From Bacteroidaceae bacterium (GTDB lineage: Bacteria; Bacteroidota; Bacteroidia; Bacteroidales; Bacteroidaceae): a stretch of DNA of 58,047 nt. The notes beneath the pieces were generated by a model. It was not told the DNA's origin and made no database searches. It saw only the letters and a list, made by a program, of their open reading frames with translations. Positions 1 through 58,047 of the stretch are shown here, piece by piece (position 1 is the first letter of the stretch; each line of letters starts with the position of its first letter). The position numbers and the translations under genes were made by a program. The stretch is taken from positions 1-58,047 of the forward strand of contig JAFUVZ010000012.1 of the NCBI GenBank assembly GCA_017471185.1, in the 5' to 3' direction.

Positions 1-102
1 ATGAAAGACAAGATAAGGCTTTTGCCCTTTCAGGGCGAGCCTAACCATATCCCTGTACCCAGGGCGATGCCCTGGGCTATTAGCATCCTGCCCCTTCGGG
101 GC
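1..102. repeat. Right half of compound-palindrome repeat (copy A)
   Basis: This stretch holds nested hairpins: GCCCTTTCAGGGC-type, CCCAGGGCGATGCCCTGGG and GCCCCTTCGGGGC. It is the right half of an element whose left half is at 57914-58047. Bases 1-26 are identical to 58022-58047, so the two halves join without a gap. The sequence CTTGCGAAACTT at 126-137 is the inverted partner of AAGTTTCGCAAG at 57914-57925 and marks the outer edge of the joined element. Confidence 0.85.
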
Positions 103-197
103 GCTATTCATAGTATATTCATTCACTTGCGAAACTTTAGTAATATAAGAAGTACTTTATTTATTTGTGAAATATAGTGAATCAAAATACATTAAAT

Positions 198-342
198 AGC
201 CTACATGCCTACATGATTTTTGCGTAATATACCTAATATTCAGTTGTTTAACTTGCTTTATGTAGGCTTTATGTAGGCAGTAATGATACTTAATATGCTT
301 TAAGTCTGTTAATTACATCTAAATCATGTAGGCATGTAGGCT
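198..342. repeat. Inverted repeat with internal direct copies (TGTAGGCA type)
   Basis: A perfect 22-base inverted repeat lies at 198-219 and 321-342. Each arm contains two copies of CATGTAGGC or its complement. Two further copies (TTATGTAGGC) lie between the arms at about 257-280. The spacer is A+T rich and no gene is seen in 1-468. The layout resembles a set of protein-binding sites more than a transcription terminator, because the arms are about 100 bases apart and no T-tract follows. Confidence 0.75.
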
Positions 343-397
343 TAATCTTACTTTTGAGAGCAAATAATAGAATAAAAAGGCAGTTATTTCTCGTGTT

Positions 398-432
398 GGT
401 ACACAACTTTGTGGTCCACAGATTTGTGTACC
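398..432. repeat. Nested palindrome downstream of lpxK
   Basis: GGTACACAA at 398-406 pairs with TTGTGTACC at 424-432, and TGTGGtCCACA at 410-420 forms a second palindrome inside. It lies about 35 bases past the lpxK stop codon. There is no clear T-run on the minus strand, so it is either a weak terminator or a protein-binding site. Confidence 0.6.
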
Positions 433-468
433 ATGTGATTTTTGGTCTATATGTGTGTATTTCTGCAC

Positions 469-1557
469 TTATCTCCTCGCATCCAGCCTTACAAAGTCGA
501 TGATGTTTCTGTCGAAGGCTTCCTGCAGGTTGTTGAGAAACCGGATGCGGATGGGTAGGGCATAGAGATGGGTTTTGATGATTTCTGGCAAAAGGGACTC
601 CATCCCTTGCAGACGGGCAGCGTCTTTTTGGGTGGTGATGATTCTTTTTTCGCCTTCGATGCGCTCAAAACGCCTGGCGATGTTATCAAGGTCATGCTTG
701 CTGAAATCATGATGATCAGGGAATGACATCAGTTCTACATGCGGAGTGAGCTGACGCAGATATTCTGTCATTGGCTCAGGATGAGCAATGCCCGTAACGG
801 CCAAAAGATGAAGGGAATCATCCGTTTCTGAAGGCCAGGCTTTCGCTTGCTTGAAGACTGGGGTAGGGGTGTCGTATGCTATGGTAGAGAAGAACAGCTG
901 TTGGTGGGGCAACAGATTCAGGCGTGACTTGATACCCTCGAAATCGCTTTCACTCATATCAGATGGACATTTGGTCACTACAACGAGGTGTGCCCTTTCG
1001 GCTCCACGCTTGCTCTCTCTCAACCGTCCGGCAGGCAGAAGCATATCCTCTGTGTAAAGACGGTGGTAATCAGTGAGCAAGATGTAAAGTCCGGCTTTCA
1101 CGGAACGATGCTGGTAAGCGTCATCCAGAATGACGGCATCGATACGAGGATGCTCCTCCTGCATCAGTCGCTCTATTCCGTGACAACGGTCTTCATCAAC
1201 GGCCACAGTCACTTTCTGCAGATTGTGTTTCAGTTGCCAAGGTTCATCGCCAATTTCCTGTGCCGTGTGTTGTCTGTTGGCTATCAGGAATCCTCTCGTC
1301 TTGCGTCCGTAACCTCGACTCAAGGTAGCTACTTGCAAACCCTGTTCCTGCAACAGTCTGACGATATATTCCGTGTGGGGAGTCTTGCCTGTGCCACCGA
1401 CGGCCAGGTTGCCCACACAGATGACAGGCAGGGGGTATCTCTTAGACTGAAGCCACTCCTTGTCATAAAAAGCATTCCGCAGACCAGTACCTAAGCCGTA
1501 TGCCCACGACATAGGTACCAGACTGCGGAAAATCTGTATGTGATTACGAGTCACCAA
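469..1557 (-). CDS. lpxK: Tetraacyldisaccharide 4'-kinase
   Basis: LpxK phosphorylates the 4' position of the lipid A disaccharide precursor at the inner face of the cytoplasmic membrane. The 362-residue protein has the usual family length. Its P-loop is seen as GNLAVGGTGKT near residue 55, followed by RGYGRK and the acidic stretch DAVILDDAYQHR, both typical of the family. The start is unusual: the frame opens with TTG followed by GTG, and no ATG occurs before residue 16, although residues 5-20 look like true family sequence. The gene begins 11 bases after sppA and is probably translated from the same messenger. The stop is followed by repeats rather than another gene. Confidence 0.95.
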   Translation of the reverse strand: MVTRNHIQIFRSLVPMSWAYGLGTGLRNAFYDKEWLQSKRYPLPVICVGNLAVGGTGKTPHTEYIVRLLQEQGLQVATLSRGYGRKTRGFLIANRQHTAQEIGDEPWQLKHNLQKVTVAVDEDRCHGIERLMQEEHPRIDAVILDDAYQHRSVKAGLYILLTDYHRLYTEDMLLPAGRLRESKRGAERAHLVVVTKCPSDMSESDFEGIKSRLNLLPHQQLFFSTIAYDTPTPVFKQAKAWPSETDDSLHLLAVTGIAHPEPMTEYLRQLTPHVELMSFPDHHDFSKHDLDNIARRFERIEGEKRIITTQKDAARLQGMESLLPEIIKTHLYALPIRIRFLNNLQEAFDRNIIDFVRLDARR

Positions 1558-1568
1558 TATTCTATACT

Positions 1569-3365
1569 TTAGCGGATGATGATGGCGTTAGGCATACGAG
1601 CCTGAACGCGATCCATCTTCTCAATCTGGCTGATGGTATAGACATCGTTGAATATCTGGGCAGCATCACCTTTCAGAACGCCATTCAAGCGGATGCTTTC
1701 GTTCATCATACCCAGGATAGAGCTCAGCATACCGCTTTCCTTTTCAGGATAATTCTTCAGTGTGTAAGCTTCAACGCCAGCTTTCTTGACAGCAATGTCA
1801 ATCGCATCGTCAAGTCCGCCCAATACGTCAACCAGTCCGAGTTCCAAAGCCATCTCGCCTGTCCAAACACGACCTTGTCCAATCTCATCAATCTGAGCCT
1901 GAGTCTTGCCACGACCTTCAGCACAACGGGTGGTAAACAAGTCGTAACCACGCTCAATCGTCTTCTGCATCAGGGCTTTCTCTCTCTCAGTCATCGCGCG
2001 GTAAGAATTACCCATATCAGCCAAAGCGTTGGTTTTCTCAACATCCACATTCACGCCAATCTTCTTGGTTACCTTCTCGAAATTAGGCATCATGCCGAAG
2101 ATGCCGATAGAACCAGTCAGGGTAGTAGGCTCAGCCACGATGGTATCGGCGTTGCAACTGATGTAATAGCCACCAGAAGCCGCATAGTCGCCCATAGAAA
2201 CGATGACAGGCTTCTTAGTCTTGAGCTGACTTACGGCATACCAGATCTGCTCAGAACCGTATGCGCTGCCACCAGGAGAGTTCACGCGAAGCACCACGGC
2301 CTTCACATCTTCGTCATCCTGCAGCTTACGCAAGTCCTTGATTACCTTCTCAGACTCAATGCCGTCAGAAGATCCCCCCAGGATAGAGCCTGTATCGTCA
2401 ATGCCTCCGTAAGCATAGTAAACAGCCACGATGTTGCCGCTCTTGTCTTTAGGAGTGTTGCGCTTCACACCACGCATCTCGCTCACACCGTATGAGCTGA
2501 TTTCCTTGTCCTCTTCCAGGCCCATATACTTGTTGAGGTAAGCCCTCATGTCATTCTTATAAATCAGAGAATCCACCAGTCCGGCAGCAATCATCTCCTC
2601 GCCAGTCTTGAACAAAGCGCCTTCATCTGCCAAATTGTTCAGGGCATCAGGAGTAAGGTTTCGGGATGCAGCCACCTCGCTTGTGAACTTATTCCAGATG
2701 GAACCGATGTATGCGGCAATCTGTTCACGGTTGGCGTCACTCATCTCTGTCAGCATATAAGGCTCAACAGCACTCTTGAAAGTTCCCACCTTGAAGATTT
2801 CCATCTCGATACCCAACTTGTCCATCAAGTCCTTGTAGAACATATTCATACCAGCCAGACCGTGCCAGTCAACAGAACCTTTAGGATTCAACAGAATCTT
2901 ATCGGCTGTACTTGCCAGGTAATACATCATCTGGTCATAATCGTCACCATAGGCGATGATGAACTTGTCTGTATTGGCCTTGAAATCCACCAAAGCGTCG
3001 CGGATCGCTTCATAAGAAGCAGGCTGGGCGTCTAATGTGGCGGCTTCCAGGTAAATACCCTTGATGTCTTCATTCTCAGCGGCTTTCTTGATAGCTGATA
3101 ACACATCGTCAAGACCGATGCTTCCGCCACTACTACCCATTGGGTTCATATCGCCCAGTATGTCGAGTGGGGAAGGGGTAGTTGCCCTTTCGGACAACAC
3201 GCCATCCAGCTTCAGCTTCAATACCGAATTACTTTCTACAGTTACGTCTCCGTCAGAAGAAGAGGCGAAGCCGAAAATGGTCAATACTCCGAGGAACATC
3301 ATGACCAGTCCGGCTACGATGAGGCCAACAACAGTGGCCAACACATACTTAAAGAAGTCTTTCAT
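1569..3365 (-). CDS. sppA: Signal peptide peptidase SppA, 67 kDa type
   Basis: A membrane-anchored serine/lysine protease that degrades cleaved signal peptides. It has 598 residues with an N-terminal membrane helix (about 7-35) and two tandem S49 domains, as in the long E. coli form. The catalytic lysine is in the N-terminal half (VGTFKSAVEPY) and the nucleophilic serine is in GDYAASGGYYIS in the C-terminal half. The oxyanion-loop motif VNSPGGSAYGSE is also present. The gene is the first of a two-gene unit with lpxK. Its promoter box TAACTTTG lies on the minus strand at 3404-3411. Confidence 0.95.
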   Translation of the reverse strand: MKDFFKYVLATVVGLIVAGLVMMFLGVLTIFGFASSSDGDVTVESNSVLKLKLDGVLSERATTPSPLDILGDMNPMGSSGGSIGLDDVLSAIKKAAENEDIKGIYLEAATLDAQPASYEAIRDALVDFKANTDKFIIAYGDDYDQMMYYLASTADKILLNPKGSVDWHGLAGMNMFYKDLMDKLGIEMEIFKVGTFKSAVEPYMLTEMSDANREQIAAYIGSIWNKFTSEVAASRNLTPDALNNLADEGALFKTGEEMIAAGLVDSLIYKNDMRAYLNKYMGLEEDKEISSYGVSEMRGVKRNTPKDKSGNIVAVYYAYGGIDDTGSILGGSSDGIESEKVIKDLRKLQDDEDVKAVVLRVNSPGGSAYGSEQIWYAVSQLKTKKPVIVSMGDYAASGGYYISCNADTIVAEPTTLTGSIGIFGMMPNFEKVTKKIGVNVDVEKTNALADMGNSYRAMTEREKALMQKTIERGYDLFTTRCAEGRGKTQAQIDEIGQGRVWTGEMALELGLVDVLGGLDDAIDIAVKKAGVEAYTLKNYPEKESGMLSSILGMMNESIRLNGVLKGDAAQIFNDVYTISQIEKMDRVQARMPNAIIIR

Positions 3366-3403
3366 TGCTTTAGATAGTCTTAAAATTAATTATATTAGGA
3401 GCA

Positions 3404-3411
3404 AAGTTAAT
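3404..3411 (-). promoter_or_regulatory. Promoter -7 box for sppA-lpxK
   Basis: TAACTTTG on the minus strand matches the Bacteroidota consensus TAnnTTTG. A TTG about 20 bases upstream could serve as the -33 element. The box is 39 bases before the sppA start codon. Confidence 0.6.
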
Positions 3412-3442
3412 AAGAATTGTTGAATATTCAGCAAGGAAAGAT

Positions 3443-3474
3443 ATAAAAAAAGAGACGAAGCAATGCCTCGTCTC
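3443..3474 (-). terminator. Terminator after the malY-like gene
   Basis: On the minus strand a stem of GAGACGA with TCGTCTC, looping through GGCATTGCT, is followed by seven T residues. It ends the transcript of the aminotransferase gene just before the sppA promoter. Confidence 0.8.
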
Positions 3475-3497
3475 CAAATTCATCGCTATTGAGTTCT

Positions 3498-4715
3498 TTA
3501 CATCAGGTCCTTGATACCTTCGGCAATACGCTTCAAGCCTTCTGCCAGACGCTTGCGGGGGCAGGCAAGGTTGATGCGGATGAAATGGTCATCGCCATAC
3601 ATCGAACCCTCGTTTACATATACCCAGAAATGCTCTACCAGATGTTCTGCAATCTCATCTGAATTGTATTTAATGGCAGAGCAATCTACCCAAGCCAGAT
3701 AGGTTCCTTCCAGTTTCGTAATAGGGAACTGGGGCAATTCCTTGCCAAAGTATTCCTTGAGGTAATTGTAGTTACCGAGCAGATATTCATTGAGTTGACG
3801 AAGCCATTCTGCTCCTTCATCGGTATATGCGGCTTGCAGAGCAATCACTCCGAATGGATTCACGTCGCACACCTCATTGATATTAATCGCACGGTCTATC
3901 TTCTGGCGGTACTCAGGGTTGTCGCTGATGATATTGGCTATCTGCAGGCCAGCTGTATTGAACGCTTTGGAAGGGGCGTTGCAAGTGATGGAGTGATGCA
4001 GTAGTTCATCGTTGATAGAGGCGAAAGGCACATACTGATGTCCAGGGAACACAAACTCGCAATGTATCTCATCGCTCACCACCAGGACATTGTGCCTGAT
4101 GCAGATTTCTCCTAATCTGGTCAGCTCCTCACGTGTCCAGACTCTGCCTGCAGGATTGTGAGGGTTGCAGAGTAACAGCAGCTTAGCCTTAGGGTCAGAC
4201 GCCTTGCGCTCCAGGTCCTCATAGTCCATCGTGTAGGTCTGGTCTTTGTATATCAGCTTGTTCTCCACAATCTCACATCCGTTGTTGCGGATAGAGGAGA
4301 AGAAGCAGTTATAGACAGGAGTCTGCACAATCACTTGGTCGCCAGGCTGTGTGAAAGCCTTGATGATGACGGAGATAGCCGGCACAACACCAGAGGTGTA
4401 GAGTATCCAGTCTTTCTGCAGGCCCTGCCATCCGTGACGGTTCTTGAACCAGTTCACTACAGACTCATAATAGGAATCCGGCACCTTGGTATAGCCGAAG
4501 ATTCCATGAGCCACTCTTTTCTGCAGAGCTTCCACAATGCAGGGTGCCGTCTGGAAATCCATATCTGCCACCCACATAGGTATCACGCCTTCCGGGCATG
4601 AGTCCCATTTGTAACTGTCAGAGTTCCTCCTGTCGATCATTTGATCGAATTGACAATTGACAATTGACAATTGACAATTATCAGTAGCTTTATTATCATT
4701 ACTACTTTGTTTCAT
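3498..4715 (-). CDS. MalY/PatB-type PLP aminotransferase (C-S lyase)
   Basis: Fold-type I PLP enzyme of the MalY/PatB group, whose members cleave cystathionine-like C-S bonds. Family signs are MWVADMDFQTAPCIVEAL, the cofactor loop CNPHNPAGR, SDEIHCEF, and the Schiff-base lysine in CNAPSKAFNTAGL. The first 22 residues (including NCQLSIVNCQ) are encoded by a TTGACAA heptamer array at 4648-4680, which runs straight into the family start FDQMIDRR. The original start seems to have been replaced by repeat sequence. ATG at 4715 is the first start; ATG at 4640 is the alternative. The ATG at 4715 overlaps the upstream gene by 14 bases. The substrate cannot be told from the sequence. Confidence 0.85.
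   Translation of the reverse strand: MKQSSNDNKATDNCQLSIVNCQFDQMIDRRNSDSYKWDSCPEGVIPMWVADMDFQTAPCIVEALQKRVAHGIFGYTKVPDSYYESVVNWFKNRHGWQGLQKDWILYTSGVVPAISVIIKAFTQPGDQVIVQTPVYNCFFSSIRNNGCEIVENKLIYKDQTYTMDYEDLERKASDPKAKLLLLCNPHNPAGRVWTREELTRLGEICIRHNVLVVSDEIHCEFVFPGHQYVPFASINDELLHHSITCNAPSKAFNTAGLQIANIISDNPEYRQKIDRAININEVCDVNPFGVIALQAAYTDEGAEWLRQLNEYLLGNYNYLKEYFGKELPQFPITKLEGTYLAWVDCSAIKYNSDEIAEHLVEHFWVYVNEGSMYGDDHFIRINLACPRKRLAEGLKRIAEGIKDLM
4648..4680. repeat. Heptamer array (ATTGACA)n, left arm
   Basis: About four and a half copies of the 7-base unit ATTGACA. They lie within the 5' end of the aminotransferase frame. A 25-base stretch is the perfect inverted partner of 5071-5095, on the other side of the four-helix-bundle gene. 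Confidence 0.9.
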
Positions 4716-5070
4716 TGTTTTTTATTGTCTTAATGATAGAGGTCAGCATAGCTGCAATTTCGCCGCAATCTTTATAGATGGACAGAAATTGCTTCTCTTC
4801 TAAAAAATCAGTTTCATGTAATAGCTCAAGCCAATACTCAGTTTCATCTGCTTCTTTTAAAGCAATATTTAATTTGTTTACGAAATCAAGTTTGCTTTGA
4901 GCGTTAATACTTTCTCTAACATTTGCTCCAATGCTTGTTCCGCTTCTCAATACCTGCTTGGAGAGAATAAACTCTTGTTTTTCCTCTCTAAGGAATCTGT
5001 ATAATCTAATTATCCTGATAGCGAACGACTTGCTGTCTTTTAATATCTGATTATCTTTTTTAGTAATCAT
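4702..5070 (-). CDS. Four-helix-bundle protein (23S rRNA IVP family)
   Basis: A small, all-helical protein of 122 residues in the four-helix-bundle family (TIGR02436) first seen in intervening sequences of 23S rRNA genes. Visible signs are SFAIRIIRLYRFL, the conserved RSGTSIGANVREA-like stretch (RSGTSIGANVRES), and the C-terminal ADETEYWLELL helix. The function is unknown. An upstream TTG at 5079 is inside the heptamer array; ATG at 5070 is the natural start. The gene is enclosed by inverted heptamer arrays (4648-4680 and 5071-5095) and its 3' end overlaps the next gene. Both suggest insertion as a small unit. Confidence 0.85.
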   Translation of the reverse strand: MITKKDNQILKDSKSFAIRIIRLYRFLREEKQEFILSKQVLRSGTSIGANVRESINAQSKLDFVNKLNIALKEADETEYWLELLHETDFLEEKQFLSIYKDCGEIAAMLTSIIKTIKNNETK

Positions 5071-5095
5071 AATTGTCAATTGTCAATTGTCAATT
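5071..5095. repeat. Heptamer array (ATTGTCA)n, right arm
   Basis: Three and a half copies of AATTGTC, the reverse complement of the array at 4648-4680. It lies directly before the ATG of the four-helix-bundle gene, where a ribosome binding site would be expected. Confidence 0.9.
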
Positions 5096-5101
5096 AAACA
5101 A

Positions 5102-5947
5102 TCATCCTCTTGTTAAGATCTGGCAATTTGCAGGAGCCTTGATGTTTTTGTCAATGATGATTTCGCCAATGCTATCGGCAACGATCTTACCGCTTGTCGG
5201 GTTCTTGATGCTCTTGATGAAGCCCTTGATGTCAGCCTGAACGGTAGAATATTCGAATGCACGGTCGCACTCAGCGTCGAAAGTACAGTTCTCAAGCACC
5301 AGGTCGTGTGCATAGCAGAGAGGTTGCTCACCAGCGATGTGGCAGTTCACCAGACGCAGGTTCTTAGAGTGCCAGCCTAAGTACTCGCCATCCAGGTAAG
5401 AGTCATAAATCGTCACGTTCTCTACCTCCCAGAAAGAGTCTTTGGTAACGATGTGAGCGTTGTGTACCTCGATGTTCTTGCAATACTGGAACACATACTT
5501 GCTGTCACTATCCAAGCCTAATACCTTGATGTTGTTGCAATGCATAAAAGGATAAGTACCCTCATGAAGAGTCACGTTATTCAGCACCAGTCCGTCGATG
5601 CCCCAGAAAGTCTCGTCAGCATCATTGATAGTCACGTTGGTCAGTTCCAGGTTCTTCATCTCACGGAAGAATTTCGGACCGTTGATCACACAGTCGGTCA
5701 TCTTCATATCGTCAGAATACCAGATGGCAGAGCGTGACCCAGGAGCGAAATAACAGTTGGTTATCTCAGAACCCTTCACGTGCCAGAGCGGATATTTGCC
5801 TTCAAAATAGCAGTTCTTACAGACTATGTTGCTACACTCCTTGATACCGGATTCTCCGAATGTGATCTTCACATGGTCGAGAATCGTGTCGTGAATCTCA
5901 AACAGAGGTCTCTCACCTCCAAACACTTTGTTCTTAATTTCTTCCAT
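5102..5947 (-). CDS. DUF3737 family protein (predicted beta-helix)
   Basis: A protein of 281 residues built of short repeats such as LTNVTINDADETFWGIDGLVLNNVTLHEGTYPF (read in pieces), with regular N, V, C and W positions typical of a right-handed beta-helix. The opening KNKVFGGERPLFEIHD is typical of the DUF3737 family. No signal peptide is seen, so it probably acts in the cytoplasm. Its biochemical role is not known. It lies 31 bases upstream of the four-helix-bundle gene on the same strand and 35 bases downstream of the MATE exporter, so the group may be cotranscribed. Confidence 0.85.
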   Translation of the reverse strand: MEEIKNKVFGGERPLFEIHDTILDHVKITFGESGIKECSNIVCKNCYFEGKYPLWHVKGSEITNCYFAPGSRSAIWYSDDMKMTDCVINGPKFFREMKNLELTNVTINDADETFWGIDGLVLNNVTLHEGTYPFMHCNNIKVLGLDSDSKYVFQYCKNIEVHNAHIVTKDSFWEVENVTIYDSYLDGEYLGWHSKNLRLVNCHIAGEQPLCYAHDLVLENCTFDAECDRAFEYSTVQADIKGFIKSIKNPTSGKIVADSIGEIIIDKNIKAPANCQILTRG

Positions 5948-5982
5948 ATCATTAGTTTATTTTTCAATTTCAATTATAATTG

Positions 5983-7404
5983 TCAATTGTTTATCGCTTT
6001 CATCCAGTTTCCCCATCGCAATCTGCACAGGAAGATAACCCCACGGAAGCAAAGCTCTCCACACATCGCAATCCAGACACCCTTCAGGCCTAAGCTTGCC
6101 GCCAGTAAAGCCGACAATGGGATACGAACCGCCCACATGCTCACTAAGTTCATTCCGCTTGGTATCAGCGTGTCAGACGCTCCCACGAATACGCCATAGC
6201 ATACGATAGCCGCAGCAAACATAGGCTCTGCGAACGCTTCGATGCGTAAGGCCATCACACCTAATTGCCTAACTTCCTCCACTGGCGTCATGATGCCCAG
6301 GAAGACAGGAGCTCCGACAAACATCACCACACCCATTACAGCCATCACGCTCATACCCAATCCCACAGACATATAGGCGAATTTCTTCGTCAGGTCTTTT
6401 CTGCCTGCTCCCATGCTCTGTCCCACCAGAGTGGTAGCCGCATCAGCTATACCGTAGCCAGGCATGTAGCAAAGGCTCTCCACCACGATGCCGAATGAAT
6501 GGGCGGCGATGGCGAATGTTCCTAAAGGAGCCACGATAATGGTAGTAGCGATGTAGGCGCTACTCATGATAATCTGCTGGATGCTCATCGGACCGCCGAT
6601 GTGCAACGCTTTTCTGATATATTTCCAGGCAGGCTTGAAAGAGCCTTTCTCCAGCGTAAGCCTCAGGTATTTAGAGCGGAAACAAAGGAAGTACATCAGC
6701 AGGCTGGCAGTGATGAGTTCTGCGCTTACCGTTCCAATTGCCGCTCCCACTACTGACAATCCAGCTCCTGGAATCAGCATCTCCATACCCAGCACATCAA
6801 CCGTTCGGGTAGGGAATATCAGGAAGAAGTTGAATATCACGTCGAGTGTCATCATCACCGCGCTCATGATGCTTGGAAAGATCATGTTACCGCTGCTTCG
6901 CAACATACCAGAACCCAGCATGCTGGTCTGGAACGCTGGGATTCCCAAAGAGAAAATGGCGAAATAAGCCGAAGCGGTGGAGTTGATGTCTTCATTGCCA
7001 CCCAGCCAGATGGGAAGCCATGGACTGATGATGAATCCTATCAAACCCATCACACAGCCGAATCCAATTACTGCTGCTAAAGCCTGACGCAAGACTGAAC
7101 GCGCCTCTTTCTCGTCATTAGCACCTAAGAGATGTGCCACTTGCACATAAAAACCAGCTGCCGCACAAGAACACACGCTACCCATAAGCCAGGTGGTGGT
7201 CTCCACCAGTCCGATGGAAGCCGAAGCGTAAGCACCTTGGCTACCCACCATTGAAGTGTCGATGTATTGCATCATCGTGGTGGTAAGCTGAGCCAGGATG
7301 GCAGGCGTAGAGAGTTGGAGCACAAGCCTGAGCTGTTGCGCCGTCGTCATGGGCTTCCCTTGTCGGATGAGCAATAAAAGGTCGTCTTTGTTCTCTTTAT
7401 TCAT
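5983..7404 (-). CDS. MATE family efflux transporter
   Basis: An inner-membrane exporter of the multidrug and toxic compound extrusion family, usually driven by Na+ or H+. It has about 12 hydrophobic segments in two similar halves. The first half starts LSTPAILAQLTTTMMQYIDTSMVG and the second has GGPMSIQQIIMSSAYI, both typical. ATG at 7404 is chosen; the frame could extend to a TTG at 7428, but the added residues do not look conserved. It diverges from kdgK across a 145-base gap. The substrate is not predictable. Confidence 0.92.
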   Translation of the reverse strand: MNKENKDDLLLLIRQGKPMTTAQQLRLVLQLSTPAILAQLTTTMMQYIDTSMVGSQGAYASASIGLVETTTWLMGSVCSCAAAGFYVQVAHLLGANDEKEARSVLRQALAAVIGFGCVMGLIGFIISPWLPIWLGGNEDINSTASAYFAIFSLGIPAFQTSMLGSGMLRSSGNMIFPSIMSAVMMTLDVIFNFFLIFPTRTVDVLGMEMLIPGAGLSVVGAAIGTVSAELITASLLMYFLCFRSKYLRLTLEKGSFKPAWKYIRKALHIGGPMSIQQIIMSSAYIATTIIVAPLGTFAIAAHSFGIVVESLCYMPGYGIADAATTLVGQSMGAGRKDLTKKFAYMSVGLGMSVMAVMGVVMFVGAPVFLGIMTPVEEVRQLGVMALRIEAFAEPMFAAAIVCYGVFVGASDTLIPSGMNLVSMWAVRIPLSALLAASLGLKGVWIAMCGELCFRGVIFLCRLRWGNWMKAINN

Positions 7405-7515
7405 GAGGTATGGTAAAAAGGTCTGCAAAGATAGTGAAAATATTCAACACACGCAACATTTTTGCTTTCATGACGAAAAAACACCGATTAAAAGGGAAAA
7501 TGTGAATAAAATGCG

Positions 7516-7523
7516 TATCTTTG
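7516..7523 (+). promoter_or_regulatory. Promoter -7 box for kdgK
   Basis: TATCTTTG matches the Bacteroidota -7 consensus, 27 bases before the ATG of kdgK. No convincing -33 element or operator is seen. Confidence 0.6.
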
Positions 7524-7549
7524 TCGGATATAACAAATATAAACGAAAT

Positions 7550-8575
7550 ATGGGAAAGAAAATAGTAACTATGGGTGAGATTATGCTCAGGCTCTCAACG
7601 CCTGGCAACACCCGTTTCGTTCAGTCTGACGTGTTTGATGTGGTTTATGGCGGAGGCGAGGCCAATGTGGCAGTGAGCTGTGCCAATTATGGGCATGACG
7701 CTTATTTCGTGACCAAACTGCCTAAGCATGAGATAGGTCAGGCTGCTGTCAATTCTTTGCGAAAGTTCGGCGTGAAGACCGACTATATAGCACGTGGTGG
7801 CGATCGTGTTGGCATTTATTACCTCGAGACGGGTGCTTCTATGCGTCCCAGCAAGGTGATTTACGACCGCGCTCATTCTGCCATCGCTGAGGCTGATCCT
7901 TCCGACTTCGACTTCGATTTCATCATGCGTGGAGCCGACTGGTTCCATTGGTCAGGCATCACACCTGCCATCAGCGACAAGGCTGCTCACTTGGTGAAGT
8001 TGGCTTGCGAAGCTGCCAAACGTAATGGAGTGACCGTATCTTGTGATTTGAATTTCCGCAAGAAGCTTTGGACGAAAGAGAAGGCACAGAGCGTGATGAA
8101 GCCGCTGATGCAATATGTGGATGTCTGCATCGGCAATGAGGAAGACGCAGAGCTTTGCTTAGGCTTTAAGCCTCAGGCTGATGTGACAGGTGGCAAGACT
8201 GATGCCGAGGGATATAAAGGTATCTTCGAGGCGATGGCTCACGAGTATGGATTCAAATATGTGGCTTCTACTTTGAGAGAGTCATTCTCTGCTACGCATA
8301 ATGGGTGGAAGGCCATGATTTATGACGGCAAGGAGTTTTATGAGTCCAAACGTTATGACATCAACCCGATTGTGGATAGAGTGGGTGGTGGCGATTCTTT
8401 CTCAGGCGGTCTGATTCACGGCTTGCTCACCAAAACTACCCAGGGTGAGGCACTTGAGTTTGCCGTTGCCGCTTCTGCCTTGAAGCATACCATCAACGGT
8501 GATGTGAATATGGTGAGCGCAGAAGAAGTGGAGGCTTTGGCTGGTGGAGATGCTTCTGGTAGAGTGCAGAGGTAA
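7550..8575 (+). CDS. kdgK: 2-dehydro-3-deoxygluconokinase (KDG kinase)
   Basis: A PfkB/ribokinase-family sugar kinase that phosphorylates KDG to KDPG in hexuronate breakdown. The 341-residue product begins GKKIVTMGEIMLRLSTPGN. It has the N-terminal glycine motif GGGEANVA and the anion-hole/catalytic base motif GGGDSFSGGLIHG near residue 285. The reading frame runs upstream to 7298, but ATG at 7550 fits the family and follows the promoter. It is the first gene of the uronate cluster; the substrate assignment rests partly on the neighbours uxuA, eda and uxaC. Confidence 0.93.
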   Translation: MGKKIVTMGEIMLRLSTPGNTRFVQSDVFDVVYGGGEANVAVSCANYGHDAYFVTKLPKHEIGQAAVNSLRKFGVKTDYIARGGDRVGIYYLETGASMRPSKVIYDRAHSAIAEADPSDFDFDFIMRGADWFHWSGITPAISDKAAHLVKLACEAAKRNGVTVSCDLNFRKKLWTKEKAQSVMKPLMQYVDVCIGNEEDAELCLGFKPQADVTGGKTDAEGYKGIFEAMAHEYGFKYVASTLRESFSATHNGWKAMIYDGKEFYESKRYDINPIVDRVGGGDSFSGGLIHGLLTKTTQGEALEFAVAASALKHTINGDVNMVSAEEVEALAGGDASGRVQR

Positions 8576-8612
8576 TGGAGAATGGAAAATGGATAATGGA
8601 AAATGGATAATG
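8574..8612. repeat. Heptamer array (ATGGAAA type) between kdgK and GH2 gene
   Basis: Five copies of a 7-base unit ATGGANA directly after the kdgK stop codon. It fills the gap before the GH2 gene and offers out-of-frame ATG codons. Confidence 0.9.
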
Positions 8613-8627
8613 ATCGAATCTGATATT

Positions 8628-10661
8628 ATGAAAAAAGTATTTGGAGTTTTAGGACTGGCATTGGCGTTGCTAACAGTCAACAGCCAATGGTCAATGGTTG
8701 ATGCACGTGAAGTGACATCTTTAAATCAGGAGTGGCAATTCAGAAAAGGTACGTTTGGCGTATGGGGTGTCTATCCCAATATCTATGTGCCAAAAGGTGA
8801 GAAGGTGGTTAATCTGCCTCATACCTATAACGCTGAGGACTTTATGAACGATGGCGGTTACTATCGGGGTGAAGGCTCGTATATGAAAGAAATTGATGTG
8901 CCTGAGAGCTGGAAGGGCAAACGCATCTTCGTGAAGTTTGAAGGTGCTGGCTCTGTGGCCAATGTGCAGGTAAACTGGGTACAGGTGGGCGAGCATAAGG
9001 GTGCCTACAATGCCTTTACCTTTGAGTTGACCGACTACCTTACCTATGGTCAGAAAAATTATCTGCTGGTTACTTGCGACAACAGCCACCGTTTCGATGT
9101 GGCTACGCTCAGTGGCGACTTCAATGTCTATGGCGGCCTGTATCGTGATGCCTGGCTCATCATTACAGACGATGTGGCTATCTCACCGCTCTATTTTGGT
9201 TCTGACGGTTTGCAGGTAACGCAGAAACTGCTTACGAATGAACGTGCTGAGATTAGTGCAGAGATCCGCCTTACCAGTAAGTCAGGCTATCAGGATTGCG
9301 AGGTTGAGTTCCAGCTGGTGGATGCCAGCGGCCAGGTGGTGGTGAGCAAATCGTCAAACATTATCAACAATGATAAGGTAACTGTCAATGCGGGTATCAA
9401 CAATCCTCATCTGTGGAATGGAATGGATGACCCCTACTTATACAAAATAGTTGCCATCCTAAAGAAGGGTGGGCGTGAAATCGACCGCGTGGAAGATCAG
9501 TTTGGCTTCCGCAGTTTCTATGTGGATGAGAACAAGGGCTTCTTCCTCAACGGCAAGCATCTCAAGCTGCGTGGCGTTTCCCGCCATCAGGATTGGGCAG
9601 GTCTGGCTTCTGCCCTGACTAAGGAGAATCACATCGCCGACCTCAACATCATCCAGGAGATGGGTGTCAATGCCCTTCGTCTGGCTCACTACCCGCAGGC
9701 ACACTTCATGTTTGAGGAGGCTGACCGCAGAGGCTTTGTGGTTTGGGAAGAGATACCATTTATCACGGGCTATAACGCTTATAAGGAATTCGAGGATAAT
9801 TTGCGTTTGCAACTCAAGGAAATGATTATCCAGAATTACAACCACCCGAGTATTGCGTTCTGGGGTATCTTCAACGAGGTGCCAGGCGGACACAATGCTA
9901 TTGCTGCTGAGCTGAGTGATATCGCTCATGAGCTTGACCCTGTGCGCCTCACTACATCGGCTACTTGCTTTGAAGGCGACTTCAACTTCATCACTGACGT
10001 GATGGGCTGGAACAAGTATTTCGGATGGTATGACGGCAAGATCGCTGATTTCGCTACGTTCTTCGACAAGTGGCACCAGACCTATCCGAATGCCAAGATC
10101 TCTATCAGCGAGTATGGCGCAGGAGCCAGCATCAACCAGCATGTGGGTAAGTTTGATGAGGACAATAAGGAGTATAACAATCCTCGTGGCAAACTGCATC
10201 CGGAAGAGAAGCAAACTGTTTCTCACATGGAGCATATCAAGATGATTACGGAACGCGATTATATCTGGGGATCATACGTTTGGAATATGTTCGATTTCGC
10301 ATCGTCTATGCGTACCGAAGGCGACACTAACAACATCAACGATAAGGGTCTGGTAACTCACAACCGTCAGATCCGTAAGGATGCTTTCTATCTCTACAAG
10401 GCCAACTGGAACAAGGCTGAGAAAACCGTGCATCTGTGCTCTAAGCGTTATGTGGATAGAAAAGAGGATGTGACTGACATCATCGTCTTCACTACCGCTC
10501 CTAACGTGAAGCTTTACATTAATGGTAAACTGGTGGGTTCGCAGAAAACAGATGCTTACGCTACTGTAGTTTGGGAGAATGTGAAACTGAATAAGGGTGT
10601 GAACCAGGTAGAGGTACGTACTGCCCATGGAAACGATTCCGCTACTTGGAACGTTCTTTAA
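8628..10661 (+). CDS. Glycoside hydrolase family 2 protein (beta-galactosidase or beta-glucuronidase)
   Basis: An exported retaining glycosidase of 677 residues. A signal peptide (KKVFGVLGLALALLTVNS) is followed by a jelly-roll sugar-binding domain, an immunoglobulin-like domain and a TIM barrel. The acid/base is Glu417 in WGIFNEVPGG and the nucleophile is Glu495 in ISISEYGAGA. An N-D-K motif near residue 570 (NINDKGLV) fits the N-x-K signature of beta-glucuronidases, but similar sequence occurs in some beta-galactosidases. Its place inside a uronate operon favours release of uronic acids from glycans. The frame reaches up to 8544; ATG at 8628 is chosen because it begins the signal peptide. 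The end of that peptide is encoded by a heptamer-like CAATGGT stretch. Confidence 0.9.
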   Translation: MKKVFGVLGLALALLTVNSQWSMVDAREVTSLNQEWQFRKGTFGVWGVYPNIYVPKGEKVVNLPHTYNAEDFMNDGGYYRGEGSYMKEIDVPESWKGKRIFVKFEGAGSVANVQVNWVQVGEHKGAYNAFTFELTDYLTYGQKNYLLVTCDNSHRFDVATLSGDFNVYGGLYRDAWLIITDDVAISPLYFGSDGLQVTQKLLTNERAEISAEIRLTSKSGYQDCEVEFQLVDASGQVVVSKSSNIINNDKVTVNAGINNPHLWNGMDDPYLYKIVAILKKGGREIDRVEDQFGFRSFYVDENKGFFLNGKHLKLRGVSRHQDWAGLASALTKENHIADLNIIQEMGVNALRLAHYPQAHFMFEEADRRGFVVWEEIPFITGYNAYKEFEDNLRLQLKEMIIQNYNHPSIAFWGIFNEVPGGHNAIAAELSDIAHELDPVRLTTSATCFEGDFNFITDVMGWNKYFGWYDGKIADFATFFDKWHQTYPNAKISISEYGAGASINQHVGKFDEDNKEYNNPRGKLHPEEKQTVSHMEHIKMITERDYIWGSYVWNMFDFASSMRTEGDTNNINDKGLVTHNRQIRKDAFYLYKANWNKAEKTVHLCSKRYVDRKEDVTDIIVFTTAPNVKLYINGKLVGSQKTDAYATVVWENVKLNKGVNQVEVRTAHGNDSATWNVL

Positions 10662-10710
10662 TGGAGAATGGAAAATGGAAAATGGAGAATGGAAAATGAA
10701 TAATGAATAA
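10662..10710. repeat. Heptamer array (ATGGAGA/ATGAATA type)
   Basis: About seven copies of a degenerate ATGGANA or ATGAATA unit directly after the GH2 stop. It overlaps a possible ATG (10703) of the next gene. Confidence 0.9.
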
Positions 10711-10711
10711 T

Positions 10712-11527
10712 ATGGTTAAGAACTTGTTTGACATAAAGGATAAAGTAGTGGTGATAACCGGTGGTACGGGCGTGTTAGGCCGTGCTATCTCTGCTTACCT
10801 TGCCCGGCAAGACGCAAAGGTGGTTATCATGGGCCGTAAGGCTGAAGTGGGAAACGCCATTGTGGATGGCATCAAGGCGGATGGTGGCGAGGCTATGTTC
10901 CTCACCACTGACGTGATGAAGCGTGAGGTGCTGGAGCAGAACCTGGCTGACATCATGCAGGCTTACGGCAGCGTGGATGCGTTGCTCAATGCCGCTGGTG
11001 GCAATATGCCTGGGGCTACAATCGGGCCCGATAGTACGTTCTTTGATTTGCAGATTGCTGATTTTCAGAAAGTGCTCGATCTGAACCTTACGGGCACTGT
11101 TCTGCCTACGCAGGTATTCTTGCACCAGATGGCGAAGCAGGGCAAGGGCTCTATCGTCAACTTCTCGTCAATGTCGGCTTTCCGTCCGCTGACGCGTGTG
11201 GCAGGATATGGCGTGGCTAAGGCTGGTGTGAGCAATTTCACCGCCTTCATGGCTACTGAGGTGGCGAAGAAGTTCAGCACGGGCATCCGAGTGAACGCTA
11301 TTGCTCCCGGATTCTTCCTTACAGAGCAGAACCGCACCTTGCTGACCAACCCTGACGGTAGTTGGACACAACGCGGACAGGACATTATCCATCAGACCCC
11401 GATGGGGCGTATGGGTAAGCCTGAGGAGCTTTGCGGAACCATCCATTACCTCATCAGCGACGCCTCTCAGTTCGTTACTGGCACCGTTGCTGTCGTAGAT
11501 GGTGGCTTCAATGTCTTTACGATTTAA
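10712..11527 (+). CDS. uxuB: SDR oxidoreductase, probable D-mannonate (fructuronate) reductase
   Basis: A short-chain dehydrogenase/reductase of 271 residues. The nucleotide-binding motif is TGGTGVLG near residue 17, NAAGG follows, the catalytic serine is in NFSSMSAF, and the Tyr-x3-Lys pair is YGVAK. It resembles the SDR-type D-mannonate oxidoreductase of Bacillus rather than the long-chain UxuB of E. coli, and would convert fructuronate to mannonate with NAD(P)H. The assignment is strengthened by uxuA immediately downstream. ATG at 10712 fits the family start; ATG at 10703 belongs to the repeat. Confidence 0.85.
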   Translation: MVKNLFDIKDKVVVITGGTGVLGRAISAYLARQDAKVVIMGRKAEVGNAIVDGIKADGGEAMFLTTDVMKREVLEQNLADIMQAYGSVDALLNAAGGNMPGATIGPDSTFFDLQIADFQKVLDLNLTGTVLPTQVFLHQMAKQGKGSIVNFSSMSAFRPLTRVAGYGVAKAGVSNFTAFMATEVAKKFSTGIRVNAIAPGFFLTEQNRTLLTNPDGSWTQRGQDIIHQTPMGRMGKPEELCGTIHYLISDASQFVTGTVAVVDGGFNVFTI

Positions 11528-11545
11528 AGAATAATGTTCAAAATT

Positions 11546-11636
11546 GCGATTAAACGAGCGGAGAGCCAAACTTGCTTGGGCTATTCCGAGCGTGATGGAG
11601 CGAAGCTCAATGTTCAATGTTTAATGTTCAATAAAA
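11546..11636 (+). repeat. Interspersed element with heptamer tail, copy 1
   Basis: A core with the words GAGAGCCAAACTTGCTTGGG, CTATTCCGAGCG and GGAGCGAAGC is followed by heptamers of AATGTTC. The same core, flanked by heptamers, lies on the minus strand at 26567-26666; a worn copy lies at 13231-13268. It fills the gap between uxuB and uxuA. Confidence 0.8.
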
Positions 11637-11641
11637 GAAAA

Positions 11642-12820
11642 ATGATATTGTGTGAACAGACATTTCGTTGGTATGGACCCAACGACCCCGTGAGCCTGTG
11701 GGACATCAGGCAAGCTGGTGCTACAGGCATCGTGACCGCCTTGCACCATATACCTAACGGTGAGGTGTGGACGGTGGATGAAATCCTCAAGCGCAAACAG
11801 ATGATAGAAGAAGCTGGTCTGAAATGGTCGGTGGTTGAGAGTGTGCCTGTGCATGAGCATATCAAGACACAGACGGGTGACTTCCAGCGTTATATCGACA
11901 ACTATAAGGAAAGCCTGCGAAACCTGGGCAAGTGTGGCATCAGGGTGGTGACCTACAACTTTATGCCTGTGCTCGACTGGACGCGTACTGATTTGGCATA
12001 CAAGTTACCTGACGGTAGCTGTGCCTTGCGTTTCGAGCGTGCGGCATTCATCGCCTTCGACCTCTTCCTGCTGAAGCGTCCAGGCGCTGAGGCTGACTAT
12101 ACTGATGAAGAAAAAGCCAAGGCCAAAGCCCGTTTCAATCAGATGACTGATGAGGAGAAGCATCGCCTGGTGCGCAACATGATAGCCGGCCTGCCTGGCT
12201 CTGAGGAAAGCTTCACGCTGGAGCAGTTCCAGCATGAGCTTGACCGCTATCGTGACATCACGCCAGAGAAACTTCGTGCCAACCTGGTTTATTTCCTGCA
12301 GGAGATATGCCCGGCTGCAGAGGAAGCCGGTGTGAAGCTGGTGATTCATCCTGATGATCCCCCTTGCTCCATCCTTGGTTTGCCTCGCATCATGAGCCGT
12401 GCCGCTGATTACCAGGCTCTCATCGATGCCGTTCCTTCGCCAGCCAACGGACTCTGCCTGTGCTGTGGCTCGTTGGGCGTGAGTGCGGAGAATGATCTGC
12501 CAGATATGATGCGACGCTTTGGTGACCGTATTCATTTTGTGCATTTGCGCAGCACCCAGCGTGACACTGAAGGCAACTTCTTTGAGGCCAATCATCTGGA
12601 AGGTGATGTGCCGATGGTAGAGGTGATGAAGGCTTTCTTAGAGATTCAGCAGAAGCGTGGCGAGAGTATCGCCATGCGTCCTGATCATGGTCATCAGATG
12701 GCTGACGACTTGCGTAAGCATACTAATCCCGGCTACTCGCTCATTGGCCGCCTGCGTGGCCTGGCTGAGCTTCGTGGCTTGGAATTAGGCATCGCAAGCT
12801 CTTTGAACATTGAACATTGA
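11642..12820 (+). CDS. uxuA: Mannonate dehydratase
   Basis: Converts D-mannonate to 2-keto-3-deoxygluconate. The 392-residue protein opens [20 protein letters not shown], matching the UxuA family, and has the metal-site stretches [28 protein letters not shown] and RPDHGHQM. The frame reaches up to 11534, but the extra 36 residues are repeat-encoded; ATG at 11642 is the family start. The last residues (LNIEH) and the stop codon are read from the heptamer array that begins there, so the natural C-terminus has been trimmed or altered by the repeat. Confidence 0.95.
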
Positions 12821-13085
12821 ACATTGAACATTGAGCATTGAGCATTGATTATTGAGCATTGAACATTGAGCATTGAACATTGAACATTGAGCATTGAGCA
12901 TTGAACATTGAACATTGAGCATTGAACATTGAGCATTGAACATTGAGCATTAAGCATTGAGCATTGAACATTGAGCATTAAGCATTGAGCATTTAGCATT
13001 TAGCATTGAGAATTGAGCATTGAGCTTTGAACATTGAGCTTTGAGCATTGAGCTTTGAACATTGAGCATTGAACATTGAACATTG
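12803..13085. repeat. Long heptamer array (CATTGAA/CATTGAG)n
   Basis: About 40 consecutive 7-base units, mostly CATTGAA and CATTGAG with minor variants CATTAAG, TATTGAG and CTTTGAA. Seven is not a multiple of three, so 21 bases encode a seven-residue period in each open frame; the minus strand reads MLNVQCS repeatedly. That frame is not a gene. The array starts inside the end of uxuA. Confidence 0.95.
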
Positions 13086-13360
13086 CTATGCGGTAGGGGC
13101 CCAAAAGCTCTCCCCCTTAGCAAGGGGGAGTACCCGATAGGGGGAGGGGGTATGTTGTACATGCACAAGCCATCATATCCCTCAGTCAGCAAGTTGACAG
13201 TTCCCCTTACTAAGGGGAGCAGCTATGAGGGCGTTGACTTTCTGGAGCAGTGAGAGCAGAGCTGATGCTTGCTTGAGTTATCCTGTACAAAGCAATTTGT
13301 TTAGGTAATGACATGGCAATAGGGATAAAAGCAGTTAGGCAAGCACATTGAGCTGGATAA
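13086..13360. repeat. Repeat-rich spacer with G+C hairpins
   Basis: It contains the hairpin CTCCCCCTT-agc-AAGGGGGAG at 13110-13130 followed by TACCCGATAGGGGG and GGGGGTATG. Close relatives occur inside the primase gene at 55266-55316. A second hairpin TCCCCTTAcTAAGGGGA lies at 13202-13218, and a worn copy of the 11546 core element lies at 13231-13268. No gene is seen. Confidence 0.75.
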
Positions 13361-13553
13361 CGCCCCGAAGGGGCAGCGAGCCAACAGCCCAGGGCAACGC
13401 CCTGGGTATAGATGCAACCTTAAATATACGCCCTGTAAGGGCAAAAGCTTTTGGATGCATATATGTGCTGTTGCCCCTTCAAGGCAAAAAACGGTTGAAT
13501 GTATTGTCCCTGGGTGATGCCCTGGGCTATGTGCAGGTTGCTCCTCCGGGGCG
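13361..13553. repeat. Compound-palindrome repeat (copy B)
   Basis: A series of hairpins in the order GCCCCGAAGGGGC, CCCAGGGCAACGCCCTGGG, GCCCTGTAAGGGC, then the mirror set with CCCTGGGTGATGCCCTGGG and a final CTCCGGGG-type stem. The order matches copies A and C, but the terminal TTTCGCAAG inverted repeat is missing or worn. It lies just upstream of the aldolase gene. Confidence 0.8.
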
Positions 13554-13611
13554 TTTGAGTGTAAATAACTCAGTATTTGTATTTTGATTTTTCACTAAAA
13601 TTATTGATTGA

Positions 13612-14271
13612 ATGGCAAGGTTTGATAAAATAGCAGTAATGCAGAAGATAGGGGCTACCAGGATGGTGCCCGTGTTCTACCATAAAGATGTGGAGATAGC
13701 CAAGCAGGTGGTGAAGGCTTGTTATGACGGAGGCGTGCGTGCCTTTGAGTTTACCAACCGTGGCGACTTCGCCCATGAGGTGTTTGCCCAGGTCCGTAAG
13801 TTCGCCAATGAAGAATGTCCCGAACTCGCTTTGGGTGTAGGTTCGGTGGTCGATGCGCCCACCGCTTCGCTCTTCATGCAGTTGGGAGCCGACTTTGTGG
13901 TGGGTCCGTTGTTCAACCCCGATGTGGCGAAGGTTTGCAACCGTCGTGGTGTGCCATATACGCCAGGCTGTGGCAGTGTCAGTGAGGTGGGTTTCGCCCA
14001 AGAGGCTGGATGCGACCTCATCAAGGTCTTCCCAGGCGATGTGCTTGGTCCTAAGTTCGTGAAAGGTCTGCTGGCTCCGATGCCTTGGAGCAAGCTGATG
14101 GTGACGGGTGGGGTAGAGCCGACAGAAGAAAACCTTTCCGCCTGGTTCAGTGCCGGCGTTTATTGCGTAGGAATGGGCTCGAAGCTCTTCCCTAAAGACA
14201 AAGTAGCCAGCCAAGATTGGAACTACATCACTGAAAAATGCAAAGAAAGTTTAAAACTAATTGGAAAATGA
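13612..14271 (+). CDS. eda: Bifunctional KHG/KDPG aldolase
   Basis: Splits KDPG into pyruvate and glyceraldehyde-3-phosphate, the last step of the uronate route. The 219-residue class I aldolase has the glutamate motif [18 protein letters not shown], and the Schiff-base lysine in [10 protein letters not shown]. The phosphate loop [11 protein letters not shown] follows. Its stop overlaps the start of uxaC in an ATGA, so the two are translationally coupled. It is separated from uxuA by about 790 bp of repeats. Confidence 0.94.
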
Positions 14272-15671
14272 AAGAGTTCTTAGATAAAGATTTCTTGCTG
14301 CATAGCGAGACCGCCCGGATGCTCTATCATGAGCATGCCGAGCACCTGCCCATCATAGATTACCATTGCCACCTCAATCCGAAGGAAGTGGCAGAGGACC
14401 ACCGTTTCCGCTCCATTACCGAACTGTGGTTAGGTGGTGACCACTACAAGTGGCGTGCCTTACGCGCCAATGGCGTGGATGAGTATTACATCACAGGTGG
14501 TGCCTCCGACTGGGAGAAGTTCCAGAAGTGGGCGGAGACCATTCCTTATACTTTCCGTAATCCGCTCTATCACTGGACTCACCTGGAACTTCGCACCGCC
14601 TTTGGCATTCAGAAGCTGCTGAATCCTGAAACGGCGAAAGAGATTTATGATGAGTGCAATGAGAAACTGCAACAGCCTGAGTTTTCAGCCAGGGGACTGA
14701 TGCGTCGATATGAGGTGGAGGTGGTTTGTACTACCGATGACCCTGTTGACTCTCTGGAATATCATGAGCAAATCAAGGAAAGTGGGTTCGAAATCAAAGT
14801 GTTACCTACCTGGCGACCAGATAAGGCGATGGCGATAGACAACCCCAAGACTTATCGTGAATACATTGACCGCCTGTCTGAGGTAAGTGGCGTGGATATC
14901 TACAACTACAGCGATCTGCTCGAAGCCCTTTACCTGCGTCATCTCTATTTCGCCCAGCATGGATGCAAACTGTCTGATCATGGCATCGACTGCTTCTTTG
15001 CCGAGCCGGTTACTGAAGACGAGCTGCAGGCTATCTTCGTCAAGGTGATGTCTGGTGATGAGGCTACCGAGGCAGAGAAACTCAAGTTCAAGTCGGGCTT
15101 GCTCACCTATTTCGCAGAGCTGGATGCCGATACCCAGTGGACACAGCAGTTCCACTATGGACCGCTGCGCAACAACAATACCAAGATGTTCCAGCAGCTG
15201 GGTCCCGATGCCGGTTACGACTCCATCGGAGAGTTCACCACCGCCAGGAGCATGGCGCAGTTCTTCGACCATCTGAACAGCGAGGGTTGCCTCACCAAGA
15301 CCATCGTCTATAACCTCAATCCCAATGCCAACGCAATGGTAGCCACCATGATAGGCAATTTCCAAGACGGCAGTGTGCCGGGCAAGATGCAGTGGGGTAG
15401 CGGCTGGTGGTTCCTCGATCAGAAAGACGGTATAGAGAACCAGCTCAATATGCTCTCTTTGCAAGGCCTGCTCAGTCGTTTCGTGGGCATGCTCACAGAC
15501 AGCCGTTCGTTCCTTTCCTATCCTCGTCACGAGTACTTCCGCCGTGTGCTCTGTAATCTCGTGGGGCAGGATGTGGAGAACGGTGAGCTGCCAGCAGAGG
15601 AAATGCCTCGCATCGCCCGGATGATTGAAGACATCTGCTATTACAATGCCAAGCGATACTTCAATTTTTGA
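14268..15671 (+). CDS. uxaC: Glucuronate (uronate) isomerase
   Basis: Interconverts glucuronate and fructuronate, or galacturonate and tagaturonate. The 467-residue product has the family length, with the metal-binding start [17 protein letters not shown], the stretch [27 protein letters not shown], and the C-terminal [24 protein letters not shown]. Start ATG at 14268 overlaps the eda stop by four bases. No tagaturonate reductase or altronate dehydratase is present in the window, so the cluster as seen serves the glucuronate branch. Confidence 0.96.
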
Positions 15672-15724
15672 AAAGGAGAGGATGATTGATGTGTCGCATG
15701 ACTAAATGGCATGCGAAGGAGGAT

Positions 15725-17473
15725 TCAACCATTCAGCAAACGAGCCAGCATGATGACAATCAAAACAATAAGGACAATGGCTATGGCAATGAATGCCAGC
15801 ATGTAGAACACCAGATTAATATAGGTCTTCGCAGTGAGTTTCATTGTGTCCCGCCAGCTGAGACGGAACAGTTGCCTGAAGTTGCGGAGCATAATCAGGA
15901 ACTCGGCGATGATGTTGATGGTGAAGCCATGGGTGGCCAAGCCTGGTTGGTCAGATCCGATGAAAGGCATGAGCACCATGTCCTTCATGATGAGCTGCGA
16001 GCCGAAATAGGCAAAGATAAAGGTGTATTCCCCTGTGTTGAGCCTCCTGTTCATGCGTGTGTGACGGAACGCCAGGCGAGTACTGATAATGTAAAAAGGT
16101 ATGACGATGATGAACGTCAACGCATGGTTGTCTTTCCAGTCCTCCATCAAATCCATTAGCGCATAGATGATGGTACCTGGAACTGAATGTTCACGATACC
16201 ATTGCTTGAGAGGTTCGAGGGAGTAATCATAGTCTTTCTCCTCTCCGCTATCTTTGTTACTTACGATTGAGTCTTGACTCAGAGAGAAGCCGTTGATTGA
16301 AAGCAGTACGGAATCTCCATTTTGTGATGGCAGGTCAACCGCCAGGGAGTCTGTTTTCGTCTCTGTTTTCGCAGGCTGTTCTTGTTTGTCTTTGTCAACA
16401 GAGCCAGGGTTGAACATATGACCAACCACGATGTAGATTGCCGCCATGAGGATGAGCAGGGAGAAAGGCTTGTAATATGGCTTACGCTTGCCTCTCACAT
16501 AATCGGCAACCATATAGCCGGGGCGGTACCACAGGTCGTGGATGGTATGCAGGAATCCGCTCTCGATGTTGAAGAACGACGAGAAGAATAGAGAAAGCGT
16601 GTTCTTGAGGGTGATGCGTTCTGTCTGGGCTGGCTGTCCGCAAGAGCGGCAGAAATCGCCCTCATACACGTCGCCGCAATTCTGGCAGATATGCTGTTCA
16701 ACCTTCGCTAACGGCTTGCTTTGTTTGCCTCTTATCTGTTTGATATTGAACGCCCTTCGCTTGATTTCCCATTGAGTTGGCAAGAATGGGGTGGTCTTGC
16801 CTGGAGTGTCTGCGTTCTTCATCAGAAGGGGCAACAGGGAGAGGTCGGGCAGTATCTGCCGGTTCGGATAAGCCGCCAGTTCGTCATAGGTAGTCAAGCC
16901 GTTGAGCACCCCGCAGAAGTCGATGCCGGCATTACGGGCAGTCTCTGCATCAACGGTACTGTCGCCCACGTAGAGTGCCAGCTCCTTGGTAGCCTTCAGC
17001 TTCTTGAGCGCGGCTTTCACGCCTTGCGGGTCAGGCTTGGCAGCTTTCACGTCCTCACCTCCGATAATCACATCAATGAACCCTTTGGGGAAATGCTTGT
17101 CGATGACAGCCTGGATGCGGTAGCGGTATTTGGTAGAGATAATGGCCAGCTTGGCGCCTTGCTCCTTCAGCTTGGTCAGTACGCTCACCGTTTCTGGAAA
17201 CAGCACCGTGTTGTCATTCATGTAGATGTCAGCTTCCTGCGTGTATTCCTTCTTCCAGGCAGCAAGCTGTGCTGTGTCATTGACACCTGTCAGCAGGGCG
17301 AAAGATTCCTCCAAGGTCTTGCCTATGGTGCGCTTGATCTGCAGTTCTGTCACCTCCGTGTAGCCGTGACGTTGCAACACATGGGTGAAGCACATCACGA
17401 TGCCTCGTGACGAGTTGGCCAGAGTAAGGTCAAAGTCAAACAGATAATAGATGTAATCTTTCGCTGCTGCCAT
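15725..17473 (-). CDS. HAD phosphatase fused to DUF3667 membrane domain
   Basis: A two-part protein of 582 residues. Residues 1-215 form a HAD-like hydrolase close to phosphoglycolate phosphatases, with FDFDLTLANSS (nucleophile Asp13, acid Asp15), the motif II region AIISTK, the lysine in AAKPDP and YVGDSTVDAETARNAG. From about 260 there is a zinc-ribbon CQNC...CRSC (Cys263, 266, 275, 278), then the DUF3667 region with RPGYMV, RGKRKPYYKPF and several membrane helices, the last at 555-580. DUF3667 function is unknown. The fusion is unbroken and no frameshift is visible. The minus-strand box TATCTTTG at 17505-17512 is a likely promoter. Confidence 0.88.
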   Translation of the reverse strand: MAAAKDYIYYLFDFDLTLANSSRGIVMCFTHVLQRHGYTEVTELQIKRTIGKTLEESFALLTGVNDTAQLAAWKKEYTQEADIYMNDNTVLFPETVSVLTKLKEQGAKLAIISTKYRYRIQAVIDKHFPKGFIDVIIGGEDVKAAKPDPQGVKAALKKLKATKELALYVGDSTVDAETARNAGIDFCGVLNGLTTYDELAAYPNRQILPDLSLLPLLMKNADTPGKTTPFLPTQWEIKRRAFNIKQIRGKQSKPLAKVEQHICQNCGDVYEGDFCRSCGQPAQTERITLKNTLSLFFSSFFNIESGFLHTIHDLWYRPGYMVADYVRGKRKPYYKPFSLLILMAAIYIVVGHMFNPGSVDKDKQEQPAKTETKTDSLAVDLPSQNGDSVLLSINGFSLSQDSIVSNKDSGEEKDYDYSLEPLKQWYREHSVPGTIIYALMDLMEDWKDNHALTFIIVIPFYIISTRLAFRHTRMNRRLNTGEYTFIFAYFGSQLIMKDMVLMPFIGSDQPGLATHGFTINIIAEFLIMLRNFRQLFRLSWRDTMKLTAKTYINLVFYMLAFIAIAIVLIVLIVIMLARLLNG

Positions 17474-17504
17474 CTTTCAAAACAAGATTTCGGTCATTTC
17501 GTTG

Positions 17505-17512
17505 CGTACAAA
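17505..17512 (-). promoter_or_regulatory. Promoter -7 box for the HAD-DUF3667 gene
   Basis: TATCTTTG on the minus strand, about 32 bases before the start codon. A second minus-strand TATCTTTG about 200 bases upstream (near 17707-17714) has no gene directly behind it and might start a longer leader or a small RNA. Confidence 0.5.
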
Positions 17513-17815
17513 GATACTGTTTTTTTTTAATACCGAAGCAGTAATCATACGGTGCTGACTGACTGCGATTTATGATTTGAACCGTACAAATGGAATTCAG
17601 GAAAATAGAATTATGCGATTCTCGTCCCTTTAGTCTATCAGCAGGTCTTCCACTGGACTCGCTCTTCGCTTAGAAGAGTATCATCATCTGTTCTGCACAT
17701 ATGCGGTGCAAAGATAACGAAAAATCACCAGATACATCATATTTTGGGCAAAAAAGTTGTTGGTATCGAAAATAATTCCCATCTTTGCACTGTCACTATA
17801 AAATGAGATAGAGAT

Positions 17816-18055
17816 ATTTCGGAAGTATTTAGATTCTTTGGATTCTCCTTCTTCTTTTACAGTAAGGAGCATGAGCCTGTCCACGTTCACGTTGAAGGGA
17901 ACGGTGGCATGGCTAAGTTCGTATGGAACGGAAGCGAGTTCACATTGCTTGTAAAGGAGAAGATAAAGGCAAATGACCTGAAGAAGATTAAGGCGGTCAT
18001 CGATGAGAATGCCGACCTGATTATCAAGCGTTGGGAGGAGCATTTTAATAGTTAA
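17816..18055 (+). CDS. DUF4160 protein with apparent ATT start
   Basis: A 79-residue frame that a normal ORF search misses because it has no ATG, GTG or TTG start. It reads SEVFRFFGFSFFFYSKEHEP, then VHVHVEGNGGMAKFVWNG and ends KRWEEHFNS. This is the whole DUF4160 domain, including the histidine cluster HEPVHVHV. An in-frame TGA lies four codons upstream, so translation must begin at ATT (17816) or the start codon has mutated. A promoter-like CATCTTTG lies at 17780-17787. The DUF2442 gene follows 16 bases later. Such DUF4160/DUF2442 pairs are common and are sometimes proposed as toxin-antitoxin-like modules; the function is unproven. Confidence 0.75.
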   Translation: MSEVFRFFGFSFFFYSKEHEPVHVHVEGNGGMAKFVWNGSEFTLLVKEKIKANDLKKIKAVIDENADLIIKRWEEHFNS

Positions 18056-18071
18056 CATAGGGGGATACGTT

Positions 18072-18479
18072 ATGAAGATTACAAAGATTTGGTTTAATAC
18101 TGATCATATATTCGGCAGAGACGAAGAGGGAAAGGAGTACAGCCAGTCGCTGATCTGGTACCCTAAGTTGAGGACAGCATCCGATGACGAACGTAGCCAA
18201 TACACCTTTGGCTATGACGGCATCCATTGGCGTAGTCTCGATGAAGACATCAGTTTTGAGAGCTTTGCTTATGAAGATTCAGAGCCATCAGCCCTTCAGC
18301 GTTTTTTTCTGACCCACAAGGAAATCAACGTGGCAGAGTTCGCCCGTTCTATTGGAATGAACGCCACACTACTGCGTAACTATATCAATGGCTTCAAGAA
18401 GTCTTCTGCTGAGAGGGAAAGTGAAATCCTTGCCCATATTCATAAACTGGGTAAGGAGATGATAGCTGCCTGCTTCTAA
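18072..18479 (+). CDS. DUF2442 protein with C-terminal helix-turn-helix
   Basis: A 135-residue protein. Residues 1-70 fit DUF2442 (KITKIWFNTDHIF, and YDGIHWRSLDEDISFE near 50-65). Residues 85-130 look like a helix-turn-helix DNA-binding segment (VAEFARSIGMNATLLRNYINGFKK). It is 16 bases downstream of the DUF4160 frame, so it is probably cotranscribed with it. The pairing of a small conserved domain with a DNA-binding partner fits an autoregulated two-gene module, but that is inference. A GACTATTTG hairpin terminator follows the next gene. Confidence 0.8.
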   Translation: MKITKIWFNTDHIFGRDEEGKEYSQSLIWYPKLRTASDDERSQYTFGYDGIHWRSLDEDISFESFAYEDSEPSALQRFFLTHKEINVAEFARSIGMNATLLRNYINGFKKSSAERESEILAHIHKLGKEMIAACF

Positions 18480-18591
18480 ACTAAAGGGAAAGAAAAACGA
18501 TGATGAACATTCAGCACCACACAGCCTCGTAATGTTTAATCGAGACGGCATGAGACAGCCATCTGTGTCGCCTCATAACATTTACGAGACA

Positions 18592-18840
18592 ATGAGTAGA
18601 AGTAGAAAGCGAATGCCAGTCAGCACATGGTGCTGCTGCAAGTCGCAAAAGAAAGGAAAGCAGGCGAGTAACCGCAAGTTCCGCCGTAAGGCACATGTGT
18701 TGTTACATCAGGGAAAGCATCATCTTCTTCCCTTGAAGTCCTTCGAGGTGATGAGTCCTTGGAATTTAGGTGGTGATGGAAAGCATTTCTGTGGCTTTCA
18801 TCCAGAAGAAGAGTGGTTCGTTAAGCTGATGAGAAAATGA
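18592..18840 (+). CDS. Small basic conserved protein, MSRSRKR type
   Basis: An 82-residue, strongly basic protein that begins MSRSRKRMPVSTWCCCKSQ and continues KASNRKFRRK-like. Short proteins with an MSRSYKKTP start and an N-x-x-x-R-R motif are widespread hypothetical proteins in Bacteroidota and their phages. The start at 18592 is chosen because the family begins there; the frame extends up to 18532. Several cysteines suggest a metal site. Function unknown. Confidence 0.6.
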   Translation: MSRSRKRMPVSTWCCCKSQKKGKQASNRKFRRKAHVLLHQGKHHLLPLKSFEVMSPWNLGGDGKHFCGFHPEEEWFVKLMRK

Positions 18841-18845
18841 GTTTC

Positions 18846-18885
18846 GACTATTTGGACATAAATGTATCAAATAGTCCCAATTTTT
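18846..18885 (+). terminator. Rho-independent terminator
   Basis: GACTATTTG at 18846-18854 pairs perfectly with CAAATAGTC at 18868-18876, followed by a T-rich run. It closes the transcript of the DUF4160/DUF2442/MSRSRKR group. Confidence 0.8.
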
Positions 18886-18900
18886 ACCTCTAATCATATT

Positions 18901-18937
18901 GAAACGGCATCATTTGGTGTCGTTTCTTTCATTTTTT
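18901..18937 (+). terminator. Second terminator hairpin
   Basis: GAAACGGCA pairs with TGTCGTTTC (one G-T pair) across an eight-base loop and is followed by TTTCATTTTTTT. It stands just before the promoter of the RNA at 18986. Confidence 0.75.
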
Positions 18938-18971
18938 TCCTTTTGTTGCTCAAAGTTCCGAGAAAAATGAC

Positions 18972-18979
18972 TATATTTG
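18972..18979 (+). promoter_or_regulatory. Promoter -7 box for the structured RNA
   Basis: TATATTTG is a full match to TAnnTTTG. TTTTGTTG about 22 bases upstream can serve as the -33 element. Transcription would begin near 18986. Confidence 0.7.
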
Positions 18980-18985
18980 CAGCGT

Positions 18986-19167
18986 GTTCTCGAAAGAGTG
19001 GCACAAAGACATAGGCTCTTACATCACCGAATCACCACCTCGAAGATAAAACGAGCCATATATCAAAAGCTATTAGAGCGTCGCGCCATGTGCGCAGACG
19101 TTTCTATGAAGCTTTTGAGGTTTGTGGTGAACCTTGGTGATGCGTAGAGATAGTCTGCGCATTTTTT
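18986..19167 (+). ncRNA. Structured RNA or leader with terminator
   Basis: About 180 bases with a coherent fold. P1: AAGAG (18994-18998) with CTCTT (19016-19020). P2: TCACC and TCACCAC (19024-19038) with GTGGTGA and GGTGA (19124-19140). Inside P2 are P3: CTCG (19039-19042) with CGAG (19052-19055), and P4: TCAAAAGCT (19063-19071) with AGCTTTTGA (19110-19118), topped by CGTCGCGC with GCGCaGACG (19079-19100). The 3' end has ATGCG with CGCAT followed by TTTTTT (19140-19167). TGCGCAGAC in P4 (19091-19099) is also perfectly complementary to GTCTGCGCA at 19153-19161, so a rival pairing with the terminator is possible. It could be a small RNA or a regulatory leader of the operon that starts at 19198. 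No known family is recognised. Confidence 0.65.
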
Positions 19168-19197
19168 CATGGTATTAACTTCAAAACTTATAGAGCT

Positions 19198-19740
19198 ATG
19201 AGCGAAATTGAAAAAAAAGAATTTGAAGAATTCTTAGAGTGGAAAAAAGAAAAGTCAAGTCAGACAGATAGCACTAGACCTGACAATCAAATCACCAATA
19301 ATGTTAGTTCAACATCAGTAGAAAATACCCAATCTTCTGGTTGTGGTTGGAAATCAGGCTGTGGCATAGGATGTCTAGGGGTCATTATTCTTTTTTTGAT
19401 TTTCGCTGCTATAGGAGGCAACTCTCAAAAGCAAGCCGGAAATGATGTTGTAGATTGGTCAGAAGCTTCTGTAATGTCTGAACAGTTTCTCAAAGACCTT
19501 ATGAAATATCCTGATGATGTTGAATTTATCAAAGAATCACGGAATGTTAGCGAAGAAGGAAACAAGGTCTTTAAGGTGACAGGACGTATGAAAGCAAATA
19601 ATTCATTCGGGCAGTCAGTTCCTTATACGTACAATATTAGGATTAAATATAATGGAGGCGACTGGTCATCTAAATATAACTGGTCAAGAGTTGGTGGTAA
19701 TCTTTATAATGAAGCGACTCAAGAGTTTACAGAGTTCTAA
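19198..19740 (+). CDS. Predicted single-pass membrane protein
   Basis: A 180-residue protein. A charged N-terminal helix (SEIEKKEFEEFLEWKKEKSS), a Ser/Thr/Asn-rich linker and a Cys/Gly stretch (GCGWKSGCGIGCLG) precede one membrane helix at about 62-76. A C-terminal domain of about 100 residues follows (FLKDLMKYPDDVEFIK, VFKVTGRMKANNSFG). The family is not recognised. It is the first gene after the structured RNA and is A+T richer than the core genes. The layout (cytoplasmic coil, membrane, soluble domain) suggests an envelope partner for the AAA+ protein downstream. Confidence 0.75.
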   Translation: MSEIEKKEFEEFLEWKKEKSSQTDSTRPDNQITNNVSSTSVENTQSSGCGWKSGCGIGCLGVIILFLIFAAIGGNSQKQAGNDVVDWSEASVMSEQFLKDLMKYPDDVEFIKESRNVSEEGNKVFKVTGRMKANNSFGQSVPYTYNIRIKYNGGDWSSKYNWSRVGGNLYNEATQEFTEF

Positions 19741-19782
19741 TTTAATGATTGTATCATAATTAGCAGCAGACATTCTGGAAAT

Positions 19783-20199
19783 ATGAAAAAAATTATATTT
19801 ATCCTCGTAACATTGGTGTCATTTATATCCGCAAGTGCACAAGAAGAAAAGATCATCGATATGAACAGAACCTTCAATATATCCGGCGAATGTATAATGT
19901 TCTCAAAGACACCGGTGCCGAAACGTGAAGATCTTTGCAACTTAACTTTTGAGTTTGCTAATAAGGTTTTGATAAATGAGAACTCCGTGACACTTAAATT
20001 GAAAGATGCAGACGGTCATGCCGTTGACTTCTATTCATGGAACGACGGTGTGCATATTATGCTTCTCATAGGCAAGGATGGGAACAAAATGTATACAGTA
20101 AGCGATGATACTTTCTCACACCTATGCATTATGGAGATAGAGAAGGGGAAATGGGGTATATCCGTATCATCTGAGTTAATTGATGAATGGGCTAAGTAA
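19783..20199 (+). CDS. Small exported protein
   Basis: A 138-residue protein with a clear signal peptide (KKIIFILVTLVSFISASAQ, likely cut after SAQ). The mature part is about 118 residues with alternating hydrophobic strands (NLTFEFANKVLINENSVTLKL and MYTVSDDTF) and two or three cysteines. No family is recognised. It lies 42 bases after the membrane-protein gene and 19 bases before the AAA+ gene, so it belongs to the same operon. Confidence 0.75.
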   Translation: MKKIIFILVTLVSFISASAQEEKIIDMNRTFNISGECIMFSKTPVPKREDLCNLTFEFANKVLINENSVTLKLKDADGHAVDFYSWNDGVHIMLLIGKDGNKMYTVSDDTFSHLCIMEIEKGKWGISVSSELIDEWAK

Positions 20200-20218
20200 T
20201 TATTCTTATTTTAGAGGT

Positions 20219-22435
20219 ATGGCTTGGAACTATCGTAAGAGAGTAAAAATCGCTCCAGGAGTTCATCTTAACTTCAGTAAAAGCGGAGTCAGTACGTCTA
20301 TTGGTCCCAAAGGTGCCAAAGTTACATTTGGAAAAAATGGCACGTATATGAGTACAAGTATACCTGGTACTGGACTATATAGTCGTCAAAAGATTAGTGG
20401 AAGTAAGAGTACATCCTCGAACAATGGTAATAGCATTGATCAAAATGGATGTTCAGGATGCATTATTGTAGGCGTTAGCCTCGGTTTGGTTATCCTTGGT
20501 GGTATCTGTGTAAGCACAGGAAACTCAATTGCAGTATTGATTGGCATTATCTTCATAGTTATTGCTATAATCATTTTTTACAAATCAATTATCGCTGTAA
20601 GCAATGAAGCTTCTTCAACTGAAGTTCCCACACAGATAATCGACAATGCATACAACGAAGATGTCGTAGAATCTCCTGATAGCCATCAGGACGTGCAACT
20701 AGAGAATCCTATTGTTGACGAGTCAAAGAAATTCCTTGGAATTTATGACCCATTATTTGAGGATGCCGCTAATTTAATTATTCGCGAACAAAGTGGTTCA
20801 ACAAGTCTCATTCAACGAAAATACTCCATTGGTTACAACCGAGCAGGTCTTATAATGGATCAATTAGAGAAGGTTGGCGTTGTAGGCCCTTCTCATGGTT
20901 CCATGCCTCGTGAAGTATTATTGCAAAGTGAAGATGATTGGCTAATACTTAAAAGCCAGTTGCTTACAAAACTTGCTAAACACAAATTGGAAGAGCCTTA
21001 TACAGAATCATCATCCATAGGCCTTACGGAAGGACGGTTTAATCTTATCAAATCTGCAAGTGACAATCTTTGCGCTTTTATGGTCAAAGTTGGGAGGAAA
21101 AAGAAAGTGAGAGCCAAACTGGATGAGATTTTACAACTTGAAAATAACGATGGTACTCCTTGGCCTGTAACAAAAAAAGTACAAATAGCGACTTTTGCTG
21201 ACATCTCTCGTTGCTATAATGGTTTGGGACATAATTTTTCTCTTGATGACGATGAAGAAAATATAGGCATCTACCTGTTCATGGGCAAATACCTTAAGCC
21301 TGATGTGGAAATATCATTCAATAATGTATCTCAATGCAAATATTCTCTTAAGGATTCCTTTTCAGGTGTATTGGAAACCTCGGACTTGCTCAATAAGAAC
21401 GCAAAAATGGCATCTAATGAGTTCTTCCTCCAAAAAGTTTTAGGTGAATGCGACAGAGAGCTTCAAACACAATACATGACTCTGATATATCGTTTCGCAT
21501 CTGCTGTTGCAAAGGCTGACGGTCAAGTTAGTGAAACAGAAGAGAAATGGCTTTCGGAAATTATGAAATCCCAAGAATCAAACATTGGGAATGGTTCAAA
21601 CGTGCGAACTACAACGAATCAGGAGCAAGGTGCTGTAGAATCTCCGTATGATATGCTTAACGACTTGATTGGGTTATCTTCTGTTAAAGATGAAATCACA
21701 AAACTGGCTAATTTTATAAAGATTCAGCAAGTACGAAAAAGTAAGGGGTTGAAGACTCCTGACATTTCTTACCATTGTGTTTTTACAGGAAATCCTGGCA
21801 CGGGAAAGACCACAGTTGCACGGATTATGGCAAGCATTTATAAGGATTTAGGAATATTAAAAAAAGGCCATTTGGTTGAAACGGATAGGTCTGGATTAGT
21901 GGCAGAGTACGTCGGGCAGACTGCTGTCAAAACTAACAAAATCATAGATTCAGCATTGGATGGTGTCTTGTTTATTGATGAAGCATATTCTCTAGTTCAG
22001 GGTGCCAAAGAGGATTTTGGACAAGAGGCCATATCTACTTTGCTTAAACGTATGGAAGATGATAGGAATCGACTTGTTGTAATACTGGCTGGTTATAGTA
22101 CAGAGATGAAAACATTTATAGATTCAAACCCTGGTTTACAATCACGCTTTAATCGATACATACACTTTTCAGACTACAATGCGGACGAATTGAAACAGAT
22201 ATTCCTTCTAAATGCGAAGAGAAATCAGTACTTTTTAGATAATGAAGCAATGATAAAACTTGAAAAGTTGATGTCTACTGCTATTGCCAACAAGGATAAA
22301 AATTTTGGAAATGCTCGCTTTGTGAGAAATCTATTTGAGAAATCTATCCAAAATCAGGCTATGCGTTTATCATCACAGCCAAATATTACAGAAGAAATCC
22401 TATCCACACTGATAGCTGAAGACTTCCCAGAATGA
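20219..22435 (+). CDS. DUF4236 / FtsK-gamma-like / TerB-like / AAA+ ATPase
   Basis: A 738-residue multidomain protein. Residues 1-55 are DUF4236 (AWNYRKRVKIAPGVHLNFSK, SIPGTGLYSR). Two membrane segments lie at about 78-125. Residues 177-234 match the FtsK gamma winged helix (DPLFEDAANLIIREQ, IGYNRAGLIMDQLE, PREVLL), the DNA-sequence reader of chromosome translocases. A TerB-like helical region ends near 455 (AVAKADGQVSETEEKWLSEI). Residues 490-738 form a CbbX/SpoVK-type AAA+ domain with Walker A GNPGTGKT at 524-531, Walker B VLFIDEA at 583-589, and the arginine stretch LQSRFNRYIHF. ATG at 20219 is chosen because DUF4236 begins MAW; the frame can extend to 20180. It appears to be a membrane-tethered ATPase with a DNA-binding module. 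Its function is not known. Confidence 0.85.
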   Translation: MAWNYRKRVKIAPGVHLNFSKSGVSTSIGPKGAKVTFGKNGTYMSTSIPGTGLYSRQKISGSKSTSSNNGNSIDQNGCSGCIIVGVSLGLVILGGICVSTGNSIAVLIGIIFIVIAIIIFYKSIIAVSNEASSTEVPTQIIDNAYNEDVVESPDSHQDVQLENPIVDESKKFLGIYDPLFEDAANLIIREQSGSTSLIQRKYSIGYNRAGLIMDQLEKVGVVGPSHGSMPREVLLQSEDDWLILKSQLLTKLAKHKLEEPYTESSSIGLTEGRFNLIKSASDNLCAFMVKVGRKKKVRAKLDEILQLENNDGTPWPVTKKVQIATFADISRCYNGLGHNFSLDDDEENIGIYLFMGKYLKPDVEISFNNVSQCKYSLKDSFSGVLETSDLLNKNAKMASNEFFLQKVLGECDRELQTQYMTLIYRFASAVAKADGQVSETEEKWLSEIMKSQESNIGNGSNVRTTTNQEQGAVESPYDMLNDLIGLSSVKDEITKLANFIKIQQVRKSKGLKTPDISYHCVFTGNPGTGKTTVARIMASIYKDLGILKKGHLVETDRSGLVAEYVGQTAVKTNKIIDSALDGVLFIDEAYSLVQGAKEDFGQEAISTLLKRMEDDRNRLVVILAGYSTEMKTFIDSNPGLQSRFNRYIHFSDYNADELKQIFLLNAKRNQYFLDNEAMIKLEKLMSTAIANKDKNFGNARFVRNLFEKSIQNQAMRLSSQPNITEEILSTLIAEDFPE

Positions 22436-22542
22436 TGAGCATCCAATGAAATTCATATTATTTGGGATAGTACAATTTAACTCAAAGCATCAATTAACGT
22501 AGTATAGACTATCTTAATGAAAAAATCAAAATTCTATTAAAT

Positions 22543-23052
22543 ATGAAACAGGTATTTTATTCTGTGAATTTGAAAAGTTTAGTTGTTGCCTTAGGGGTAA
22601 TGCTTGTAAGTATTACAGCCTCTGCTCAGAAATTTGAGACCCATAAAGTGGTTATGGCTGATAACGGAATTTCCACGAAATCTGTGAAAATCAAACCAGC
22701 CTCATTTTTCTCAGTCAAGAAAGATAATCGTATCAAGTGGATTACTATCGAAACAGACAACAAATCAATTACTATAAAAGCCATAGCGAACACAACGAAG
22801 AATAGCAGAAGTTGTGATCTTGTGTTGCTTGATGAAAATGGAAATGCGGTTGATACACTGAAAGTCGAGCAGAACGGGAAGATTTCAACATCTACTTTAA
22901 GCACAGCTTCAAGATTGACAGGAAGCTCAACAAGTAGGTCTGCTACAAAAAGCGTCTCAGGAGGGCAGTGTGCTGCAAGAACAAAAAAAGGTAGCCGCTG
23001 CTCCAGAAAAGCTACAGCTGGCAGTATTTATTGTTGGCAACATAATAAATAA
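22543..23052 (+). CDS. Exported protein with BACON-like and C-terminal Cys/His (DUF5763-like) domains
   Basis: A 169-residue protein with a signal peptide (LVVALGVMLVSITASAQ). Residues 30-112 resemble a BACON-like immunoglobulin fold ending VDTLKVEQNGK. After a Ser/Thr linker, the last 30 residues are a Cys-Cys-Cys-His motif (QCAARTKKGSRCSRKA, YCWQH) that resembles DUF5763 and is common in phage and mobile-element proteins. The pairing of an exported beta domain with this motif is unusual. It is 107 bases downstream of the AAA+ gene and may be cotranscribed. Confidence 0.75.
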   Translation: MKQVFYSVNLKSLVVALGVMLVSITASAQKFETHKVVMADNGISTKSVKIKPASFFSVKKDNRIKWITIETDNKSITIKAIANTTKNSRSCDLVLLDENGNAVDTLKVEQNGKISTSTLSTASRLTGSSTSRSATKSVSGGQCAARTKKGSRCSRKATAGSIYCWQHNK

Positions 23053-23066
23053 GCGGTTTTACAACA

Positions 23067-23537
23067 TTACCAGTCTTCAAGATTAGCTTTTGTCTCTTTA
23101 AGGGAATAATAGTCATTATGAGTTTTCTTTCCCTTTTGGATGCTGCCTAGCTTCTTATAGGATGGGGCATCATCGAAGAGTTTTTCAATGTCTCTCATTC
23201 TGATGATGGTCTTTCCCCGAAACTGCTTTGCCTGCAGTCCTTGTAGCCCAAGATAAATGTAGATAGTACTTCGGCAAACGCTAAGAAGCCTTGCTGCCTC
23301 TGCGGGAGAAAGAAACTGTTTGTCTTTCAGCGTGTCATTGAAGTGCTTCTTCTCATCAACTCTTCTTGAGAAAGTGCTCAAATCGATAGTGCTGTCGGGA
23401 GGTGTGCACTTGCCTGATTGCACATTTCTCTTGTACCTATAAGCCTGATTGCAACATTTACTGCTGCAAAACCTTGCTGTGACCATCTGACCAATGAAGG
23501 TTTTATGAAACCATTCGCATTTCTTAACTATTTCCAT
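23067..23537 (-). CDS. Excisionase-like helix-turn-helix protein with zinc-finger-like N-terminus
   Basis: A 156-residue protein. The N-terminal CEWFHKTFIGQMVTARFCSSKCC resembles a small zinc finger. Residues 72-130 are a MerR/excisionase-type helix-turn-helix (FLSPAEAARLLSVCRSTIYIYL, then GKTIIRMRDIEKLF). Such proteins sit beside tyrosine recombinases in Bacteroidota integrative elements and direct excision, but no recombinase is present here. Three phased TGTCCAA repeats lie directly upstream. It faces the AAA+ operon with a 14-base gap between stops. Confidence 0.82.
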   Translation of the reverse strand: MEIVKKCEWFHKTFIGQMVTARFCSSKCCNQAYRYKRNVQSGKCTPPDSTIDLSTFSRRVDEKKHFNDTLKDKQFLSPAEAARLLSVCRSTIYIYLGLQGLQAKQFRGKTIIRMRDIEKLFDDAPSYKKLGSIQKGKKTHNDYYSLKETKANLEDW

Positions 23538-23582
23538 ATGTCCTATTCTTGTATGTTATTATTCCTATTTTCTGTTTAACTC

Positions 23583-23609
23583 TGTCCAAGTCTGTCCAAA
23601 TGTGTCCAA
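23583..23609. promoter_or_regulatory. Three TGTCCAA repeats at 10-base spacing
   Basis: TGTCCAA occurs at 23583-23589, 23593-23599 and 23603-23609, exactly one DNA turn apart. Worn copies (GTGCCA) follow at 23612 and 23641. They lie upstream of the excisionase-like gene and could be its binding sites. Confidence 0.6.
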
Positions 23610-24213
23610 CGTGTGCCAGTCAGAGACATAGAGCGAGCATGTGCCAACGTTGGGATTTTCCCAAACGTACAAATAACGTATAAAAATGAGCGAATAAATA
23701 TCATCAACGATTAACGCTGATGATATGGAGAGTGTGGAGTTGCATGGAAATAAACGATTTAGTCATATCGAATAATATCGAATGATGACCGTTAATCGTA
23801 TTCTATTTTCCATACATATTATTATAAATTGTGCGTTCCATGGGGTCAGATTCAGACTAAATGGGTGATGAGCTGAATGAGAGGGAATAAGAAGGCAAAA
23901 TGTTACTGAGTGATTAATTTTACTCTGGGAACAAAATAGACCAAAATATTTGGTAGTTTCACAAAAACTCCAAAACTTTGGTACAGAAAATAAACTTAAT
24001 ATGCAAAATACACGGGTTAGTAGCTGAAAAGCTATCGAAAACATCCCGCTCGGGTGAGATATACCGAAGCACAAGCCTCCGAAAGGGGGCTTTATTCATA
24101 ACAATGAATATGGGAAAAGGAAAAAGAAAAAGTTGAAGTTAGGCTAAAGAATGGATACATCTTGCATAGACCTGATAATTGGAGGTGAATGTATGCAATA
24201 CATGTGTAATCAT
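23610..24213. other. A+T-rich intergenic stretch without a supported gene
   Basis: About 600 bases. The only long frame (minus strand, 23763-24074) has a composition unlike a real protein. A hairpin with AAGCCTCC-gaaa-GGGGGCTT followed by TATT at about 24074-24099 could terminate plus-strand transcripts. The palindrome-like TGTATGCAATACA lies at about 24192-24204. Confidence 0.6.
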
Positions 24214-24242
24214 AAAGGAGTAAGGCAATGCCTTACTCCTTA
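24214..24242. terminator. Bidirectional terminator
   Basis: A 12-base perfect stem, AAGGAGTAAGGC with GCCTTACTCCTT, around an AAT loop. It sits directly after the stop of the histidine phosphatase gene on the minus strand and closes the accessory region on its left. Confidence 0.85.
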
Positions 24243-24773
24243 TTATATCTCTATCTCAATGATTCCTCCGTAGGGCACCAGGGTGGTGAAGGCGGTGGCG
24301 AAGGTGGCTTGTCCGGCATAGACCTGGGCGCAGGCCAGTACGCCTCCGTGGGCAAAGATGGCCACACGCTGATAAGGTTGTTGGCGAAGCTCGTCGAGGA
24401 ACTGACTGACACGCTGGTATTGCATCACGAATGACTCGCCATGAGGAGTGGGGGTATGGATGTAATCCTTGTACCATTCATCGATAACGGGGTCTTTGAT
24501 TTCGTCATAAAGCTGCATCTCCCAATCTCCCATGTTCATTTCCAACAGCCGTTTGTCGGGCTCGGCATCTGGATAACCGCAGAAGGTGGCGAGTTTGACG
24601 GCTCGCGTGAGCGGACTGCAATAGACTTTGTCGAAAGGACGGTGTGCCTCCAGATTTTCATTCACCTGGGTTGCTTCCTGGGGGAATGATGCCTTGACTG
24701 CCACATCGGTCTGTCCGTAGCAGATGCCTGGAGGAACATTAACTGAAGTATGGCGTATAAGTGTAATTTTCAT
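24243..24773 (-). CDS. Histidine phosphatase family protein (CobC-like)
   Basis: A phosphoglycerate-mutase-fold phosphatase of 176 residues. The catalytic loop is LIRHTSV (phospho-histidine in RHT rather than the usual RHG), followed by GICYGQTDV, CSPLTRA, the acid region LLEMNMGDWE and the second histidine in FAHGG. This pattern, with RHT and YGQTD, is that of alpha-ribazole phosphatases (CobC) of cobalamin assembly. No other cobalamin gene is nearby, so the substrate is left open. Confidence 0.85.
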   Translation of the reverse strand: MKITLIRHTSVNVPPGICYGQTDVAVKASFPQEATQVNENLEAHRPFDKVYCSPLTRAVKLATFCGYPDAEPDKRLLEMNMGDWEMQLYDEIKDPVIDEWYKDYIHTPTPHGESFVMQYQRVSQFLDELRQQPYQRVAIFAHGGVLACAQVYAGQATFATAFTTLVPYGGIIEIEI

Positions 24774-24785
24774 AAAATGTAATTA

Positions 24786-26555
24786 TTATTCCTCACACTG
24801 TTGGCAACCCTCAATCTTCACGATAATCGCACTGCACGGGTCGAGAGTAATGATGTCTCCCTTACCCTTTGGCTGAATCCTGTAGGTACCTTTTCCTGTG
24901 CTATAGACGATGGATGACCTGGAAGCTCCCTGGGCATTGATGGTGGCCTTCACCTTCTTGCCACTTGGATTGATAGCTATCACATAGTCCTCATAGTCAG
25001 CACTGCGGCGATAAACCATCGGGTAGGGCTGTTCTGTGTTGCCTACATAGTTCCAGTCACCGTCGTTGCCCAATGCCTCAGAGTCATGACGCAGTTTCAG
25101 CAATCCTTTCACATAGTTCAGCAATGAGTTAGGATCTTTCTCCTCAGCCTCAACCGTGATGGTTCCGTTCTCAGTTGCTACGGGCAGATAGAGTTTATCC
25201 ACACTGGCAGTAGAGAAACCGGCAGTCTCACCGGCAGTCCATTGCATCGGTGTACGGCAACCGGAGCGGGCGTTGCTTCCTTCCTTGCTTGGCAAGCCAA
25301 ACTGCTGTTTCATACCGATCTCATCGCCATAATATATAAATGGTGTGCCCGGCAAGGTGAGCAGGAAGGTCATCGCAACCTTCAGGTCCTGCATGGTGCG
25401 AGGGCTCTGGCTCATGCGCTCAGAGTCATGATTGCCCGTAGGCATAGAGAGATAGCCAAAACTTTTAGTATGCTCGTATGTCTTGTCGAAGGCAGCTACG
25501 AAATCCTTCACTTCGCCTTGTCCCGCTTTGTCGAAATAAGCTTTGGCTGCATTGCCTCCAGACGCATTGTTGGTATTCAGACGGAACAGGTTGACATTGG
25601 CACCTGGAGAGCCAGGGCGACCGCCAATACGGTAGAAATCAATATCAAATCCTGCTGGCAACGACTGGTCAGGATTGAACCATTCTGCTATCAGTGCCCT
25701 GTCGGGGAAGTTTTTGTCGCGCCACTCACGCATCTCTTGCCACAAGGCGCTCACCGCTTTCTTGTCAGGATCATTCTTCACCAATGAAGAAGCCAAATCC
25801 ACCCGGAAGCCATCCACACCCTTGCTGAACCAGAAGGTCATGATGCTCTTCAGCTCCTGTCGTGTAGCCTGAGGGCCTGGAGCCGTCACAGGCTGTTCCC
25901 AAGGATGGTTAGGGTCAGGGTTAGCATAACCGTAGTTCAATGCAGGCTGACTCTCATAGAAGTTCTTCTCATAATACTTGGCACGTGGAGCGTTTGCCTC
26001 TACGAAACGACCGATGGTGCTGGCTGATGGATCTGGAGCCTCATGTCGTCTCTTGATCTGCTCTTTCTCAGCGTCAGTAATCTCATCTGTCCAGATGTAG
26101 TAATCACTGTAGCGCAAGTCTTTGCCACTTTTTGACTGCAGGAACCAAGCGTTTTTGTCGCTGGTATGTCCAGCCACGAGGTCAAGGCACAGTTTCATGC
26201 CACGCTTGTGCAGTTCGTCAGCTAAGTTCACCAGGTCTGTATTCGTACCGAAACGAGGGTCAACCTGATAGAAATCAATCACATCGTAGCCGCCATCCTG
26301 CCATCCAGATACATAGATAGGATTCAGCCAAACGGCAGTGATGCCCAATGACTGCAGGTAATCCAGTTTGGAAGTTATGCCAGGCAAATCTCCAATACCA
26401 TTGCCGTCGCTATCCATATAGCTCGACGGATAGATCTGATAGAACACGGCTTTCTTCAGCCATTCAGGTCCTGCTTCCGCTTTCAGTGAAGTCGGAAGCA
26501 CAAATGCTGCCAACAAACCAGTCAGCAACCATCTTGTCATGCTTTTACTCTTCAT
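24786..26555 (-). CDS. GH13 alpha-amylase family glycosidase, exported
   Basis: A 589-residue retaining glucosidase of the oligo-1,6-glucosidase/amylase group. A signal peptide (TRWLLTGLLAAFVLPTSLKA) precedes the TIM barrel that opens KKAVFYQIYPSSYMDSDGNG. Conserved regions are DLVAGHTSD, GFRVDLAS (nucleophile near Asp253), LIAEWF (acid/base Glu) and TGNHDSERM. A beta-sandwich follows from about 480. The usual Asn in region I (VNH) is Gly here. ATG at 26555 is chosen; the frame runs on to 26654 through a repeat element. It starts about 110 bases after the esterase gene. Confidence 0.92.
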   Translation of the reverse strand: MKSKSMTRWLLTGLLAAFVLPTSLKAEAGPEWLKKAVFYQIYPSSYMDSDGNGIGDLPGITSKLDYLQSLGITAVWLNPIYVSGWQDGGYDVIDFYQVDPRFGTNTDLVNLADELHKRGMKLCLDLVAGHTSDKNAWFLQSKSGKDLRYSDYYIWTDEITDAEKEQIKRRHEAPDPSASTIGRFVEANAPRAKYYEKNFYESQPALNYGYANPDPNHPWEQPVTAPGPQATRQELKSIMTFWFSKGVDGFRVDLASSLVKNDPDKKAVSALWQEMREWRDKNFPDRALIAEWFNPDQSLPAGFDIDFYRIGGRPGSPGANVNLFRLNTNNASGGNAAKAYFDKAGQGEVKDFVAAFDKTYEHTKSFGYLSMPTGNHDSERMSQSPRTMQDLKVAMTFLLTLPGTPFIYYGDEIGMKQQFGLPSKEGSNARSGCRTPMQWTAGETAGFSTASVDKLYLPVATENGTITVEAEEKDPNSLLNYVKGLLKLRHDSEALGNDGDWNYVGNTEQPYPMVYRRSADYEDYVIAINPSGKKVKATINAQGASRSSIVYSTGKGTYRIQPKGKGDIITLDPCSAIIVKIEGCQQCEE

Positions 26556-26561
26556 ATTATT

Positions 26562-26666
26562 CATTATTATGCTTCGCATCAATTCTGTCGCGACTCGGCA
26601 TAGCCCAAGCAAGCTTTGGTTCTGCTCTCGCTGCTCCAGAAAGTCATTATTCATTATTCATTCCCC
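26562..26666 (-). repeat. Interspersed element with heptamers, copy 2
   Basis: On the minus strand, TAATGAA heptamers lie on both sides of a core with the words CTTTCTGGAGCAGCGAGAGC, AAGCTTGCTTGGGCTATGCC and GATGCGAAGC. The core matches that at 11546-11605. It fills the gap between the esterase and amylase genes. Confidence 0.8.
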
Positions 26667-26667
26667 A

Positions 26668-28485
26668 TTACCTCCCCGGTCTCCAAAGGTTAGGGTCTCC
26701 TTTCAGATAACGGGAGAAAGGCTTCACCTCATTGCTGATGAAGATGGTAGCTCCAGTAGCTATCATCGGGTCAAACACATCAGCAGGCTTATCATCGTGC
26801 GTCATGTCACGGAAACTGTCTGCATATCCCTTACCACTGATGTCGAAAGCCACACGGCATACCGGCAGCGTCTGCTTCAAAGCGGCAGGCAGCAGGGCAT
26901 TGGCACGGTTGGCAAACCGCAGTTCCACAGCCGTAGGGTTCAGCTTCAGCCATGCCTGTAGCTTGCTCATGGCGCTCATGGAATCCAGGTCAACCAGCGG
27001 CATGAACATCAGTCCTTTGGTATCTGTCTGCTCAGTAAGACCACCTAACATCACCATCTTCTCTGCGCCCAAAGCATGGACAACTTCCGCTATCTTGTCG
27101 ATATAGGCAGGTGAATTCTTGATGAGCAGCAGAATCTTACCTTGCGCAAAGGCAATGGCATCAGCTAATGTAGGCACCACCTTGTCGGTAGATGGATCGT
27201 TTCCGTTCTTGCGGTAAGCATATCTACGCAGTTCCTTCAGCGTAAGGTCCTTCACATACACAGGATTGCCTTCCACATACATCACACGGTTCAGTGAGTC
27301 ATCCTTCATCAACACCAGTTCACCGTCTTTGGTAAGCTGCAAGTCGATAGGAACGATGGCAGCGTCTTTCTCCACAGCCTTCTCGATAGAGCGCAGGGAG
27401 TTCTCCACCGTACCATGCCAGTCGCCCATGTCAGCCGCCAGCAGCACATCCTTGTTGTTTTTATCCTTCAGCTTGTCACTCAGACTGATGCCTTTGCGTT
27501 GAGAGAACAGCCAGTCGCGTATTGCCTCAATGCTGTACGTGGTGAGCCAGGAGCACATGTGATCAGGTGCACCACGCATCTGTCCTTCCAATGCTTTAGG
27601 AATCACATCACTCAGCACCAGGTAGTTGATGTTGGCATGCTTCGCCAGCATCTCCTTTACCTTGAAATCCAGTTGCTCATCGGTAGAACGAGCACTGATA
27701 TACTCTTTCGTAACGGTAGCGCCTTTGCCCTGCAGGAACTCCGTGATGGCGTTCATGCCCGGATAAGCGCGCATATCGCCTTCAGCCACACTGATCCAGA
27801 TGTTCATCTTCGCCAATGGAGCTGTAACTGTAGGTTCCCACTGTCCTGAGCAGAGATAAGAAGCGGCAAACAGTTCGGGATACTTGATGTTGAGGGCGAT
27901 GCTTGCCATGCAGCCACCCGACTGTCCTGTGGTATAGATACGGTCAGCATCAATGGAATACTGCTTCTGCAAGCTGGCAATCAGATTGACTGTGGCATCC
28001 AGTGCCGGACTTGCCTCGCTCTTGTCGTTGGCTATGGTCGTGGCATATTGCGGAGCCAATACGAAGCACGGATGCTTCTGCTGTTCGTAGTCGCTTGCCC
28101 AGACTACGGCTCCTAAGCCTTGTGTCAGGGTAGCCGTCACCTCACGTCCCGTCACGCTGGCATCGTGCATGAACAATACCAACGGATATTTCTTTGTAGA
28201 ATCATAGTCTTTAGGGACAAACAGGTTGTAAGGCAAATCGATGCCTGTGGCGTTGTCCTGAAAACTTAACTGCTGGAACTTGGCGACAGTCTCTCTGAAT
28301 ACAATGGAGTCTGAAATCGCCTTGTCATAACGGAAATAGGGAACCCAACTGCGGGTAGGGCCACCACCTCTTCCTCCTTGAGGACCACGAGGCGGTTGCG
28401 CCATAACGACATTGGTAGAAATAAACCATAGTGCCATACTACATGACACAACAAGTGCTTGAATAACCTTCTTGCACATAATCAT
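26668..28485 (-). CDS. Exported esterase fused to a degraded GDPD domain
   Basis: A 605-residue protein. After a signal peptide and a Gly/Pro/Arg-rich linker (about 30-45), residues 85-335 form an alpha/beta-hydrolase of the feruloyl-esterase/PHB-depolymerase type, with Ser189 in YTTGQSGGCMAS and a candidate His309 in DHMCSW. Residues 345-600 follow the glycerophosphodiester phosphodiesterase fold (ENSLRSIEKA, QLTKDGELVLM, DLTLKELR). Its catalytic positions are changed: HRG is DMG (352-354), the glutamate of E-x-D is Pro379, and HDD is KDD (394). That domain is probably non-catalytic, perhaps binding. It is upstream of the GH13 gene on the same strand. Confidence 0.85.
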   Translation of the reverse strand: MIMCKKVIQALVVSCSMALWFISTNVVMAQPPRGPQGGRGGGPTRSWVPYFRYDKAISDSIVFRETVAKFQQLSFQDNATGIDLPYNLFVPKDYDSTKKYPLVLFMHDASVTGREVTATLTQGLGAVVWASDYEQQKHPCFVLAPQYATTIANDKSEASPALDATVNLIASLQKQYSIDADRIYTTGQSGGCMASIALNIKYPELFAASYLCSGQWEPTVTAPLAKMNIWISVAEGDMRAYPGMNAITEFLQGKGATVTKEYISARSTDEQLDFKVKEMLAKHANINYLVLSDVIPKALEGQMRGAPDHMCSWLTTYSIEAIRDWLFSQRKGISLSDKLKDKNNKDVLLAADMGDWHGTVENSLRSIEKAVEKDAAIVPIDLQLTKDGELVLMKDDSLNRVMYVEGNPVYVKDLTLKELRRYAYRKNGNDPSTDKVVPTLADAIAFAQGKILLLIKNSPAYIDKIAEVVHALGAEKMVMLGGLTEQTDTKGLMFMPLVDLDSMSAMSKLQAWLKLNPTAVELRFANRANALLPAALKQTLPVCRVAFDISGKGYADSFRDMTHDDKPADVFDPMIATGATIFISNEVKPFSRYLKGDPNLWRPGR

Positions 28486-28561
28486 AAATGTCTGGAGTTT
28501 AATTCGGTCTTCTCTCAGCCCAGGTCTCTACCAAGACCCACTTGGTTAATATGTAAGATTG

Positions 28562-29239
28562 TCACTTATTCAGTAAGTCAGGCCTCAGCCTTTTGGTCCG
28601 TTCCAAAGACTGCTCCATCTCCCATTCCTTGATCTTGGCCTCGTTGCCAGACAACAATACGTCAGGCACCTTCCATCCGTTGTATTCCGACGGACGGGTA
28701 TAGACGGGCGCCGCTAACAGATTGTCTTGGAAAGAGTCGGAGAGGGCAGACTGCTCATCGCTGATTACACCAGGTATGATGCGCACAATGGCATCCGCCA
28801 TCACGGCAGCTGCCAGTTCACCACCCGTCAGCACATAGTCGCCAATGCTCACCTCCTTGGTAATGAAATGCTCGCGTATGCGATAGTCAATGCCTTTGAA
28901 ATGACCACACAGGATGATGATGTTCTGCATGAGCGACAGCGTGTTAGCCATCGGCTGGCAGAATTGCTCACCGTCAGGGGTGACGAATATCACCTCGTCG
29001 TAGTCACGCTCCTCCTTCAGGGCATTGATGCATCGCTCCACTGGCTCAATCTTCATCACCATACCCGCAAATCCCCCGAAAGGATAGTCATCCACACGGC
29101 GGTATTTGTCGAGCGTGTAGTCACGCAGGTTGTGGATATGAATCTCAGCCAGGCCCTTGTCTTGTGCCCTTTTCAAGATAGAGCAATTGAAGAAGCCTTC
29201 AATCATCTCAGGATAAACGGTTATAATGTCTATTCTCAT
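28562..29239 (-). CDS. trmD: tRNA (guanine37-N1)-methyltransferase
   Basis: Methylates G37 of tRNAs with a G36 to prevent frameshifting. The 225-residue SPOUT enzyme starts [16 protein letters not shown] and shows the conserved [14 protein letters not shown], the AdoMet knot ([27 protein letters not shown]), and [13 protein letters not shown]. The promoter box TACATTTG is on the minus strand at 29261-29268. Confidence 0.96.
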
Positions 29240-29260
29240 CGCTATTTCGTCATTTTATTG

Positions 29261-29268
29261 CAAATGTA
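29261..29268 (-). promoter_or_regulatory. Promoter -7 box for trmD
   Basis: TACATTTG on the minus strand is a full match to TAnnTTTG, 22 bases before the trmD start. Confidence 0.65.
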
Positions 29269-29316
29269 CGAAAAAAAGCATTACTTTGTGGCAAATAGAG
29301 ATAAAATAATAAGGTG

Positions 29317-29814
29317 ATGGATTATATTTGGCATTACGATTCCCCATTGGGTGGCATGACGATGGGCAGTGACGGAGAGTCGCTCACGGGTCTGTGGTTC
29401 GACGGGCAGAAGTTTTTCCGCGACACCTTGTGCGAAACGGCTGCAAAAAAACAACTGCCTGTGTTTGAAGACACTTGCCGGTGGTTAGAAATCTATTTCA
29501 GTGGGAGGAATCCTGGCTTCATGCCCAGTCTGAAACTTAGCGGTACTCCTTTCCGTAAGGCTGTCTGGCGCATCCTGCTGTCCATCCCTTACGGTCATAC
29601 CCTGACTTACGGTGACATCGCCAGACAGATTGCTGCAGAGCGAGGCGTTCATACAATGTCAGCGCAAGCCGTTGGCGGTGCGGTGGGGCATAACCCGATA
29701 TCCATCATTGTCCCTTGCCACAGGGTGATAGGAACTGATGGAAGCCTCACCGGCTATGCCGGAGGCATGGACCGGAAGATTTGGCTGCTGCGTCATGAAG
29801 ATGCAGTCTTATGA
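29317..29814 (+). CDS. ogt: Methylated-DNA--protein-cysteine methyltransferase
   Basis: Removes O6-alkyl groups from guanine by one-way transfer to its own cysteine. The 165-residue product has the C-terminal domain signs FRKAVWRILLSIPYGHTLTYGDIA, SAQAVGGAVGHNPISIIVPCHRV (acceptor Cys in PCHRV) and GYAGGMDRK. ATG at 29317 is preferred over GTG at 29314. It is divergent from trmD. Confidence 0.95.
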   Translation: MDYIWHYDSPLGGMTMGSDGESLTGLWFDGQKFFRDTLCETAAKKQLPVFEDTCRWLEIYFSGRNPGFMPSLKLSGTPFRKAVWRILLSIPYGHTLTYGDIARQIAAERGVHTMSAQAVGGAVGHNPISIIVPCHRVIGTDGSLTGYAGGMDRKIWLLRHEDAVL

Positions 29815-29820
29815 TAATCT

Positions 29821-29930
29821 TTATATGCCTATCTGCTTGGCCTGCACATACTTGGTAAACGGTTCCAGGTAGCTGTCAGACACATGGATGAACTCTCTGC
29901 CAATCAGAATCGTGTTATTACGGTCAATAG
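29821..29930 (-). pseudogene. 3' remnant of a LytTR-family response regulator
   Basis: On the minus strand, one frame past the receptor stop, the reading is SIDRNNTILIGREFIHVSDS then YLEPFTKYVQAKQIGI and a TAA at 29823-29821. This looks like the last strands and helix of a LytTR DNA-binding domain (a conserved I-P-I/V-S-x-S-Y pattern before the C-terminal helix). No start or receiver domain remains. The fragment begins exactly where the receptor gene breaks off. Confidence 0.55.
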
Positions 29931-30982
29931 AGCGGAGTCAGCAGCAGCGGGTTGGTGTTCACAAGCTGGTCGTTGGCTCTTTCGCCAGTGATGTCTTTGT
30001 TCACTTTTGACCATCTCGTCGCGAAGCTCAGCTGGTTTCTCAGATATTTGGTTTCTGTGTTTGTCAGCAGTGTGATGTCAGCCTGAATGTCCTGTTGTTT
30101 TGATTTGGCATGTTCGCCCACCACATCCACCACAGTTTCTCCTCCTGACAGATAGTAGGTGGTTTCATCAAAGCTTGATGCGGTCAGCCGATCGGTGTGA
30201 TATGTGAGCTGCACGTTCAGCTGGTAGTCGTTCTTCAGCTTGAAGGTGCTGCCAAGGTTGACTATACCGCTGCGGTTGAAGCGGGTACGCTCGCTGGATA
30301 GCGGAGCCAATGACGGACTGACTTTGAGAAATTCCTTGATGCTGTAATCGGTTCCGCCGCCTCCTTCATAAAAGTCGTCGCCTAAACCCTTCAATGAGCC
30401 ACTGAAGTCAAGACCTGTATTGTCGGCCTTGAAGAGTACGGTAGTCTGTACCTTTTGCCCGATGTTCAATGCGCTGAAGTCGGCGTTCACCAACAGAGGA
30501 CTTACGCCTAAGCCTCCCTTTACTGCCCCTGACCATTTAGCCTGTGCTGACTCTTTCAGCACTACGTTCACGGCAGCTGCATCACTGTATTCCACACCTT
30601 TCATGATCTTCATGCTCATGTGGTTCTCCATAATTTCCACCCTTTCCACGTCTTCGGGCTTCATGTTGTACACCGGGTCATAATTGCCTTCCAGCATATC
30701 CATGCCGTTTACGTATATTTTATCTACATTCATGCCGTTGTAGGTCAAAAAGTTGCTGCCGCCGAATGACATCATCTGTACGCCGGGCATTTTCTTCATC
30801 ACATCCTCCAGTTTCTTGTCGCGTATGTCTGTGAATTTGGATACGTCATAACTGACGGTTTTCTCCAATCCGTCATTACTGACGGCTGTCACCATGTCTT
30901 GTGCTGAGGCTAACGGTGTGTTCATCAGGTTTAGCCACAGGATTGTAGCCATTGTCATCATGCCGAAATGTTTCTTTCTCAT
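29924..30982 (-). pseudogene. TonB-dependent receptor-like outer-membrane protein, truncated
   Basis: The 352-residue frame has a signal peptide (ending PLASAQ), a plug-domain-like stretch (LEDVMKKMPGVQMM, NGMNVDKIYVNGMDML, VERVEIMENHMSMKIMKG) and the first beta-barrel strands. Family members are usually 700-900 residues, so about half the barrel is missing. It ends in TPLY-stop at the border with a LytTR fragment, the mark of an internal deletion. It lies downstream of a 660-base gap with repeats and is probably non-functional. Confidence 0.75.
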
Positions 30983-31287
30983 ACTGATTATTACTTATGT
31001 TTTTATTAACTGTCACAAAAGTAGGCAGTGTGAGTCAATCGGCAAGCGGTTTTTACACCAACACCCCGTTTTTGGTGACGAATGGGTGGAATATTGAGTG
31101 CCTTATCCGGAATTAAGCCAGCTGATTTGGCTCAGATTTGTTCATTAACGCCACTTCGTCAGCTTCTAATTTATGCAATATTATCGTCCTGTTTTATGCA
31201 AAATCACATCAAGACAATGTGTTCTTGTGGCGTTGTCGTAAGCTGTTGATTTCCAGCATTGGTTGAGTCCCCGGCAGTTTCATGGCT

Positions 31288-31397
31288 GGGGACTCTCAGT
31301 CCCTCATGAGGGGACTGTCAGTCCGTAATGCGGGGACTCTGCGTCCCCAATGAGGGGATTATCAGTAGGCAACAACGGGATTATCAATACGAAACTG
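31288..31397. repeat. 22-bp tandem repeat with palindromic units
   Basis: Four units of 22 bases start at 31288, 31310, 31332 and 31354, each opening GGGGA(C/T)T; a worn fifth follows. Each unit contains GGGGACT with AGTCCC, so neighbouring units can form hairpins. The spacing is too short and the units too palindromic for a CRISPR array. Confidence 0.8.
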
Positions 31398-31476
31398 ATG
31401 TTCATGCCGTCAGAGTGTAGCTTAACGGTTCAGGTTGACAGCTTTTCTCTTTTTTTTGTACCCGTTTTGAAATAAT

Positions 31477-31556
31477 ATTCCGCTATTCCGCCAATAATTC
31501 CGCTATGATAACCGATGATACTGAAATATTATCTCGGTTTAGCGGAATAGCGGAAT
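31477..31556. repeat. Inverted repeat with internal copy (TTCCGCTA type)
   Basis: ATTCCGCTATTCCGC at 31477-31491 is the perfect inverted partner of 31542-31556. A third copy (AATTCCGCTAT) lies between at about 31496-31506. The layout is like the TGTAGGCA set at 198-342. It is about 60 bases upstream of the promoter of the kinase-like gene. Confidence 0.75.
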
Positions 31557-31613
31557 CAAATCTCTGCAAAAAAACTTTTCCCCTTGCATATTGTTTGGTA
31601 TGCTAAAAACAAC

Positions 31614-31621
31614 TAATTTTG
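31614..31621 (+). promoter_or_regulatory. Promoter -7 box for kinase-like gene
   Basis: TAATTTTG matches TAnnTTTG, 39 bases before the start; TTG about 20 bases upstream could be the -33 element. Confidence 0.55.
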
Positions 31622-31659
31622 TTATCGGAACATGATCGTTATAGCAAAGTAATAATAAA

Positions 31660-32754
31660 ATGGAACCATATTCTCAAATAGATATCTCGCAGTGGACACA
31701 GGTTGGTGAGGGCGGCAATGGCAAGACCTATGTGAATCAATCACGGCCAGGCGTCATCCTGAAGGTTAACAAAGGCCACCTAAGTACTTATGACGCAGTG
31801 ATGCACGAATACGAAGTATCCAAAGGTGTGGAGAGTCTCGGACTTTCCGTGCCCCGTATGCATGAGATTGCCCGTGTCGGTGACGCCTATGCAACCATCT
31901 CTCAGCTCATCAAGAATAAAAAATCTCTGTCACGCATCTGTCATGATGAGCCTGGGCGGACAGAGGAAATGGCCAGGTTGCTTTGCGAAAAAGGCAAGGA
32001 ACTGTTTGCCACACCCTGCGACACTGACTTTTTCCCAAGCAGGAAAGTACAGGCGTTGTGGGCTATTGACCACGCCACCTTTGTGTGCAAGAAAAAACGC
32101 AAGGTCATACGCTCCTTTGCGGAGGCAATACCGGAAGACACGCATTGCGTGCATGGTGACTTCCAGCCCGGCAATCTCATACAAGCCGATGGCAGCCACT
32201 ACTGGATTGACCTTGACCGCTTCGCATACGGTGACCCCATGTTTGATATCGGCCACCTGTATCTGGTTTGCCAGGTCTATTCAAGCATGAAGCGGGTGCA
32301 GGATATCTTTCACATGACCATTGACCAGTTTCATGCCTTCTGGGATGCTTTTGCCAAGGCATATACGGGAAAAGAAGACCACGAGGAGTTTGACAGACAG
32401 GCAGGTAGGTTTGCCTGCATTGATGTCATTGTCCGTACCCGTTTCGTACCGCCCAGTTTCATGGAAAAGCTCTTTTTTTGGCTTTTATGTACGAAAGCTT
32501 TACAAGAGATACTTCTGACACTACTGCTTGCCTCTGTGACTACATGGGCGCAAAATACCTTTTCGGGTTATGGTACTGGCGCAAGTTACAATCCCTACCT
32601 TGTTAGCAGTGTGGAACACTTAATCCAGCTCGTTAATGATGTGAATAACGGCAACTCTTATGAGGGCAAGTATTTCGAATTAACTGCGGTGCCATCGCCG
32701 GCTATGTGGAATCGGGTGCTAATGTTCACGATTGCCAGGTGGCTGAAACCGTGA
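31660..32754 (+). pseudogene. APH-like kinase whose C-terminus runs into a GLUG protein start
   Basis: Residues 1-280 form a small phosphotransferase of the aminoglycoside/choline-kinase fold, like TIGR02172. They show GEGGNGKTYVN (nucleotide loop), CVHGDFQPGNLI (catalytic Asp and Asn) and WIDLDRFAYGDPMFDIGHL (metal Asp). After FWLLCTKAL the frame continues as EILLTLLLASVTTWAQNTFS, a signal peptide and the N-terminus of an exported protein, then stops after a frameshift near 32685. The kinase has lost its own end. Two genes were probably joined by deletion. The kinase part may still be active. Confidence 0.7.
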
Positions 32755-33030
32755 CGGTTTCCGTTGACCCTTCCTTTATAGCAACAGCCAGTATCTCTGT
32801 AAGCAGTTTCGGCGGCATAGCCGGATTCAACGATGGCATTATCAATAACTGCATCAGTCAGGCTACAGTCACCGACCAAGGTTATTCTGAAAAAGTTCAT
32901 TCCTTAGGAGGAATTGTCGGGGAAAACTACAGCCGCATCACAAATTGTCGTAGCCTTGCCAACATCATAGGAACCAATCTGGTTGGCGGCATTGCCGGAG
33001 CGGAATCGTGGAAGAATGGCAACAGGCAGG
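32500..33030 (+). pseudogene. Broken GLUG-repeat surface protein
   Basis: The start (signal peptide, then YNPYLVSSVEHLIQLVNDVN) is in the kinase frame. From about 32685 the other frame reads INCGAIAGYVESGANVHDCQ, GGIAGFNDGIINNC, GGIVGENYSRITNC and GGIAG, which are GLUG motifs of bacterial adhesins. The middle is deleted, with a frame change, and the end is replaced by unrelated sequence with a terminator-like hairpin. No functional product is expected. Confidence 0.7.
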
Positions 33031-33059
33031 CGTGTTGTCATGACTTAAAAAAAGCAGGG

Positions 33060-33085
33060 GGAGGTAACGGAATACCTCCTCCTTG
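33060..33085 (+). terminator. Terminator-like hairpin
   Basis: GGAGGTA pairs with TACCTCC across a six-base loop (33060-33079), followed by TCCTT. It closes the decayed kinase/GLUG unit. Confidence 0.5.
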
Positions 33086-33363
33086 GAAATTTATAGGGGA
33101 TGTTGTTTTTTAGTCTTGACCGGCTACTCTCTCTAATATTAGCCTTTGTAAATATACGCTTCAGTAATTCCCCTACAAAATATAGTCAATAGATAATTGT
33201 AGCAAAACGTTTCTAATCATATCTCTCGAAAACGTTACGCAAATATAATGCGTTTTTATCAATAAGCAAGATAGTAAGCACTTTGTGGGATTGGTTTTTG
33301 TAAATTCTGCAACTTTTTTGATAATTCTAAAACCGTACAGAGGCATAGTCATGAAAAAATTAC

Positions 33364-33371
33364 TATTTTTG
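33364..33371 (+). promoter_or_regulatory. Promoter -7 box for the AraC-type gene
   Basis: TATTTTTG fits TAnnTTTG, 26 bases before the start codon. Confidence 0.55.
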
Positions 33372-33396
33372 TATCGGTAAAAGTATTTCTTGACTT

Positions 33397-34560
33397 ATGT
33401 ACAATTCGCAAGGTATAAATGACATTCTCTTTTTAATGTCCTATGGTGGAGTTGCAATGTATGCGCTGATAACAGGCCTTTATCTGCTGTTCAGGCGAGG
33501 AAATGCCATTGACCCCTCAGTCAGTTCTTCAAAGATACTGAGGCAATGGGCGGCTGCATTTATGTTTTCTGTTGTAGCCAGCCATCTGTGGTGGCCGCTT
33601 GTAGGATTGGCTTCCGATGGCGATGACAAGCTGATACGCATCATTATCGTAGAGGTGCTTGACTACATTACTGTCTTCCCACTCATCATTGTGGTAATGA
33701 TTTACATGCTGCAAGACCGAAAAAGGGAGATATGGCCTATAGCCGTCGGCTTGCTACCTGTGGTGATGATAGCCGTCATAGGCTTAGTCACCCGCTATGA
33801 ATTGACCGAAATAGCGATGGCGGCATATACCCTGCTGGCGAGTATCGCTTTTATTATATATATGGTGAGAGCCGTGCGCCAGTATAGGAGATGGCTTCGT
33901 GACAACTATGCCGATATGGAGCACAAGGAGGTATGGCAGAGCCTGCTTTTGCTGGCAGCCATCATTCTTATCTATTTGGTGTACGCATTTGACAGCGGCT
34001 CGCTACTGCTGGAGTATCTTACTCAGATAAATTCAGTTGTCAGCATCAGCTTCATTGTCTGGAGAGTAGAAACCTTGCAGAAGCTGGATTGCGGTTGCCA
34101 AAGGGAAGATTGGACTGAAAAGGTGGTCTCTCAGGGAGAGGAAAGGTTGGCTACTGGTAACAGCGAGGCGTGCGAGGAGAAGGAAAACGTTTCTGCATCA
34201 ACATCTACACCTTCTAATATCGGTTCCCTCCTCGAGAAGCATTGTGAAGAGAAAAAAATCTATCTACTGAATGACCTATCGCTGTCCCAGCTGGCATTGC
34301 ATATCGGTACGAACCGTACCTACCTGAGTGCTTATTTCGCCCAGCAAGGCATTACTTACAACACTTATATCAATCGTTTGCGTATAGAGTATTTCATCAA
34401 GATTTACCGCGAGCAAGTTTCTTCTCTCAAACGGCCGCTCACTGCCCAACAGCTGGCCGAATTGAGTGGTTATAAAAGCTACAGCACATTTAGCGCTGCT
34501 TTCAAAAAGATTATGGGTGAGAACGTTACTACTTGGATGAAGTCCGAGAACGGCTCATAA
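33397..34560 (+). CDS. AraC-family regulator with N-terminal membrane domain
   Basis: A 387-residue protein. Residues 1-225 contain about six or seven hydrophobic helices (LFLMSYGGVAMYALITGLYLL, ITVFPLIIVVMIYML and others). A polar linker follows, then two AraC-type helix-turn-helix motifs at 285-385 (LSLSQLALHIGTNRTYLSAYF and LTAQQLAELSGYKSYSTFSAAFKKIMG). It is probably a membrane-held transcription factor sensing an envelope or small-molecule signal. It stands alone between a decayed region and a convergent peptidase gene; its target genes are not evident. Confidence 0.9.
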   Translation: MYNSQGINDILFLMSYGGVAMYALITGLYLLFRRGNAIDPSVSSSKILRQWAAAFMFSVVASHLWWPLVGLASDGDDKLIRIIIVEVLDYITVFPLIIVVMIYMLQDRKREIWPIAVGLLPVVMIAVIGLVTRYELTEIAMAAYTLLASIAFIIYMVRAVRQYRRWLRDNYADMEHKEVWQSLLLLAAIILIYLVYAFDSGSLLLEYLTQINSVVSISFIVWRVETLQKLDCGCQREDWTEKVVSQGEERLATGNSEACEEKENVSASTSTPSNIGSLLEKHCEEKKIYLLNDLSLSQLALHIGTNRTYLSAYFAQQGITYNTYINRLRIEYFIKIYREQVSSLKRPLTAQQLAELSGYKSYSTFSAAFKKIMGENVTTWMKSENGS

Positions 34561-34587
34561 ATAAAGCCCTTCAGGAGAACATAAAGA

Positions 34588-34621
34588 AGCAGGGAGTGTA
34601 AATGGACATTCCCTGCTTTTT
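34588..34621 (+). terminator. Terminator of the AraC-type gene
   Basis: AGCAGGGA at 34588-34595 pairs with TCCCTGCT at 34610-34617, followed by a T run. Confidence 0.85.
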
Positions 34622-34638
34622 CAGTATGTTTCGCCAGC

Positions 34639-36744
34639 TTATTTCAATCCACGGTTCTCAAGCAGACCGTCAATCTTAGGATCACGCCCACGGAAGTTGC
34701 GGTACATCGTCATACCGTCATCAATGCCGCCGGGAGCGAAGATGCAGTCACGGAAACGCTGTGCAATGCTGCTGTCGAGCACATTGCCTGCTTCCTTGTA
34801 TGCCTGGAACGCATCGCACTCGTAAACCTCAGCCCAGAGGTAGCTGTAGTAACCTGCGGTATAGCCGCCACCCATGGTGTGAGAGAAATTGGTAACTCGG
34901 TAGCGGGGGAATATCTGACGAGGAATGCCACGCTCGTTCAGTTTCTGCTGCTCAAAATCCATTACATTGAAGTCAGCTGGAACCTCGGTCAATGTATGCA
35001 GGTCCATATCCACTAAAGAAGCAGCCACCAGCTCAACGGTAGCGAATCCCTGGCCGTATTTCTCGCTTTCCTGAATCTTCTTTACCAGTTCCATAGGAAT
35101 CACTTCGCCAGTCTGATAATGCTTGGCATATACATTCAGGATTTCAGGTTCTAAAGCCCAGTGCTCGTTAATCTGTGAAGGTACCTCCACGAAATCACGC
35201 TCCACACCGCCGGTTCCTCGATACTGTACGTCGCGCATAAAAGAGTGGAGGGCATGTCCGAACTCATGAAACTCGGTAGTGATGTTGGTCACGTTCTGCA
35301 GGGCAGGGGTGTCACCGCTCGGAGGCGTCAGACTCGCACAATTCACCACGATAGGCACAACACGCTCGCCATTGTTGTAATACTCGCCACGGAAACTGGT
35401 GCACCATGCGCCGGCACCCTTGCCATCGCGTGGGAAATAGTCGCTATAGAACAATGCCAGCAATGAACCATCCTTGTCGCGTACCTCGAAGGTCTTGACA
35501 TCCTCCTGGTACTTAGGCAGGTCGGTACGCTCTGTGAAAGTCAGGCCATAGAGCTTATTGGCTACATAGAAAATACCCTGTTGCACGTTATAAACCTCTA
35601 AATATGGACGCACCTCATTGTCATCGATGGCGAACTTAGCCTTCTTAGCCTTGTCCATATAATACATATAGTCCCAGCCTTCCGGCTCGAAGTTTTTGCC
35701 TTCCTTCTTGATCTCCGCACGGATATCAGCCAGTTCTTCCTTGGCTTTCTTCACGGCGGGTTCCCAAATCTGGTCAAGCAGACCGTACACGTTCTCGCTG
35801 GTCTTCGCCATGCGGTCATCCAAAGCGTAGGAAGCATAATCCTTGTAGCCCATCAGCTTCGCCTTCTGCAGTCGCAGGTCAATCAGCTTCACGCTCACGG
35901 CATTGTTGTCCCACTCGTTACCCTGGTTGCCACGGTTGTAATAAGCGTCATACACCTTCTTACGCAGGTCGCGGTTAGTGCAATACTGCAGCACTGGGTT
36001 GCAGCTGGCACGCTGCATGTTGAACATCCACTTGCCTTCCTGTCCGTTTCTCTTTGCCATAGCTGCAGCAGCATCAATCTGACTCTGTGGCAGACCATCC
36101 AGGTCTTCCAGCTTATCAACGGTCACGAACGTATTGTTGGTTTCATGCAGCAGGTTCTGTTCAAACTGAAGCTGAAGCATGGAGAGCTCGTTGTTCAGCT
36201 TGGCCAGCTTCTCCTTGTCAGAAGCGCTCAGCAAAGCACCGTTGCGCACAAAACGCTTGTAATAGTTCTCTATCAGCTTCTTCTGCTCTTTGGTATAAGA
36301 TATGCCGGCTTCGTTGTCATACACCTTCTTGACACGCTGGAATAGCTTGTCGTTCATATAAGTGGAGTTGCTCAGTTCAGAAGAAAGAGGGGATATCTCC
36401 TTCTCCAGGTCACGATACTCCTGGTTGGAGTCGCTGCTTGACAGCGGCCCGAACACATTGCGCACCTTGGTCATCAATTCACTTCCTTCGTCAAGCGCCA
36501 GGATGGTGTTCTCAAAAGTAGGAGCTTCGACGTTTTCAGTAATCTGCTGGATCTTCGCCTTCTGCTCCTCAATGCCTTTCAGCATGGCATCACGGATGTG
36601 GTCAATCGTGATTTCACTGAATGGCGGAATCTCATAAGGCGTGCCATACTTCTCCGCGAAAAACGGATTGTCAGTGGTTTTCTCATTTGCGCATCCTGCC
36701 AGCATAAGAGCCGCTATAGATGCCATTAAAATTTGCTTCTTCAT
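34639..36744 (-). CDS. M3 family metallopeptidase lipoprotein (peptidyl-dipeptidase Dcp type)
   Basis: A zinc oligopeptidase of 701 residues with a lipoprotein signal (ALMLAGC, lipidated Cys18), so it is anchored in the envelope. The zinc motif HEFGH lies at 493-497 (TTEFHEFGHALHSF) and the second ligand region is in VEVPSQINEHWALE. Length and the C-terminal IFAPGGIDDGMTMYRNFRGR fit the Dcp branch, which removes C-terminal dipeptides. It is divergent from ligA. Confidence 0.94.
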   Translation of the reverse strand: MKKQILMASIAALMLAGCANEKTTDNPFFAEKYGTPYEIPPFSEITIDHIRDAMLKGIEEQKAKIQQITENVEAPTFENTILALDEGSELMTKVRNVFGPLSSSDSNQEYRDLEKEISPLSSELSNSTYMNDKLFQRVKKVYDNEAGISYTKEQKKLIENYYKRFVRNGALLSASDKEKLAKLNNELSMLQLQFEQNLLHETNNTFVTVDKLEDLDGLPQSQIDAAAAMAKRNGQEGKWMFNMQRASCNPVLQYCTNRDLRKKVYDAYYNRGNQGNEWDNNAVSVKLIDLRLQKAKLMGYKDYASYALDDRMAKTSENVYGLLDQIWEPAVKKAKEELADIRAEIKKEGKNFEPEGWDYMYYMDKAKKAKFAIDDNEVRPYLEVYNVQQGIFYVANKLYGLTFTERTDLPKYQEDVKTFEVRDKDGSLLALFYSDYFPRDGKGAGAWCTSFRGEYYNNGERVVPIVVNCASLTPPSGDTPALQNVTNITTEFHEFGHALHSFMRDVQYRGTGGVERDFVEVPSQINEHWALEPEILNVYAKHYQTGEVIPMELVKKIQESEKYGQGFATVELVAASLVDMDLHTLTEVPADFNVMDFEQQKLNERGIPRQIFPRYRVTNFSHTMGGGYTAGYYSYLWAEVYECDAFQAYKEAGNVLDSSIAQRFRDCIFAPGGIDDGMTMYRNFRGRDPKIDGLLENRGLK

Positions 36745-36838
36745 GTTTAACAGTACATTATTAGTTGTTAATCCGTTCCAAAATTAGCAAAGTGTAATTT
36801 TATGTGCAAATGTTTGAGAAGATTTCACTCGAAAAGTT

Positions 36839-36846
36839 TATCTTTG
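36839..36846 (+). promoter_or_regulatory. Promoter -7 box for ligA
   Basis: TATCTTTG, with TTTG at 36813-36816 as the -33 element at the expected distance. Confidence 0.7.
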
Positions 36847-36854
36847 CATGGTAA

Positions 36855-38870
<2,016 letters not shown>

Positions 38871-38924
38871 TTTGCAAATCTATTATTACCTTTGCAATCG
38901 AATTATGAACTAAAGACGTTTTTT

Positions 38925-39818
38925 ATGATACAAACAACATTAAGAGGATTAGGCGTGGCGTTGATTACGCCTTTCAAACAGGATGACAGTGTTGACTATA
39001 ACGCTTTGTTGCGAATGGTTGACTATCTGATGCTGAATAATGTTGATTTCCTCTGTGTGCTTGGTACCACGGCAGAAACTCCCACTTTGACGGAATATGA
39101 GAAAGAGAAGGTGAAGGAAACGGTCATCGAACGTGTGAATGGCAGGGTACCTATCCTGCTGGGCGTAGGTGGAAACAATACCAAAGGCGTGACAGACGCT
39201 TTGAAAAATGGCAACTATAAAGGCGTGGATGCCATTCTGTCAGTTGTGCCTTACTACAACAAGCCTTCGCAAGAGGGACTGTACCAGCATTACAGAGCCA
39301 TTTCTGAATCAACCGAACTTCCTTTAGTCTTGTATAACGTGCCTGGTAGAACAGGTACGAATATGACCGCAGAGACCACGCTTCGCATTGCCCGTGAATT
39401 CAAGAATGTGATTGCCGTGAAGGAAGCGTCGGGTAACATGACCCAGATAGACGATATCATTAAGAACCGTCCGGAAGGTTTCAACGTGATTTCTGGCGAT
39501 GACGGTATCACTTATCCGTTGATTACGATGGGTGCCGTAGGTGTTATCTCCGTGATTGGCAATGCTTTTCCACGTGAGTTTGGCAAGATGGTGCGATTAG
39601 GTTTACAAGGTGACTACGCCAATGCACTGACCATCCATCATAAGTTTACTGAACTGTTTAAACTCTTGTTCGTTGACGGCAACCCTGCAGGTGTGAAAGC
39701 CATGCTAAATGCAATGGGTATGATAGAGAACAAGCTCCGCCTACCTCTGGTGCCTACCCGCATCACTACCTTCGAGGCGATGCGTAAGATTCTGAATGAG
39801 CTTAACATCAGGTGCTGA
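38925..39818 (+). CDS. dapA: 4-hydroxy-tetrahydrodipicolinate synthase
   Basis: First committed step of lysine and diaminopimelate synthesis: condenses pyruvate with aspartate semialdehyde. The 297-residue class I aldolase has GVALITPFKQDDSVDY, GTTAETPTL, the catalytic tyrosine region LYNVPGRTGTNM and the Schiff-base lysine in IAVKEASGN. ATG at 38925 is the family start; an in-frame TTG at 38892 lies in the promoter box (TTACCTTTG, 38886-38894). It follows ligA by 54 bases but has its own promoter. Confidence 0.96.
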   Translation: MIQTTLRGLGVALITPFKQDDSVDYNALLRMVDYLMLNNVDFLCVLGTTAETPTLTEYEKEKVKETVIERVNGRVPILLGVGGNNTKGVTDALKNGNYKGVDAILSVVPYYNKPSQEGLYQHYRAISESTELPLVLYNVPGRTGTNMTAETTLRIAREFKNVIAVKEASGNMTQIDDIIKNRPEGFNVISGDDGITYPLITMGAVGVISVIGNAFPREFGKMVRLGLQGDYANALTIHHKFTELFKLLFVDGNPAGVKAMLNAMGMIENKLRLPLVPTRITTFEAMRKILNELNIRC

Positions 39819-39840
39819 TGAATAATGACATATACAGCAG

Positions 39841-39874
39841 AAGGGCGGAGCGTTTCAGTTCCGCCTTTCGCTTT
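39841..39874. terminator. Bidirectional terminator between dapA and the antiporter
   Basis: AAGGGCGGA pairs with TTCCGCCTT across a short loop, followed by CGCTTTTT on the plus strand. It overlaps the end of the convergent antiporter gene. Confidence 0.75.
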
Positions 39875-41462
39875 TTAAACGTTCGTCTTCCAGGTCTATA
39901 CGGCGGATATAATGTCTGATTAGCTCTTCATCAATACCCGGATGCTTTTTGTTCAGGCTGAATAGATATGAACGTTGCTTTTCTAATATGTGGTGATATG
40001 TCGTACTGGCTCCATAGAGTAATGACTGGGCTTTCTCTCTTTCCAGAAGGCTTTGGAAATGCTTCATGATATACTTCATCACATCATCGTTTTCAATAAC
40101 CTGCGGGTTCTTCTTTATATATTCAAGACTGCATTCCGCAAGCCCTCTGAGAATAATATCTCTGGCTTCTGACTCATTAATGTGGTCATGGTATTTCGGG
40201 AAATGTATATGCTTCAGCAGCAATGGCAATGTGAGCCCTTGAATCAGCAAGGTAGCAAGAATCACGATAAATGAGCAATATAGTATCATGCTTCGTTGTG
40301 GAAACGCTTCTCCTGAAGGTGTTAATAGTGGAATGGAAAGAGCTGCTGCCAAAGAGAGCACGCCTCTCATGCCGCACCAGCCTATTACAAACGAAGTAGG
40401 GGAATCAACAATCAAGTGCTTCTCTTCAAGGTGCATCTTCTCCCTTCGGATGCGGCTTATTGGAATGGCAAGATAGGCGTTCAACATACGTAATGCCATG
40501 ATAAGTGCCGTGATAGCTAAGCCATAGAAGGTGGCCCGGATCACACTGATTCCATCAGCTTCAATACCCGAAACGATTTCAGGCAAATCCAGTCCTATCA
40601 TCAGAAAGGCGAAGCCGTTTAATATAAATACGGTATTATCCCACACGCTGGAACCTAACAAGTGGCTACTGCTGTCGAGCGCATCTAAATGCTGGCTCAT
40701 ATAAAATCCTCCACACACAACGCCCAAAACGCCGGATGCACCGGCAGCCTCTGCCATGATATACATCAGATATGGAGCTATCATGGTGAATACGATGGTG
40801 ACATTAGAATCCATGGGTAGAAGCTTGTGCATATAAACGAATGCTGCTCCCACGAGAATGCCGATAATGGCACCACCTGCCACCATCCAGCAGAAACTGA
40901 GTATAGCCTGATGCCAAACAAATTGACCCGTCTGCACGGCTATCAACGCAAAGCTGAAGGTTATCAATGAAGAGGCGTCGTTGAGCATGCTTTCGCCTTC
41001 GAGTATGGTTGACACACGACTGGGCACTTTCACCTGGTGCATAATGGTTGTGGCACTCACTGCGTCAGTTGAAGAGACGATGCCTCCTAAAACCATACCT
41101 AATGCAAACGTCATTCCCGGTATCATCCAGGAAGTAAGTAATCCCACTCCAGCGGCAGTGAGCAGTACAACAAGAAATGCGAAGCTAAGTATAACCCGCT
41201 TCCAGCGTAACACATCTTTTAACGGCAATGCAACGGCCGACTGGAAAAGCAACGGTGGCAGGAAGATATAGAATATCAGACCCGGGTCAATACTGATTCT
41301 GGGTATCATTGGTAAAAAACTAATGAACAGACCTGCTACTACAAGCAATACTGGATATGCTATGCGCATCTTATTGGCCAGCATGGTGAGTATGGAAATG
41401 ATGAACACCATCACAATTATGAAAATCACTTGAGCTTCCATAGCAACTATAGTTAATTCCAT
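39855..41462 (-). CDS. Na+/H+ antiporter, CPA1 family
   Basis: A monovalent cation/proton antiporter of the NhaP type in the inner membrane, for pH and salt balance. The 535-residue protein has about 12 membrane helices (for example PVLLVVAGLFISFLP), the ion-binding STDAVSATT motif, EGESMLNDASSLITF and GWCGMRGVLSLAAALSIP. A charged cytoplasmic tail follows from about 410. ATG at 41462 is chosen; a GTG lies three codons upstream. Confidence 0.92.
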   Translation of the reverse strand: MELTIVAMEAQVIFIIVMVFIISILTMLANKMRIAYPVLLVVAGLFISFLPMIPRISIDPGLIFYIFLPPLLFQSAVALPLKDVLRWKRVILSFAFLVVLLTAAGVGLLTSWMIPGMTFALGMVLGGIVSSTDAVSATTIMHQVKVPSRVSTILEGESMLNDASSLITFSFALIAVQTGQFVWHQAILSFCWMVAGGAIIGILVGAAFVYMHKLLPMDSNVTIVFTMIAPYLMYIMAEAAGASGVLGVVCGGFYMSQHLDALDSSSHLLGSSVWDNTVFILNGFAFLMIGLDLPEIVSGIEADGISVIRATFYGLAITALIMALRMLNAYLAIPISRIRREKMHLEEKHLIVDSPTSFVIGWCGMRGVLSLAAALSIPLLTPSGEAFPQRSMILYCSFIVILATLLIQGLTLPLLLKHIHFPKYHDHINESEARDIILRGLAECSLEYIKKNPQVIENDDVMKYIMKHFQSLLEREKAQSLLYGASTTYHHILEKQRSYLFSLNKKHPGIDEELIRHYIRRIDLEDERLKSERRN

Positions 41463-41576
41463 TTTATTCACGTAAGTCAGCCAGATTCAACAACAGTTTG
41501 GATGAGGAAAACAAACGGAACTTATTTAAATAAAAAATGCTGACAGTGTAAACTACCAGCATTTCACAACTTATTG

Positions 41577-41650
41577 TGATCACGGCGGGATTCAAACCCA
41601 CAACCTTCTGATCCGTAGTCAGATGCTCTATTCAGTTGAGCTACGCGACC
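41577..41650 (-). tRNA. tRNA-Arg(ACG), copy 1
   Basis: A 74-base cloverleaf on the minus strand: acceptor GGTCGCG with CGTGATC, D arm GCTC/GAGC, anticodon stem TCTGA/TCAGA around CTACGGA (anticodon ACG), five-base variable loop and T arm with GGTTTGAATCC. The ACG anticodon reads CGU/CGC/CGA after inosine editing. CCA is not encoded. Confidence 0.95.
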
Positions 41651-41675
41651 AATCCATCGCTAACCTAATTAGGAG

Positions 41676-41749
41676 TGATTCCGGCGGGATTCAAACCCAC
41701 AACCTTCTGATCCGTAGTCAGATGCTCTATTCAGTTGAGCTACGGAACC
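41676..41749 (-). tRNA. tRNA-Arg(ACG), copy 2
   Basis: It is identical to the neighbouring tRNA in all arms except the acceptor stem, which is GGTTCCG with CGGAATC. The two genes are 25 bases apart and were probably made by tandem duplication. Confidence 0.95.
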
Positions 41750-41829
41750 AATCCGTTTTCTGTTTAACGGCTGCAAATTTACATACTTTTTTTGAAATAG
41801 CAATGCTTATTCGCAGTTTTTTTTCAAAA

Positions 41830-43878
41830 TCATTTCATCAAGTCTATGCTTCGCTTGATAAAGTTGCTCAAAGCCTCACCTTTCAGCATACCGTTCTGCA
41901 ACAGAGCCAGGTCAATCAACTGCTTGACCAGTTTGTTCTTGCCTGCATAATCAGCATACAATGCGTCTTTCTTGGCTTTCAGCTCATCCCACTGTTTGTC
42001 TAAGTCGTTCAACTGGTCCTTCTCAGCTTGAGGGATCTCCTCGTCCTTCTTACCCTTTTGCTGGTCTTTCAGCTGGTTACGCTGCTTATTCACCTCATCC
42101 ATTTGTTCACGGATAGGGGTTACTTCACCCTCGCAATTGGCTTCCTCATCGGCAATCACCTCTTTCACCAACGGATGGTCGCTGTTGAGTACCACGTTGA
42201 ACATATCCGGCATTTCGCCATAGAAACTCATACCTGTCTGGATATTAGCCATTTCTTTCATACGACGCATGTATTCGCTACGGGTAATGATCACAGGATT
42301 ATTGGTTTCGCCCATAGCCTGTGTCACGACATCAAACTCAGTCTTTGGCAGCTTAGGCATCTGGTTCTTGAAGATGGCGTTGATAGCTTCCAGTTGGGAA
42401 GCACTCAGGGTAGAAGCCTTCTTGTCTTCCTTCACAATCAGGTTGTCAACCACATCACTATCTACACGGGTGAAACGGCATTTCTCAAACTTCTGCTCCA
42501 ACATACTCACCACGGCAATGTCAAGCTGCCCGTCCATCAGAAGCACGTTATATCCCTTGTTGCCAGCTGCTTCGATGAAGCTGTACTGCTCATCCTTATT
42601 GTTGGCGTAAAGATAAATCAGGTTGCCGTCCTTATCGGTCTGGTTTTCCTTAATCAGTGTCTTATACTCTTCAAAAGTGTAGTTCTTTCCTTCTGTATCA
42701 GTGAACAGAGCGAAATCCTTGGCACGGTCGTAGAAATCCTCTTGGGTAAGCATACCGTAGTCGATGAAGATCTTCAGGTCGTTCCATTTCTCCTCAAACT
42801 GCTTGCGGTCTTTTTTGAAGATATCCTGCAAGCGGTCTGAAACCTTCTTGGTGATATAAGTGGAGATTTTCTTTACGTTTGAATCGCTCTGTAGGTAAGA
42901 ACGAGAAACGTTCAGCGGAATGTCTGGAGAATCCAAAACGCCATGCAACAATGTCAGGAAGTCTGGCACGATGCCTTCCACAGAATCGGTCACATAAACC
43001 TGGTTGCAGTAAAGCTGGATCTTGTTTTTGTTCAGCTCCACATTGCTCTTCACCTTCGGGAAATAGAGGATACCCGTCAGGTTGAACGGATAATCCACGT
43101 TCAGGTGAATCCAGAACAAAGGCTCGTCAGACATAGGGTAGAGGGCAGAGTAGAACTTCTTGTAATCCTCATCCTTCAGCTCTGACGGCGTGCGTGTCCA
43201 AAGAGGAGTAGTATCGTTAATCACATTAGGTTCAGCGGTCTCCACCTGCTTGCCATCCTTCCATTCCTTCTTCTTACCGAATGCCACGGGCACTGGCAGG
43301 AAGCGGCAATACTTCTTCAGCAAGCCTTCTATGCGGCTCTCTTCCAGGAACTCCTTGCAGTCATCGTCAATATACAGTATGATATCTGTACCACGACCAT
43401 ATTTGGTTGTCTCTTCCAAGGTAAACTCAGGACTACCGTCGCAAGTCCACTTTACGGCCTGAGCACCTTCCTTGTATGACTTGGTGATAATCTCCACCTT
43501 CTTGGCTACCATGAACGCAGAGTAGAAGCCGAGGCCGAAATGACCGATGATGGCATTGGCATCGTTCTTATACTTCTCCAGGAAGTCGTTAGCACCAGAG
43601 AAAGCTATCTGGTTGATATACTTGTCAATCTCCTCTGCCGTCATACCGATACCACGGTCAGAAACGGTGATGGTGTCTTTGTCGAGCTTCACGTCAACGG
43701 TCAAGTCGCCCAGCTCACCCTTGAAATCACCCATAGAAGCCAAAGTCTTGATCTTCTGGGTTGCGTCAACGGCATTAGACACAAGTTCGCGCAAGAAAAT
43801 CTCATTCTCGCTGTAAAGAAACTTTTTGATAACGGGGAATATGTTCTCAGTCGTTACCCCAATATTACCTTTCTGCAT
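41830..43878 (-). CDS. htpG: Molecular chaperone HtpG (Hsp90)
   Basis: A dimeric ATP-driven chaperone of 682 residues. The GHKL ATP site shows LRELVSNAVDAT, DRGIGMT, and GHFGLGFYSAF. The middle domain contains LFWIHLNVDYPFNLTGILYFP and the catalytic-arginine loop region NVSRSYLQSD. The C-terminal dimer domain carries a charged insertion at about 600-650 rich in Lys, Gln and Asp (QRNQLKDQQKGKKDEE), predicted to be a coiled coil, as in other Bacteroidota HtpG. Confidence 0.96.
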   Translation of the reverse strand: MQKGNIGVTTENIFPVIKKFLYSENEIFLRELVSNAVDATQKIKTLASMGDFKGELGDLTVDVKLDKDTITVSDRGIGMTAEEIDKYINQIAFSGANDFLEKYKNDANAIIGHFGLGFYSAFMVAKKVEIITKSYKEGAQAVKWTCDGSPEFTLEETTKYGRGTDIILYIDDDCKEFLEESRIEGLLKKYCRFLPVPVAFGKKKEWKDGKQVETAEPNVINDTTPLWTRTPSELKDEDYKKFYSALYPMSDEPLFWIHLNVDYPFNLTGILYFPKVKSNVELNKNKIQLYCNQVYVTDSVEGIVPDFLTLLHGVLDSPDIPLNVSRSYLQSDSNVKKISTYITKKVSDRLQDIFKKDRKQFEEKWNDLKIFIDYGMLTQEDFYDRAKDFALFTDTEGKNYTFEEYKTLIKENQTDKDGNLIYLYANNKDEQYSFIEAAGNKGYNVLLMDGQLDIAVVSMLEQKFEKCRFTRVDSDVVDNLIVKEDKKASTLSASQLEAINAIFKNQMPKLPKTEFDVVTQAMGETNNPVIITRSEYMRRMKEMANIQTGMSFYGEMPDMFNVVLNSDHPLVKEVIADEEANCEGEVTPIREQMDEVNKQRNQLKDQQKGKKDEEIPQAEKDQLNDLDKQWDELKAKKDALYADYAGKNKLVKQLIDLALLQNGMLKGEALSNFIKRSIDLMK

Positions 43879-43928
43879 ATTCTTTAGTTTTTAGTTATTT
43901 CATTTAATAAAGTCAGTGAGCAAGGCAC

Positions 43929-43962
43929 AAAAAAAATGCCAGTCGCAGAGGACTGACATTTT
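43929..43962 (-). terminator. Terminator of clpC
   Basis: On the minus strand, AATGTCAGTC pairs with GACTGGCATT, followed by eight T residues. It lies just downstream of the clpC stop. Confidence 0.8.
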
Positions 43963-44003
43963 GTCGCTACCCGGCTATGCCGAAATAATCATCATCGAAT
44001 GTC

Positions 44004-46544
44004 CTAAGTGTTAAACACCAGCTTGTCGGCATCCTGCTGATAGCTTACTATGATAGTTGAGCCTTCAGGGATGTTTTCGTTCACGATGAGCTCTGACAAA
44101 CCGTCTTCCAGATAGTTCTGGATGGCACGCTTCAAAGGTCTTGCACCAAACTGAACATCGTATCCATGCTTGCTCAAGTATCGCTTTACCGGTTCGTCTA
44201 TACTCAGCTTATAGCCAACGTTTTCGATTCGCTTCTCAAGAGCCTCCAGCTCGATGTCCACAATCTTCAGAATAGCGTCTTCAGAGAGCTGGTCAAACGT
44301 AATGATCTCGTCAATACGGTTGAGGAACTCAGGGGCGAACTGCTTATTGAGCGCCTTCTGAATCACGCTTCTGGAGTACTCCTTGTCAGTAGCTCTTTGA
44401 GAGGCGTTGAAGCCAATGCCACCTCCAAACTCCTTCAGCTGGCGTGTGCCGATGTTGGAAGTCATGATGACCACCGTGTTCTTGAAGTCCACCGTTCTGC
44501 CAAAACTGTCAGTCAGTCTGCCTTCGTCAAGTAGCTGCAACAGAATATTGAATACCTTCGGGTGAGCTTTTTCAATCTCATCCAGTAAGACAATAGAGTA
44601 AGGTCTGCGACGCACTTTCTCCGTCAACTGGCCACCCTCTTCATAACCCACATAGCCCGGAGGAGCGCCAATCAGACGGGAAACATTGAACTGGTCGGTA
44701 TATTCGCTCATGTCTATTCTAATCAATGCGTCAGGAGAGCCAAACATAAACTGTGCAAGTTGCTGAGCCAGATAGGTTTTTCCCACACCGGTAGGACCCA
44801 GGAACAGGAAGGTTCCGATAGGGTGGTTAGGCTCTTTCAAACCGATACGGCTTCGCAAGATGGCCTTTGAAATCTTATCGATGGCATCGTCTTGAGCCAC
44901 CACATGACGCTTCAGCTCGTCCTTCATGCCTGCCAGTCTGACGCCTTCAGTCTGTGCGAGTTTCTGCACGGGGACACCTGACATCATAGACACCACGTCG
45001 GCAATCTGGTCCTCATCCACCGTCATACGGTTGTCTTTCAGCTTCTCCTCCCAATCGGCTTTCATGGTCTCCAGTTCAGCAGCCAGATCCTTCACCTTGT
45101 CGCGATAGCTTGCCGCCAGCTCGTAGTTCTGCTCCTTCACGGCTTCCGACTTCATGTCGATGGCTTTGGCAATCTCCTTCTCCTTGACCTCAATCTCATG
45201 AGGCACGCTGATGTTGGTCAGATGCACTCGTGAACCGGCTTCGTCGAGGGCGTCAATCGCTTTGTCAGGGAACTGACGGTCAGTGATATAGCGGTCGGTC
45301 AGCTTGACACAAGCCACTAAAGCGGCATCCGTGTATTGCACATTATGATGGTCCTCGTATTTCGACTTGATGTTCCTCAGAATCTGCAAGGTCTCGTCAG
45401 CGGTGGTAGGCTCTACCATCACCTTCTGGAACCTACGGTCCAGGGCACCGTCCTTCTCGATGGTTTTCTTGAATTCATCCACCGTTGTGGCGCCGATGCA
45501 TTGTATTTCACCCCTCGCCAACGCAGGTTTCAGCATATTTGCGGCATCCATAGAGCCCGAAGCTGATCCGGCTCCGATAATCGTATGGATTTCATCGATA
45601 AAGAGTATGATGTCAGGATTGCTCTCCAGCTCTTTCATGATGGTACGCAGGCGTTCCTCAAACTGTCCGCGATACTTCGTGCCTGCCACAACGCCTGCCA
45701 TATCCAGCATGACCACACGCTTGTTGAACAAGATGCGAGACACCTTCTGCTCCACGATACGTGTCGCCAGACCTTCCACGATGGCAGACTTGCCCACGCC
45801 AGGCTCACCTATTAATATAGGGTTGTTTTTCTTCCTACGGCTCAATATCTGTGCCACGCGCTCAATCTCCTTCTCCCGACCTACCACAGGGTCCAGTTTG
45901 CCTTCAGCAGCTGCTTTGGTGATATCCGTGCCGAAATTGTCAAGGGCAGGAGTAGCATTCTGCCCCTGCTTTCCAGAAGACGTACGCTTTGTAGATTGTT
46001 GTGCACCAGCATCTTGTCCTGAAGGTTTGGAACGATAGCTGTTGTCATCGTCATCCTCATCCTCCAGATCATCGTCTTCTGTGAAACCCATACCGTCCTG
46101 CATGTCCGTCTGCTTGTGTGTCAGGGCATTGTAAGCTGTACGGTAGTCCAGTTCACTGTCCCTCAATACAGAAGCGGCGTTTGTATTATTGTCCTTCAGG
46201 ATAGCCAACAGCAGATGCTCGGTATCAACCAATTCATCCTTCAGGAGTCTTGCCTCTAAAATGCAGATGCGTAGGATGCGGTTCGCTTCCTGATTGAAAG
46301 GAACCTCCTCGTCTGGTGTCATCTTTGCGTCAGAACTTAGGCGCAGACTATCTTCCAGATTTTTCTTCAACTCCAGTAAATCAATGTTTTGTCTCTTCAT
46401 TAAATCAATAGCTTTGCCATCACCTTCACGCAACATGCCCAGTAACAGATGCTCTGGGGAAATATAGCGGCTCCTCAGTCTGTTAGCTTCCTCTCTGCTG
46501 AAGTGGATAATGTTTGTAACTTTTTCAGAAAATCTATTTTCCAT
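44004..46544 (-). CDS. clpC: ATP-dependent Clp protease ATP-binding subunit ClpC
   Basis: A hexameric AAA+ unfoldase that feeds ClpP. The 846-residue protein has two N-terminal Clp repeats (RYISPEHLLLGMLREGDG), the first ATPase (GEPGVGKS; VMLDMAGVVAGTKYRG), a UVR-like coiled middle region (SEAVKEQNYELAASYRDK) and the second ATPase (GPTGVGKT; SRLIGAPPGYVGYEEGG). An acidic linker with DDDLEDEDDDD-like sequence follows the N-domain near 165. ATG at 46544 has GGAGGT 10 bases upstream, rare in this phylum and decisive for the start. The minus-strand TATCTTTG at 46588-46595 is the likely promoter box. Confidence 0.95.
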   Translation of the reverse strand: MENRFSEKVTNIIHFSREEANRLRSRYISPEHLLLGMLREGDGKAIDLMKRQNIDLLELKKNLEDSLRLSSDAKMTPDEEVPFNQEANRILRICILEARLLKDELVDTEHLLLAILKDNNTNAASVLRDSELDYRTAYNALTHKQTDMQDGMGFTEDDDLEDEDDDDNSYRSKPSGQDAGAQQSTKRTSSGKQGQNATPALDNFGTDITKAAAEGKLDPVVGREKEIERVAQILSRRKKNNPILIGEPGVGKSAIVEGLATRIVEQKVSRILFNKRVVMLDMAGVVAGTKYRGQFEERLRTIMKELESNPDIILFIDEIHTIIGAGSASGSMDAANMLKPALARGEIQCIGATTVDEFKKTIEKDGALDRRFQKVMVEPTTADETLQILRNIKSKYEDHHNVQYTDAALVACVKLTDRYITDRQFPDKAIDALDEAGSRVHLTNISVPHEIEVKEKEIAKAIDMKSEAVKEQNYELAASYRDKVKDLAAELETMKADWEEKLKDNRMTVDEDQIADVVSMMSGVPVQKLAQTEGVRLAGMKDELKRHVVAQDDAIDKISKAILRSRIGLKEPNHPIGTFLFLGPTGVGKTYLAQQLAQFMFGSPDALIRIDMSEYTDQFNVSRLIGAPPGYVGYEEGGQLTEKVRRRPYSIVLLDEIEKAHPKVFNILLQLLDEGRLTDSFGRTVDFKNTVVIMTSNIGTRQLKEFGGGIGFNASQRATDKEYSRSVIQKALNKQFAPEFLNRIDEIITFDQLSEDAILKIVDIELEALEKRIENVGYKLSIDEPVKRYLSKHGYDVQFGARPLKRAIQNYLEDGLSELIVNENIPEGSTIIVSYQQDADKLVFNT

Positions 46545-46587
46545 GAATACCAATACCTCCAATAATCTTTATGTATTAAAAATTATG

Positions 46588-46595
46588 CAAAGATA
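46588..46595 (-). promoter_or_regulatory. Promoter -7 box for clpC
   Basis: TATCTTTG on the minus strand, 43 bases before the clpC start. gyrA diverges from this 200-base region. Confidence 0.65.
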
Positions 46596-46745
46596 CGAAA
46601 TTTGTTTCATATCATAACAACTTGTGTCTTGCAAATATCGTGCCAAAAAAAAATTATCCGTTTATAGTTTGTATGTCGCAAATAATTCGTAATTTTACAC
46701 GGTTTTTTGTATAAACCCTAAAAGTGTAATTTTTAATTTAACTAA

Positions 46746-49295
46746 ATGATTGACCAAGACAGAATTATAAAAGTAAACATCGAGGAGGAGATGAAGTCGT
46801 CGTACATAGATTACTCTATGTCTGTGATTGTAGCTCGTGCCCTTCCAGATGTAAGAGATGGCTTTAAGCCCGTACACCGTAGAATCTTGTTCGGTATGAG
46901 ACAGATTGGAAACACCTCTGACAAGGCATATAAGAAGTGCGCCCGCGTGGTGGGTGAGGTACTCGGTAAGTACCATCCTCATGGTGATTCCTCTGTTTAC
47001 GGAGCATTGGTTCGTATGGCTCAGCCTTGGGCATTGAGATATATGCTGGTTGACGGACAGGGCAACTTCGGCTCTGTTGACGGTGACGGTGCTGCGGCTA
47101 TGCGATATACAGAATGCCGTCTGCGCAAGATTGGCGAAGACATGATGCAGGACCTTGAGAAGGATACTGTTGACATGCAGCCAAACTTTGACAATGAAGA
47201 ACTGGAACCTACCGTTCTGCCTACCCGTATCCCTAACCTGCTGGTGAACGGTGCTTCGGGTATCGCCGTAGGTATGGCGACGAATATGCCGACACATAAC
47301 CTGCGCGAGGTGATTGACGCTTGCGTGGCATACGTTGACAACAATGAGATAACCACTGAGGAACTGATGCAGTTTGTGAAAGGCCCAGACTTCCCAACAG
47401 GAGGTATTATCTTAGGAACAAGTGGTATCCGCGAGGCGTACGAAACGGGTAGGGGCAGGATTGTTATCCGTGGCAAAGCCGATATCGAGACCGGTGGAAC
47501 ACATGACAAGATCGTGATCAGTGAGATTCCTTATGGAGTGAACAAGGCTGAGCTGATCAAGTATATAGCTGACCTGGCTAATGAAAAGAAGGTGGAAGGC
47601 ATCGCAAACGCCAATGACGAGAGCGACCGTGAGGGTATGCGAATCGTAATAGATGTTAAAAGAGACGCCAACGCGAATGTTTTGTTGAATAAATTATACA
47701 AGCTGACGCAGTTGCAGACCACCTTCAGCGTTAACAATGTAGCACTGGTACATGGAAGACCGCGTTTGCTGACGCTCCGTGACATGATAAAGAACTTCAT
47801 CGAGCATCGCCATGAGGTGGTGATCCGTCGTACGAAGTTCGATCTGGCTAAGGCTCGTGAGAGGGCACATATCCTCGAAGGCTTGATAATTGCCAGTGAC
47901 AATATAGACGAGGTGGTGCATATCATCCGTGCGGCTAAGTCGCCTGCTGATGCCATCGATGGTCTGATGCAGCGTTTCGAACTGGATGAGATTCAGGCTA
48001 AGGCCATCGTTGAGATGCGTCTCCGCCAGCTTACCGGTCTGATGCAGGATCAGCTGCATGCTGAATATGAAGAGATTGAAAAGAAAATAGCGTTCTATGA
48101 AGAGATTCTCTCTAACGAAGAGGTTTGTCGAAAGGTTATCAAGGACGAACTGATTGAGGTTAAAGAGAAATATGGTGATGACAGACTGACAGAGATCAGC
48201 CCGCTTGATGGTGACATTAATCCTGAGGACTATTATCCTGATGATGATGTGGTGATTACCATTTCTCACCTGGGTTACATCAAGTGCACCCCGTTGCATG
48301 AGTTCAGGACCCAGAACAGAGGTGGCGTAGGATCGAAGGGCTCTAACACCCGCAATGAGGACTTTGTGGAGCATATCTATCCGGCTACGATGCACAACAC
48401 CATGATGTTCTTCACCCAGAAGGGTAGGTGCTACTGGCTGAAGGTTTACCAGATTCCTGTGGAGAACAAGACTTCTAAGGGCCGTGCTATCCAGAACCTG
48501 CTGAACATTGAGCCTGACGATAAGGTGACGGCATACCTGCGTGTGAAGAACCTGGATGACAAGGAGTTCAACAACAGCCATTACATCGTGTTCTGTACCA
48601 AGAATGGTATCATCAAGAAGACAAGTCTGGCAGAATACTCCCGTCCTCGTCAAAATGGTGTCAACGCCATCAATATCCTGGAAGGCGATAAGGTGATTGA
48701 GGTTCGCTTGACTGACGGCGACAATGAAATCATCATGGCCAACAGGAACGGACGCGCCATCAGATTCAATGAGACCATGGTTCGTGCCATGGGTAGGACC
48801 GCTACCGGTGTGAAGGGTATGACGCTCGATGAAGACGGACAGGATGAGGTTGTAGGCATGGTTTGCGTGAAGGACTCTGAGAACGAGACCATCATGGTAG
48901 TTTCAGAACAGGGCTTCGGAAAGCGTTCAGACATAGAGGACTACCGCAAGACCAACCGTGGCGCGAAGGGTGTGAAGACCTTGAACATCACAGAGAAGAC
49001 CGGTAAGCTGGTAACCATCAAGACCGTTACTGAGGAGAACGACCTGATGATTATAAATAAGAGTGGTATCACCATCCGCTTGAAGGTGGCTGATGTCAGG
49101 ATTATGGGGCGTGCTACCCAGGGTGTGAAGCTCATCAACTTGGAGAAGCGTAATGATGAGATCGGGTCTGTCTGCAAGGTCATGTCAGAGCCAGAGGAAG
49201 AAACCCCTGAAGAGGGAGTGAACAATGAAAACGATATCCAGACTGAGAATCCTTCTGCTGAAGGTACACAGACTGATACCTATAATGAAGAATGA
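46746..49295 (+). CDS. gyrA: DNA gyrase subunit A
   Basis: The DNA-cutting subunit of gyrase. The 849-residue protein shows SYIDYSMSVIVARALPDVRDG, the active-site Tyr121 in AAMRYTECR, and six C-terminal beta-pinwheel repeats. The GyrA-box stretch (QNRGGVGSKG) lies near 520. In the quinolone region, GDSSVYG gives Asp81, Ser82 and Gly86; Ser82 is the sensitive form, and Gly86 stands where E. coli has Asp87. An acidic tail (PEEETPEEGVNNEND) closes the protein. Confidence 0.97.
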   Translation: MIDQDRIIKVNIEEEMKSSYIDYSMSVIVARALPDVRDGFKPVHRRILFGMRQIGNTSDKAYKKCARVVGEVLGKYHPHGDSSVYGALVRMAQPWALRYMLVDGQGNFGSVDGDGAAAMRYTECRLRKIGEDMMQDLEKDTVDMQPNFDNEELEPTVLPTRIPNLLVNGASGIAVGMATNMPTHNLREVIDACVAYVDNNEITTEELMQFVKGPDFPTGGIILGTSGIREAYETGRGRIVIRGKADIETGGTHDKIVISEIPYGVNKAELIKYIADLANEKKVEGIANANDESDREGMRIVIDVKRDANANVLLNKLYKLTQLQTTFSVNNVALVHGRPRLLTLRDMIKNFIEHRHEVVIRRTKFDLAKARERAHILEGLIIASDNIDEVVHIIRAAKSPADAIDGLMQRFELDEIQAKAIVEMRLRQLTGLMQDQLHAEYEEIEKKIAFYEEILSNEEVCRKVIKDELIEVKEKYGDDRLTEISPLDGDINPEDYYPDDDVVITISHLGYIKCTPLHEFRTQNRGGVGSKGSNTRNEDFVEHIYPATMHNTMMFFTQKGRCYWLKVYQIPVENKTSKGRAIQNLLNIEPDDKVTAYLRVKNLDDKEFNNSHYIVFCTKNGIIKKTSLAEYSRPRQNGVNAINILEGDKVIEVRLTDGDNEIIMANRNGRAIRFNETMVRAMGRTATGVKGMTLDEDGQDEVVGMVCVKDSENETIMVVSEQGFGKRSDIEDYRKTNRGAKGVKTLNITEKTGKLVTIKTVTEENDLMIINKSGITIRLKVADVRIMGRATQGVKLINLEKRNDEIGSVCKVMSEPEEETPEEGVNNENDIQTENPSAEGTQTDTYNEE

Positions 49296-49325
49296 AAGTA
49301 ATAATTAATTAATTTTTTATTGAGT

Positions 49326-50528
49326 ATGAAGAAAGTTTTAATTTCAATGGCTTTTGTGTTAGTGGCTGGTAGCGCATTCGCACAGATGGATGTAGTTAAG
49401 AACGCTACTAAGGCCGGTAACAAGGGTGATTTCGCAACCGCAGAATCACTGATCGAACAGGCTCTGAACAATCCGGAGACTGCTAACTTAGCTGACGCTT
49501 GGTATGCTGCAGGTCAGATTCAGCAGAAGAAGAGTGACGAACAGCAGAAGAATCAGCTGATGCAGAGAAATTTTGACGAAAACATTATGAACGGCGCAGC
49601 TCTTCAGATGGTTAAGTACTTCCTGAAAGCTGATCAGCTGAAGGATGCCAAGGGTAAGGAGCATAGCTTCCAGTCTAAGATGGCTTCTGCTATCAAGGGC
49701 TACAAGGCTAACTTGATTAACGGTGGTATCGCCGCTTTCAACTCTAACGAGGAGGGTACTGATGCTAAGGCTCTTGATTTCTTCGGCACATACGTTGACC
49801 TGGCTGGGGCAGAAATGTTCGCTAAGGACAACCTGGCTGTTTCTGACACGCTGATGCCTACTATCGCTTACTATGCAGCTTTGGCAGGTATCCGTTCAGA
49901 GAACTATCCTGCTGTTGAGAAGTATGCTCCAATTGCTCAGGCTGACAAGGAGAACGGTCAGAACGCTACAGAGTTCCTGATAGAGGCTCTGAAAAAGCAG
50001 GACAAAACCGACCAGATGCTGAGTGTACTGAAGGAAGCTATCAACAAGTTCCCAAGCAACCAGGCATTCTTTGCTAACATGATTGACTACTATAGCGCTA
50101 ACGAGAAGTATGACGAAGCTCTCGCTTTCGCTGACCAGCAGATTGCAAAGGATAGCAATAACTTCTTCTTCTATTATGTAAAGGGTTATCTGTATTCTTT
50201 GATGAAGAACGATGACAAGTCTATCGAGCAGTATGAGCTGGCTATCCAGAAGAACCCTGAGTATGCTGACGCTTATTCTAACTTAGGCCGTGCATACGTG
50301 CTGAAAGCTCAAGACTTCTCTGCAACCGCTACTACTAACGTAAACGATCCTAAGTATCAGGAAGACGCTAAGACTCTGCGTAGTCTGTATGAGAAGGCAA
50401 AGCCTTACTATGAGAAGGCTCGCCAGCTGGCTCCAGACAATACCAGCTTGTGGAAGCAGGGTCTGAGCAGTGTTTATTACAACCTGCAGATGGAGAAGGA
50501 GTATGAAGAGGTTATGAAAGCATACTGA
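49326..50528 (+). CDS. Exported tetratricopeptide-repeat protein (paralog 1)
   Basis: A 400-residue periplasmic or surface protein with a signal peptide (KKVLISMAFVLVAGSAFAQ). TPR-like helix pairs are clear in GDFATAESLIEQALNNPETANLADAWYAAGQ and from 255 onward (YDEALAFADQQIAKDSNNFFFYYVKGYLYS, YADAYSNLGRAYVLKAQDF), read here in pieces. It probably mediates protein contacts. ATG at 49326 is chosen over TTG at 49320. It is 30 bases after gyrA and is followed by a terminator and a paralog. Confidence 0.88.
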   Translation: MKKVLISMAFVLVAGSAFAQMDVVKNATKAGNKGDFATAESLIEQALNNPETANLADAWYAAGQIQQKKSDEQQKNQLMQRNFDENIMNGAALQMVKYFLKADQLKDAKGKEHSFQSKMASAIKGYKANLINGGIAAFNSNEEGTDAKALDFFGTYVDLAGAEMFAKDNLAVSDTLMPTIAYYAALAGIRSENYPAVEKYAPIAQADKENGQNATEFLIEALKKQDKTDQMLSVLKEAINKFPSNQAFFANMIDYYSANEKYDEALAFADQQIAKDSNNFFFYYVKGYLYSLMKNDDKSIEQYELAIQKNPEYADAYSNLGRAYVLKAQDFSATATTNVNDPKYQEDAKTLRSLYEKAKPYYEKARQLAPDNTSLWKQGLSSVYYNLQMEKEYEEVMKAY

Positions 50529-50565
50529 TTTTGTTCTCTGATAAATAACTAATTTTCTTTAATCA

Positions 50566-50605
50566 TGGAGGACCCCGGAAGTGACTCACTTTTGGGGTTC
50601 CTTTT
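50566..50605 (+). terminator. Terminator or attenuator between the TPR paralogs
   Basis: GGACCCC pairs with GGGGTTCC, with the inner palindrome AAGTGACTCACTT, followed by TTTT. It would stop most transcription before the second paralog. Confidence 0.75.
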
Positions 50606-50634
50606 ACTAACAATAAAACCGATAACTTTCTTAT

Positions 50635-51867
50635 ATGCGCAGAATACTCTTTTCACTTTTATTGATAACCTTACCGCTAACCATAGTCCTGCCACAAGTG
50701 TCAGTCCTCAAGCAGGTCAAAGCCACGTTCAAGAATGGCGATGTGTCCACTCTTGAAAAGCAGATCAATAAGGCTTTGCTGGATTCTGCCACCATGAAGA
50801 TGGCAGAGACCTGGAACTATGCCGGTAGGATCCAGCAGAAGAAGTCAGCAGTGCAGATGGAGAAGGCTTATCTGCGCAAGCCCTATGACACGCTGACCAT
50901 CTATAACTGTGCGCTCAACATGAGCAAGTATTTCCTCATCTGCGACTCGCTCGCTCAGCAGGAAATGAAACCTGGAAAAATCAACAAATACAGAAAAGAC
51001 AGCCAGAAGGCCATTGTGACAGACAAAGGAAACCTGCTCAATGGTGGCATTTACTTCTACAATCAGGCAGGAGAGGGGGATACGGAAAAACTGTCCCGCT
51101 CGCTTGATTTCTTCAAAACCTATATTGATCTTACTCTCAGTGATATGTTCAAGGATGCGGGTTTGCTCAACAAGGATTCTGTTTTCACTCAGGTGGCTTA
51201 TTACGCCAGCCTGGCTGCTTTTCGCATCGGTGATTATGGTAATGTGTTGAAGTACGCTCCTTATGCTGAGGATGACCCCAAATACGGACAGTATGCCCTG
51301 GAGTTTATGTCGCAGGCATATATCAGCAGGCAAGACACAGAGAATTGGCTTGCCACACTTGAACGTGGCATCGAGAAGTATCCGCAGGATGATTTCTTCT
51401 TCGCCAACCTCATCGATTATTACGGCACCAATCAGAAATATGACGAAGCACTGGAGTTCGCCGATGGTATGCTTGCCAAGAACCCCGGCAATTATTTCTA
51501 CCTCTACGTCAAAGGATATCTCTATCAGAACATGAAGAACTATGTGGATGCCCTTACCTATTATAAAAAAGCCATTGAGTCAAATCCTGAACACGCTGAG
51601 TCCTACAGTAACGTTGGCCTCGTCTATTGCCTGCAGGCACAGGATTTCTCACAGGAAGCCGTGACGGATATCAATGACCCTCGCTACTCCGTTGACCAGG
51701 CTCAGCTCAAGTCGTATTACGAGAAAGCGCTTCCGTATTACGAGAAAGCTCGTGAACTGAAGCCTAACACGAAATCCCTTTGGCTCAATGGTCTCCACCG
51801 TGTTTATTACAACCTCAACATGGGGGAGAAGTTCAAGGAGGTTGATGCGTTGGTAAACAGTAAGTAA
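50635..51867 (+). CDS. Exported tetratricopeptide-repeat protein (paralog 2)
   Basis: A 410-residue paralog of the preceding protein, with a signal peptide (RRILFSLLLITLPLTIVLPQ). It shares the layout and motifs: GRIQQKKSAVQMEKAYL, LLNGGIYFYNQ, KYDEALEFADGMLAKNPGNYF, YVKGYLYQNMKNY and the end LWLNGLHRVYYNLNMGEKFKEV. The two arose by tandem duplication and diverged. It is followed after two bases by the DUF4421 gene, so these two are certainly one transcript. Confidence 0.88.
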   Translation: MRRILFSLLLITLPLTIVLPQVSVLKQVKATFKNGDVSTLEKQINKALLDSATMKMAETWNYAGRIQQKKSAVQMEKAYLRKPYDTLTIYNCALNMSKYFLICDSLAQQEMKPGKINKYRKDSQKAIVTDKGNLLNGGIYFYNQAGEGDTEKLSRSLDFFKTYIDLTLSDMFKDAGLLNKDSVFTQVAYYASLAAFRIGDYGNVLKYAPYAEDDPKYGQYALEFMSQAYISRQDTENWLATLERGIEKYPQDDFFFANLIDYYGTNQKYDEALEFADGMLAKNPGNYFYLYVKGYLYQNMKNYVDALTYYKKAIESNPEHAESYSNVGLVYCLQAQDFSQEAVTDINDPRYSVDQAQLKSYYEKALPYYEKARELKPNTKSLWLNGLHRVYYNLNMGEKFKEVDALVNSK

Positions 51868-51869
51868 CT

Positions 51870-52874
51870 ATGAGAAGAATTCTGTTTGTTTTGCTTTGCG
51901 TCATGATGTTGCCCCTTTCAGTCGGAGCACAGGACAAAAAACACACCTTATTAAATAAAGCAGACAGCCTGCTGACACATATCTTCAGGGCTAAAGGCGA
52001 CACCAACTATGTGGTTCGCCCTGACAAAAAACTCACCCTGCGATTATTGAACAATGTATCTGGTACCAATTTCTCCTTTAAGAGTAACGAGACGGGGAAT
52101 GTAGAAGACAGATACAAGTTCCTTTTCAAAGACCCTCTGCGCTATACCATTACCCTAAGCGCCAACTACCGTGGCCTGGCTGTGGCGCTGGCGTTCAACC
52201 CTGCCAATATCTTTGGCAAGCATACCAGTACCGAGTTTAACATTAACTCCTATGGCAATAAGTTCGGCTTCGACGTCATCTATGAGAACAACGGACAGTT
52301 TGAGGCCTCTATGACTGATTCCGATGGAACTTTTGACTTAGGAGAAGTGGATATCAGCGAGAAGAGTCTGACCATCAATGGCTATTATGCGTTCAACTAC
52401 AAGAGGTTCTCTTACCCAGCTGCTTTCAGCCAGTCGTATATCCAGAAAAAGAGTGCCGGAAGCGTCATGGTCGGCGCGTCATATCATCGCAGTACGCTCA
52501 AGATAAACAGCGAGGCAGAACCCGACCCAGAGTATGATGACTTGCAAAAGATAAAGACCAGCTACGCCGGCATCGGTATAGGTTATGGCTATAACTTCGT
52601 GCCTACGCGCAACTGGCTCATTCATCTTTCCGCTTTGCCCACGCTCGTTGTGTGGAATGAGAATAAGGTCGTATTGACTACCCGTGTAGATAAGCTGCAG
52701 TCGAAGTTCCCTGAATACTCGATAGTTGGCAGAGCCTCTGTAGTACGCTATTTCAAAAGCTTCTTCACTGGTCTCACCTTGGTCTATAACTACACCTCAG
52801 TAGGCGACAGAGACATTATTCGCTTGAGTCACAACAAGTGGCGCACCCGCTTCATCCTTGGCATGAGGTTTTAG
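51870..52874 (+). CDS. DUF4421 outer-membrane protein
   Basis: A 334-residue protein with a signal peptide (FVLLCVMMLPLSVGAQ). From residue 45 on it shows alternating aromatic strands (YTITLSANYRGLAVALAF, FGFDVIYENNGQFE, IKTSYAGIGIGYGYNF) and ends in FILGMRF with a terminal Phe. That is the pattern of an outer-membrane beta-barrel, and it fits DUF4421. Its function is unknown. It is cotranscribed with the TPR protein upstream, which may be its periplasmic partner. Confidence 0.85.
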   Translation: MRRILFVLLCVMMLPLSVGAQDKKHTLLNKADSLLTHIFRAKGDTNYVVRPDKKLTLRLLNNVSGTNFSFKSNETGNVEDRYKFLFKDPLRYTITLSANYRGLAVALAFNPANIFGKHTSTEFNINSYGNKFGFDVIYENNGQFEASMTDSDGTFDLGEVDISEKSLTINGYYAFNYKRFSYPAAFSQSYIQKKSAGSVMVGASYHRSTLKINSEAEPDPEYDDLQKIKTSYAGIGIGYGYNFVPTRNWLIHLSALPTLVVWNENKVVLTTRVDKLQSKFPEYSIVGRASVVRYFKSFFTGLTLVYNYTSVGDRDIIRLSHNKWRTRFILGMRF

Positions 52875-52878
52875 CACC

Positions 52879-53391
52879 CTACGTCAGGATAAAGCCTGTT
52901 TTCCTTCGGTTATTCACGGGACGCACGGCAAAGTGAATCCAATACTTATGCTTACGCCTTTCGATGAACAGTTCATCGAAAACCCGTCGTCTGTGATCTG
53001 CCATATTGAGCAGGATGGTCGCGTAGCGGAGTGCCTGTTCCACGCCAGCACAGCGGATATCTACGGCACAGCCAGTCTGATGGTTAGAATGTGGAGCAGG
53101 GTTTAAACCTGCCTTCTTCATCGCCTCGCTCACCTGTATGGAGCGATAACCCTGGTTGATGATAATCGGCTCCACATCTGGCGAGGTCTCGTAATCATCT
53201 GTAGAGTCAAGCACATAGAGGAAGTTATACTCGAAGCGAAGATCTTCCAGCCAATCCTCGCAAAGACTGATTAGGTTCTCAATGGCTTCCAAAGGAGGCT
53301 CATTGTTATCACTGGTCTTGTAACTTGTCTTGGTCAGTTCTCCCAATGTGAAATGTGGGGATAGTTTCTTGGTTTTATCAATCATAATCAT
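52879..53391 (-). CDS. M15-type D-Ala-D-Ala carboxypeptidase / endolysin-like peptidase
   Basis: A 170-residue zinc peptidase of the M15_3 type. It shows the opening LSPHFTLGELTKTSY, the substrate loop NQGYRSIQVSEAMKKAGL, the zinc ligands in HSNHQTGCAVDIR (His and Asp) and the last ligand in YWIHFAV. No signal peptide is seen, as in phage endolysins. Such genes commonly lie beside primase-like BT4734/DUF3987 genes in Bacteroidota, and that is the arrangement here (53473-55917). Confidence 0.88.
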   Translation of the reverse strand: MIMIDKTKKLSPHFTLGELTKTSYKTSDNNEPPLEAIENLISLCEDWLEDLRFEYNFLYVLDSTDDYETSPDVEPIIINQGYRSIQVSEAMKKAGLNPAPHSNHQTGCAVDIRCAGVEQALRYATILLNMADHRRRVFDELFIERRKHKYWIHFAVRPVNNRRKTGFILT

Positions 53392-53446
53392 ACATATTTT
53401 AAGGTAGAGACGGGGCGGGCCCGTCTCTTTGTGTTTTTAAAAATGC

Positions 53447-53474
53447 AAATGGTGCGTTGGTGCGTTGGTGCGTT
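53447..53474. repeat. GGTGCGTT octamers, left inverted-repeat arm of the primase cassette
   Basis: Three octamers GGTGCGTT at 53451-53474. The 22 bases at 53447-53468 are the perfect inverted partner of 57825-57846, and partial pairing continues outward. The arm touches the stop codon of the primase gene. A stem GAGACGGG with CCCGTCTC lies just outside at 53407-53428. Confidence 0.85.
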
Positions 53475-55917
53475 ACCACATACTTCCCTTTTTGCGGAAT
53501 CTTGATTTGGAATGACCGTTTTCGCTTACCATACCAGTCTTCTCAATCAGGTTATCTTTCTGCAGTCGGGTAATCTTCGACCTGGCAGCACCTTCGTTAC
53601 TCAGGTTAAAGCATCGCATCACGTCTTCTGTAGAAAACTCCTCAGGTAAACGGCTATAACCTTCAATGGTCTTCTGCTGTCGCTGTCTGTTCATGCTGGC
53701 TTCCTTCAGCTTATTGTCGAAATACATCTCAGCCATCGCCCCGAAGTAGTGCTTCTGACAAGCGAAGTGGATATTTACCAACAGTTCAGTCAGTTGCCAA
53801 TCAATATCGTCAGTCTCAAACTCACCACAGATGTACTCACCGTCTTGATGCAGTTCGTTCCAATGACGCATCACGATAAAGGGAGCGGAATAGTTCAAGC
53901 CATGATAGGCACAACGCTTGAGCAGCATTTCATCAGCCTTAGATTCATTCTCCTGGGCATCAGCCATACGCCTCGCAGTCCAATCATAAAGCTCATCCAC
54001 AATCTTCTGAACACTGAGTTCGCCTTTCATCTTGTCCAGCTTGAATGCCCAATCCTTCAGGCGATTATCGCTATCATAGTCGATGATACGCTCACGAGAC
54101 ATCATCTCGAAATTGGTGCTGGGCAAAGGGATGCAGGTAAGACGGGTAGCCAAACCTGAGCCGAAATTGCTTTCATTCACTTTCTTTTTGAGAGCGATGG
54201 GAGTACCCGTATAGATGAAGTTCCAGGTCACATAGAAGTCCTGCATGATGGAATCTACGTTCGAGTATGCCTGGCCATCCTCTTCATTGTGGAAAGCCTT
54301 CAATTCCAGGCTCATCTTGTCAATCCAAGAGCCGCCTTTCTGTATGCTCAACGTATTGTCAAGCTCAGTGTCGAAGGTCAGCATGTGAAGCTGCATCTCT
54401 TCGCCATCCACCGTTTCCGTAGCGTTCACCATATCCTGGATGAACTGGGCGTTGGAGGTTCGTGCAGGATGAATCCTCACAACTGCTTTCGGCTTCTTCG
54501 GCTTCTCCTTGTTGGCACCCTTCGTTTTCATCAGTTCACGATAGGCGTTGATAGCTTCTCTGCCTATTTTATCTGAGGCGAAGATGGGAGCCATCAGGAG
54601 TTTGTAGAGCCTGGTAGCGAAGCTTTTACCTGATGCCGGGTCGCCGATAATCATGGTAGAACCGTTGAGCCTTCTGAGTTCTTCAGGCCTATGATAGAAG
54701 CGATAAGTGCAGCGGGTCATCAAGGTCATCAAGAACAACCCACCCACGAACACAGCTGCCGGGTATTGGTTCTTTTTCAAGCCTTTGCAGATGTCCTTCA
54801 GTATCGGGAAATGCTCAAACTGCGCCTCAATCTGATCGCCCCAGAACAAAAGCTTTTGGTCAATGTTTGACATTGAACATTGAACATCGAGCATTGAACA
54901 TGAATCGTTGACAGAATTCAATTGACAATTATACTGTCCTTTCAAGGCCTCCAATACGGCACGGAGTTCCTTGGTCTTGCCTTTGGGCTGTTCCTTGGTG
55001 GCTGACTCCACGATGCTCTGCATTTCTTGTGCATCCAAGCCGAAATTGGGGAGGATTTCCAAGAGCAACTGCTTGTTGTTGTCGCAGATAGCACGCAGAT
55101 TCACAGCCAGTTGGTAAAGCTTCACATTACGTTCGCCCTCCTGTGGCAAGCCCCCTTGCTGCTTCCACCACTCGTCAATGATGGCAGCGTAAGGTATGCC
55201 CTTAAAAGACTTTTTTAATTGACAATTGACAATTGAGGATGACTGCTGAGCCTCCTTTAAAGGCTCCCCCTCTAAGTTAGAGGGGGTGCCCGTCAGGGCG
55301 GGGGGGTATGTAGATTTGTAACTCCCCCTACTTTTGCCGTTCCGATACTCCTTATCATACTTCTTGGCAAACCTATCATCTTGATAATCAAATAACTGCT
55401 TGTTGAGGTAGAGAATATCCTCTTCCTTGCAGACGAAGCTCATGCGGGAAGCATCCTTGCAACTCTCATCCACCTCAACGCCTAAGATTTCAGCCATCTT
55501 GTGCTGATTGTCTATCAAGTTGCCCCACAGCACATTAGCCTTGAATACCACCTTGAGGCCCTTGCCACTGGGCGTGATGTAGATGAATAAAATGCCTAAC
55601 TTCTTCAAATCCAACTTCTTCCATTTCTCATATAGTTCGCGAGGCTTCTCTACATGATCTATGTCCATGACAACCAAGCCAGTAAGTCGTGTGGCAGCTT
55701 GCTTACGCCAAAAGCCAAGGACGCCTTTCTTGGAGGTGGTTTCGTCAAACATCGCCTGGAAGATGAAGGCAGGCAGTTTCCGTTTCAGGGAGGCATCCCC
55801 CGACTGACGGAATCCGTCAATCAGGGCGTTGCTCCTCTTGTCCCTCACCAGCTGATAGAACACTTGTTCATCAACCGGCTGGGTAGGGTTAAAAAAGTTC
55901 TTCTGATAACTAAACAT
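53473..55917 (-). CDS. BT4734-like primase / DUF3987 helicase (VirE-type) protein
   Basis: An 814-residue protein. Residues 10-190 form the BT4734-like primase fold (RLTGLVVMDIDHVE with metal-type acids, ITPSGKGLKVVF). Residues 225-330 are a short helical VirE/D5-like region (AAIIDEWWKQQGGLPQEGERN). The DUF3987 ATPase follows from about 360, with Walker A GDPASGKS in MIIGDPASGKSFATRLY. A winged-helix end (LPEEFSTEDVMRCFNLSNEG) closes it. Residues about 200-235 and 330-350 are encoded by repeats. ATG at 55917 is chosen over TTG at 55929. It probably primes and unwinds DNA for an integrated element. Confidence 0.85.
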   Translation of the reverse strand: MFSYQKNFFNPTQPVDEQVFYQLVRDKRSNALIDGFRQSGDASLKRKLPAFIFQAMFDETTSKKGVLGFWRKQAATRLTGLVVMDIDHVEKPRELYEKWKKLDLKKLGILFIYITPSGKGLKVVFKANVLWGNLIDNQHKMAEILGVEVDESCKDASRMSFVCKEEDILYLNKQLFDYQDDRFAKKYDKEYRNGKSRGSYKSTYPPALTGTPSNLEGEPLKEAQQSSSIVNCQLKKSFKGIPYAAIIDEWWKQQGGLPQEGERNVKLYQLAVNLRAICDNNKQLLLEILPNFGLDAQEMQSIVESATKEQPKGKTKELRAVLEALKGQYNCQLNSVNDSCSMLDVQCSMSNIDQKLLFWGDQIEAQFEHFPILKDICKGLKKNQYPAAVFVGGLFLMTLMTRCTYRFYHRPEELRRLNGSTMIIGDPASGKSFATRLYKLLMAPIFASDKIGREAINAYRELMKTKGANKEKPKKPKAVVRIHPARTSNAQFIQDMVNATETVDGEEMQLHMLTFDTELDNTLSIQKGGSWIDKMSLELKAFHNEEDGQAYSNVDSIMQDFYVTWNFIYTGTPIALKKKVNESNFGSGLATRLTCIPLPSTNFEMMSRERIIDYDSDNRLKDWAFKLDKMKGELSVQKIVDELYDWTARRMADAQENESKADEMLLKRCAYHGLNYSAPFIVMRHWNELHQDGEYICGEFETDDIDWQLTELLVNIHFACQKHYFGAMAEMYFDNKLKEASMNRQRQQKTIEGYSRLPEEFSTEDVMRCFNLSNEGAARSKITRLQKDNLIEKTGMVSENGHSKSRFRKKGSMW
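54870..54931. repeat. Heptamer copies inside the primase gene
   Basis: Units of GAACATT and GAGCATT (54870-54903), and CAATTGACAATT (54920-54931), all in frame. On the minus strand they encode SCSMLDVQCSMSN and YNCQLNS, the same peptides that the intergenic arrays would encode. Confidence 0.8.
55217..55316. repeat. Heptamers and G+C hairpin element inside the primase gene
   Basis: AATTGAC heptamers (55217-55236) and a hairpin CCCCCTCTAA-g-TTAGAGGGGG (55266-55286), followed by TGCCCGTCAGGGC and GGGGGGGTATG. The hairpin element matches 13110-13160. In the gene it encodes about 35 residues between the two enzyme domains without breaking the frame. Confidence 0.85.
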
Positions 55918-55934
55918 ATTATTTCTCAATTTAA

Positions 55935-56170
55935 TTTCGCAAGTTGATTAATTACGGCCTGAAAGGCCAGTAAGCTCACAGCCCAGGGTAGCACCCTGGG
56001 TAAATGTGGTGCGCACCTCACGCCCTGTAAGGGCAAAAGCACAAAAGCAAGGTAAGGCTTTTGCCCCTTCAGGGCGAACCTAATCATATCCTTGTCCCCA
56101 GGGCGTTGCCCTGGGCTATTTGCTTTCTGCCCCTTCGGGGCGATAATCAACAACACATTCACTTGCTAAA
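55935..56170. repeat. Compound-palindrome repeat (copy C), complete
   Basis: 236 bases with terminal inverted repeats TTTCGCAAG (55935-55943) and CTTGCTAAA (56162-56170, one mismatch). Inside are, in order, GGCCTGAAAGGCC, CCCAGGGTAGCACCCTGGG, GCCCTGTAAGGGC, a central GCAAAAGC...GCTTTTGC, GCCCCTTCAGGGC, CCCAGGGCGTTGCCCTGGG and GCCCCTTCGGGGC. The two halves mirror each other. It exactly fills the gap between two genes. Confidence 0.9.
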
Positions 56171-56174
56171 TATG

Positions 56175-56492
56175 TTATTGTTCAATTAGTTTCTGATAAT
56201 ACAGCTCACCCATCGCAGAGGTCAGTTCACGCCTCATGGCATTGCCGACTCTCACTGCTCCCACGTCCTTACGCACGGAGTTGAAGAACTTGATGCGCTG
56301 GGCGCTCTCCTTCAGCCAGCCGTTCTCCAACTGGCAGATAATCTTATCCTTGGGCCGCTTGTACGGATTACGGTTATAAGCCTTGAAAGTCAGTTTACCA
56401 CTCTGTTTGTCCTCAAAGAGTGAGCCTTCCACTCTTTTTCCCAACACGAGGTTTACTAAAACCTCTTCATTAATTTCAATGTACTTTTTCAT
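56175..56492 (-). CDS. Conserved hypothetical protein of the primase cassette
   Basis: A 105-residue protein beginning MKKYIEINEEVLVNLVLGKR, with an acidic, aliphatic N-terminus and basic middle (AYNRNPYKRPKDK) and a helical C-terminus (MRRELTSAMGELYYQKLIEQ). The family is not recognised. The frame extends to 56534, but the extra residues (LFIIHYSLFIK) are encoded by an ATTCATT heptamer array, so ATG at 56492 is chosen. It is the second of four genes in the cassette. Confidence 0.65.
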   Translation of the reverse strand: MKKYIEINEEVLVNLVLGKRVEGSLFEDKQSGKLTFKAYNRNPYKRPKDKIICQLENGWLKESAQRIKFFNSVRKDVGAVRVGNAMRRELTSAMGELYYQKLIEQ

Positions 56493-56493
56493 A

Positions 56494-56526
56494 TTTTTAA
56501 TGAATAATGAATAATGAATAATGAAC
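56494..56526. repeat. Heptamer array (TAATGAA)n
   Basis: Four copies of TAATGAA between the start of the 105-residue gene and the stop of the next gene upstream. It is the same family as 26642-26666. Confidence 0.85.
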
Positions 56527-56537
56527 AATTTCAACGT

Positions 56538-56912
56538 TCATCGTAAAAAGTAAATGCTTCTGTTGAACTTGGCAACGTATTGACTCCTGATCTCCTCCAC
56601 GCTCAAGCGTTGCTGTTCCGTGATAAGGCCAGCCGAGACTGCCTTCTCCTCACGCAACCTTACCTTCATCGCATACAACAGGTAATGCCTGGTCTTCACC
56701 AGTCCGCCGCTATTGCCTGCCTTCTGAAGCACCTGCCTCATCATCCACAGGGTGCATACGGCCTTCTGTTTCCTGGCTCTCTTCAGCACCTTGCACATAC
56801 GTCTGCCATCGCAGTCGTAACTCATGTGTTCGCAAGAGGCACAGCATTTCCTAATTTCTACAGAGCGAGCGTTCTTAACGCTTTTCTCTTTTCTCATCTT
56901 TGTCTTTTTCAT
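56538..56912 (-). CDS. Cys-rich conserved hypothetical protein of the primase cassette
   Basis: A 124-residue, strongly basic protein. After a Lys-rich start it has a four- or five-cysteine motif (CCASCEHMSYDCDG, MCKVLKRARKQKAVC) likely to bind zinc. A helical stretch with NSGGLVKTRHYLLYAM and a C-terminal LSVEEIRSQYVAKFNRS follow. Similar small zinc proteins accompany BT4734-type primases in Bacteroidota. ATG at 56912 is chosen; an ATG at 56960 is also possible. No enzymatic motif is seen. Confidence 0.65.
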   Translation of the reverse strand: MKKTKMRKEKSVKNARSVEIRKCCASCEHMSYDCDGRRMCKVLKRARKQKAVCTLWMMRQVLQKAGNSGGLVKTRHYLLYAMKVRLREEKAVSAGLITEQQRLSVEEIRSQYVAKFNRSIYFLR

Positions 56913-56990
56913 AACTTTTTTCGTTTTGGTTTTAAATCCTGCGACAAAGTTATGACGCATTCATGAGGCGTGGAATAGCGGAACAATGCG

Positions 56991-57040
56991 TTCGGAATCA
57001 TTCGGAAAAACGAGTGATTCATTCGGAAGAATATTCGGAA
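56991..57040. promoter_or_regulatory. Four TTCGGAA direct repeats
   Basis: TTCGGAA occurs at 56991, 57001, 57022 and 57034, spaced 10, 21 and 12 bases. The spacing is close to whole turns of DNA. They lie between the 148-residue gene and the Cys-rich gene and may be binding sites for a cassette protein. Confidence 0.6.
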
Positions 57041-57045
57041 AAAGC

Positions 57046-57492
57046 CTACTTTCTGCCTCTCATCAGTACATGAAAACGCTTGACGATGTTGTTCCTGCGC
57101 TGCCTTTCATGCTCGTCCAGACAGTCGCTGAAACGCCATGCGAAAAGTTCTCCGCTGGCGGTACTCATCTTCTTGCTGATGGTGGATTCACTCGGCACCT
57201 CGTCTTCACCGAACAGGCCGATGAGGAACTTACGGAACGATTCGGCTGAATCGAAATAGAAGTCGGTGTCAATGTATTCCAACGCCAGTTTGATCCAGGC
57301 GAAATCATACTTGCGTCTCAGCACCTTCTCGTTTTTCAAGGTGATGATGGCAGATTTGATTAGGGCTATAGGCGTTTCCACTTGTTCTGCTATGTCCATA
57401 ATGCTGATAACCTGCAACTTTGATGTAGCTTGCTCAAGGGCTGTGATGACAGCTACGAAGTCGTCCTCCATTCTCATGACAATCTCTTTCAT
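57046..57492 (-). CDS. Hypothetical protein with helix-turn-helix-like N-terminus
   Basis: A 148-residue protein, the first gene of the minus-strand cassette. Residues 25-60 look like a winged helix (ISIMDIAEQVETPIALIKSAIITLKNEKVLRRK). The C-terminal half is helical, with SESTISKKMSTASGELFAWRF and a basic end (RQRRNNIVKRFHVLMRGRK). The family is not recognised. Its position first in the cassette and next to phased TTCGGAA repeats suggests a regulator or replication initiator, which is inference. Confidence 0.65.
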   Translation of the reverse strand: MKEIVMRMEDDFVAVITALEQATSKLQVISIMDIAEQVETPIALIKSAIITLKNEKVLRRKYDFAWIKLALEYIDTDFYFDSAESFRKFLIGLFGEDEVPSESTISKKMSTASGELFAWRFSDCLDEHERQRRNNIVKRFHVLMRGRK

Positions 57493-57824
57493 GCTCTAAT
57501 AGGATTATAAGACGCGCGAACGCTACAATCTGCCGGACAATGGGGCAGATTGCAGTACAAAAAACCCCGTATATCCAGGAAAAAGGGTACACGAGGTATA
57601 TGGCCTTGGCAGAAATAGGGGACGCTTTCAGATAGCGTACGGAATCAATGGACAAAAAAATATAAACCGCTACACTTTTATGGGTTGCTTATTCTACGCT
57701 ATCTGTTTGTTTATAAATAATTTAAGTTAATAACACATACTGCCTGTGTTCGCTTTTGCCGCAAGCAGTCGCCAAAGGTAGGTATAATATGGTTTCCCTG
57801 CAAACGAAACGCATTATTTATTTG
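57493..57824. other. Upstream region of the primase cassette, no gene
   Basis: About 330 bases without a convincing frame. It contains the minus-strand leader of the 148-residue gene and an imperfect hairpin around ACCCCGTATA and TACACGAGGT at about 57564-57600, then A+T-rich sequence likely to hold the promoter. Confidence 0.5.
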
Positions 57825-57846
57825 CCAACGCACCAACGCACCATTT
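57825..57846. repeat. Right inverted-repeat arm of the primase cassette
   Basis: 22 bases with two AACGCACC units, the perfect reverse complement of 53447-53468. With the left arm it encloses about 4.4 kb holding the four minus-strand cassette genes. Confidence 0.85.
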
Positions 57847-57913
57847 CATTTTTCAATTTCGCTTTTTCAGCAGCTGGTTTAGCGAATCAAAGACTAATAA
57901 TATATATTTATTC

Positions 57914-58047
57914 AAGTTTCGCAAGCTTGTATATACGGCCTGAAAGGCCAGTAAGCTCCCAGCCCAGGGCAACGCCCTGGGTAAATATAGTTTGTAGCTT
58001 ACGCCCTGTAAGGGCAAAAGCATGAAAGACAAGATAAGGCTTTTGCC
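57914..58047. repeat. Left half of compound-palindrome repeat (copy A)
   Basis: It begins with AAGTTTCGCAAG (57914-57925), then GGCCTGAAAGGCC, CCCAGGGCAACGCCCTGGG and GCCCTGTAAGGGCAAAAGC, and stops at GGCTTTTGCC at the window edge. The order equals the left half of copy C. The right half is at 1-102, and the last 26 bases equal the first 26. Confidence 0.88.

Follow-up and report, generated by a model that had tools for sequence, protein, structure and literature searches.

Genes and features at the locus

The DNA that we analysed comprises 58,047 nucleotides from a Bacteroidaceae bacterium (assembly GCA_017471185.1, contig JAFUVZ010000012.1, positions 1 to 58,047, forward strand) and is referred to here in its entirety as the window. 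Four genes within it lie on one strand, separated by gaps of 42, 19, and 107 nucleotides, and a fifth converges on them. The open reading frames had originally been placed at 19198-19740, 19783-20199, 20180-22435, and 22543-23052 on the plus strand, and at 23067-23537 on the minus strand, and these positions are correct. Note that the third frame opens with a TTG at 20180, and that the ATG at 20219 coincides with the start of DUF4236 in three relatives (L103, L109, and L066); this ATG is the likely start of the protein, P0001, giving a length of 738 amino acids.

19001..24000, no strand: AT-rich stretch, 36-39% GC per kb, compared with 41-52% in all other 1-kb steps of the window
19198..19740, plus strand: P0002, 180 amino acids, single-pass membrane protein, inside the AT-rich stretch
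19783..20199, plus strand: P0003, 138 amino acids, hydrophobic N-terminus, probably exported
20219..22435, plus strand: P0001, 738 amino acids, DUF4236, transmembrane hairpin, FtsK gamma, TerB-like helical region, and AAA+ ATPase of the SpoVK/CbbX/EccA clade
22543..23052, plus strand: P0004, 169 amino acids, hydrophobic N-terminus, weak BACON match, C-terminal Cys/His motif, 107 nucleotides after P0001
23067..23537, minus strand: P0005, HTH_17/excisionase-like protein, convergent

The GC content of the genes in the AT-rich stretch is 0.365-0.418, compared with 0.475 for the rest. Because the base composition differs in this way, an origin of the stretch in a mobile element is plausible; composition is thus compatible with the suggested link to such an element, but Pfam detected no integrase among 19 window proteins and we found no direct repeats flanking the stretch. 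Terminator-like sites are present on the plus strand on both sides of the genes, as had been proposed (18901 and 19139 upstream, 24215 downstream), but the seven such sites between 17000 and 24500 compare with 4.7 expected by chance.

The neighbours of P0001 gave only weak family matches. P0004 has a C-terminal Cys/His motif and a hydrophobic N-terminus, and its BACON score of 24.0 bits falls under the Pfam cut-off of 25. A DUF5763 match was also under its cut-off (16.3 against 26.3 bits). P0005 scored 26.7 bits against a cut-off of 27 for HTH_17 in Pfam, and matched phrog_66 at 5.1e-5. In 158 genomes of the same genus, with the window's own counted, P0002 had two remote relatives besides the window copy, P0003 had none, and P0004 had one. 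Moreover, none of the three was found beside a related ATPase in 272 loci, many of which had a flank of only 1.5 kb. The idea of one conserved operon is not sustained by these searches: in the data covered, this set of genes was not seen together outside the window, which is the outcome originally named as refuting one system. The flanking genes share the AT-rich stretch with P0001 but are not proven parts of a system.

P0001 combines a predicted membrane anchor with an AAA+ motor

The set of domains in P0001 is far beyond what chance would give, and the protein is both real and unusual. The parts of its gene that bear on what follows are these:

20225..20386, plus strand: DUF4236 domain (Pfam 2.2e-23), five predicted beta strands
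20447..20605, plus strand: predicted two-helix membrane hairpin, residues 77-98 and 103-129 (structure model and sequence)
20744..20923, plus strand: FtsK gamma winged helix (Pfam 1.9e-24; PDB matches 2j5o, 2ve8, 2j5p, and 5dcf)
20816..20818, plus strand: codon for Arg200, at the position of Arg1289 of E. coli FtsK, which forms a salt bridge to XerD Glu184 (PMC5052618)
20849..20851, plus strand: codon for Leu211, at the position of the KOPS-reading Arg1300 of E. coli FtsK (alignments; PMC2680272)
21029..21595, plus strand: TerB-like region, all-helical
21656..22432, plus strand: AAA+ ATPase domain with lid (Walker A at 21788-21811, Walker B LFIDEA, pore loop EYVG, GY sensor 1, GNAR sensor 2)

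Several parts of the architecture originally predicted were recovered independently. DUF4236 (PF14020) scored 83 bits against a gathering cut-off of 27 in Pfam, and the membrane segments appear as the predicted hairpin, which follows a stretch (residues 1-76) with 11 Lys or Arg and a single Asp or Glu. The winged helix, described as very like FtsK gamma, was confirmed by profile search (PF09397, 85.6 bits against a cut-off of 30.6) and by the PDB matches. A helical region is indeed present where TerB had been proposed, but its TerB score of 14.8 bits is under the Pfam cut-off of 24.4.

The claim of a CbbX/SpoVK-type motor was upheld by Pfam, NCBIfam, and Foldseek. The AAA and AAA_lid_6 families scored 69 bits (cut-off 21.2) and 72.8 bits (cut-off 24.3), respectively, and the top Foldseek match was CbbX, with 43% identity. 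NCBIfam returned SpoVK (1.5e-90), EccA (8.5e-79), and CbbX (1.9e-68), with P0001 below the equivalog cut-off of each (302.8 against 422.95 bits, 265.6 against 466.65, and 230.8 against 459.25). Both Walker motifs, A (GNPGTGKT) and B (LFIDEA), are intact, as predicted, and show no variation in an alignment of P0001 with 21 relatives. The signature of the clade described in PMC10659427 includes the GY tyrosine in sensor 1, the sensor-2 Arg, and an Asn placed four positions ahead of the first Arg finger. The GY sensor 1 (VILAGY), sensor 2 (FGNAR), and YVG pore loop of P0001 align with those of CbbX or EccA1; in NPGLQSR the Asn is present (Asn637), the residue four on is Gln, and the invariant Arg is six on. 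Judged by these motifs and profiles, the motor belongs to the SpoVK/CbbX/EccA clade, with which it shares the AAA+ core, Walker motifs, aromatic pore loop, both sensor residues, AAA_lid_6, and a variable N-terminus, and from whose named families it differs in falling under their cut-offs and in adding DUF4236, the membrane hairpin, gamma, and the TerB-like region. TerB, FtsK_gamma, and DUF4236 do not appear in the main text of PMC10659427, and the literature that we searched reports no architecture like that of P0001.

The gamma domain keeps XerD-contact residues and lacks the KOPS-reading arginine

The gamma domain of P0001 is 69% identical, over 65 residues, to that of the host's own FtsK. 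(Note that in the structure model, built on a 22-row alignment, its pLDDT is about 30-48.) At the KOPS-reading positions R1300, E1303, and E1306, P0001 has Leu, Asp, and Glu, whereas the host FtsK has Arg, Asp, and Glu. Arg is found at R1300 in all 22 FtsK-type gammas compared, and among the 31 GYN-bearing gammas compared it is replaced only in the window (Leu) and in L109 (Lys); it is kept in L103, L066, L067, L206, and three prophage-like proteins. In E. coli, the R1300A form of FtsK is reported to be KOPS-defective with residual recognition and still to support XerCD-dif recombination (PMC2680272). Because Arg1300 is Leu, the proposal that the winged helix reads polar DNA is weakened for the window copy.

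Of the six residues of E. coli FtsK gamma listed as XerD contacts (Table 1 in PMC5052618), P0001 keeps five: Q1288, R1289, I1293, G1294, and N1296. The sixth, R1292, which forms several XerD contacts in E. coli (PMC5052618), is Ser in both P0001 and the host FtsK, and is Ser or Ala across the FtsK-type gammas compared. Q1288, R1289, I1293, and N1296 are kept in all 31 GYN-bearing gammas, nine of which are outside ordinary FtsK. The kept residues are no proof of Xer docking, since they also form part of the DNA-binding surface (PMC5052618). On the side of the partner, the contact face of the host Xer proteins is conserved only in part. The best XerD match in the host (L270) has Gln and Arg at E. 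coli XerD E183 and E184, so the salt bridge of the E. coli type is not kept in this protein; in the second Xer (L271) the two residues are Thr and Glu. We read the gamma of P0001 as a module for docking, with Xer recombinases as a possible target, rather than as a reader of polar DNA.

Gamma and the AAA+ motor are joined in several ways

We found gamma joined to this type of AAA+ domain in five proteins, which fall into three domain orders:

P0001 and L103: DUF4236, gamma, TerB, AAA
L109 and L066: DUF4236, TerB, gamma, AAA
L006/L067: gamma, AAA

A single clade for the AAA+ domains of these fusions was rejected (p-AU 0.00117, in an AAA+ tree with many weak inner branches), and the combination seems from this to have more than one origin. 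All five proteins retain the Gln-Arg and Ile-Gly-Tyr-Asn-Arg signature without a break. The core protein can do without gamma, as the domain is missing from full-length relatives (L102, L116, L223, L224, and L226). Three DUF4236-transmembrane proteins (L041, L044, and L062) carry a gamma-like winged helix in which GYNRA is lost. Other genes (L064, L065, and L207), beside phage-type repressors, have DUF4236, a membrane segment, and gamma ordered as in P0001, but lack the AAA+ motor and end in a weakly TPR-like C-terminus. Genes for FtsK_gamma outside FtsK are also described in mobile phage elements, as single genes or a fusion to small terminase (PMC8190038; phrog_13700, annotated 'moron', which matches P0001 residues 129-240 at 8e-19), whereas in P0001 gamma is fused between a membrane anchor and an AAA+ chaperone domain. 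From FtsK itself P0001 differs in its anchor (DUF4236 in place of the N-terminal membrane domain) and in its type of motor: FtsK_SpoIIIE (PF01580), present in L206, is not among the 19 Pfam families that P0001 matched at E up to 1.

In three of nine DUF4236-AAA loci (L223, L109, and L066), a gene for an Ion_trans-type potassium channel abuts the AAA gene at gaps of 2, 4, and 14 nucleotides, respectively (assigned by Pfam for L109 and L066 and by homology for L223). A small helical gene precedes the AAA gene in three of the nine (L224, L226, and L223, where the channel gene lies between); its relatives occur in 5 of 237 genomes of the order, the query's own counted, and three of the five adjoin a DUF4236-AAA gene. 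Neither gene is present in the window.

Discussion

Our preferred reading, to which we give slightly less than an even chance, is that P0001 is an AAA+ remodeller, tethered to the membrane and probably hexameric, that its captured gamma domain recruits, more probably to a protein partner of FtsK than to KOPS DNA. DUF4236 and the helical hairpin would tether the protein to the cytoplasmic membrane, on its inner side, where the hexamer would act as a chaperone or remodeller. Members of its clade are dedicated chaperones whose variable N-terminal domains may recruit substrates (PMC10659427), with each characterised member serving a narrow target, and CbbX pulls through its pore loop (PMC5385338); by analogy, the N-terminal modules of P0001 would select a substrate, which the motor would pull by its aromatic pore loop. 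Gamma, derived from an FtsK-type protein, would be the recruiting module; of the proteins that partner FtsK and on which it might dock, the most specific candidate is a Xer recombinase at dif-like sites. That last step, taken alone, we regard as doubtful.

It is rather unlikely, but worth considering, that the DUF4236-TerB-AAA core is a membrane chaperone for stress or ion homeostasis that serves the potassium channel and the small TerB-like protein, with gamma and other N-terminal modules being later additions that tune location only. The channel and small genes next to relatives of P0001 favour this, but the window has neither, and the repeated capture of gamma suggests that the domain matters. 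A gamma that is inert or purely structural, kept through chance domain shuffling and binding neither DNA nor Xer, would fit the relatives that manage without gamma and those that have lost GYNRA; the unbroken signature in all five fusions and the close identity to the host FtsK gamma make this unlikely.

Reading of KOPS-like polar sequences as in FtsK, which would place the motor on chromosomal DNA, is improbable. The domain is a true FtsK_gamma, R1300 is kept in L103, L066, L067, L206, and the three prophage-like proteins, and E. coli R1300A retains residual recognition (PMC2680272), but at this position the window has Leu and L109 has Lys, loss of the Arg by itself impairs recognition in E. 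coli (PMC2680272), and the motor comes from a clade of protein chaperones. More improbable still is the original view that the four genes form one envelope-anchored system for defence or element maintenance. Their common strand, short gaps, shared AT-rich stretch, and upstream terminator-like site would accord with it, but the neighbours are absent beside the ATPase wherever searched, and PADLOC gave defence no coherent support. With PADLOC, only the AAA core of P0001 resembled IetA (4.8e-9), a likeness of the general AAA+ core; P0002, P0003, and P0005 had no match at E up to 1, P0004 matched only PDC-S11 (0.014), and 59 open reading frames from eight relative loci together with 39 others in the window gave scattered single matches. 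Unlike IetA/IetS, the window ATPase scores far under the NCBIfam anti-phage cut-off (22.5 bits against 510), and no protease partner was matched among P0002-P0005.

A wider form of the preferred recruitment by gamma, which we offer as speculation and think unlikely, is that islands and prophage-like elements of Bacteroidota repeatedly mount FtsK gamma on a DUF4236 anchor, with or without the AAA+ motor, and thereby capture Xer, P0001 being a KOPS-blind, Xer-docking membrane machine. If so, P0001 would act in the resolution of chromosome dimers, or on dif-using elements, without depending on translocation by FtsK.

These findings tie DUF4236, an orphan domain hardly covered in the literature searched, and the unexplained lone gammas of phages to a defined clade of AAA+ chaperones, and the potassium-channel gene and small gene that accompany some relatives provide a separate handle on the function of the family. 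The gamma of P0001 is a natural case where the reading of KOPS may have become separate from docking on Xer. If our reading is right, a second, membrane-bound motor besides FtsK could control Xer recombination.

Gamma is joined to AAA+ motors in few proteins and several orders

P0001 is the 738-residue protein of the window (20219..22435, plus strand) that carries DUF4236, a transmembrane (TM) hairpin, an FtsK gamma winged helix (gamma), a TerB-like region and an AAA+ ATPase domain. Matches to it occur in 111 of 301 family genomes at 1e-30, chiefly to its AAA domain, and in 47 of 158 genus genomes at 1e-45. No full-length relative beyond the window was found among the matches listed for the family, where the longest match covers residues 250-736 (54%), nor was there any full-length match beyond the window in the 158 genus genomes at that threshold. 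Scanning 84,980 species genomes gave at least 591 stretches and at least 567 relatives; the best 80 of these loci, with 82 AAA-bearing ORFs, were examined for domains using HMMs built on our own matches. In these best 80 loci, 63 of the 82 ORFs have AAA alone, eight have two AAA domains, one has three, six are TerB-like-AAA and two are DUF4236-TerB-AAA. One further ORF (L103, Chryseobacterium koreense) is DUF4236-gamma-TerB-AAA, the same order as in the window, and one (L109) is DUF4236-TerB-gamma-AAA. Outside those 80 loci, L066 is DUF4236-TerB-gamma-AAA and L006/L067 is gamma-AAA only. Gamma and this type of AAA+ domain are thus combined in five proteins and three domain orders, and the architecture of P0001 is real and recurrent but rare.

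A carefully built tree with 43 AAA+ domains requires five changes for gamma, and an earlier, quicker one with 59 rows requires four (the set of AAA-only rows was thinned for both); inner branches are often weakly supported, and therefore these counts are not exact numbers of gamma captures. A single clade for the five gamma-AAA proteins was rejected on the 43-domain tree (p-AU 0.00117). Note that a TM-TerB-AAA protein lacking gamma (L071 8752-10422, NZ_OY725927.1) lies beside ordinary metabolic genes in a Bacteroides finegoldii plasmid record.

DUF4236 and gamma outside the AAA+ proteins

DUF4236 is itself rare, being found in 13 of 247 order genomes at 14 places; the window is one of these, and the other 13 were retrieved. 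At four of the 14 (the window, L223, L224 and L226) it is fused to TerB-AAA, and by the gamma HMM built in this analysis only the window has gamma; in L229 Pfam scores gamma weakly (0.015), short of the cut-off. When the N-terminal part of L103 was used as query against 242 phylum genomes (threshold 1e-12), none of the matches listed had DUF4236 and gamma in one frame outside the window's region. Proteins with DUF4236 and gamma that are not of the TerB-AAA type are as follows.

L206 601-2757: FtsK with DUF4236 and a membrane segment in place of the N-terminal membrane domain; alpha, motor and gamma kept
L064 4960-6216: DUF4236-TM-gamma, weak TPR-like C-terminus
L065 608-1810: DUF4236-TM-gamma, weak TPR-like C-terminus
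L207 7349-8617: DUF4236-TM-gamma, weak TPR-like C-terminus

The genome of L206 additionally carries an ordinary FtsK-type gamma match. The DUF4236-TM-gamma calls come from Pfam for L064 and L065, and from HMMs built in this analysis and inspection by eye for L207. In each case a repressor-like gene directly precedes the fusion, with a gap of 16 nt (L064 and L207) or an overlap of 1 (L065). The L064 and L065 repressors match phage repressor or regulator PHROGs; for the L207 repressor the one match is a weak one to Peptidase_S24 (0.1). Position directly after the repressor is typical of lysogenic accessory genes, and judged by eye the three regions are prophage-like. Three other proteins of about 265 residues (L041, L044 and L062) are DUF4236-TM proteins with a gamma-like winged helix that lacks the GYNRA recognition motif.

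Surroundings of P0001

The original prediction held that P0001 and three flanking genes form one system, perhaps serving defence or element maintenance. P0002, P0003, P0001 and P0004 are separated by 42, 19 and 107 nt and may be co-transcribed. At E up to 1e-4, a search of 158 same-genus genomes, including the window's own, turned up two relatives of P0002 outside the window, with 34 and 36% identity, a single one of P0004 (30%) and none of P0003. When 272 loci were searched for P0002-P0005 (P0005 being the excisionase-like gene) by single-sequence phmmer (E up to 0.001; flanks only 1.5 kb in many loci, 7-15 kb in the other eight DUF4236-AAA loci), only copies of the window's own region and those three remote relatives were found. 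The latter adjoin unrelated genes, as read by eye on short flanks. The idea of one conserved system finds no support in these loci, where none of P0002-P0004 accompanies a related ATPase outside copies of the window's own region.

Other partners recur in the nine DUF4236-AAA loci read (the window, L066, L102, L103, L109, L116, L223, L224 and L226). A channel gene abuts in three of the nine: L109 and L066, where Pfam identifies it as Ion_trans, and L223, where it is a homologue. A small helical gene lies upstream in three, just before the DUF4236-AAA gene or its channel gene; one locus has both.

L223 4224-4955, L109 5247-5996, L066 5107-5865: voltage-gated-type potassium channel gene abutting DUF4236-TerB-AAA
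L223 3703-4227, L224 3601-4116, L226 4044-4565: conserved protein, about 172 residues long and apparently helical

The channels have a TVGYGD-like filter motif of the potassium channel type, seen by eye. The absence of partners in L102 and L103 means little because contig ends are close on one side. Among 237 order genomes, counting that of the query, five carry a relative of the small gene. Three of these relatives adjoin a DUF4236-AAA gene; the remaining two have neither an AAA nor a DUF4236 gene within the 12-14 kb fetched, and their TerB matches are weak (5.3e-4 and 0.024) and fall short of the cut-off.

The stretch from 19.0 to 24.0 kb, which holds P0002, P0003, P0001, P0004 and P0005, is rich in AT: it has 36-39% GC per kb, against 41-52% in all other 1-kb steps of the window. 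This stretch is likely, though not proven, to be an insertion, because neighbouring gene order is not conserved in the fetched relatives. No bracketing direct repeats were found. Ten flanking proteins were searched against Pfam: they are enzymes of sugar/uronate catabolism and other metabolic or regulatory proteins, with no integrase among them. A DUF2442 protein with a possible helix-turn-helix (18072-18479) is encoded shortly upstream of the stretch.

A role in defence is likewise not supported by PADLOC. The likeness of P0001 to IetA is confined to the AAA core, and the remaining 39 window ORFs yielded seven isolated matches that form no coherent defence system. The 59 neighbour ORFs of eight relative loci, taken together, matched 22 families with one member each, some strongly, including SoFic, PglZ, pVip and several candidate (PDC) families.

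Residues of gamma that read KOPS or touch Xer

In E. coli FtsK, whose numbering is used here, R1300, E1303 and E1306 contribute to reading of the polar sequence KOPS; the R1300A and E1303A variants are defective in KOPS reading, though some recognition remains, yet they fully support XerCD-dif recombination (PMC2680272). PMC5052618 lists Q1288, R1289, R1292, I1293, G1294 and N1296 as touching XerD (Table 1) and gives R1289-E184 as the key salt bridge. It also states that recombination can be stimulated by residues 1289-1297 on their own and that the XerD-contact surface overlaps the DNA surface.

We compared 31 GYN-keeping gammas, with duplicates collapsed. Of these, 22 are of the ordinary FtsK type and nine are not (five gamma-AAA, three DUF4236-gamma and one DUF4236-FtsK); the degenerate L041, L044 and L062 domains, without GYN, were left out. 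Q1288, R1289, I1293, N1296 and R1297 are kept in all 31. At the R1292 place the 22 FtsK-type gammas have either Ser or Ala, and the window has Ser. At the E1303 place Asp occurs in 30 of 31 (Val in L206), so this difference from E. coli is lineage-wide. The R1300 place holds Arg in 29, Lys in L109 and Leu in the window. Because the Xer-contact residues other than R1292 are kept and R1300 is Leu, the window's gamma resembles, by its residues, a natural KOPS-impaired, Xer-competent gamma. The host's two Xer recombinases speak against this reading: L270, the best XerD match and above the NCBIfam cut-off, has Gln and Arg at the places of XerD E183 and E184, and L271 has Thr and Glu (positions counted on alignments); the E. 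coli FtsK-XerD contact is therefore not directly transferable.

A possible mechanism and the standing of the architecture

A preprint (PMC10659427) describes members of the SpoVK/CbbX/EccA clade as dedicated chaperones, each with a narrow target that the variable N-terminal domains may recruit. The pore loops with which CbbX pulls on a peptide tail are Tyr/Ile/Gly (PMC5385338), and Tyr-Val-Gly matches them in P0001. We envisage that P0001 would act as a hexamer tethered to the membrane by DUF4236 and the hairpin, that gamma and the helical region would recruit a target, and that the motor would pull on it. DUF4236 (residues 1-76) has 11 Lys/Arg and one Asp/Glu, a positive charge that suits a cytoplasmic location.

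Phages are known to carry gamma as a gene of its own and, in one case, fused to a small terminase, in a role that is unclear (PMC8190038). Among the open-licence papers searched, DUF4236 occurs in a single one, and those on TerB, CbbX, SpoVK, FtsK_gamma and DUF4236 gave no description of the architecture of P0001, which is a new form within a known AAA+ chaperone clade. The predicted link to FtsK is supported in that a true gamma is kept, but with its key KOPS residue changed, and this changed residue opens a sharp test.
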